This document shows, one piece after another, positions 1 to 34,022 of a stretch of DNA of 34,022 nt (its first letter is position 1; the number at the start of each line of letters is the position of its first letter). The stretch is from contig NZ_JARHZE010000036.1 of assembly GCF_029258315.1 (NCBI RefSeq), positions 1 to 34,022 of the forward strand, in the 5' to 3' direction. The position numbers were made by a program, and so were the translations under genes. A model generated the notes under the pieces. The model had not been told where the DNA came from. It ran no database searches and saw only the letters and a program-made list of their open reading frames with translations. Source of the DNA: Fusobacterium sp. Its GTDB lineage: Bacteria; Fusobacteriota; Fusobacteriia; Fusobacteriales; Fusobacteriaceae.

Positions 1-102
1 CTATGAGGGTACACCTAGTAACATACCGAACCTAGAAGTTAAGCTCATAAACGCTGAAAGTACTTGGGGGGCAGCCCTCTGGGAGGATAGGAACTTGCCA
101 AC
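1..102 (+). rRNA. rrf: 5S ribosomal RNA, 3' part
   Basis: The first 102 bases read as the body and 3' end of a bacterial 5S rRNA. The block CCGAACCTAGAAGTTAAGCTC (about 27-47) is the conserved loop B/helix III region, and GGGAGGATAGGAAC (about 81-94) followed by TTGCCAAC is the usual 3' end. About 15 bases of the 5' end lie before the window. A U-rich stretch follows directly (TTTTTAATTTTTT). Its position at the edge implies that the rest of an rRNA operon lies to the left. Confidence 0.95.
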
Positions 103-817
103 TTTTTAATTTTTTGTAAAAAAGTTATGCGCAAAGAAAAAAGATTTAGAGTAAAAAATATATTATTAAAACATTTATTTTTAAAAGAAATCGAAAAATA
201 AAGATAAAATAAAAAAGTAGTAGAATATTGTAGAACAGTTTTATAAAATTTAATAAAATAATAGAAGGGGATTAAGAAGTAATTACTTATTAAAGTAGCG
301 ATTTTTATAATCTCTTTTTTATTACTAGAAATTATAATTTAACTTTTTATAAAAAATTAAAGATTTTATAAAATGAAAAAAATAGAGATATTATTAGTAT
401 AATAAGGATATTTTATATAGAGTCAGTATAAATACTAAAACATATTATTTTTTAATATTAAAGTTGAAATAATAAAAAGGTTTTATTTGAAAAGTAAAAA
501 AGTATTTAAAACCTTGACTTAATAAGATATACATTTTTTATAGTTTTTATAATAAATCTAATATTTTTATCTATATTTTTGAATAAATTTTAAAATATTA
601 CTTAGATTTTTCTATAAAGTAAAAAATAAAATTTTAAAAATATAAAAGGCTAATTAAAATTATAATTTGTCAAAATAAAAAAAACAAGAGATATTTAAAG
701 TATAAATAATAGAGTTATAGTAAAGATTTTTATAATTATTGAATAGTAATTTTTTTATTTTGATATATTTTTATGATATAATTTAGTGAAGAAAAATTTT
801 TGGAGTAGATAAAAGAT
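103..817. other. AT-rich intergenic region without genes
   Basis: About 715 bases between the 5S rRNA and tmcAL. I see no convincing reading frame with a ribosome binding site and no tRNA. It contains a 9-bp inverted repeat AAGGTTTTA / TAAAACCTT (477-485 and 507-515, 21-base loop) and, just after it, a consensus-like -35 box TTGACT (514-519) with a weak TATAGT 19 bases downstream. Another near-palindrome around 270-292 has AAGTAATTACTT at its centre. None of these can be given a function. Confidence 0.5.
777..805 (+). promoter_or_regulatory. Candidate -10 box and RBS of tmcAL
   Basis: A perfect TATAAT lies at 777-782, 36 bases before the tmcAL start. The best matching -35 (TTTATT, 754-759, 17-bp spacing) is weak. 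GGAG at 802-805 is the likely ribosome binding site, 12 bases from the ATG. In such AT-rich DNA a TATAAT alone is weak evidence. Confidence 0.4.
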
Positions 818-2011
818 ATGGAAAAAGAAATAAAAAAAAGTGTGGGAATTGTAGTAGAATATAATCCATTTCATAATGGGCATAGATATCATTTAAAAAA
901 AGCAAAAACTGTTGGAGATATAGTTATTGGAGTTATAAGTGGAGATTATGTTCAAAGAGGAGAGCCTAGTATAATAAATAGATGGAAAAGAGCAAGAATG
1001 GCTTTAAAAGAAGGGGTAGATATAGTGTGTGAATTACCTTGCTTTTATTCTTCTCAAAGTGCAGAACTATTTGCAAGAGGTTCTATTGGAATATTAAGTT
1101 TTTTAGGAGTGGAAAGTATTTTGTTTGGTTCAGAAAGTGATAGACTTGAAGAATTAAAAAAAATAGTGGATATGACTAAGGAAAAAAAATTTCAAGAAGA
1201 AATAAAAAAACAAATGGAAATGGGAGTTTCATATCCAAATGCTTTTAATAATACTTTAAAAGAATTTTTCGATGACTTAGAGATAAATTCAAATGATATT
1301 TTAGGGATAGAATATTTAAAGGCTATTGAATATTATGGAGATAATATTGAAGCCTTGACTCTTAAAAGAGAAGGGGGAGGATATTATTCAGAAATAGGAG
1401 AAGATAAAATAATAAGTGCTACTGGAATAAGAAAGGCTATCTTTAAAGGGGAAGAAGTAAAAGAATATATTCCAAAACTTTCTTATGAAATACTAAAGGA
1501 AGAGATAGAAAAAGATAAAATAACTAATATTTCAAAATTTTATCCTTTAATAAGATATGCTATATTAGAAAAGAAAGAAACTCTTATAAATATTCAAGAT
1601 GTAGAGACAGGATTTGAAAAAAGATTATATGAGATGGCAATGAAATATGATAATTATTCAGAATTTTTTACTAACCTTTTAACTAAGAGGTATACAATAG
1701 GTAGAACTCAAAGGATTTTAATTCATATTTTATTGAATATAACAAAAGAGGATACGAAATATCTGAAAGAAAATATTCCATATGTAAGAATAATGGGATT
1801 TTCTCAAAAGGGAAAAGAGTATTTAAAACAATATTTAAAAGAAAATAAAGAAAAATTAGGAGATATTGAAATTTTAACTTCTTTTAAAAATATTCAAAAA
1901 AAACTGAATGAAAAACAATTAAAATTTTTAGAATTAAATGAAAGAGCAAGTATAATTTATAAAATAATTAATAATTATGAAGAAAATAAAATTCCAATAA
2001 TAGTGGAATAA
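818..2011 (+). CDS. tmcAL: tRNA(Met) cytidine acetate ligase TmcAL
   Basis: 397 residues, the normal length for the HIGH-nucleotidyltransferase family formerly called DUF795. The N-terminus reads GIVVEYNPFHNGHRYHL, with the HNGH nucleotide-binding motif at residues 19-22, and SATGIRKAI around residue 200 is the second typical block. Family members ligate acetate to the wobble cytidine (C34) of elongator tRNA-Met in an ATP-dependent reaction, giving N4-acetylcytidine. It is a cytoplasmic enzyme. It is the first gene of a plus-strand run; the next gene starts 11 bases after the stop. Assignment is from the motif and length; the exact RNA product is inferred from the family. Confidence 0.9.
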   Translation: MEKEIKKSVGIVVEYNPFHNGHRYHLKKAKTVGDIVIGVISGDYVQRGEPSIINRWKRARMALKEGVDIVCELPCFYSSQSAELFARGSIGILSFLGVESILFGSESDRLEELKKIVDMTKEKKFQEEIKKQMEMGVSYPNAFNNTLKEFFDDLEINSNDILGIEYLKAIEYYGDNIEALTLKREGGGYYSEIGEDKIISATGIRKAIFKGEEVKEYIPKLSYEILKEEIEKDKITNISKFYPLIRYAILEKKETLINIQDVETGFEKRLYEMAMKYDNYSEFFTNLLTKRYTIGRTQRILIHILLNITKEDTKYLKENIPYVRIMGFSQKGKEYLKQYLKENKEKLGDIEILTSFKNIQKKLNEKQLKFLELNERASIIYKIINNYEENKIPIIVE

Positions 2012-2022
2012 AGGAAGGAAAA

Positions 2023-3315
2023 ATGAAACTAACAAAAAGTACACAGATTTTTTATGGGCTAGGGGTAAGTTATGCTATTGTAGATCAGATTTTTGCTCAA
2101 TGGATTTTATATTTTTATTTGCCACCAGAAAGTTCTGGACTAAAACCAATAATGGCTCCAGCTTTAATTTCAATAGCTCTAGCTATTTCAAGAATAGTGG
2201 ATATGATAACAGATCCAGCAATAGGTTATCTTTCGGATAAAGTAAATACTAGATGGGGAAGAAGAATACCTTTTATAGCTTTTGGAAGCATTCCATTGGC
2301 ACTAACAACCATAGCTTTTTTCTATCCCCCTACAAGTAATAATACTGTATCATTTATTTATTTGGCTATAATAGGTTCTTTATTTTTTACTTTTTATACA
2401 ATAGTAGGAGCACCATACAATGCTCTTATTCCAGAGATAGGAAAAAGTATGGAAGAAAGATTGGATCTATCAACTTGGCAGTCAGTTTTTAGATTACTTT
2501 ATACAGCTATTGCTATGATACTTCCGGGAAAATTAATAGAGGTACTGGGAAGAGGAGATTCAACTTTAGGAATAAGAAATATGGTAATAAGTTTGAGTAT
2601 ATTATCAGCTATTGGTGGATATATAACTGTTTTTGGAGTGAAAGAGGGGGATTATTCAAAAGGTGAAACTTCAAAAATAAGTTTTAAATAAAAGATAGAA
2701 ATAATTTTTAAATATAAAAATTTTATCTATTATCTATTTGGATTATTATTTTTCTTTGTTGGATTTAATACTTTAAGAGCATCAATGAATTATTATGTAG
2801 AAGATATTATGGGGTATGGAAAGGCTCAGATGACAATAGCAGCAGTTTATTTATTTGGGACTTCTGCAGTTTGTTTTTATCCTACTAATAAGATAGCTAA
2901 GAAAATTGGGTATAGAAAATTAATGTTGTGTTCTTTAATTTTATTAACAATATTTACAACAATGTTATTTTTACTAGGAAAAATAATTCCAATATCATTT
3001 GGATTTAAATTATTTGGTTTGATAGGAATCCCAGTATCAGGAGCAGCATTTATTTTACCTCCAGCAATGTTAAGTGAAATAAGTAATAAAATATGTGAAA
3101 ATACTGGAAATAAAATAGAGGGGATTTGTTTTGGAATACAGGGATTTTTCTTAAAATTAGCTTTTATGTTATCGATACTAGTTTTACCATTTATTTTAGT
3201 TTGGAATAATAATATCAGTAATTCTGTAACAAAAGATGGTATATATATGACTGCATTATTTGCAATAGGGGCATTTATTCTTTCTTTCTTTTTTTATTAT
3301 AAGTATCAAGAGTAG
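2023..3315 (+). pseudogene. MFS transporter (GPH-type sugar/cation symporter) with internal stop codon
   Basis: Two open stretches (2023-2691 and 2785-3315) lie in the same reading frame and are separated only by a TAA at 2689-2691. Translation through it continues as a membrane protein (FKYKNFIYYLFGLLFFF...) into the second part, giving about 430 residues in all, the usual size for the glycoside-pentoside-hexuronide:cation symporters. The first part carries the family loop DPAIGYLSDKVNTRWGRRIP around residues 64-83. The stop sits in the central cytoplasmic loop between the two six-helix halves and would arise from GAA by one base change. The second half has no good ribosome binding site before its first ATG. 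RBS GGAAGG precedes 2023. Most likely a recent nonsense mutation or a sequencing error; the substrate is unknown. Confidence 0.8.
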
Positions 3316-3326
3316 AGGAGAAAAAG

Positions 3327-4616
3327 ATGGAGAAAATTTATATAGTAGGATTTATTTTAGGAATTTTAGAATTAATTTTATATTTATTTTCTCCGGTTTT
3401 CTTTTTAATTTTTAGTATTTTTTTATTGCTATATTTATTTTATATTTTAAAATTAAAAAAATTTGAGATATATGTAGTATCTTTAATATTTATCTTTAGA
3501 GCTTTTATAGGGATAAATTTCTATGATTATAAAGCAGGAGATATAGTAAAAATAAAATCTGATTTTATAGAATGCAAGGGTAAAATTGAAAAGATAGACA
3601 ATAAAAAATTACTTTTTAATAAAAATATTTACTTAGAAAAAATACCAAATGGAAAATTTGAAATATTGGGCGAAATAAAAGAGATAAATAAAAGATACAT
3701 TGTTTTAAATGAAATTGAAAGAAAAGAAATTTCTCAAAATTTTTCTGAAATATTTTTTGAGAAAAGAATAAGAGTATTGAGAAAGTATCTTTCAAATGGT
3801 TGTGTTAATTTAATAGAAACTATGATTCTTGGAGAGAAAAGAGTATTGTACAAGGAGATACAAGAAAGTTTTATTAGGTGTGGGATAGCTCATCTTTTAG
3901 CGATATCGGGATTTCATATTGGGATTATATGTGGAATAATTTTATTTATTTTAGACAAGATTGGTTTAAGAAAAGAGATAAAGAATATAATGGGGATTTT
4001 AATTCTATCTTTGTATGTATATTCTATAAAGATAAGTCCCTCTGTGATACGTTCCTATATTATGATAGTTGTTTTTTTAATAGGAAATATAATATATGAA
4101 AAAAATGATATAAAAAAAGCTTTTATGGTAGCGTTTATCTTAAATCTATTAATATATCCTAACTCCTTAGGAAGTATATCTTTTATAATGTCTTATCTTT
4201 CGGTCTTTATAATTTTATGGATATATCCAAAATTAAAAATAGATAAAAAAATAAAAAATTCATCAACTTATAATTTTTTAATTTTTTTATTTATTATTCA
4301 GATAGGGCTAATGCCAATAACTCTTTATTTTTTTAAAACAATAAATATTTTATCCTTTTTTACCAATATAATTTTAATGCCATTTGGAAGTTTTTTCATT
4401 GTAATGGGATTTTTTTCTTTGTTATTGCCAGAATTTTTATTAAAACTATTTTCTTTTATCATTCAAGGGAGCTATGATATTTTTGAAATATTATTATTGA
4501 AATTTGAAAAGATACCATATTTAACAATAGAGATAAAAAGAGAAATAGATTTTAGTATAATAATTTTTATGATTATTATTGTTTTATTATTGTTATTTAA
4601 AAAGGAGAAAAATTGA
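3327..4616 (+). CDS. comEC: ComEC/Rec2-family DNA uptake channel, short form
   Basis: 429 residues, largely hydrophobic. After two or three N-terminal helices there is a soluble stretch (about 65-155, the DUF4131/OB-like region), then the competence-domain signature GIAHLLAISGFHIGII near residues 185-200, followed by many helices. Family members form the inner-membrane channel that takes single-stranded DNA into the cytosol. The usual C-terminal metallo-beta-lactamase-like domain of long ComEC proteins is absent: the protein ends in a hydrophobic helix plus a short basic tail. RBS GGAG at 3317-3320 fits the ATG. The stop overlaps the start of the next gene. The family is clear; a role in transformation is inference. 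Confidence 0.85.
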   Translation: MEKIYIVGFILGILELILYLFSPVFFLIFSIFLLLYLFYILKLKKFEIYVVSLIFIFRAFIGINFYDYKAGDIVKIKSDFIECKGKIEKIDNKKLLFNKNIYLEKIPNGKFEILGEIKEINKRYIVLNEIERKEISQNFSEIFFEKRIRVLRKYLSNGCVNLIETMILGEKRVLYKEIQESFIRCGIAHLLAISGFHIGIICGIILFILDKIGLRKEIKNIMGILILSLYVYSIKISPSVIRSYIMIVVFLIGNIIYEKNDIKKAFMVAFILNLLIYPNSLGSISFIMSYLSVFIILWIYPKLKIDKKIKNSSTYNFLIFLFIIQIGLMPITLYFFKTINILSFFTNIILMPFGSFFIVMGFFSLLLPEFLLKLFSFIIQGSYDIFEILLLKFEKIPYLTIEIKREIDFSIIIFMIIIVLLLLFKKEKN

Positions 4617-5359
4617 TTTCTGAAATAAAAAGATTTATAAATCAGATAAGGATTGAAAATGGAGGATTTCCAATAGGAGTAAAAATAGTTTTTGTAATTT
4701 TTATTTTAATGTTTATTAGAAAAATTATTTTTTTTAGAGGAGATTTATTTGAGATAATTATAAGTATAATTATTTTAGTTTTATCTTTACTTTTTCATGA
4801 GCTAGGACACGGGTATATGGCTAAATTATTAGGTGATAAGACAGCAGAGAGATATGGAAGATTGTCTTTAAATCCATTAAAACATTTAGATCCTTTAGGA
4901 ACAATACTTCCAATTATACTGATAATAATGGGAAGTCCTATGTTTATTGGTTGGGCAAAGCCTGTTCCTATAAATTATAGTAATTTGAAAAATGGAAGAA
5001 GAGGGGAGATATTGGTTGCTATTTCAGGAGTTTTTATAAACTTTATAATAGCTCTTATATCTACAATGTTTTTTTATTCACATATATCAGATGGATATTT
5101 TAAAGAAATTTTATTAAAAGTCATAATAATAAATTTAACCCTATGTGCTTTTAATCTGATACCAATACCGCCATTGGACGGATCAAGAATAATAGCTAGT
5201 TTTTTAGATAATTATCAAAAAAGACAGGTATTTTTATTTGATAGATATGGATTTTTATTAATTATGGCTCTTAGTTATTTGGGAGTTTTAGATAGAATTA
5301 TGAAAATTTTAATAGGGTGGGAGATTTTTTTAATAGAAAGTATAATTAGATTAATTTAA
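4613..5359 (+). CDS. Site-2-protease-like membrane metalloprotease (peptidase M50)
   Basis: 248 residues. HELGH at residues 62-66 inside a hydrophobic helix gives the zinc ligands and catalytic Glu63. NLIPIPPLDG (181-190) is the second conserved M50 motif, with Asp189 as the third zinc ligand. About five or six membrane segments and no PDZ domain, so it is the small YwhC/FrbF-like type and not RseP proper. The start is TTG at 4613, overlapping the comEC stop by four bases (TTGA), with AAAGGAG at 4601-4607 at ideal distance; this implies translational coupling with comEC. The substrate is unknown. Confidence 0.88.
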   Translation: MISEIKRFINQIRIENGGFPIGVKIVFVIFILMFIRKIIFFRGDLFEIIISIIILVLSLLFHELGHGYMAKLLGDKTAERYGRLSLNPLKHLDPLGTILPIILIIMGSPMFIGWAKPVPINYSNLKNGRRGEILVAISGVFINFIIALISTMFFYSHISDGYFKEILLKVIIINLTLCAFNLIPIPPLDGSRIIASFLDNYQKRQVFLFDRYGFLLIMALSYLGVLDRIMKILIGWEIFLIESIIRLI

Positions 5360-5376
5360 TAATGGAAAGGAAATTT

Positions 5377-5955
5377 ATGAAAACAATAGGAAGAGAGTGT
5401 ATAATAGAGTTTGAAGAAAAAAAATCTAAATTTATTGGTTATGCTAAACCAGTTGATTCAAAGATAGAGGCAGAAAAATTTATTCAAATGATAAAAGAAA
5501 AACATTATGATGCAACTCACAATTGTAGTGCATACAAACTTACTGAGAATGGGCAGGAGTATTTTAAAGTTGATGATAATGGGGAGCCAAAAGGAACAGC
5601 AGGAAAACCAATGGGTGATATTATAACTTATATGGAGGTTGAAAACCTTGTTGTTGTGGCTACAAGATATTTTGGTGGAATAAAACTGGGGGCAGGGGGA
5701 CTTGTAAGAGCCTATGCAAAAACTGCAAAACTTGCAATACAAGAAGCTGGAATAATAGATTATATTCCTAAAAAAGTTTATCTTTTGGAGTTTTCATATG
5801 AAAAAGTTTCTGAGGTTGAGCAGATAATATATAAAAATGGCGATGAGATTCAAGAAAAAGGTTATAATGATAGAGTTCTTTATAAGGTTACTTTATCAGA
5901 TAGTTCTTATAATGAATTAAAAGATAAAAAAGATATAATGATAGTTAATATATAA
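5377..5955 (+). CDS. yigZ: IMPACT/YigZ family protein
   Basis: 192 residues from the chosen start. The N-terminal half has the UPF0029/IMPACT core: KSKFIGYAKPV, then HYDATHNCSAY, DDNGEPKGTAGKPM and TRYFGGIKLGAGGLVRAY, all family hallmarks. A short C-terminal ferredoxin-like domain (DUF1949) follows. An upstream in-frame ATG at 5362 exists, but GAAAGGA (5365-5371) lies between it and the ATG at 5377 with correct spacing, so 5377 is preferred. Last gene of the tmcAL-comEC run. Related proteins act on ribosomes or translation control, but the bacterial role is not well defined. Confidence 0.88.
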   Translation: MKTIGRECIIEFEEKKSKFIGYAKPVDSKIEAEKFIQMIKEKHYDATHNCSAYKLTENGQEYFKVDDNGEPKGTAGKPMGDIITYMEVENLVVVATRYFGGIKLGAGGLVRAYAKTAKLAIQEAGIIDYIPKKVYLLEFSYEKVSEVEQIIYKNGDEIQEKGYNDRVLYKVTLSDSSYNELKDKKDIMIVNI

Positions 5956-6029
5956 AAAATATTTTATTAATTTATAATTTTTTTATTATGCTAAATAAAA
6001 AGAGAATATTTCGAATTAAAATTAATAAA

Positions 6030-6060
6030 GACTGAAAGAGATTTTAAATTTCTTTCAGTC
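6030..6060 (-). terminator. Hairpin, likely terminator of the porin gene
   Basis: GACTGAAAGA (6030-6039) pairs with TCTTTCAGTC (6051-6060): 10 perfect base pairs with an 11-base loop. On the minus strand it is followed by TTTATTAATTTTAATT, so it best serves the porin that ends at 6115. On the plus strand the following sequence (TGAAAATCAAAA) lacks a U-tract. Confidence 0.65.
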
Positions 6061-6114
6061 TGAAAATCAAAATAATTGGGAGTTAATTAATGTATAAAAT
6101 CACTTATATTTTAA

Positions 6115-7035
6115 CTAAAATTTATAATTCCATCCAATAAAGAATTCTCCATAATAATCATCATTATGGGCAGGATTATTATCTCCTTTTCTATCATAAT
6201 CTCTTATTTCATATTGATAGTAACCATTTATATTTAAATTTTCAGTGATATCATATCCTGCTGACAAGATAAAAATATGATTATTTTTAATTTCATCATA
6301 TCCTTCTGTTCTGTATTTCATATCATACTCTGTATCTGTGTCAAATTGCCATCTATATTCAAAACCAATATTTAATTTATCTCCTTTATAAATTGGTGAT
6401 GAAAGTCTTAATTGTTGTCTATAATCATGTTTAAAACCTGCTTTATCTATAGATGTTTTATCGTCTATGGTATTAACTGACCAAGTGTCTGCTTCAAAAT
6501 AATATCCTAAAGTAACTGGTCCAATTGTTAGCGTAACTGGCATTGTTTCAAGATAATAAGCATCTTCAGAGTCAATTGCTCCATTGTTTGATTGATAAGC
6601 GCCATCAATCCAACCAGAGAATAGACCATATTGATATTTAGTTCTTAAATAATATCTGTCAAAATCTTCTTCATTTCTAAATCTAAAACCTAAGGAGAAG
6701 TTTTCAAAATTTCTCCAAGCATCTAAATCAATTCTATGATTTTTACTATGAACTCCATCATCTGTATCCATTGACCAAGTTTTTCTAGCCATAAAATCAA
6801 ATGTCCAGTTATCGCCATAAGCTAAACCAACATAGTTTGCAAAATGGACATTTTCTCCAATATCTTCAGCACCAGAAGTATTATCTATTTCTAAATATTG
6901 ACCTATATTTGTAACTTTTAATATAGGATTTTTTTCAAAAATTTTACTTTCTTCTACAGTAGGAATATTTTCTTTTGCAAGAGAAATTGAAGATGCTAAT
7001 GATAATGTACTTAATAAAAATATTATTTTTTTCAT
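6115..7035 (-). CDS. Outer-membrane beta-barrel porin
   Basis: 306 residues. A signal peptide is clear (MKKIIFLLSTLSLASSISLA, then KENIPT). The rest alternates hydrophobic and polar residues, is rich in aromatic residues and Asp, and ends in WNYKF with a C-terminal Phe, the usual beta-barrel assembly signal. Repeated strand pairs such as NFSLGFRFRNEEDFDRYYLRT are visible. It resembles small single-chain porins (KdgM/FomA-like) but I cannot name the substrate. The open frame extends six codons upstream to a TTG, but GGGAGGA (7043-7049, complement) sits at the right distance from the ATG at 7033-7035. It lies 70 bases downstream of the MerR-type gene and has its own promoter with a 19-bp spacer. 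Confidence 0.85.
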   Translation of the reverse strand: MKKIIFLLSTLSLASSISLAKENIPTVEESKIFEKNPILKVTNIGQYLEIDNTSGAEDIGENVHFANYVGLAYGDNWTFDFMARKTWSMDTDDGVHSKNHRIDLDAWRNFENFSLGFRFRNEEDFDRYYLRTKYQYGLFSGWIDGAYQSNNGAIDSEDAYYLETMPVTLTIGPVTLGYYFEADTWSVNTIDDKTSIDKAGFKHDYRQQLRLSSPIYKGDKLNIGFEYRWQFDTDTEYDMKYRTEGYDEIKNNHIFILSAGYDITENLNINGYYQYEIRDYDRKGDNNPAHNDDYYGEFFIGWNYKF

Positions 7036-7060
7036 AATAAAATCCTCCCTCAAAATATTT

Positions 7061-7081
7061 AAATAAAAATCATTTTTATTT
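7061..7081 (-). promoter_or_regulatory. Perfect palindrome in the 5' leader of the porin mRNA
   Basis: AAATAAAAAT (7061-7070) and ATTTTTATTT (7072-7081) form a perfect 10-bp inverted repeat around one central base. It starts within about 10 bases of the predicted porin -10 box, so it would form a stem-loop at the very 5' end of the porin mRNA. It could be an mRNA stabiliser or a second operator. The AT-only composition limits confidence. Confidence 0.45.
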
Positions 7082-7089
7082 ATAGTAAG

Positions 7090-7120
7090 ATTTTAAACTA
7101 TTGACTTACTCAGAGGTCAA
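7090..7120 (-). promoter_or_regulatory. Porin promoter with 19-bp spacer and MerR-type operator
   Basis: Read on the minus strand: -35 TTGACC (7115-7120), a 19-base spacer, and -10 TAAAAT (7090-7095). The long spacer is a hallmark of promoters activated by MerR-family proteins. The start of the site, TTGACCTCTGAGTAAGTCA, carries the outer inverted repeat TGAC...GTCA and nearly matches the merR promoter at 8117-8147. The -35 box overlaps the last codons of the merR gene. Confidence 0.75.
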
Positions 7121-7975
7121 GTGTTTTATGGGAAATTTTAAAATTTTAACTACAGATTCATTTTTATCTTCTGCAAAAAGTGAAACATCTTCTATAAAAA
7201 GATCTCCTGCGATTTCATAGTTTTTTATTTTTATTTTTTTTAAAAAATCATTTATAATTAAATTTTTAGGATAATCTTTTTTTAAATATAAAAAAGCATA
7301 CTCTCCCTCTGGAAAGAAATATTTATTTGGATAATTTTCAATATCAGCTTTTATGATAAATATATCACATTGATAGTTTTTTATTAAAATATTTTTTTTA
7401 GATATTCCTTTTCCAAAAAATTGCTTTTTTAACCAATTAAAATCTTTTTTATATCTTTTTAATTCTTTTTCTACAAATCTTTTTTGAGTTTCAAAATTTT
7501 TCTCCACATCTTCAACATCTATAAAGATTCCCCTTTCTTCTTTGCAAGTTTTTATACAAAAAAAATTTTCAGGCTCTTTTTCCAGATGAATATCTTCATT
7601 TTTAAATAAATCATTAAGATATTCTAAATATTTTTTATTACTTTCAAGAACTTTCATATCTTTTTCTATTTCTTCCATCTTATTTTTATTTTCGTTTATC
7701 TTATTTTTCATTATTTCAAGAATTGCAACATAATTTTTTTCACTTATATATTTCTCTATAATTTTTATTGTTTTAAGAGAAAAACCTAGTTTTCTTAATT
7801 TTAATATAAATTTAAAATTTTTTATTTTCTCTTCATTATAAAATCTATAGTTATTTTCATTTCTAATAGCTTTTATAACACCTTCTCTATCATAATGAAG
7901 AATAGTATTTTTATTTATACCCAATACTTCAGCCACTTCACTAACCGTTAGCAAATTTTCATTTTTTTTATTCAT
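7106..7975 (-). CDS. MerR-family transcription regulator with effector-binding domain
   Basis: 289 residues. Residues about 9-75 are the MerR winged helix: LTVSEVAEVLGINKNTILHY, then the wing with NNYRFYNEEKI, and LRKLGFSLKTIKII. Residues about 78-135 are a charged coiled coil (dimer helix). The C-terminal 150 residues look like a divergent GyrI/BmrR-type small-molecule-binding domain (for example FFPEGEYAFLYLKKDYP). Such proteins twist promoters with 19-20 bp spacers, and both its own promoter and that of the downstream porin have 19-bp spacers and a shared sequence. RBS AAGGGAG lies about 15 bases from the ATG. The effector is unknown; regulation of the porin is inferred from the shared operator. 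Confidence 0.88.
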   Translation of the reverse strand: MNKKNENLLTVSEVAEVLGINKNTILHYDREGVIKAIRNENNYRFYNEEKIKNFKFILKLRKLGFSLKTIKIIEKYISEKNYVAILEIMKNKINENKNKMEEIEKDMKVLESNKKYLEYLNDLFKNEDIHLEKEPENFFCIKTCKEERGIFIDVEDVEKNFETQKRFVEKELKRYKKDFNWLKKQFFGKGISKKNILIKNYQCDIFIIKADIENYPNKYFFPEGEYAFLYLKKDYPKNLIINDFLKKIKIKNYEIAGDLFIEDVSLFAEDKNESVVKILKFPIKHLTSE

Positions 7976-8036
7976 TTTAAAAATTAGTTCTCCCTTCTAT
8001 TTTAATTAGAAAATCTCTATTTTTTATAAATATAAA

Positions 8037-8071
8037 GGACTCTTAGACAGGTGGATGGCTGTTAAGAGTCC
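8037..8071 (-). promoter_or_regulatory. Stable stem-loop in the 5' leader of merR
   Basis: GGACTCTTA (8037-8045) pairs with TAAGAGTCC (8063-8071); inside, ACAG (8047-8050) pairs with CTGT (8059-8062) after a one-base bulge, with a GTGGATGG-type loop. It is far richer in G+C than its surroundings. If the merR promoter at 8117-8147 is right, the element lies about 40 bases into the merR mRNA and 60 bases before the start codon. The following minus-strand sequence TTTATATTTATAAAAAAT is a poor U-tract, so a simple terminator, an attenuator or another leader element are all possible. Confidence 0.6.
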
Positions 8072-8085
8072 CTTAAAAAATTACT

Positions 8086-8110
8086 ATATTAAAATTAGCA
8101 CTTTTAATAT
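8086..8110 (-). promoter_or_regulatory. Stem-loop at the start of the merR transcript
   Basis: ATATTAAAA (8086-8094) and TTTTAATAT (8102-8110) form a perfect 9-bp stem with a 7-base loop. It begins about 7 bases after the -10 box of the merR promoter, the same relative position as the palindrome in the porin leader. It may also help end transcription from the upstream gene (minus-strand TTTTTT follows at 8074-8079), but an A/T-only stem is weak. Confidence 0.4.
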
Positions 8111-8116
8111 AATAAG

Positions 8117-8147
8117 ATTATAAGGGTGTGAGTAACTCAGAAGTCAA
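8117..8147 (-). promoter_or_regulatory. merR promoter with 19-bp spacer and operator
   Basis: Minus strand: -35 TTGACT (8142-8147), 19-base spacer (8123-8141), -10 TATAAT (8117-8122). The spacer holds the perfect inverted repeat TGAGTTACTCA. The block TTGACTTCTGAGTTACTCA differs from the porin promoter block at only three of 19 positions. This points to autoregulation by the MerR protein. Confidence 0.75.
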
Positions 8148-8163
8148 CATATTTTTATAAATT

Positions 8164-8829
8164 TTATTTTTGTTTTTTATTAAAAAGAAGATAAACTAAA
8201 TATCCAAGACCTATAAAAATAAATTCTACTACGAGTATATAAAAAGGCCAAGGGCCAAAATAATCAAGAGGGGACGCTGTTATAGGTTTGTGGTTTACAA
8301 ACATATAGTTAGTACCAAAATGATTATTAAAAATATAAGCAAGGACTGCTAAAATATTTAAAGTTATAAAAGTATTAAAAAGTCCTTTTTTATTTGGTCT
8401 AAATCCTAAATAAATATACTGGTAAGCAATCATAAAAATAATAAAGAAATGTTCCAAAAAGAAAGATATTCCAAATGGATTAGGGAAGACTGCAACTGCT
8501 TCTGGGAAAAGAATAGCAGCAATAGCTCCTAAAGACATATAAAAAACTAATTGGAATGCTTTGATATTTGGAAAAATTAAAAATATAACTGCCAATATAA
8601 AAGAAATATTACAAATATGTATTGGACAAAGAGCATATAAAGGTTCTTTGTTTATGAAATATCTACCTACATATGTTATTATTTTAATAAAAGCCATAAT
8701 AAGAGCTAAAGTGATTTCAAAATTTCTTTTTGGAAAAAATTTTTTAGAATAAAGAATACCACTAAAAAAAGCAATGAAAAATAAAATATAAAGTATATGA
8801 TTTAATGAAAATAAAGTAATATATTGCAT
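8164..8829 (-). CDS. TMEM164/YwaF-type integral membrane protein
   Basis: 221 residues with about six or seven hydrophobic segments. CPIHICNISF (near residue 68) and the C-terminal block GTNYMFVNHKP...SPLDYFGPWPFYI are characteristic of the family known as TIGR02206 / TMEM164-like. TMEM164 in animals acts in lipid acyl transfer; the bacterial role is not established, so no function is claimed. It is encoded 12 bases downstream of the RNase H-like gene on the same strand, which suggests co-transcription. Confidence 0.82.
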   Translation of the reverse strand: MQYITLFSLNHILYILFFIAFFSGILYSKKFFPKRNFEITLALIMAFIKIITYVGRYFINKEPLYALCPIHICNISFILAVIFLIFPNIKAFQLVFYMSLGAIAAILFPEAVAVFPNPFGISFFLEHFFIIFMIAYQYIYLGFRPNKKGLFNTFITLNILAVLAYIFNNHFGTNYMFVNHKPITASPLDYFGPWPFYILVVEFIFIGLGYLVYLLFNKKQK

Positions 8830-8841
8830 AAATTTCCCCCT

Positions 8842-9645
8842 CTATTTATGAAATCCAAGATCAGCTGGATTATAGTCTCCAGAGATATGAGATATTGTTC
8901 CACCAAGTTTTTCAAATAATTCTCTTTTCTTAGAAACTATTTTAGCAAGTTCGATAGTCTCAGGGTCAATATCAGATTTAATATGTCCTTTAGACCAGTA
9001 ATTAATAATAAGAGAACTATCTCCAAAAATTTCAAGAATATTATTTTTTAAGGCTATATCAAGAGCCATATCCAAAGCTTTAAGCTCTCCAAAATTATTT
9101 GTTTTAGAACTTCCTAAAGAAAGATTTCCGAATTCATTTATATTTTCATTTGGAAAATATTTAGGTAAAATAGAAATTCCATCTTTATAGCTTACCTTAG
9201 ATTCAACCCCTATTCCTCTACCAGTACCAGCATCAAAATAGATACCATCTGGAAGATTGTTTTGAATAGATTTTTTAGTTATATATTGAGCTCCGGAACT
9301 GCACCACTCATAAGCCTCTTCGTAAGTTTTAAAAGATTTATAACGGCATTTAAATTGTTCTATTTTATTTTTACATTTTTCCCAATTATCAAAGACAGAA
9401 AAAGTTTCACTATCAATAAAAAAACAGCCATAAAATTTTTGTTTTAAATTTGTTTTGTGTGTCAAATTAGATGAATTATTAGGATTTAAAATAGAGTCTA
9501 GCCATAATTTTGCTTCATTATAATTGAAAAAAGATTTATATTGGGATTTTCTTCCTAAAACTTTTTTTGAACATTCACCCCAACTTTCTAAGATACCAGA
9601 TTCATTTGTTTCTGGAATATAATAACCATAAAATTTTTTACTCAT
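8842..9645 (-). CDS. Ribonuclease H with two viroplasmin domains
   Basis: 267 residues. Two copies of the caulimovirus viroplasmin-like domain come first (KFYGYYIPETNESGILESW at 4-22 and KFYGCFFIDSETFSVFDNW at 70-88, each followed by YKSF..Y.EA). They bind RNA/DNA hybrids in eukaryotic RNase H1. The RNase HI domain spans about 133-267, with likely catalytic Asp138, Glu187, Asp209 and Asp262; the protein ends straight after this last motif. It probably removes RNA from RNA-DNA hybrids. RBS AAAGGAAG precedes the ATG. Divergently transcribed from rpmE. Confidence 0.88.
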   Translation of the reverse strand: MSKKFYGYYIPETNESGILESWGECSKKVLGRKSQYKSFFNYNEAKLWLDSILNPNNSSNLTHKTNLKQKFYGCFFIDSETFSVFDNWEKCKNKIEQFKCRYKSFKTYEEAYEWCSSGAQYITKKSIQNNLPDGIYFDAGTGRGIGVESKVSYKDGISILPKYFPNENINEFGNLSLGSSKTNNFGELKALDMALDIALKNNILEIFGDSSLIINYWSKGHIKSDIDPETIELAKIVSKKRELFEKLGGTISHISGDYNPADLGFHK

Positions 9646-9747
9646 TTACTTCCTTTCCTATGAAAATTTTAATTTTTAAATATTCTAACATTTATTTAAA
9701 TAAAAAAAAAGTAAAAAATAATAAACTTGTCAGTTTCAAAAAAATAC

Positions 9748-9776
9748 TTGCAAAAAACTCTAAAATATGATAAAAT
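9748..9776 (+). promoter_or_regulatory. rpmE promoter
   Basis: TTGCAA (9748-9753), 17-base spacer, TAAAAT (9771-9776). This is a good sigma-70-type promoter 45 bases before the rpmE start. Confidence 0.75.
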
Positions 9777-9820
9777 CTCTTGTGAATTTATAAGTTTATT
9801 ATCGAAAGAAGGTGAAAGGA

Positions 9821-10030
9821 ATGAAAAAGGATTTACATCCAGAATACAAAGTTGTTACAGTTGAGTGTACTTGTGGAGAGAAATTTGAAACAAGATCAAC
9901 TTATGCAAAAGGTGACCTTAAAGTAGCTGTATGTTCAAAATGCCACCCATTCTATACAGGAAAGGCTAAGTTCTTAGATACAGCTGGAAGAGTTGACAAA
10001 TTCAACAAAAAATATAATCTTAACAAATAA
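9821..10030 (+). CDS. rpmE: Ribosomal protein L31 (bL31), zinc-binding form
   Basis: 69 residues, MKKDLHPEY... to ...KKYNLNK. Cys16 and Cys18 (CTC) with Cys38 and Cys41 (CSKC) form the zinc ribbon of the C+ form of bL31. [20 protein letters not shown] is the conserved C-terminal block. It binds the large-subunit central protuberance. A GTG at 9812 would add three residues, but the MKKD..HP start matches the family and AAGGTG (9809-9814) fits as its RBS. It has its own promoter and terminator. The zinc-binding form implies no need for the zinc-free paralogue under zinc-replete growth. Confidence 0.97.
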
Positions 10031-10041
10031 GGCAGGAAGAG

Positions 10042-10732
<691 letters not shown>

Positions 10733-10775
10733 TTGGGAAAAGTATAATTTGAGCGATTTATTTTATTGAAAAAAG

Positions 10776-10804
10776 TTGAAAAAAAACATTTAAAGTGTTA
10801 GAAT
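10776..10804 (+). promoter_or_regulatory. oadA promoter
   Basis: TTGAAA (10776-10781), 17-base spacer, TAGAAT (10799-10804), 44 bases before the oadA start codon. Confidence 0.65.
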
Positions 10805-10847
10805 ATACCTAAAATAGAAAAATAATATTATGCAGGAGAGTGGCCCA

Positions 10848-12647
10848 ATGACAAAATTAAAGATAACTGAAACTTCTCTTAGAGATGGTTCGCAATCACT
10901 AATAGCAACAAGACTTACAACAGATGAAATTATGCCTATAATTGAAAAAATGGACCAAGCTGGATTTTATTCAATGGAAGTTTGGGGAGGAGCAACTTTT
11001 GACTCATGTATAAGATTTTTAAATGAAGATCCATGGGAAAGATTAAGACTTATTAGATCAAAGGTAAAAAATACAAAATTACAGATGCTAATAAGAGGTC
11101 AAAACTTATTAGGATATAAGCACTATGCTGATGATGTAGTAGAAGAGTTTGTAAAAAAATCTATTGAAAATGGAATAGATATAATAAGAGCTTTTGATGC
11201 ATTAAATGATTTTAGAAACTTGGAAACAACAATAAAATCAGTAAAAAAATATGGTGGTCACTGTCAAGGATGTATAGCTTATACAATAAGTGAAGTTCAT
11301 ACAATAGAATATTATGTAGAAAAAGTAAAAGAATTAGAGAAAATGGGAGTAGATTCAATCTGTATCAAAGATATGGCTGGAATACTTTTACCAGATACAG
11401 GATATGAATTAATAAAATCTATTAAGAAAAATACAAATTTACCAATAGAATTACATACACACTGTACAACAGGAATAGCTCAAATTTTATATGCTAATGC
11501 AATAGAGGCGGGAGTAGATATAATAGATACAGCTATATCTCCATTTTCTGGTGGAACTTCTCAACCAGCAACAGAAGTATTTGCAGAGATTTTAAAAGAA
11601 ACAGAAAGAGATCCTAAACTAAATATGCAAGTTTTAGGTGAAATTGCTGATTATATGAAAAAAATAATAGAAAAATACAGAAAAAATGGAATCTTAAATC
11701 CTAAAGTTATGGAAACAGAACCAAGAGCTTTAGTATATCAAGTACCTGGAGGAATGTTATCTAATTTAATGTCTCAACTTTCTGGACAAAATGCTATGGA
11801 TAAATATGAAGATGTTTTAAGAGAGATACCAAAGGTAAGAAAAGATTTAGGATATCCACCTTTAGTAACTCCATTATCTCAAATGGTAGGAACTCAAGCA
11901 GTATTTAATGTATTATTGAATCAGAGATATAAAGTAGTTCCAAAGGAGATAAAAGATTATGTAAAAGGATTATATGGAAAATCTCCAGCACCAATTGATA
12001 AAGAAGTTCAAAAAATTATAATTGGTGATGAAACTCCAATTACTTGTAGACCAGCAGATAAAATAGCTCCTGAATTAGAAAAATATAAAGCTGAGATAGG
12101 AAGTTTAGCAAAATCAATGGAAGATGTTTTAAGTTATGCATTATTCCCTGAAAATGCTAGAAAATTCTTAGAAAATAGAGGAAAACCAGTTCAAAAAGAA
12201 GTTGAAGAGGTTAAGAAAGAGAAAGTTGCAACTCAATCAAAAGAGACAATTGTATCAGAACCTGCAATAAGAGCTTATAAAATAAATATAAATGGAAAAG
12301 CATATGATGTAGAAATAGAAAGTTTAACAAAAGGTGCTACACCAGTAGAAAAACCACAAACAGTTTCTAAACCAGTTGCACAACCAACTCCAGTAGCTCC
12401 AAAAGAAGAGGTTAAACCAGCTCCAGCAAAAGCATCAGGAGAGATAGTTGAAGCTCCTATGCCAGGAACAATAGTTGATATAAAAGTTAAGGTTGGAGAC
12501 TCTGTAAAAGAGGGAGATTTAGTAGCAATAATAGAAGCTATGAAGATGGAAACAGAACTTTATTCAACAAAAACTGGTGTTGTTACAGCAATAAATGCAA
12601 CAAAAGGTGCTCAAGTAAATACTGGAGATACAATAATAACTCTATAA
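10848..12647 (+). CDS. oadA: Oxaloacetate decarboxylase alpha subunit (biotin carboxyl carrier and carboxyltransferase)
   Basis: 599 residues. The carboxyltransferase domain comes first (ITETSLRDGSQSLIATR at the N-terminus, CIKDMAGILLP and ELHTHCTTG for metal binding), then the conserved PYC/OADA domain, a Pro/Ala/Lys-rich linker (about 500-530) and a biotinyl domain with EAMKMETE, biotin-lysine Lys566. In Na+-pumping oxaloacetate decarboxylase this chain takes CO2 from oxaloacetate to biotin and hands it to the membrane beta subunit. No beta or gamma subunit genes are adjacent, so assignment as pyruvate carboxylase subunit B or as the carboxyltransferase of another decarboxylase remains possible. 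An upstream ATG (10830) exists, but GGAG at 10835-10838 fits the ATG at 10848. Confidence 0.9.
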   Translation: MTKLKITETSLRDGSQSLIATRLTTDEIMPIIEKMDQAGFYSMEVWGGATFDSCIRFLNEDPWERLRLIRSKVKNTKLQMLIRGQNLLGYKHYADDVVEEFVKKSIENGIDIIRAFDALNDFRNLETTIKSVKKYGGHCQGCIAYTISEVHTIEYYVEKVKELEKMGVDSICIKDMAGILLPDTGYELIKSIKKNTNLPIELHTHCTTGIAQILYANAIEAGVDIIDTAISPFSGGTSQPATEVFAEILKETERDPKLNMQVLGEIADYMKKIIEKYRKNGILNPKVMETEPRALVYQVPGGMLSNLMSQLSGQNAMDKYEDVLREIPKVRKDLGYPPLVTPLSQMVGTQAVFNVLLNQRYKVVPKEIKDYVKGLYGKSPAPIDKEVQKIIIGDETPITCRPADKIAPELEKYKAEIGSLAKSMEDVLSYALFPENARKFLENRGKPVQKEVEEVKKEKVATQSKETIVSEPAIRAYKININGKAYDVEIESLTKGATPVEKPQTVSKPVAQPTPVAPKEEVKPAPAKASGEIVEAPMPGTIVDIKVKVGDSVKEGDLVAIIEAMKMETELYSTKTGVVTAINATKGAQVNTGDTIITL

Positions 12648-12674
12648 AATAGAACTAATATTATATTATAAAAA

Positions 12675-12707
12675 ATTCTTTCAGTATTACTGAAAGAATT
12701 TTTTTTT
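12675..12707 (+). terminator. oadA terminator
   Basis: ATTCTTTCAGT (12675-12685), loop ATT, ACTGAAAGAAT (12689-12699), followed by eight Ts. A strong intrinsic terminator. The core of the stem is the same as that of the hairpin at 6030-6060. Confidence 0.93.
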
Positions 12708-12724
12708 AATAAAAAGGAGAGAAG

Positions 12725-14338
12725 ATGGCAAAAATATATGATGCAATTATAATAGGTGGAGGTCCAGCAGGATTAACTTCTGGAATATATGGTGGAAGAG
12801 CTAAGCTAAATATTTTAATAATAGAAAAAGATGAAATAGGTGGTCAGATAAGTTTGACAGAAGAAGTAGCAAATTATCCTGGAATATTTAAGATATCAGG
12901 AAGTCAGCTTATAAAAAATATGAGGGAACAAGCTAAAAACTTTGGAGTTGACTTTATAAAAGAGAAAGTAATAAAAGTAGATCTTTTAAATAAAATAAAA
13001 AAAATCACCACTGAACAAGGAGAATATGAGGGATATAATATAATAATAGCTTCAGGATTAATTCATAAAGAACTTAATTTTACAGGGGAGAGAGAGTATA
13101 GAGGAAAAGGGATAAGTTATTGCTCTATATGTGATGGAGAATTTTTTGCAGATAAGGATATTTTTGTAGTGGGTGCAGGTTATGCAGCTTGTGAAGAGGC
13201 TATTTTTCTTACAAGATATGGAAAAAAAGTCCATTTAATAGCGAGAGAACCGGAATTTACTTGTGCTAAAACAATAGGGGATAAAGTTTTTGCTAATAAT
13301 AAAATAGAAGTTTTATTTAATAGTGAAGTAGTAGAAGTTAGTGGGGACAAATTAGCTAGAAAAATTAAAATAAAAAATAATATCAGTGGAGAAATAAAAG
13401 AATATTTATCTATAAACAATGAGAATATTGGGGTTTTTATTTTTGTAGGACAAAAACCAAAAACAGAGATATACAAGGATCAAATAAAATTAGATGAAGC
13501 TGGATATATATTAACAGATGAATTGATGAAAACTAATATAGAAAAAGTTTTTGCTGTTGGAGATATTAGAAAAAAATCTTTAAAACAAGTGGTAACTGCA
13601 GTAGCAGATGGAGCTATTGCAATAAATCAAGTGGAAGAAAATTCTGAAGAAAATCAAATAATAGAAACTTCTCAAGTTGAAGAGATTAAAATTATAGAAG
13701 AAGATAAAAAATTAAATTTATTTTCAGAGGATATGATAAAAAATATAAAAGAAAATTTAGAAAAACTTTCAGAGAAAGCAGAAATAATTTTAGTTAAAAG
13801 TAGTATAGAGGAAGAAAATAAAAATATTCTTGAATTTATTAATGAGTTTAAACAGATAACAGATAAGGTTCAGTTTAATATTTTAGAATCTGATAATGAA
13901 GTTATAGATAAAAAATTATTAGAAAGATTACCAGCGTTTTTCTTAAAAAAAGATAATAATATAAAAATAAAATATTCGATAGTTCCTTTAGGACAAGAAC
14001 TAGAATCTTTTATAGATGCTATTAGAGAGATCTATGGAGAAAAAATAGAGGTAAGAGAGAATCTTTTAAATAGAATAAAAAAAATAGATAAAAAAATAAA
14101 TGTAAAGATAGGTGTTTCTTTAAAATGTACTAGATGTTCTCAAACAGTAAAAGTAAATCAAATAATAGTGAATAACAATGAAAATATAAGTTTAGAGATT
14201 ATAGATGTGGTTACTCATAAAAATTTTAAAACAAAATATGACATTGTGGGAGTACCTGCGATGGTAATAGATGATAAAAATTTATATTTTGGACAGATGT
14301 CTTTAGAAGAAATGATAGAAATTATAGAAAAACAATAA
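12725..14338 (+). CDS. Thioredoxin reductase fused to a C-terminal AhpF-N-terminal-like redox module
   Basis: 537 residues. Residues 1-305 are a thioredoxin-reductase flavoprotein: FAD motif GGGPAG (11-16), redox centre C133-S-I-C136, NAD(P)H-binding GAGYAA (150-155) and VFAVGDIR near 278-285. After an acidic linker the C-terminal about 215 residues form a two-thioredoxin-fold module like the AhpF N-terminal domain, with one active pair C468-T-R-C471 and VPAMVIDDKNLYFGQ near the cis-Pro loop. In AhpF that module precedes the reductase; here the order is reversed. It probably passes electrons from NAD(P)H through the CTRC pair to a disulfide or peroxidase partner. RBS AAGGAG precedes the ATG. 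The next gene is a stand-alone copy of the module. Confidence 0.87.
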   Translation: MAKIYDAIIIGGGPAGLTSGIYGGRAKLNILIIEKDEIGGQISLTEEVANYPGIFKISGSQLIKNMREQAKNFGVDFIKEKVIKVDLLNKIKKITTEQGEYEGYNIIIASGLIHKELNFTGEREYRGKGISYCSICDGEFFADKDIFVVGAGYAACEEAIFLTRYGKKVHLIAREPEFTCAKTIGDKVFANNKIEVLFNSEVVEVSGDKLARKIKIKNNISGEIKEYLSINNENIGVFIFVGQKPKTEIYKDQIKLDEAGYILTDELMKTNIEKVFAVGDIRKKSLKQVVTAVADGAIAINQVEENSEENQIIETSQVEEIKIIEEDKKLNLFSEDMIKNIKENLEKLSEKAEIILVKSSIEEENKNILEFINEFKQITDKVQFNILESDNEVIDKKLLERLPAFFLKKDNNIKIKYSIVPLGQELESFIDAIREIYGEKIEVRENLLNRIKKIDKKINVKIGVSLKCTRCSQTVKVNQIIVNNNENISLEIIDVVTHKNFKTKYDIVGVPAMVIDDKNLYFGQMSLEEMIEIIEKQ

Positions 14339-14358
14339 GAAAATTATGATATAATAAA

Positions 14359-15033
14359 ATGTGTAGAAAAGAGGTGAAAAAAATAGAGAAGAACAAAAAA
14401 TTTTTAGATGAAAATTTAGTAAATAAATTAAAAGAGATAACAAAACTTTTTGAAACTAATATAGAACTAGCAATAATAAAAGGTGAAAATCAAGAAGAAA
14501 CAGAAGATATAATACAGATGTCAACAGAGATAGCTGCTACAAGTGAAAAGATTTCTGTTAGAGTCTATGAAAAAAATAATGTTGAAATATTAGATAAGGG
14601 GATAGATTTAACTAAATTACCAGCAGTTGTTATTTTAAATGAAAATAAAGAATTTTCAAGAATAAAATATACAGCAGTTCCAACAGGACATGAGTTGAGC
14701 TCTTTTATTCTAGCTATGTATAATGTTTCAGGGCCTGGACAAAAATTAACAGATGAGATATTGGGAAGAATAAAAAAATTAAATAAGAAAATAAATATAA
14801 AACTTGGGGTTGTATTGAATTGCACTAGATGCCCAGACACAGTTCAATCTTCTCAAAGGATAGCTGTAGAAAATAAAAATATAGATGTAGAAATTATAGA
14901 TGTTTTCTCTCATAAAGATTTTAAAACAAAATATGATATTATAAATGTACCAGCTATGGTGATAAATAATAATAAATTATATTTTGGACAACTTTCAATA
15001 GAAGAAGTTTTAGAAATATTAGAACAACAATAA
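14359..15033 (+). CDS. Stand-alone AhpF-N-terminal-like / PDO-like dithiol protein
   Basis: 224 residues, homologous over its length to the C-terminal module of the reductase encoded just before it. The active pair is C155-T-R-C158 in VVLNCTRCPDTVQ, strikingly like the AhpF N-terminal domain motif, with FKTKYDIINVPAMVINN and a final LYFGQLSIEE block. The first thioredoxin fold lacks CxxC. It is probably a redox carrier reduced by the neighbouring reductase. The start is uncertain: the ATG at 14359 has no RBS, and a perfect GAGGTGA (14371-14377) stands five bases before an in-frame ATA (14383); GTG at 14374 is another option. TATAAT at 14350-14355 could be a private -10 box. Confidence 0.8.
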   Translation: MCRKEVKKIEKNKKFLDENLVNKLKEITKLFETNIELAIIKGENQEETEDIIQMSTEIAATSEKISVRVYEKNNVEILDKGIDLTKLPAVVILNENKEFSRIKYTAVPTGHELSSFILAMYNVSGPGQKLTDEILGRIKKLNKKINIKLGVVLNCTRCPDTVQSSQRIAVENKNIDVEIIDVFSHKDFKTKYDIINVPAMVINNNKLYFGQLSIEEVLEILEQQ

Positions 15034-15034
15034 A

Positions 15035-15063
15035 AAAATTCCCTAATCAAAGGGAATTTTTTT
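15035..15063. terminator. Bidirectional terminator between convergent genes
   Basis: AAAATTCCCT (15035-15044), loop AATCAA, AGGGAATTTT (15051-15060), flanked by As on the left and Ts on the right. It serves the redox gene on the plus strand and the AGCS symporter on the minus strand. Confidence 0.88.
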
Positions 15064-15071
15064 ATTGTGTA

Positions 15072-16574
15072 TTATCTTTTACTCATAAATTTTTTTTCAT
15101 AGTCTTTTAAAGAGGCAAGAGATTGATTTGCTAGAGGAAGGATAGCCATCATATTGAATATAGTCATTAAAGCTACTCCTAAATCTCCAAGATCCCAAAC
15201 CCAAGTATATTGAGCAAGTCCACCGATAAAAAGCATAACTAACCCAAAAGCTCTGTAAGCATTTTGAGCCCACCATTTATCTCCAAAAAGGTAAGCTAGT
15301 ACACTTCTTGAGTAGAACATTATTCCTAAGAAAGTGCTGAAACTAAATAAGAATAAAATAATAGCTATAAATATAACTCCAGCTTCACCAATATGGAATT
15401 TTACAGCACTTTGTAGAAGATCCATACCAACTAAACCATCTCTTACAGAATTAGGTGCTAATAAAATAATGAAGGCTGAACAGCTACAAATAAATAAAGT
15501 ATCAATAAAAACTCCAAGAGATTGGATTAATCCCTGTTTTGAAGGGTGAGATACATCAGCTGCAGCTGCAGCATTAGGAGCAGAACCAGAACCAGCTTCG
15601 TTAGAGAATAATCCTCTTTTGATACCATTCATAAGAACAGCTCCAAATCCTCCTGAAACCATTTGTTTAAATCCAAAAGCCTGAGAAATAATTTCTTTAA
15701 ACATAGTTGGGATAGCTCCAAGATTTTTTATCATAATAAATAAAGTTAATAGTAAGTATAAACAAGCCATTATAGGAACTATTTTATCAAGAATACTTAC
15801 AACAGTATTTTTCTTAAAAATAATAAATCCAGAAATAATAACCAAAGCAATAGTTGTATATAATGGTGGAATATTAAAAGCATTTACAAATGATTGAGAA
15901 ACAGAGTTCGCAACAATTTGGCTAATTCCAGCCCAACAAATTAATCCAGATATAGAAAATAAAATAGCAATAACTTTGAAATCACAAGATTGTCTAAAAC
16001 GAGTACCAAATTTAGAAGATGCGACATTGGATTCATCTAAGTTATCTTCAACAAGAGAATCGCTTTCTCTAACTTCAGTCATTAATTTCATTCTACTAAT
16101 GTAGTAAGATGGTCCACCTCTAAATCCACCATATAATGGATCTTTTTCCTTGTAGATTTGTGCAAGAGTAGCTTCAATAAATGCAGTGGCAGCTCCAAAA
16201 ATAGCAACAACCCACATCCAAAATACAGCTCCAGCTCCTCCAAAAGAGATAGCAGCAGCAACTCCAGCAAGATTTCCCATTCCAACTCTAGTAGCAGTAG
16301 CAACAATTAAAGCCTGTAAACCAGAGATAGATTTTTCATTATTAGAATTTTTTGGTTCTAATGTAACTCTAATCATCTCAGGAAATAATCTAAAAGGTAA
16401 AAATTTTGTTTTAAAAGTAAAGAATATACCAACAGGTAATAGTATTAAAATCATAATACTTAAACCAATTTCAGTATTTCCAAAATTTAACTTAATAAAA
16501 TCACCCCATAAAAGATTGTTAAGAGATGTTACTATTGCAACGATAACCTTTTGTAAAAAATTAATAACTTCCAT
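15072..16574 (-). CDS. Sodium:amino-acid symporter, AGCS (alanine/glycine) family
   Basis: 500 residues with about ten or eleven membrane helices. Family signatures are visible: TATRVGMGNLAGVAAAISFG near the N-terminus, YGGFRGGPSYYI, and GLFSNEAGSGSAPNAAAAA in the second half. These proteins import alanine, glycine or related amino acids with Na+. A hydrophilic insertion follows the SYYISRMKLM helix (roughly residues 160-195, Asp/Glu/Ser rich). RBS GGGAGGA precedes the ATG; a good promoter lies upstream at 16613-16641. The exact amino acid cannot be told; glutamine-type AlsT is an alternative. Confidence 0.92.
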   Translation of the reverse strand: MEVINFLQKVIVAIVTSLNNLLWGDFIKLNFGNTEIGLSIMILILLPVGIFFTFKTKFLPFRLFPEMIRVTLEPKNSNNEKSISGLQALIVATATRVGMGNLAGVAAAISFGGAGAVFWMWVVAIFGAATAFIEATLAQIYKEKDPLYGGFRGGPSYYISRMKLMTEVRESDSLVEDNLDESNVASSKFGTRFRQSCDFKVIAILFSISGLICWAGISQIVANSVSQSFVNAFNIPPLYTTIALVIISGFIIFKKNTVVSILDKIVPIMACLYLLLTLFIMIKNLGAIPTMFKEIISQAFGFKQMVSGGFGAVLMNGIKRGLFSNEAGSGSAPNAAAAADVSHPSKQGLIQSLGVFIDTLFICSCSAFIILLAPNSVRDGLVGMDLLQSAVKFHIGEAGVIFIAIILFLFSFSTFLGIMFYSRSVLAYLFGDKWWAQNAYRAFGLVMLFIGGLAQYTWVWDLGDLGVALMTIFNMMAILPLANQSLASLKDYEKKFMSKR

Positions 16575-16612
16575 AATATCCTCCCTAAAAAATTTATAAT
16601 TTTATAGTAGGT

Positions 16613-16641
16613 ATTATAGAATAAAAGAATTTAAAAGTCAA
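16613..16641 (-). promoter_or_regulatory. AGCS symporter promoter
   Basis: Minus strand: TTGACT (16636-16641), 17-base spacer, TATAAT (16613-16618), 39 bases before the start codon. Near-consensus. Confidence 0.85.
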
Positions 16642-16651
16642 CATTTTTTTT

Positions 16652-16771
16652 TAAACAAAAATTATAATTTTTGAATTAAAAACCTTAAAAATAGTTATTT
16701 TTAAACAATGATAAACAAAAATATATTAAACAAATATCAAAATAAATAATTTTTAAACAAAAAAATGTTTA
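16652..16771. repeat. Five TAAACAA heptamers upstream of the symporter promoter
   Basis: TAAACAA occurs at 16652-16658, 16702-16708, 16712-16718, 16727-16733 and 16754-16760, with an inverted half-copy TGTTTA at 16766-16771. The cluster fills the region just upstream of the symporter -35 box. Another copy is in the palindrome before the dehydrogenase gene (17805-17811). It looks like a multi-copy binding site for a regulator, but AT-rich DNA makes such words commoner than usual. Confidence 0.4.
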
Positions 16772-16781
16772 AATAAAAAAA

Positions 16782-16811
16782 ACTATCCTATAAAAAAAAT
16801 TATAGGATAGT
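16782..16811 (-). terminator. Terminator of the hydroxyacid dehydrogenase gene
   Basis: ACTATCCTATAA (16782-16793), six-base loop, TTATAGGATAGT (16800-16811): 12 perfect pairs. On the minus strand a TTTTTTTATTT tract follows. Confidence 0.88.
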
Positions 16812-16830
16812 AAAAAAATTTATTTAGATT

Positions 16831-17784
16831 TTATAATTTAACAATATTGATAGGAGAACCTACTAAAAATTTATTAACATTATCAAAAGCAATCTCAGCT
16901 CTTATAATCATAGATTCATTAGAAGCAAATGCCACATGAGGAGTTAAGATAGTATTTTTAGCATTTAATAATGGATAGTCTGAAGGAATAGGAGGTTCCA
17001 TATCAAAAACATCTATTCCAGCTCCAGCAATTTTTTCTTCATTTAAGATTTCAGCAAGAGCTTTATTGTCAACAACAGCCCCTCTAGCACAGTTTATTAA
17101 AAAAGCAGAGTTTTTCATTAGTAATAGTTTTTCTTTAGAGATAAATCCTTTTGTAGAATTATTTAATGGAAGATGAAGAGAGATTATATCAGAACTTTTC
17201 ATAAGCTCATCTATTCCAACATATTTTACACCAAGCTCAATAGCTTTTGGATTTTCAGTGATATCATATCCAATAACATTGGCTCCCATACATTTAAAAA
17301 GATTAGCTGTCATAGTACCTATTCTACCAGTACCAACAATTCCAACTGTTTTTCCTTTAATTTCTCCACCTATAAGTCCAGCAATGGTTCCACCTTTTCT
17401 TATAACTGAATTGCATCTGTTGATATTTCTCATAAGATCAAGGGTAAGACCTATTACTAATTCAGCAACAGCATTATTTGCATATCCAGCAGCATTGCAT
17501 ACTGTAATTCCTCTCTCTTTTGCTAAAGAACCTATGTGATCAAATCCAGTGAAGGCTACAGAGATCATTTTTAAATTTTTAGCCTCTGCAATAACTTCAT
17601 TTGGAAGAGGATTATTTGCAATCATTAAAATATCTGCATCTTTAGCTCTTTCTTTTAAGATATTCACATCGGTTGTTTTAGTATCATAATAAACAAATTC
17701 ATGTCCTAATTTTTTAATTTCAGAGCTTAAATTTTCAATAATCTCTTTTTTTACTACCAAAGGTTCTAATAATTTTACTATCAT
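16831..17784 (-). CDS. D-isomer-specific 2-hydroxyacid dehydrogenase
   Basis: 317 residues. The NAD-binding Rossmann motif is GTGRIG (151-156), with Asp174 after the second strand, which favours NAD over NADP. Catalytic residues Arg234 (in NCARGAVVD), Glu263 (DVFDMEPP) and His283 (TPHVAF) are all present. The product is an NAD-dependent reductase of a 2-oxoacid; phosphoglycerate dehydrogenase (no ACT domain here), hydroxypyruvate reductase and D-lactate dehydrogenase are all possible. RBS GGGAGGAAAT precedes the ATG. Bracketed by terminators, it is a single-gene unit with a palindrome in its leader region. Confidence 0.88.
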   Translation of the reverse strand: MIVKLLEPLVVKKEIIENLSSEIKKLGHEFVYYDTKTTDVNILKERAKDADILMIANNPLPNEVIAEAKNLKMISVAFTGFDHIGSLAKERGITVCNAAGYANNAVAELVIGLTLDLMRNINRCNSVIRKGGTIAGLIGGEIKGKTVGIVGTGRIGTMTANLFKCMGANVIGYDITENPKAIELGVKYVGIDELMKSSDIISLHLPLNNSTKGFISKEKLLLMKNSAFLINCARGAVVDNKALAEILNEEKIAGAGIDVFDMEPPIPSDYPLLNAKNTILTPHVAFASNESMIIRAEIAFDNVNKFLVGSPINIVKL

Positions 17785-17799
17785 ATTTCCTCCCTAATT

Positions 17800-17813
17800 A
17801 TTTGTAAACAAAT
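17800..17813 (-). promoter_or_regulatory. Palindrome upstream of the dehydrogenase gene
   Basis: ATTTGT-AA-ACAAAT is a perfect 6-bp inverted repeat 16 bases before the start codon and contains the TAAACAA word seen upstream of the symporter. It could be an operator. No clear promoter is visible in the short gap to the hpf terminator. Confidence 0.35.
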
Positions 17814-17824
17814 TTATAAAAAAT

Positions 17825-17843
17825 GCAGGTCATAAAGACCTGC
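17825..17843. terminator. hpf terminator
   Basis: GCAGGTC (17825-17831), loop ATAAA, GACCTGC (17837-17843). The minus strand continues with ATTTTTTATAAATTT, serving hpf; the plus strand also has a T-rich tract. Confidence 0.88.
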
Positions 17844-17873
17844 TTTTATTTTAATAAGTTATTAATCATTTAA

Positions 17874-18419
17874 TTATTCAACAGCTGGTTCTACATGAGC
17901 GTAGTTTCCATCTCTTTTCTTATAAACAACATTCATCTCTTGAGTTTCTTCATTGTTGAAGATATAGAAATCTTTTCCTAAAGTTTCCATTTGAAGAATA
18001 GCTTCTTCTAATGTCATAGGTTTTGATTCCATAGAAACTTTAACTATTTGTTTTGTAGCTTCAGTAGAAACTGTATTTGTATCTAAATTAAATTTAAATA
18101 CTCTTTGAGAGATTGTATCGTTATTATCTCTTAATTTTTCTTTATATTTTTTAATTTGTCCTTCTAAGATACTTGTAGCTTTATCAATTGCTATATAAAG
18201 ATCTGATTCTGTTGCTACTGCTTTTAAAACAGTTCCGTTTAGGTGAGCTCTCATTTCAGCTGTGTGAGAAGGTCCTTTTTTTAATTTAACTGCAGATAGA
18301 GTAACAACTATTTCACTTATACGATCAAAATACTTATCTAATTTTTCAACTCTCTTTACAGTGTAATCATTGATAGGGTCTGTTACAACTAAATGTCTTC
18401 CGTTTATTGATATTCTCAT
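17874..18419 (-). CDS. hpf: Ribosome hibernation promoting factor, long form
   Basis: 181 residues. The N-terminal S30AE domain (MRISINGRHLVVTDPINDYTVKRVEKL, then KKGPSHTAEMRAHLNG and AVATESDLYIAIDKA) is followed by a linker and the C-terminal dimerisation domain (SMESKPMTLEEAILQMETLGKDFYIFNN). Long HPF alone joins 70S ribosomes into inactive 100S dimers in stationary phase. The open frame extends eight codons upstream to a TTG, but AAGGAG lies at the correct distance from the ATG at 18417-18419, so that start is used. It is encoded downstream of the lolD gene on the same strand, 117 bases away. Confidence 0.95.
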   Translation of the reverse strand: MRISINGRHLVVTDPINDYTVKRVEKLDKYFDRISEIVVTLSAVKLKKGPSHTAEMRAHLNGTVLKAVATESDLYIAIDKATSILEGQIKKYKEKLRDNNDTISQRVFKFNLDTNTVSTEATKQIVKVSMESKPMTLEEAILQMETLGKDFYIFNNEETQEMNVVYKKRDGNYAHVEPAVE

Positions 18420-18536
18420 AAACACCACTCCTTCAGTACTCAAGTATTCTAAATTATGTACTATTTTATATACACCTCTTTGAGGATTTTTTTTATACCC
18501 TTTAGACGTAAAAAATTATTTTTTTGTTTAAAATAT

Positions 18537-19220
18537 TTAAATTTCTAGAGATAATTTTCCATTTTTTACAGAATATTTTTTATCAGTGATATTTGCTAGC
18601 TCTCTTGAGTGAGTAACAACAATAATTGTTTGATTATTTTCTCTATTTATTTTTTTAAAAAGATTATGAATTTCATTACTTGTATCTTCATCAAGATTAC
18701 CAGTAGGTTCATCAGCTAAAATAATTTTTGGATTATTTATTAAAGCTCTAGCAATAGCAACCCTTTGTTTTTCTCCACCAGAAAGTTGATTAGGTTTGTG
18801 GTTGTATCTTTCTCCAAGCCCAACTTTATCTAAAAGTTTTTTTGCTTTCTCTTCAATAGATTTTTTATCATTAAAATTATTAAGAAGAGCTGGTAACATA
18901 ACATTTTCTAAAGCAGTGAACTCTGGTAAAAGATAATGGAATTGAAAAACGAAACCAATATCTTTATTCTTTAAAAAATCGATTTTTTTATGATCATCTC
19001 TATCAACTTTTTCACCGTGAATAAATATCTCTCCTTCATCTATAGAATCTAAAAGTCCAATAACATTTAAAAGAGTTGATTTTCCAGAACCGGATTTACC
19101 AATAATGGAAACAAATTCCCCCTCCTCTATTGTTAAAGAAAGATCTTTCAAAATATGTAATGTTTCACTAGTCCCTTTATAAGTTTTACTAACTCCTTTT
19201 AATTCTAAAATTTTATTCAT
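18537..19220 (-). CDS. lolD: ABC transporter ATPase, LolD/MacB type
   Basis: 227 residues. Walker [10 protein letters not shown] (41-49), Q-loop Gln93, signature LSGGE (146-150), Walker B IILADE (166-171) and switch His204 are all intact. PTGNLDEDT and NVMLPALL are typical of the LolD/FtsE/MacB branch. With the FtsX-like permease encoded by the overlapping upstream gene it probably releases lipoproteins from the inner membrane or drives another periplasmic process. The start overlaps the permease stop by eight bases, showing translational coupling. Confidence 0.9.
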
Positions 19221-20376
19221 ATCTTAAAGCCTCCATTGTTTCCATTTTTCCAGCTCTATATGCTGGAAAAACACTTGATAAAAATATAACTATAAAGTTT
19301 ACAAAAATTATAATAGTTATTTCTTTCACAGAAATTTCAACAGGAATTTTACTTAAATAATAAATAGAAGTGATTCCTGAAATAGAATAATTTTCAATAT
19401 ACCATAGAAGGAAGAAAGATAGAGCAACTCCTATAAAAATACCAATTACTCCTAAGCTCAATCCTTCAATTAAAAATATCTTCATAATATTTTTATTACT
19501 AAATCCCATAGCTCTCATTATACCAATATCTTTTATTTTTTCTCTTACAAGCATATTCATAATAACCCATACAACAAAACCGGCAATAACAACAATTAAA
19601 GAAAATACAATTATCATTACAGATTTTTCAAGAGCTAAAGCAGAGAGAAGATTTTTATTTTGATCTCCCCAAGTTCTGTTAAATAATCCATATTTTTCAA
19701 ATAAAATATCAGAAATTTTTTCGGCATCATAAGGATTATTTAAGGTAATTTCCAAATTAGTGATTTTATCTTCCATATACATCATATATTGAGCTGTTTC
19801 TAGAGGAATGATAACCATACTTACATCATAGTCATAATATCCACTTTCAAAAACTCCAGTAATTTCTAAAGGAAGTTCTTGATTTTCAGCAGAGACAAGA
19901 AAAATTTTATCTCCAATATTAGCTCCTAGTTGTTTAAAAAGTTCATTTCCTATATAAATGCTATTTTTCTTTGTAGTCGAAAGAGATCCATGAACCAATT
20001 TTTTTTCGATATCAATGGCTGTTTTAGCTTTTTCAATATCAAGACCTTCAATTTTTACTCCGGAAACATAATCTCCATAAACCCCTTTATATTTTATAAG
20101 TCCTTGAGTGGAGATTTTTGGAAGAACTCCTTTTACTCCAGGTATATCTTTTATTTTATTTTCAACTTTTTCATATTGAGATTTATTATCAACATCATAA
20201 ACATTGATATGGCTACTTAGAGATAGTATACTTCCAATCATATTTTTATCAAGTCCATTAGAAATCCCTATGGAAACAATAAGGACTGTAACCCCTATCA
20301 TTATTCCAATAATTCCAATTAAACTTTGTTTCTTTTTTTCGAGTATATGTTTTTTAGCTATAAAAAATTCAAACAT
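19213..20376 (-). CDS. lolE: LolC/LolE-like ABC permease (MacB periplasmic core plus FtsX domain)
   Basis: 387 residues. One N-terminal helix (about 18-42: [23 protein letters not shown]), a large periplasmic MacB-PCD-like domain (about 45-255), then three helices with the FtsX hallmark [20 protein letters not shown] between the first two, ending [17 protein letters not shown]. This is the four-helix layout of LolC/LolE/MacB permeases. Only one permease gene is present, so the complex would be a homodimer (LolF-like) if it is a Lol system. It sits 18 bases after the DUF1232 gene. A peptide or drug exporter of the MacB type is the alternative. Confidence 0.87.
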
Positions 20377-20394
20377 CTATTTTTCCCCTTTTTG

Positions 20395-20835
20395 TTAAAT
20401 AAAATTATTTAAATCATCTAAATCTTTAAACCATTCCTGAAGTTTTAATTTAGCTTGTAGTTTAATATCTTCATCAATATATTTAGATACTTTTTTTATA
20501 ACAAAAGTTAAGGCACCAATGTCATCAACAAATCCCATTCCAGGAAGAATATCAGGAATGAAATCTAAAGGAGCAATCAAATAACCTAAAGCACTTATAA
20601 TTAAAGTTTTTTCTTTTAAAGGGATATTATTTTTTTTAAGTAGATAATACAAGATCAAAGAAAAATAAATTCCTTTTAAACCAATTTTTAAAGAATAATT
20701 TTTTATTTTGCTCCAAAAAGAGTCCTCTTTAAAAAATTCTCTATATTCAGAAGTGTTGAAATCTTCATTTTCAATTTTTTCTTCTATAAATTCACCCTCT
20801 AAAATATCTTCTGGGTTTTCTTTAAAACTTTTCAT
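20395..20835 (-). CDS. DUF1232 (YkvA-like) protein
   Basis: 146 residues. An acidic N-terminal part (about 1-45) leads into the DUF1232 motif KEKTLIISALGYLIAPLDFIPDILPGMGFVDDIGALTFVIK (split here as LIAPLDFIPD and GFVDDIGAL) with one or two hydrophobic helices. Function is not known for this domain; it is a small inner-membrane-associated protein. A TTG two codons upstream opens the frame, but GGAGG at 20842-20846 (complement) fits the ATG at 20833-20835. First gene of the lolE-lolD run, so probably co-transcribed with it. Confidence 0.85.
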   Translation of the reverse strand: MKSFKENPEDILEGEFIEEKIENEDFNTSEYREFFKEDSFWSKIKNYSLKIGLKGIYFSLILYYLLKKNNIPLKEKTLIISALGYLIAPLDFIPDILPGMGFVDDIGALTFVIKKVSKYIDEDIKLQAKLKLQEWFKDLDDLNNFI

Positions 20836-20859
20836 AGACAACCTCCATTTAAATATAAT

Positions 20860-20923
20860 ATCAATTATACCTATTTTTTAATTTTTTTTGAAGAAATTAT
20901 TTTATTTATTTTTATGGTATAAT
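20860..20923. promoter_or_regulatory. Divergent promoter region for DUF1232-lol and the aminopeptidase
   Basis: Plus strand: extended -10 TGGTATAAT (TATAAT 20918-20923) 32 bases before the aminopeptidase start, with no good -35. Minus strand: TATAAT in the stretch AGGTATAATTGATATTAT (about 20855-20872, complement), with a weak TTCAAA 17 bases upstream, facing the DUF1232 gene. Confidence 0.5.
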
Positions 20924-20954
20924 ATATATTATTGAGATAAGGAGAAAGATTAAA

Positions 20955-22739
20955 ATGAAAAACTTAGTTGATGAAAAAATAAAACAAATTAGATATTTTA
21001 TGAAAGAAAATAAAATTACTACTTATATGATAACTTTATCAGATTTTCATAATAGTGAGTATCCTTGTGAATATTTTAAGGGAATAGAATATATAAGTGG
21101 ATTTACAGGTTCAAGTGGAACTTTAATTATTGATATGAATTCTTCTTATTTATGGACTGATGGAAGATACTTCATTCAATGTGAAAATGAAATTTCTGGT
21201 AGCGAAATAAAAATGATGAAAATGGCTATTGAAGGATATCCTAGTACTTTTGAATTTATAGAAAAAAATTTAAAAGAAGGAGATGTTTTTGGTTTTGATG
21301 GAAGAACGGTCTCTTTTGAAGATTATAGGAAATTTTTAGAAATATCGAAAAGAAATAAGTTTGAAATAAAAATGGATTTGGATATATTGGAAAAAATTTG
21401 GAAAGATAGACCAGAGTTACCAAAGAAACCAGCTTTTTTACTAGAGGAAAAATTTTCAGGAGAATCTTTTGGAGAAAAAATAAAAAAAATAAGAAAAATA
21501 ATGGAAGAGAAAGAGGTTGATATTCATATTTTATCAACTCTTGATGATATAGCTTGGCTTTTAAATTTAAGAGGGGATGATATAAAATACAATCCTTTTG
21601 TTATGTCTTACCTAGTGATTTTAAAAGATAAGGTTTTATTATTTGCTGATAATTTTAAATTTTCAAATGAAATAAAAGAGTATTTCAATAAAAATTCAAT
21701 TGTTCTTTATGAATATTTTAAATTTTATAATTATTTGAAAGATATAGATGAAAACAAAAAAATACTTTTAGATTATAATAATGTTAATAGTTTAATTGTT
21801 AAAAATTTAAATAAAAATATTGTAATAATAAATTCTAAAAATCCAACAATTTTATTAAAAGCTATAAAAAATTCGATAGAGTTAGAAAATACTAGAAATT
21901 GTCATATAAAAGATGGAATAGCTATTACAAAATTTATGTACTGGCTAAAAAATCAAAATTTTGAAGAAAAAGATATAAAAGAATTAGATGCAGTGGAAAT
22001 GGTTGAAAAATATAGAAGGGAACAGAAGGGATATTTAGGAAATAATTTTAGTACTATCTCAGCTTATGGGAAAAATTCAGCAATGATGCATTATTTGCCA
22101 AGTGAAAAATCAAATGATAGATTAAGAAATGGAAGTTTCTTATTGGTTGATTCAGGAGGGCATTACTATGAAGGAAGTACAGATATAACTAGAACTTTCG
22201 CCATTGGGAAAGTTAGTGAAGAGATGAAAAAATATTATACCTATGTTTTAAAAAGTTTAATCTCACTATCAAAATTAAAATTTCCAAAAGATACAACTTG
22301 TGGAAATCTAGATACTGTGGCAAGAAGTGTTATTTGGAACTTAGGACTTGATTATAGATGTGCAACAGGACACGGAGTTGGATATTTAGGTGGTGTTCAT
22401 GAAGAACCAAATGTATTAAGAGGAAAAAGTCAAGTTGTTATGGAAAAAAATATGGTAACAACAATAGAACCAGGAATATATTTAGAAAATAAATATGGAA
22501 TAAGATTGGAAAATGAAGTTATTTCTAAAAAGATTTTTGAAAATGAATATGGAGAATATCTAGATTTTGAAACAATTACTTTGGTTCCTTTTGATAGTGA
22601 TGCGATAATCTATGAATATCTTGATGAGTCAGAGAAGGAATGGCTAAAAAAATACAATGATAAAATTATTAATAAAATAGGCAATTGTTTAGAGATAGAA
22701 GAGAAAGAATGGTTGAAAAAAACAATTTGTAAATTTTAA
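20955..22739 (+). CDS. Aminopeptidase P-family metallopeptidase (M24B)
   Basis: 594 residues, matching the long three-domain form: creatinase-N domain (about 1-135, SGFTGSSGTLII), a second creatinase-like domain (about 155-305), the M24 catalytic domain (about 310-525) and a C-terminal M24 extension with WLKKYNDKI. Metal ligands Asp399, Asp410, His473, Glu505 and Glu521 are all present (LLVDSGGHYYEGSTDITRTF, GHGVGYLGGVHEEP, TTIEPGIY, RLENEV). It cleaves the N-terminal residue from Xaa-Pro peptides in the cytosol, with Mn2+. No signal peptide. RBS GGAG and an extended -10 box are close upstream. Confidence 0.94.
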   Translation: MKNLVDEKIKQIRYFMKENKITTYMITLSDFHNSEYPCEYFKGIEYISGFTGSSGTLIIDMNSSYLWTDGRYFIQCENEISGSEIKMMKMAIEGYPSTFEFIEKNLKEGDVFGFDGRTVSFEDYRKFLEISKRNKFEIKMDLDILEKIWKDRPELPKKPAFLLEEKFSGESFGEKIKKIRKIMEEKEVDIHILSTLDDIAWLLNLRGDDIKYNPFVMSYLVILKDKVLLFADNFKFSNEIKEYFNKNSIVLYEYFKFYNYLKDIDENKKILLDYNNVNSLIVKNLNKNIVIINSKNPTILLKAIKNSIELENTRNCHIKDGIAITKFMYWLKNQNFEEKDIKELDAVEMVEKYRREQKGYLGNNFSTISAYGKNSAMMHYLPSEKSNDRLRNGSFLLVDSGGHYYEGSTDITRTFAIGKVSEEMKKYYTYVLKSLISLSKLKFPKDTTCGNLDTVARSVIWNLGLDYRCATGHGVGYLGGVHEEPNVLRGKSQVVMEKNMVTTIEPGIYLENKYGIRLENEVISKKIFENEYGEYLDFETITLVPFDSDAIIYEYLDESEKEWLKKYNDKIINKIGNCLEIEEKEWLKKTICKF

Positions 22740-22757
22740 TATTTTAAAACAAAATAC

Positions 22758-22785
22758 TTGAATTTTATACAAAATATAGTATAAT
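22758..22785 (+). promoter_or_regulatory. Promoter before the ankyrin / GGDEF-EAL genes
   Basis: TTGAAT (22758-22763), 16-base spacer, TATAAT (22780-22785). The predicted transcript would carry the ankyrin gene and the PAS-GGDEF-EAL gene, and possibly run into the riboswitch. Confidence 0.65.
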
Positions 22786-22842
22786 ATACAATAGCTATAA
22801 TTTAAATAATTTTATAAAAAGGAGAAAAAATTAGAAAAGAAA

Positions 22843-23211
22843 ATGGAATTATTGGCGTTTTTGGAAAATAATGATATTGAAAATTTTGAGGAAAATTTAA
22901 GTATTATTACTGTTGAGGAAAAGGATTCAAAAGGATTTACAATTTTACATTTAGCAGTTCAAGCTGGAAAATATGATTTTGTTGATGCTTTAATGTATCA
23001 TGGAGCAGATCCAAATGTAGAAAATAAAAATCACGAGACACCTTTACATATTGCAGCAAAAAAAGATTTTCATAAAATTTTTAAATTACTTTGGGAATAT
23101 GGAGCAGATTTAGAGCAAGAGGATTATAAAGGAAGAACGCCTAAAGATATAGCTTTAGAAAATTCGAGTAAAAAAGTTTTAAAAGAGATAGAAGAAATAG
23201 AGGAAGACTAA
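22843..23211 (+). CDS. Small ankyrin-repeat protein
   Basis: 122 residues with about three ankyrin repeats: KGFTILHLAVQAGKYDFVDALMYHGADPN, then NHETPLHIAAKKDFHKIFKLLWEYGADLE, and a last one starting YKGRTPKDIALE. Cytosolic, acidic C-terminus, probably a protein-binding scaffold; the partner is unknown. The gene is 25 bases before the PAS-GGDEF-EAL gene and likely co-transcribed. Oddity: the good RBS GGAG (22821-22824) is 18 bases from the ATG but only six bases from an in-frame TTA at 22831, so the start may differ. Confidence 0.85.
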   Translation: MELLAFLENNDIENFEENLSIITVEEKDSKGFTILHLAVQAGKYDFVDALMYHGADPNVENKNHETPLHIAAKKDFHKIFKLLWEYGADLEQEDYKGRTPKDIALENSSKKVLKEIEEIEED

Positions 23212-23236
23212 ATTTTTAAATAATAAAGGAGAACTT

Positions 23237-24976
23237 ATGGAAGATTTAGAAAAAAATAATAGAGAAAAAATTCTTAAATCTTCTAATGAAGTTAAGAAAG
23301 CAAAAAATATACTTAAAATGTCGTATATAACTGGGAATGATAACTTTGATGAAATTTATGATGCTTTAGAACAGATAAGTGAAGACTATATTTTTATAGG
23401 AAATATGAAAACAATGGTTTTCAAATATCCTGCACCATTTATAAAAAGAGTTGGATTTCCTACAGAAATAATGCAAAATCCGTTTACATATTGGAAAAAT
23501 ATTATTGTTGAAAGTGATTGGAAAAAATTCCAGGAATCAACTTTAAATGTATTAAAGGGCGAGAGTAAGTACCAAAATATTGAATTCAGAGTAAAAGATG
23601 TCAAAGGAAATATTACTTGGTTAAGAAAAAAAAGTGTTGTAATTAGAGATGAATTTGGAAGTACAGTAACTATTGTTGGAAATATTTCTTTCTTAGGAAA
23701 GCAAAATAAGATAGATCCAATAACAGGGTTGATGAAAATTACAGAATTTTTTAAGAATTTTAATAAGAAATTGGAAAAAGAATATATAGAAAATATCGGA
23801 ATGATGATTATAGGTGTAGATGATTTTGAACAGATAAATCAATTATATAGTCGTCAAACAGGTGATAGGGTTTTAAAAAATTTAGCAAATGTGATTCAAT
23901 ATAATATTCCTGATGATATTTCACTTTATAAGTTAGATGGGGATAATTTCGGATTAATATTAGAAAATGTTGATAAGGATGAAGTAAGAGATATATATTC
24001 AAAAATAAAAGATTCTTTAGGAAAAATACATTTTTTAAATGAAGAAAATGTAGCTATAAATATTTCGGCAGGATGTGCTATTTTTCCAAAAAATGGGATA
24101 ACTTATCAAGAACTGTATAAATTTGCAGTATATTCATTATTATATTGTAAAAAAACAGGAAAAAATAAATTGGTGTTTTTCTCAGAAGAGGTTATAGAAA
24201 ATAAAGTTAAACATTTTGAAATTTTATATTTCTTAAAACAAAGTATTGATAATAACTTTGAAAATTTCGAGGTATTTTATCAGCCACAAATCTCAACAAA
24301 AACAAAAAAATTAAAAGGTTTTGAGGCGTTGCTTAGATGGAAATGTGAGAAATATGGAAATGTTTCTCCAGTTGAATTTATTCCTCTTTTAGAAGAAACA
24401 GGACTAATAAGTTTAGTTGGAAATTGGGTTTTAGAGCAAAGTTTAAAAACTTTTAAAAGTTGGTTAGAGAAATATCCAGATTTAAAAATAAGTGTAAATC
24501 TTTCTTGTGTCCAACTTATTAATAAAAATTGTATACCTGATTTTAAAAAGATATTGGAGGAAAATGAATTTCCAAGGGAAAATATTTTCTTTGAAATAAC
24601 AGAAAGTACTACTGTAAGCAATATTAAAACTTTAAAAGAAATATATGAAGAGATAAAAGCATTAGGAGTAAATATTGCTTTAGATGATTTTGGAACTGGA
24701 TATTCATCTTTTGGAATTTTAAAAGAGATACCAGTTGACATGGTAAAGATAGATCGTTCTTTTGTAAAAGATATATTAAATAGTTCTTTTGATGTTACTT
24801 TCATAAAATTTATAACAGAGATATGTCATAATTATGGAATAAAAATTTGTATTGAGGGTGTTGAAAGAAAAGAGGAATTGGATCTTCTTGAAGGATTAAA
24901 TGTTGATTATATTCAAGGATATTATTTTGGTAAACCAGAACCAGAAAAAGTAATATCTGAAAAATATTTAAAATAA
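23237..24976 (+). CDS. PAS-GGDEF-EAL protein, predicted cyclic-di-GMP phosphodiesterase
   Basis: 579 residues. A PAS/PAC sensor domain (about 34-155), a GGDEF domain (about 160-310) and an EAL domain (about 325-575). The GGDEF signature is degenerate, D234-G-D-N-F238, so cyclase activity is unlikely. The EAL part looks intact: E363-A-L-L-R-W, NLSCVQL, FEITEST, LDDFGTGYSSF, VKIDRSF, EGVE and QGYYFGKP provide the usual metal and catalytic residues. It should hydrolyse cyclic-di-GMP to pGpG in the cytosol under control of the PAS domain; no membrane helix is seen. RBS AAAGGAG is well placed. The class-I cyclic-di-GMP riboswitch starts within ten bases of its stop. Confidence 0.92.
   Translation: MEDLEKNNREKILKSSNEVKKAKNILKMSYITGNDNFDEIYDALEQISEDYIFIGNMKTMVFKYPAPFIKRVGFPTEIMQNPFTYWKNIIVESDWKKFQESTLNVLKGESKYQNIEFRVKDVKGNITWLRKKSVVIRDEFGSTVTIVGNISFLGKQNKIDPITGLMKITEFFKNFNKKLEKEYIENIGMMIIGVDDFEQINQLYSRQTGDRVLKNLANVIQYNIPDDISLYKLDGDNFGLILENVDKDEVRDIYSKIKDSLGKIHFLNEENVAINISAGCAIFPKNGITYQELYKFAVYSLLYCKKTGKNKLVFFSEEVIENKVKHFEILYFLKQSIDNNFENFEVFYQPQISTKTKKLKGFEALLRWKCEKYGNVSPVEFIPLLEETGLISLVGNWVLEQSLKTFKSWLEKYPDLKISVNLSCVQLINKNCIPDFKKILEENEFPRENIFFEITESTTVSNIKTLKEIYEEIKALGVNIALDDFGTGYSSFGILKEIPVDMVKIDRSFVKDILNSSFDVTFIKFITEICHNYGIKICIEGVERKEELDLLEGLNVDYIQGYYFGKPEPEKVISEKYLK
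24927..24956 (+). promoter_or_regulatory. Candidate promoter for the riboswitch operon inside the EAL gene
   Basis: TTGGTA (24927-24932), 18-base spacer, TAATAT (24951-24956). It would start transcription about 20 bases before the aptamer. It lies in the last codons of the EAL gene. The match is moderate; the operon may also be transcribed by readthrough from the EAL gene. Confidence 0.35.
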
Positions 24977-24980
24977 AATT

Positions 24981-25047
24981 TTGGCAAAATAATGGAAACG
25001 TTATGACGCAAAGCTATAGGGCCTTTAAAAGTGGCAGCCAGTTGCAA
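24981..25047 (+). ncRNA. Cyclic-di-GMP-I riboswitch (GEMM) aptamer
   Basis: All class-I landmarks are present in order: closing strand GGCAA (24983-24987), a hairpin ATAATG-GAAA-CGTTAT (24989-25004) with the GNRA tetraloop, the invariant GACGCAAAGC (25005-25014), CTATAGGGCC that begins the second arm with the tetraloop receptor side, and GTGGCAGCCAGTTGC (25031-25045), whose TTGC closes the first strand. This RNA binds cyclic-di-GMP. It is followed at once by an intrinsic terminator, with which it shares bases 25045-25047, and then by the fibre operon. A ligand-stabilised closing stem should compete with the terminator, so an ON switch is the likelier reading. Confidence 0.95.
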
Positions 25048-25074
25048 TCACAATTTTTTGTGATTGTTTTTTTT
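25045..25074 (+). terminator. Riboswitch expression platform: intrinsic terminator
   Basis: CAATCACAA (25045-25053), loop TTTT, TTGTGATTG (25058-25066), eight Ts (25067-25074). Its 5' arm overlaps the 3' strand of the aptamer closing stem (25042-25047). It also ends messages from the EAL gene when the switch is off. Confidence 0.93.
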
Positions 25075-25090
25075 ATTAAGGAGTTATATA

Positions 25091-25579
25091 ATGAGAAAAT
25101 GGTTATTAATACTTTTAAATTTAATAATTTTTGTTTTAGCAGAAGCTGGATATAAAGATGAGGCAGTTGTAAAGATAACAGCTGATGTGTTACAACCTAT
25201 AACTATAAAAAAGATATCTGATGTTGACTTTGGAACAATAATAGCAGGGGATACAGATATAAAAGCTAAACAAAATGGGAAAATAGAAATAAGTGGAAAT
25301 GGAAATATAAAACTTGAATGGAAAGCTGATGGGGACTCAAGATATAAATCAGTAAAAGAGTTTTTAGAGGTTCCAATTTATAATGAAAATTCTAAAAAAA
25401 TAATAACTGAGATTTTTTTAGGAGAAAATAGAGGATCTATAGTAGAAGATGTAATAAAATTTTCTGGTTTAAAGAGCAAAGAAATAACTATAAAAGGAAG
25501 AATAAATAAACTTCCAATAGAAACTGAAAGTGGAAAATATTCTGGTGGGATTACAATAAGAGCAACATATGAAAATTAA
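25091..25579 (+). CDS. DUF4402-like secreted fibre subunit (small)
   Basis: 162 residues. Signal peptide MRKWLLILLNLIIFVLAEA, then a beta-rich domain in which DVDFGTIIAGDTDIKAKQNG (about residues 47-66), KIEISGNGNIKL and the final YSGGITIRATYEN follow the DUF4402 pattern (phenylalanine-Gly-x-Ile, central Gly, Y.G.x.V.Y end). DUF4402 proteins are found with PapD-like chaperones and ushers as pilin-like subunits. The longer open frame begins in the terminator (25064); AAGGAG at 25078-25083 fits the ATG at 25091. First gene after the riboswitch, which makes it the likely major subunit. No conserved disulfide is seen. Function is inferred from context. Confidence 0.78.
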   Translation: MRKWLLILLNLIIFVLAEAGYKDEAVVKITADVLQPITIKKISDVDFGTIIAGDTDIKAKQNGKIEISGNGNIKLEWKADGDSRYKSVKEFLEVPIYNENSKKIITEIFLGENRGSIVEDVIKFSGLKSKEITIKGRINKLPIETESGKYSGGITIRATYEN

Positions 25580-25594
25580 AAATAGGGGAGAGCT

Positions 25595-27703
25595 ATGAAA
25601 AAAATAATTTTATTAATATTATTGATAATAAACAGTTTTTGTTTTGCTGGGGAAAGTTTAAATATAAAAGTTCCAGAAAATTTAGTGGATATGTATCTTT
25701 ATAGAAATATGGAAGAGGGAAGATACAAGGGAGTTTATACAGATATTTTAAAAAAAGTTGAAAAAAAATCAAATCATAAATTAAATTACATTTTTAATGA
25801 AAAAAATCCAGATATAGCTTTAAGAATAGTGGATAAAACACAATATAAAGATTATAATTTTATTCAAATGCCAATAAATTATAGAATAGCTATACTGGTA
25901 AATAATGATGGAAATATAAGAAAAATTAGTGATCTTCAAGGACTAAAAATAGGATATATAGAAAATTCTCGTGGTATTGATGAGATAGAAAAGAAATTTT
26001 CAGATTTAAAATTTGAAAAAGTTTTGATGAAAAATAGAGTAGATGCTCTTGAAAGTTTAAGAGCTGGAGATCTAGATGGATTGATTTTAAGTAACTGGAT
26101 TGAAAATAACTCAGTGGAGACTAAAGTAAGAGTCATAGAGAATATTTTATACAATGAACAAATAGCTGTAAAAAAAGATTTAAAAGATGTGTATAAAATC
26201 TTAGAAGAGGAACTAAGAAATTACAAAGAGGAAGAATTAAGAGAAATTTTAGATAAAAATAGAATAGAATTTTATAAATATGTTTTTAAAGATATTCCAA
26301 ATTATAAATTTATAAAGGAGAAATACTCTGAAATAAAAATAGGAATAACAAAAGACAAATATTTATTACCGCTTTTTTATAAACACAATGGAAAAATAAA
26401 GGGGATACTTCCAAAAATAATGGAGGATATGGAAAAAATATTAGGTATTCCATTTGTAATAACAAAGGATGAAGATTGGGATATCAATGGTATTATAATA
26501 GAAAATAATGATTTAAAAGATAAATATACTTTTACAAAACCTTATTATCAAAATACAATAGGTATAGCTAATAGAAAGTTAGATTCTTTTGCTGTTGATG
26601 CTTCAGATTTGGATAACGAAAAGATAATTTTAATAAAAGATAAAGATTTTAATATTACACTTCCAAAGATGATTAATAATCCACAGATAATTTATGTAGA
26701 AACATTACAAGAAGGGATTGAAAAACTACTTAATTATGAGGGAAATTTTTTAATCTTTTTTTCAAGTATGATAGAGGGAACAATAACAAATAGTTTTTTA
26801 GAAAATAAAATAAAAGTTGCAGGAATATTAAATGAAGAATTTAGTATTGGTATGGGAATAAGAAAAGAGGATGAAGAGTTAGGAAGTATAATAAGAGTTC
26901 TAGTAGAAAGTTTTTCTCTTGATAAAACAATGGTTGATACAAAAGCTAATAAAAATATTTTATTTGAAAAAAATTATAGATTAATGGCAAAGATAGCAGT
27001 ACCAACAATAATATTTATAATTTTATTGATTATTTTAATAATAAAATCAGAAAAAAATAGGAAAAAGGCTGAGAGAGTAAGTGGAACTTTAATAGAAACA
27101 TTTGAATCTATTCATCAATTAGATACTGAAGAAGCTGGAGACCATTCTAAAAGATTAGCTCTTTATGCTGAATTTATGGCGAAACAGTATGGTTGTAGTA
27201 AAAAATTTATTACAGATATAAAAAGATTAACACCATTTCATGATATAGGAAAGATAGCTATATCTAAATCAATTTTAAATAAACCTGGAAAACTGACAAA
27301 AGAGGAGTTTGAAACAGTAAAAAAACATACTGAAATAGGTTTAAAATTAATAAAAAAATTGGAATTGGGAGTGATGGCTGAAAATATAATAAGACTACAC
27401 CATGAGAAATGGAATGGAAAAGGTTATCCATTAGGTTTAGAAGAAAATAAAATTCCTTTAGAGAGTAGAATTGTAGCATTAGCAGACACTTATGATAATC
27501 TTAGACAAGATAAAGTATATAGAGATGGATTTACTCATGCAGAATCTGTAAAAATAATTATAGAAGAGAGTGGAAAAAGTTTCGATCCAATCTTGGTTAA
27601 AATATTTGAAAAGAATCATAGAATATTTGATGAAATATTTAAGAAAAATAATAAAGCTAAATATTCAATAGAAGAGATATTTTCAAAATTTAAAAATAAA
27701 TAA
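25595..27703 (+). CDS. Periplasmic-sensor HD-GYP phosphodiesterase with tandem solute-binding domains
   Basis: 702 residues. Signal peptide (MKKIILLILLIINSFCFAG), two periplasmic family-3 solute-binding-like domains (about 22-225 and 246-455; the second begins EIKIGITKDKYLLPLFYKHN), one membrane helix (about 466-488) and a cytoplasmic HD-GYP domain (about 505-680). Catalytic features: GDHSKRLA, H549-D550 in FHDIGKIAI, KPGKLTKEEFE, KKHTEIG, RLHHEKWNGKGYP with G610-Y-P612, and ALADTYDNL. It should degrade cyclic-di-GMP in response to a periplasmic ligand. The layout recalls BvgS-type sensors. RBS GGGGAG; 15 bases after the previous gene. Its place inside a fibre operon behind a cyclic-di-GMP riboswitch suggests feedback control. 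Confidence 0.9.
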   Translation: MKKIILLILLIINSFCFAGESLNIKVPENLVDMYLYRNMEEGRYKGVYTDILKKVEKKSNHKLNYIFNEKNPDIALRIVDKTQYKDYNFIQMPINYRIAILVNNDGNIRKISDLQGLKIGYIENSRGIDEIEKKFSDLKFEKVLMKNRVDALESLRAGDLDGLILSNWIENNSVETKVRVIENILYNEQIAVKKDLKDVYKILEEELRNYKEEELREILDKNRIEFYKYVFKDIPNYKFIKEKYSEIKIGITKDKYLLPLFYKHNGKIKGILPKIMEDMEKILGIPFVITKDEDWDINGIIIENNDLKDKYTFTKPYYQNTIGIANRKLDSFAVDASDLDNEKIILIKDKDFNITLPKMINNPQIIYVETLQEGIEKLLNYEGNFLIFFSSMIEGTITNSFLENKIKVAGILNEEFSIGMGIRKEDEELGSIIRVLVESFSLDKTMVDTKANKNILFEKNYRLMAKIAVPTIIFIILLIILIIKSEKNRKKAERVSGTLIETFESIHQLDTEEAGDHSKRLALYAEFMAKQYGCSKKFITDIKRLTPFHDIGKIAISKSILNKPGKLTKEEFETVKKHTEIGLKLIKKLELGVMAENIIRLHHEKWNGKGYPLGLEENKIPLESRIVALADTYDNLRQDKVYRDGFTHAESVKIIIEESGKSFDPILVKIFEKNHRIFDEIFKKNNKAKYSIEEIFSKFKNK

Positions 27704-27715
27704 GAGGTGAATATT

Positions 27716-29146
27716 TTGAAAAAATATATAATTTTATTAATATTCAATTTCTCTTTAATTTTTGCTAAAGAAATAAAGACAGAAAATTTTGATGATTTAT
27801 TTGAAGAAACATATATAGAAGAGGAAGTCAAAGAGGAAAAAATAAAAGATATTAAAATTATACAAGGAATGAAAGTAGCTAATTTAAATCCTGCCTTAAT
27901 AAATGATGTTTATTCGTCAAGGGTAGTAAAGTTTGTTTATGATAATCTTTTTATAAAAAATAAAAATGGTGATATAGAACCATATCTTGTGGATAATTAC
28001 CATTGGATAAATGAAAAAGAGCTTTATTTGGAGTTAAGAGATGATGTTTATTTTCATAATAATGATCGTTTAACTTCTATTGATGTAAAGAACTCTTTGG
28101 CATATTTAAAATACAACGGAAATTTAGGAAGACTTTTTTCAGAGATAATCAATATAAAGATTATAGATGATAGAAAATTAATAATAAAACTGTCAGAAGA
28201 AAATAATATATTTTTAGAGATGTTGACCTATAATATAGCTTCAATATTTAAAATAAAAGATGGAAAAATATATGGAACAGGTGAATATTTTGTAAAATCT
28301 TTTGAAAAAAATAGACTTGTATTAAAGAGATTTGATAAATATTTTAAGGAAAATCATGATGTGGAAAATATTTATTTTTCTTATGAGATTCAGGATAGTC
28401 AAAGGCTTATATCACTTTTTAATGAAAAAGTAGATGTAGCACTAGACATAGATAATATAGCTTTGAATTATGGTGAAAAGTATAATATAATATCTGATGA
28501 AACAATAAAACTTCAAGAAAAAGGTATAAAAACTTTAGCCTTAGTTTTTGGAAATAAAAATAATTATACCTATGAAGAAAAAAAAGCTATTGAAAATATA
28601 ATAGATAGAGAGGCAACTAGTTTCTTTCCTTTTAAATTATCAAAAGAGGAATTTTCAAAAATAGATATAGTAAATAGTAATGAAAAGTTTCCAGAAAATA
28701 TAAAGTTGAAAAGTCAAATGGATCTGATGGTTTTAAATACAGATAAAAATATAAAAGAGGCAAATAAAATAAAAGAAGCTTTTGAAAAATATAATATACA
28801 GATTAATATTTTGCCGCATAACTTAGAGTCATATAATATAAATCTAAAAAATAAAAATTTTGATTTGACACTTTATAATATTTCAATGGTAGGGGAAGAG
28901 GTTGTATTCAATATAGCTAAGATTTTCTTAAATGATTTAGAAAATAGGGAGGTATATAACTCTCTTAAACCATTTTTCAAAATTTTAAAAGAGGAAAAAA
29001 GAAAAGAAAAAAGAGAAATTATACTAGATAAAATTTTACAATTAATTTATAAGGAATTACCATATATTCCAATCTTGCATTATAGAGATTATATAGTAAT
29101 TTCCCCTAAATATAAAAATCAATATGATGAATGGGAGAAAAGATGA
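27716..29146 (+). CDS. Family-5 extracellular solute-binding protein (peptide/nickel type), no transporter nearby
   Basis: 476 residues. Signal peptide KKYIILLIFNFSLIFAKE, an acidic stretch (about 20-45), then the SBP_bac_5 fold: LNPALINDVYSSRVVKFVYDNL, PYLVDNYHWINEKELYLELR, VYFHNNDRLTSIDVKNSL, GTGEYFVKSF, all typical of OppA-like proteins. No lipobox cysteine is visible, so it is probably soluble in the periplasm. No ABC permease or ATPase is nearby. GAGGTGA (27704-27710) fits a TTG start at 27716 better than the GTG at 27707 that it contains. It sits 12 bases after the HD-GYP gene; it may present a ligand to that sensor or serve the fibre. This is inference. Confidence 0.82.
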   Translation: MKKYIILLIFNFSLIFAKEIKTENFDDLFEETYIEEEVKEEKIKDIKIIQGMKVANLNPALINDVYSSRVVKFVYDNLFIKNKNGDIEPYLVDNYHWINEKELYLELRDDVYFHNNDRLTSIDVKNSLAYLKYNGNLGRLFSEIINIKIIDDRKLIIKLSEENNIFLEMLTYNIASIFKIKDGKIYGTGEYFVKSFEKNRLVLKRFDKYFKENHDVENIYFSYEIQDSQRLISLFNEKVDVALDIDNIALNYGEKYNIISDETIKLQEKGIKTLALVFGNKNNYTYEEKKAIENIIDREATSFFPFKLSKEEFSKIDIVNSNEKFPENIKLKSQMDLMVLNTDKNIKEANKIKEAFEKYNIQINILPHNLESYNINLKNKNFDLTLYNISMVGEEVVFNIAKIFLNDLENREVYNSLKPFFKILKEEKRKEKREIILDKILQLIYKELPYIPILHYRDYIVISPKYKNQYDEWEKR

Positions 29147-29976
29147 AAAAAATATTTATTATAATTTTATATATACTTTCTTTTTGTGTTTCTTTTGCTT
29201 TGGATGCCCAGACAGATTATATTTATCTTAAAGATGATGTAATCTATGGGGTTACTACAAGAACAGAATTTAGAATAGATCAAGTTAATATTAAGTTAAG
29301 AAATGGAAAAGGTAGATATTTTGCATTAGAAAATTCTTTAAATCTAAAAAATAATTTTATAAAAGGTGAAAACTTAAAAATAACTTCAAATGAAGAGAAT
29401 GTAATAGGAGATAAGATATTTTTTAGAAATAGAGAGGGAAAAGTAGTTGATGAAATAAAATTTGATTTACAAGGAATTTTTATTTTTGATTGGAGTAATC
29501 TTAAAACAACAAGAGAGGTAAAAAGATTAAAAATAGGAAAGATCTATGATGAAGCAGGGAGAGTAGAAGAACAAATATATTTAGAATTAAATAATATAGA
29601 TGTGATATACTCTTTAAAAATAAAAGTTGAGCAAGATATGTATTTAGGAAAAGTAATAGCTGGAGAAAAGCTAAGTACAGAAAGATCAATAGATGCCCAT
29701 CCTGCTAAAATTTCATTGGTTGGAGAAAAAGGAAAAAGAGTAGAGATAAAAATACCTAAATCAGCTATTATAAAAAATGAACTTAATGATGAATTGGTAG
29801 TTAATTTAAAGTTTAGGGAAAATAAAAAACAGTCTTTAAAGAAAAAATTTGAAAAAGTAGAGGGAAATAAAAGTATTATAAATGATATTTTTATAGATGG
29901 TGAGACAGATACAAATAGAAGTAATTTTGGAAGATATACAGGGTCATTTGTGGTAAGAGTGGAGTATGAAGATTAG
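29143..29976 (+). CDS. DUF4402-like secreted fibre subunit (large), possible tip adhesin
   Basis: 277 residues. Signal peptide MKKIFIIILYILSFCVSFA, then an N-terminal beta-rich region (about 25-145) not recognised, and a C-terminal domain (about 150-277) that matches the small subunit: YSLKIKVEQDMYLGKVIAGEKLS, KISLVGEKGKRVEIKI and a final YTGSFVVRVEYED. A two-domain subunit beside a one-domain subunit is the usual relation of tip adhesin to major pilin. The open frame reaches 29131, but GGGAGA (29133-29138) fits the ATG at 29143, which overlaps the previous stop (ATGA). The function is inferred from the operon. Confidence 0.72.
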   Translation: MKKIFIIILYILSFCVSFALDAQTDYIYLKDDVIYGVTTRTEFRIDQVNIKLRNGKGRYFALENSLNLKNNFIKGENLKITSNEENVIGDKIFFRNREGKVVDEIKFDLQGIFIFDWSNLKTTREVKRLKIGKIYDEAGRVEEQIYLELNNIDVIYSLKIKVEQDMYLGKVIAGEKLSTERSIDAHPAKISLVGEKGKRVEIKIPKSAIIKNELNDELVVNLKFRENKKQSLKKKFEKVEGNKSIINDIFIDGETDTNRSNFGRYTGSFVVRVEYED

Positions 29977-32572
29977 ATTATATAGTTTAATTTTATTAAT
30001 GTTTTGTTTTTTTAAAACTTATTCAATAGAAAATTATAAAGAGTTTGAAGATTCGTATGTTCAAATCAATGCCAAAAATTTAAAAGATGATTTTTTTATG
30101 GTAAAATTTGATAGTGAAACAGAAAACGTGTATATAGGTTTAAATACTTTTTTCTATTTTTTGGAATTATATACTTTGGATATTAATTTAAAAGAGAAAA
30201 AAGTTTATGGAAATATCAATAAAAAAAATATAAAGGTCTATTTTGATGATGAAGAATCTTTTGTAATGGATGGAGAATTATATGTAAATATAAAGGTTTT
30301 AGAGAAAAAATTACTTTTTAAAGAGAGTTTTTTTGATTATTCAGCGCTAAAATTAAATGTAGAACCAAATTTTATTTTACCTTATGAAGAAAGAGAAAGA
30401 GCCAAAGTTGAAAGATTAAGATTGGATACAAGAAAGGTGGAAGATGAGAAGAAGATAGATTTTGAAATTCCAAGAAAATTGGCGACACCAGGATTATTTA
30501 AGATAGATTACTCAAAATCTAATGTTGAAGAATCAGAGTATCAAATTAAGTATGAATATTCATCTCAACTTTTATACGGAGAATTATATTTATCAGGAGA
30601 AATTAAACCAGAGCATAAGATAGATTATGGAAATTTAACTTATTCAGATATAATTGAAGATAACGATTTAGTAGTTGGAAACTTTTCATTGATAGCTCCA
30701 TCTTTTTTTGGTGTTGATACAAAAGTTCTAGGAGTTAGTTTTGAGAATAAAGATACCTATATGACAAGAGATTCAGGTATAACAATTATAAAAGGACAGG
30801 CTAAAAATGCAGAAACAATAGAGTTGTATAGAAATTCATTTTTAGTTGACTATATAAAACCATATTCAGAAAATTTTGAATTTAGAATTGATGATGGAGT
30901 TTTCAATTCAGATTATACACTAAAAATTTATTATGAAAATGGAGAGATAGAGGAAAGAAAAGTTTATTCTCTTTCTGATAGTGATCTATTAAAAAAAGGA
31001 AAATCTAGATTTACATTCCAAGGTGGAAAAGGTGACGAAACTCATGAAAATCAATATATAGGTAGAGCTTTTTATGGAGTTACAGATAATTTAACTTTGG
31101 GATTAGGCGGAATGAATTTAAATTCTATTTCAGGTAACCAATATAAAATATTAGAAAGTGACGTTTTATTGAGAACCGGAAATAAGAATTTTCCAATGAT
31201 TATCAATTATAAAAATTATTACGATTATAAATCTAAAGAAAATAGTTATGAATTAAGTGTTGATCAGAAATTATTTTCATATAATTTAAAATTTATAGAG
31301 AATAGTTTTTCAGAGACAATAGCAGAGCAATCTGAAATAAAAAAATATAATTCTATCTCTTTAGGAAAAAGTTTTAATAGAAACTTTTTTGAAATAGGGG
31401 TGGAAAGAATACTAAAAACAGAGGAAAAATTTGGTGAAGATAAAGAGGAAAATATTTATGGATTATGGGATAGCTCTGTATTTAATCCAGTATATACTTC
31501 ATTAAAAATAGAAAAAAATATAAATGGAAGTAGAGAGGATGTTGGATTTAAACCTTCATTAAGTTATTCAAATGGAAGTGTATCTATTTTATTAGAGGCA
31601 GACATATCAAAAGATGATGGCAAGAGAAGATATGATCAAGAATATTTTTTAAGAATAAATCATAAGAAAGAAAATATATTTAAAGAAATATTATTTGCAG
31701 ATGTTGGAGCAGAAATAAAATATTCAAATGAAACCAAAAAATTCACATATGGATTGTCATTTAATATAGAATTAGATGATATAATTTACATGAAATTACC
31801 TTCAACAACTACATTTGATGAAGATAAGAATAGAAAAACTCAAACAGGACTAGAAGTAAGCAAGATAATAGATTTGAGTAATCCGAAGAGAAAAATAAAG
31901 AAAAATATATCTTTAAATAGTTCTTGGATACATGGAAAAGTATTTTTAGATAAGAATGGAAATGGAGTTTATGATGAAGGAGAAACTCCTCTTGAAAATG
32001 TAAAAGTGATGGTAGATAATAAACATTTTTATTCAGATAAAAATGGGGAATATGTAGCTGAAGGATTCTATTCAAATGAGGTTGTAGTTTTAGATATAGA
32101 TAGAAAAACACTAGATCCAATGCTGAAGAATTCAAGAGATAGTTTAAAAATTAAAACAAGAAGATCTTCAGGAGCTAAAATAGATATTCCAGTTGAAGTG
32201 GTTTCATTAGTAATGGGAAATATATGGCAAACAGAGGATTTTAGTGAAAAAGAATTTATAAGAAGTATATCAATGACAACTATTTTACTAGAAAAAGATG
32301 GAAAAGTTGTAAAAACAATAGATCCTGAATTTGATGGAATGTTTTTCTTTGAAGATGTTACACCAGGAGAATATATAATAAAATTTGAATATATTGGAGA
32401 GGAAAATATAGGATTTAGTCAAAATATGATTCCAGTAAATGTAACTCTTGAAAATCCAGAGGAGGGAGGATATTTTGAAGGAATTGATACTAAATTAATA
32501 AGAAATCAAGAAAATATTTCAGAAAAAAAAGACAAAGGTTCAGAAATAACAGATGATATATTTAATTTCTAA
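29966..32572 (+). CDS. Usher-like outer-membrane protein with C-terminal Cna-B/SdrD-like domain
   Basis: 868 residues. Signal peptide (KIRLYSLILLMFCFFKTYS), an N-terminal periplasmic region (about 25-165), then a long beta-barrel region (about 170-640). Inside it ELYRNSFLVDYIKPYSENFEFRI and SDYTLKIYYENGEIEERKV (about 282-330) follow the usher pattern around the plug, and SRFTFQGGKGD...YIGRAFYGVTDNLTLGLGG matches the next barrel strands. From about 655 comes GKVFLDKNGNGVYDEGETPLENV, a Ca-binding-like loop of SdrD/carboxypeptidase-regulatory-like domains, as in alternative ushers. It should export and assemble the two DUF4402 subunits. It overlaps the previous gene by 11 bases. Sequence is divergent, so the call leans on context. 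Confidence 0.8.
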   Translation: MKIRLYSLILLMFCFFKTYSIENYKEFEDSYVQINAKNLKDDFFMVKFDSETENVYIGLNTFFYFLELYTLDINLKEKKVYGNINKKNIKVYFDDEESFVMDGELYVNIKVLEKKLLFKESFFDYSALKLNVEPNFILPYEERERAKVERLRLDTRKVEDEKKIDFEIPRKLATPGLFKIDYSKSNVEESEYQIKYEYSSQLLYGELYLSGEIKPEHKIDYGNLTYSDIIEDNDLVVGNFSLIAPSFFGVDTKVLGVSFENKDTYMTRDSGITIIKGQAKNAETIELYRNSFLVDYIKPYSENFEFRIDDGVFNSDYTLKIYYENGEIEERKVYSLSDSDLLKKGKSRFTFQGGKGDETHENQYIGRAFYGVTDNLTLGLGGMNLNSISGNQYKILESDVLLRTGNKNFPMIINYKNYYDYKSKENSYELSVDQKLFSYNLKFIENSFSETIAEQSEIKKYNSISLGKSFNRNFFEIGVERILKTEEKFGEDKEENIYGLWDSSVFNPVYTSLKIEKNINGSREDVGFKPSLSYSNGSVSILLEADISKDDGKRRYDQEYFLRINHKKENIFKEILFADVGAEIKYSNETKKFTYGLSFNIELDDIIYMKLPSTTTFDEDKNRKTQTGLEVSKIIDLSNPKRKIKKNISLNSSWIHGKVFLDKNGNGVYDEGETPLENVKVMVDNKHFYSDKNGEYVAEGFYSNEVVVLDIDRKTLDPMLKNSRDSLKIKTRRSSGAKIDIPVEVVSLVMGNIWQTEDFSEKEFIRSISMTTILLEKDGKVVKTIDPEFDGMFFFEDVTPGEYIIKFEYIGEENIGFSQNMIPVNVTLENPEEGGYFEGIDTKLIRNQENISEKKDKGSEITDDIFNF

Positions 32573-32584
32573 GGGGTTAATAAG

Positions 32585-33484
32585 ATGAAAAGAAGCAACT
32601 TAATAATTTTATACATAGTATTAACTTCCTTTATTTTAGCTTGGGGAAGTATTAGGATTGAAAAATTTGAAAAAAAGAAAATAAAAAATAATATTGTTTA
32701 CATTGAATTGGAAGATACCCCTTTTTCTGGGAAATTAGAAGGGGAAAATATTTCTGAAGAATATAAAAATGGTATTAAAAACGGAGTCTTTAAGGGGGAG
32801 TTTATAGATGAAGGACAGAAATTTTTATATGAAGGAAAATATATAGAGGGGATCAAGCACGGAGTTTGGACAATAAAATATCCTACAGGTGAAAGAAGAG
32901 CTGTACTAGAGTATGATTATGATAAACCTTGTGGTCAATGGAAATATTATTATAAAGGAAATAAATTAGAAGCTTTTGAAAACTTTGAAAAAGGTGTTTT
33001 ATCAGGGGAAATGAAAGTTTTTAATAAAGAGGGAATAGAAATTTTAAAGTCTACATATCATAATGGACTTTTAAATGGAAGATTTATAAGTTATTATTCT
33101 AAAAATATAATAAATACAGTAACTAATTTTTCTTATGGAAAATTAAATGGTTCAATAAAAGTTTTTACAGAAGATGGAACTTTATTACTAGAAGGAAAAT
33201 ATATTGATGATAGAAGAGAAGATGTTTGGAAACTTTATTATAGTTCAGGTGAGATAAAGACAAAAGTTTCATATAAGTTAGGAAAAAAACATGGAGAATC
33301 TATAATTTATGATAAAAATGGTATGGTAATGGAAAAAACTATTTTTAATAATGGAATTGAAGAGGGCAGTAAAGATTTAAAACCAAAAAATAATATTAAT
33401 AAAGATAAATTAGTAAGCAAGTTCAAAAAATTTAACAGAGAGTTAAGATATGAAAAATATGATGATATTTTATCAAAACTATAA
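32585..33484 (+). CDS. MORN-repeat (YwqK-like) exported or anchored protein
   Basis: 299 residues. An N-terminal hydrophobic segment (KRSNLIILYIVLTSFILAWG) acts as signal peptide or anchor. The rest is a string of MORN-2 type repeats, such as FLYEGKYIEGIKHGVWTIKY, GQWKYYYKGNKLEA, YHNGLLNGRFISYY, LEGKYIDDRREDVWKLYYSS and YKLGKKHGESIIYD, then a basic tail. Such repeats occur in YwqK-type proteins and make elongated beta structures. RBS GGGG, 12 bases after the usher gene and 20 bases before the chaperone gene, so it belongs to the fibre operon. The role there is unknown. Confidence 0.82.
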   Translation: MKRSNLIILYIVLTSFILAWGSIRIEKFEKKKIKNNIVYIELEDTPFSGKLEGENISEEYKNGIKNGVFKGEFIDEGQKFLYEGKYIEGIKHGVWTIKYPTGERRAVLEYDYDKPCGQWKYYYKGNKLEAFENFEKGVLSGEMKVFNKEGIEILKSTYHNGLLNGRFISYYSKNIINTVTNFSYGKLNGSIKVFTEDGTLLLEGKYIDDRREDVWKLYYSSGEIKTKVSYKLGKKHGESIIYDKNGMVMEKTIFNNGIEEGSKDLKPKNNINKDKLVSKFKKFNRELRYEKYDDILSKL

Positions 33485-33504
33485 TTTTAAAAGGAGTAAA
33501 ACTT

Positions 33505-34022
33505 ATGAAAAAACTATTTTTTATTTATATATGTCTATATAATATTATTCTTGCATTAAATTTTTCGGTTGCTCCTACTGGATTTAATTTAGATTTAAAA
33601 CAAAATCTAACAAATGAAGTTTACCTTATAAACAATACAGCAAAGCCTTTAAGAATAGAGGTTTTTACAGAAGTGCCAGAGAGTTATGAAGATTATAATT
33701 TTAATGAGAATATTGTGATTTTCCCAAAAATGATTTCTATAAAACCTGGTGGAAAACAAACGGTGAGATTTAAAATTAAAAAAAATAGCAATATGAAGGA
33801 TGGAGAGTATAAAAGTTTATTAGTTTTTAGAGAAAAACCAAGTGAGATTAAATCAGAAGATATAAAAAATACGACAGGACTTACAACTAATATATCTTTT
33901 ATAACAGAACTAGCCATTGCAGTTAAAGGGAATATAGGAAAAGAAAAGATAGATGGAAGTATAAAAGATGTAAAAGTAAATTATAGAAATGATTTTTTAG
34001 ATACCAATACAAAAGTTTTATC
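33505..34022 (+). CDS. PapD-like periplasmic pilus chaperone, 5' part
   Basis: The frame starts at ATG 33505 after AAAAGGAG and runs off the window (172 codons visible). Signal peptide MKKLFFIYICLYNIILA, then FSVAPTGFNLDL, EVYLINNTAKPLRIEV, IVIFPKMISIKPGGKQTVRF and GEYKSLLVFREKP. This is the pattern of the chaperone N-terminal domain: the 'VxP' start, the asparagine-rich turn, and the 'P..l.l.PG..q.vR' block with the conserved Arg. It would carry the DUF4402 subunits to the usher. The C-terminal domain lies past the edge. Confidence 0.85.
   Translation, partial: MKKLFFIYICLYNIILALNFSVAPTGFNLDLKQNLTNEVYLINNTAKPLRIEVFTEVPESYEDYNFNENIVIFPKMISIKPGGKQTVRFKIKKNSNMKDGEYKSLLVFREKPSEIKSEDIKNTTGLTTNISFITELAIAVKGNIGKEKIDGSIKDVKVNYRNDFLDTNTKVL

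Follow-up and report, generated by a model that had tools for sequence, protein, structure and literature searches.

A c-di-GMP-I (GEMM-I) riboswitch in this Fusobacterium contig is predicted to act as a transcriptional ON switch for a chaperone-usher pilus operon with built-in negative feedback, a reading to which we assign a probability of about 0.72. The window analysed is the complete contig, all 34,022 nt. Downstream of the aptamer and its terminator lie seven co-directional genes with intergenic gaps of -11 to +20 bp, in agreement with the seven-gene operon of the initial annotation. The open reading frames are unbroken as far as the contig end, and the last gene is incomplete at its 3' end because the contig stops there. 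The features are:

23237..24976, + strand: PAS-GGDEF-EAL protein, the upstream neighbour, from domain matches
24973..25049, + strand: c-di-GMP-I (GEMM-I) riboswitch aptamer, from the RF01051 covariance model
25044..25074, + strand: intrinsic terminator, stem 25044-25067 followed by a T-run, from hairpin prediction with a shuffle control
25091..25579, + strand: pilin-like subunit 1, DUF4402-like below cut-off, with the C-terminal G-x11-Y pilin motif
25595..27703, + strand: membrane sensor with an SBP_bac_3-like periplasmic region, a TM segment (by eye) and an HD-GYP phosphodiesterase domain
27707..29146, + strand: SBP_bac_5 periplasmic solute-binding protein, GTG start
29143..29976, + strand: subunit 2, larger than subunit 1, with a C-terminal DUF4402-like pilin domain below cut-off and the G-x11-Y motif
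29966..32572, + strand: predicted divergent usher, with plug-region homology and a C-terminal SdrD_B-like domain
32585..33484, + strand: MORN_2-repeat protein with a signal-like N-terminus
33505..34022, + strand: PapD-like periplasmic chaperone, incomplete at the contig end, from a PapD N-terminal domain match

Most operon starts were preceded by a Shine-Dalgarno-like stretch, and all seven products had a hydrophobic signal-like N-terminus, both judged by eye; signal peptides had been noted before on nearly all products. A scan of the + strand from 24700 to 25120, the stretch ahead of the aptamer included, found no promoter-like site. The stop codon of the PAS-GGDEF-EAL gene overlaps the aptamer start, and its product has a degenerate GGDEF motif (DGDNF) and, by eye, intact EAL motifs. 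A close relative, L033, has the same gene ahead of its operon.

Aptamer. The match to RF01051 scored 58.6 bits (E 3.7e-9) against an Rfam gathering score of 35, bearing out the class-I aptamer proposed initially. A focused rescan reproduced it, with two weaker matches of the same clan dropped by the tool. At the selectivity position, which is window 24983 and model 11 (numbering from PMC9262584 and our own alignment), the aptamer has a G; the position corresponds to G20 of Vc2 and G11 of Cd1 as described there. Across the 143 sites above cut-off, this base was G in 125, A in 14 and C in 4; G024 and G009 are among the relatives with A. From the selectivity base, c-di-GMP is the predicted ligand of the window aptamer. 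Only three clear P1 pairs were visible by eye, and this short P1 counts against the ON-switch reading. For the class II RNA (c-di-GMP-II), only sub-threshold matches were obtained in Fusobacteriota, in 3/98 genomes.

Terminator. The hairpin search found one terminator against a shuffle mean of 0.1, and the window-type pattern arose in 20/500 shuffles of the downstream 80 nt. As the initial annotation had it, the terminator overlaps the aptamer: its 5' arm occupies model positions 82-87, including the conserved C at 25045 (model 83), which pairs with the G at 25066 in the terminator stem. By our alignment to published variants, this cytosine is the predicted ligand-pairing base. Since the first strand of the terminator takes the conserved 3' cytosine, aptamer and terminator exclude each other, and an ON switch is therefore predicted. 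Folding of the growing transcript produced the aptamer at lengths of 77 nt and 90 nt, and at 101 nt it produced the terminator. We defined a shared-strand hairpin as one of -8 kcal/mol or better that starts at or before model 83. It was present in 26/29 usher loci preceded by a riboswitch and in 79/91 sites of genera g1, g2, g3, g5 and g11 (a grouping made after the data were seen) vs 100/1820 shuffles (5.5%), with only 20/53 sites in g8, g9, g13 and g14. The model-83 C was paired in 78 of these 79 sites while later positions used several pair types, counts for which the hairpins were picked because they pair and the shuffles serve as the control. Both usher loci with a riboswitch in g14 (G054:C3 and G057:C84) were without the shared-strand hairpin, and in the closest relative, G024, the terminator begins one base past the key cytosine.

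Usher. Homology through relatives carries the assignment of the 868-residue protein, previously called usher-like, although a direct comparison with Pfam Usher gave no match up to E 1. The window protein matched L070 with E 6e-39 over about 800 residues, and L070 in turn scored 43.1 bits against PF00577 (cut-off 27.1). Among five usher relatives scanned against PF00577, one was above cut-off, one below, and three had no match; at E 0.01 the family was matched by 4/28 relatives. The usher profile aligned to residues 259-410 of E. coli FimD/HtrE (hhalign probability 82%, E 1.1e-5), and the usher matched PapC with E 8.5e-4. An AF2 model, intended to look for the plugged 24-strand barrel of ushers, had a mean pLDDT of 32 from an input of two sequences only (window and L002) and was set aside. 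By homology to the PF00577 family through these relatives, the protein is classed as a divergent usher.

Chaperone and subunits. The PapD-like chaperone that had been proposed as the last gene was supported by a PapD N-terminal domain match of 26.1 bits against a cut-off of 23, despite the incomplete gene. The domain was matched in 18/25 aligned members at E 0.01, and the chaperone profile matched three chaperones of K-12 with 73% probability (E 3e-5). An AF2 model of the L002 chaperone, which bears on the two-domain PapD fold, was confident only in its C-terminal half (about residues 154-254), a beta-sandwich whose best structure matches were the Ig-like domains of GH2 glycosidases; PapD chaperones were absent among the matches listed. 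We take these matches to reflect a common beta-sandwich and to say nothing about function. PDB profile searches gave nothing up to E 1 for the chaperone and chance matches only for the pilin, and a search of viral contigs yielded no relatives, either for the chaperone or for the pilin of a relative. Direct DUF4402 (PF14352) scores of the two subunits, 16.4 and 24.0 bits, both fell under the Pfam cut-off of 25.2, so the earlier DUF4402-like call does not stand on the direct scores; it is retained as probable from relatives (a match at E 0.1 in 13/18 aligned members) and from the C-terminal motif. Classical pilins carry a C-terminal Gly and a near-terminal Tyr 12 apart (G-x11-Y). This motif was present in both window subunits, in 8/8 of the classical subunits examined from K-12 (a set without YadL and YadC) and in 47/101 pilin-labelled ORFs, with none in 2 Ecp subunits, 177 unlabelled ORFs, 37 chaperone ORFs or 31 HD-GYP ORFs. 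The larger subunit 2 is possibly a tip or anchor subunit.

HD-GYP sensor-enzyme. The extra sensor genes of the initial annotation are present, but one of them is an HD-GYP enzyme, and the MORN gene, an accessory that recurs in such operons, had gone unremarked. The HD_5 domain of the sensor has complete catalytic motifs (HDIGK and HHEKWNGKGYP), and the HDxGK and HHE...GxGY motifs were present in 20/22 ORFs labelled as HD-GYP homologues. The presence of this enzyme within the operon is new beyond the earlier description and predicts self-limiting control. Vibrio cholerae NspS-MbaA pairs a periplasmic solute-binding protein with a c-di-GMP enzyme. The window similarly places a solute-binding protein next to a c-di-GMP enzyme of the membrane; unlike NspS-MbaA, an SBP-like region is fused to the HD-GYP enzyme and the pair lies inside a pilus operon. 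Transporter genes were absent from the operon neighbours of the SBP_bac_5 gene, and we would guess that its product interacts with the sensor.

Recurrence. The same gene order was found in genera g1, g3 and g5, ushers were present in g13 and g14 too, and a genome-contig scan recovered one named relative, a Cetobacterium MAG. In g1, g2, g3 and g5, the first gene after the riboswitch was of one of three kinds at 67/90 sites: pilin at 47, chaperone at 11 and SBP-HD-GYP at 9. The 67 should be taken as 64-67 because the iterated profile behind the first-gene labels had drifted. Outer-membrane barrels probably account for two of the 47 pilin labels (OMP_b-brl matched 2/58), we think L125 and L128, and L123 was labelled pilin on an E of 6e-3. 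RF01051 had no match at the usher operons with HD-GYP in G032 and G034 (two copies in the latter), with a lax rescan covering one G034 copy and G032; the riboswitch is therefore not obligatory. In a tally of usher operons, 15 had both riboswitch and HD-GYP, 1 had the riboswitch alone, 3 had HD-GYP alone and 8 had neither (Fisher p 6e-4); it was made by hand with near-duplicate genomes included, loci cut by contig ends excluded, and G022:C272 assumed to be like G021:C19, and is not relied on.

Comparison with known systems. Most known chaperone-usher pili come from Proteobacteria, where they are controlled by protein regulators and invertible promoters; the E. coli type 1 pilus operon is controlled by an invertible promoter. 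Like E. coli K-12 fimAICDFGH, the window operon has a chaperone, an usher and pilins with the same C-terminal G-x11-Y, with the two ushers alike at the profile level only. Unlike the window operon, fimAICDFGH has no sensor or MORN gene among its annotated neighbours. The gene set is unusual relative to E. coli-type operons, as first suggested, but not within g1, g3 and g5. Riboswitches and chaperone-usher pili are each already known; their combination was not found in the open-licence literature searched. A close precedent is the pilM riboswitch of Geobacter metallireducens, described as a GEMM-I transcriptional ON switch (predicted here) with pilus-related genes 3' and a terminator arm that captures the ligand-pairing cytosine, C75 (PMC9262584). 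The pilM riboswitch senses cGAMP and precedes other pilus genes, whereas the window has the selectivity G, a chaperone-usher pilus and a phosphodiesterase in the operon. In the pilA1 riboswitch Cdi-2-4 of C. difficile (PMC6366702), c-di-GMP likewise turns pilus genes on through transcription, as predicted here; Cdi-2-4 is a class II RNA ahead of type IV pili, while the window RNA is class I ahead of chaperone-usher genes.

Under the opposite polarity, the bound aptamer would favour termination and c-di-GMP would repress the pilus. Among validated class I riboswitches, Cd1, which controls flagella in C. difficile, is described as such an OFF switch (PMC4744006, PMC9262584). In Cd1, according to the latter source, aptamer and terminator coexist and a separate, later antiterminator competes, whereas the terminator 5' arm here is the aptamer 3' strand, as in nearly all usher loci with a riboswitch, and we consider an OFF switch quite unlikely. 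An element that has decayed or does not respond is more improbable still: Bc1 of Bacillus thuringiensis is reported to bind c-di-GMP with expression unchanged (PMC11218506), and a broken operon exists in the family (L069, with the usher split over two ORFs and a sensor without the HD domain), but the window reading frames are uninterrupted, its aptamer scores well above cut-off, and the terminator pairing is kept across genera.

We also weighed whether the locus is led by its sensors, with SBP-HD-GYP and SBP_bac_5 forming a nutrient or peptide sensing module, the riboswitch holding the c-di-GMP level, and the fibre genes expressed constitutively from other promoters. Nine g3 sites have a riboswitch directly 5' of the HD-GYP gene with the first pilin absent, and SBP-GGDEF proteins also lie downstream of such riboswitches. 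Against these, a pilin or chaperone gene comes immediately after the riboswitch at 58/90 sites in g1, g2, g3 and g5, and the window genes are separated by tiny gaps; we regard this arrangement as rather unlikely.

The preferred reading, the ON switch with feedback, would work as follows. When c-di-GMP is scarce, the aptamer 3' strand would pair into the terminator and transcription would halt ahead of the first pilin gene. When it is abundant, the ligand would keep the 3' strand and its pairing cytosine in the aptamer, blocking the terminator and allowing RNA polymerase to read through into all seven genes, from pilin to chaperone. The chaperone and usher so produced would build a surface fibre, and the HD-GYP enzyme expressed with them would break down c-di-GMP and so end or tune expression. 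A periplasmic ligand, sensed by the enzyme's own SBP-like region or by the SBP_bac_5 protein, would probably gate this activity. On computational grounds, the RNA evidence (covariance model and shared-strand terminator) and the protein evidence (chaperone, pilin motif and usher homology) all support the original suggestion that c-di-GMP switches on a surface fibre.

More tentatively, the pilus genes of Fusobacteriaceae may form a dispersed regulon: separate operons for pilins, chaperones, ushers, lectin-adhesins and c-di-GMP enzymes would each have their own GEMM-I ON riboswitch, and the ligand-gated HD-GYP in the main usher operon would produce self-limiting pulses of pili. cGAMP may be the signal at the minority of sites whose selectivity base is A, in which case interchangeable subunits would be under the control of two messengers. 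Relatives in the Fusobacterium family probably use arrangements like that of the window, a riboswitch ahead of pilus genes and an HD-GYP gene, to switch surface fibres on and then limit them. Such a riboswitch-controlled pilus with its own messenger-degrading sensor, found in Cetobacterium and in related genera, would equip the family with a programme of surface adhesion that has c-di-GMP as its input and HD-GYP as its brake, both legible in the DNA and directly open to in vitro testing.

A c-di-GMP-I riboswitch in the window precedes seven forward-strand genes that follow its terminator with intergenic gaps of -11 to +20 bp. The window is one whole contig of a Fusobacteriota genome that is 86% complete, and the last of the seven genes, the chaperone, is incomplete at the contig boundary. 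All seven products have a hydrophobic, signal-peptide-like N-terminus (read by eye).

Riboswitch, operon and 5' neighbour in the window
23237-24976, + strand: PAS-GGDEF-EAL gene, 5' neighbour of the operon
24973-25049, + strand: c-di-GMP-I aptamer (Rfam RF01051, 58.6 bits, cut-off 35, E 3.7e-9)
25044-25067: terminator-like hairpin and T-run (1 found against 0.1 expected in shuffles)
25091-25579, + strand: small pilin-like subunit
25595-27703, + strand: sensor with SBP_bac_3-like periplasmic region, TM segment and HD-GYP domain (HDIGK and HHEKWNGKGYP)
27707-29146, + strand: SBP_bac_5 (Pfam scan)
29143-29976, + strand: larger subunit, C-terminal half DUF4402-like, under cut-off
29966-32572, + strand: usher-like protein
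32585-33484, + strand: MORN_2 repeats
33505-34022, + strand: chaperone, PapD_N 26.1 against a cut-off of 23 bits, truncated by the contig end

The PAS-GGDEF-EAL gene ends with a stop codon that overlaps the 5' end of the aptamer; its product carries DGDNF as its GGDEF motif and EAL motifs that appear intact by eye. A short ankyrin-like protein (by eye; 22843-23211) lies 5' of this gene, and a 5S rRNA at 1-103 is cut by the contig start.

RF01051 was the top family of its clan at the aptamer in a focused rescan, and the full class-I aptamer with overlapping terminator proposed in the initial annotation is confirmed by the aptamer score and the hairpin. The 5' arm of the terminator begins at position 82 of the RF01051 model and takes in C 25045, a conserved residue (model 83) that pairs with G 25066 in the terminator; by our alignment, model 83 would be the ligand-pairing cytosine. 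When the growing transcript was folded stepwise, the aptamer formed at lengths of 77 and 90 nt, and at 101 nt it had given way to the terminator. Excerpts of PMC9262584 describe two precedents: in the ON switch pilM of Geobacter metallireducens the terminator captures the ligand-pairing C75, making aptamer and terminator mutually exclusive, while in the OFF switch Cd1 of C. difficile the two coexist and an antiterminator competes. The window layout, in which the terminator arm takes the aptamer 3' cytosine, is of the pilM type, in contrast to Cd1 with its separate antiterminator.

We counted hairpins sharing this strand if they started at or before model 83 with -8 kcal/mol or better. They occurred at 26/29 usher loci with an upstream riboswitch, the exceptions being one in genome G024 (starting at model 84) and two in genus g14 (G054:C3 and G057:C84). 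By genus, they were found at 79 of 91 sites in g1 (4/6), g2 (3/5), g3 (53/58), g5 (18/21) and g11 (1/1). When the 80 nt downstream were dinucleotide-shuffled, such hairpins arose in 100/1820 cases for these genera and in 20/500 for the window alone. In four other genera the observed total was 20/53 (g8 3/10, g9 1/2, g13 3/8, g14 13/33). Many sites in these four genera instead have a long P1 by our own reading, and a different mechanism or direction is therefore possible there.

The residue G11 of Cd1 (G20 of Vc2) contributes to selectivity between cyclic dinucleotides, according to the same excerpts of PMC9262584. The corresponding model 11 was G in 125/143 sites, A in 14 and C in 4. With G at this position in the window, c-di-GMP would be the expected ligand. 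The non-G sites include those before operons at L033 (G024) and L048 (G009). Without a G at model 11, some of these sites may respond to cGAMP, or they may be altered; a preference for cGAMP could apply to those with A, for example ahead of the G024 operon.

The 868-residue protein had been called usher-like. A Pfam search up to E 1 did not match it to the Usher family, but its homology to ushers was recovered through relatives. It aligns full-length with a relative at locus L070 (25% identity over ~800 residues, E 6e-39), which scores 43.1 bits (cut-off 27.1) for the Usher family PF00577. Among five relatives scanned, L070 included, one was over the cut-off, one below, and three had no match; 4/28 aligned family members matched at E 0.01. 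With the 28-member profile, E. coli FimD/HtrE aligned over residues 259-410 (probability 82%, E 1.1e-5), and PDB matches were PapC (E 8.5e-4) and, for the C-terminal domain of the usher family, SdrD (1.5e-3). The chain through L070, the PF00577 matches in the family, FimD/HtrE and PapC together identify the protein, by sequence, as a divergent usher.

Both window subunits have the C-terminal Gly and near-terminal Tyr, 12 apart, of classical pilins. This motif was present in 8/8 classical K-12 subunits tested and 47/101 pilin-labelled ORFs, and in none of 2 Ecp subunits, 177 unlabelled ORFs, 37 chaperones or 31 HD-GYP ORFs. At E 0.1, 13/18 aligned members of the pilin family matched DUF4402 and 3/18 Spore Coat U. 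The DUF4402 matches of both window subunits themselves fall under the cut-off, and the description of two DUF4402-like subunits rests on the relatives and the pilin motif. The PapD-like chaperone proposed as last gene was recognized despite the contig-end cut.

Usher relatives occurred in 39/98 Fusobacteriota genomes and 7/29 genera (g1, g2, g3, g5, g11, g13 and g14), all in one family, which we take as Fusobacteriaceae because g3 contains a Cetobacterium MAG (L002). RF01051 was found in 37/98 genomes (36 over cut-off; 144 sites, 143 over cut-off) and in 0/14 control genomes. A same-strand site lay within 12 kb upstream for 29/103 usher match rows, which include fragments and remote paralogues, and for 16/28 best rows. 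Loci in g1, g3 and g5 repeat the gene order HD-GYP sensor, SBP5, subunit 2, usher, MORN, chaperone; some of these genes are missing at other usher loci. Four g5 genomes (G026-G029) have nine extra pilin-chaperone pairs after the operon, eight with their own riboswitch (hand count). Several g3 genomes also have a riboswitch in front of another, more distantly related kind of usher, which has chaperones and pilins of its own (L057, L058, L072).

First genes within 450 nt of all 144 sites on the fetched loci were pilin-like (49), HD-GYP (18), chaperone (13), GGDEF/EAL-related (7), other (49) or none (8). The 90 sites in g1/g2/g3/g5 gave 47 pilin-like, 11 chaperone, 9 SBP-HD-GYP, 2 GGDEF/EAL-related, 20 other and 1 none. 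An independent Pfam scan (E 0.01) of 58 pilin and chaperone first genes returned DUF4402 in 30, PapD_N in 7 and SCPU in 5; two with an OMP_b-brl outer-membrane barrel were counted as mislabels. Ten scanned proteins of the 'other' class include L-type-lectin adhesins, SBP-GGDEF proteins and one MarR-like protein. SBP_bac_3-GGDEF proteins behind riboswitches (L083:711-2651, L138:2500-4452), with a sensor layout resembling that of the HD-GYP protein, are possible messenger makers. At L084:690-977 and eight more g3 sites the first gene is an ORF of 96-112 residues, the single one scanned being MarR-like. Riboswitch pairs ~166-168 nt apart occur at G054:C3:967476/967644 (L152), G059:C1:553405/553571 (L164) and G061:C428:1259/1425 (L171). 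The L152 and L164 pairs precede a ~1452-residue ORF, in L152 an L-type-lectin and DUF11/DUF7507 protein. A tandem arrangement of this kind may give a sharper or a combined response.

The HD-GYP phosphodiesterase would be produced under a riboswitch whose c-di-GMP it would deplete, giving feedback. Both catalytic motifs are kept in 20 of 22 labelled sensor homologues, which include L002 and L050, apparently one and the same record; L045 lacks HDxGK and L069 both. L069 (5469-13980, G019) is an apparently decayed operon, with usher and chaperone each split in two ORFs and a sensor without HD domain; a search there found no riboswitch. In g3, the riboswitch is immediately 5' of the HD-GYP gene at nine sites. 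For the HD-GYP operons of G032 and G034, the latter with two copies, no riboswitch was detected, with a lax rescan covering one G034 copy and G032, and the link is therefore only a tendency.

Among the matches listed in open-licence PMC literature, titles and abstracts held no chaperone-usher operon under a c-di-GMP riboswitch and no chaperone-usher pilus in Fusobacteriota; subscription papers and preprints lie outside this scope, and this absence is therefore weak. The main text of a review of chaperone-usher regulation (PMC9820224) lacks the words riboswitch, c-di-GMP and Fusobacter-. PMC6366702 names type IV pili as riboswitch-controlled and contains neither usher nor Fusobacter-. A secretion-system survey (PMC4793230) excluded chaperone-usher systems, so its silence is uninformative. 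The novelty is a combination of known parts, not a new kind of system. The riboswitch-fronted chaperone-usher operon stands and is wider than first claimed: it probably represents a regulon in which ON riboswitches govern chaperone-usher pili and c-di-GMP would raise read-through, across several genera of the family and with a built-in phosphodiesterase.
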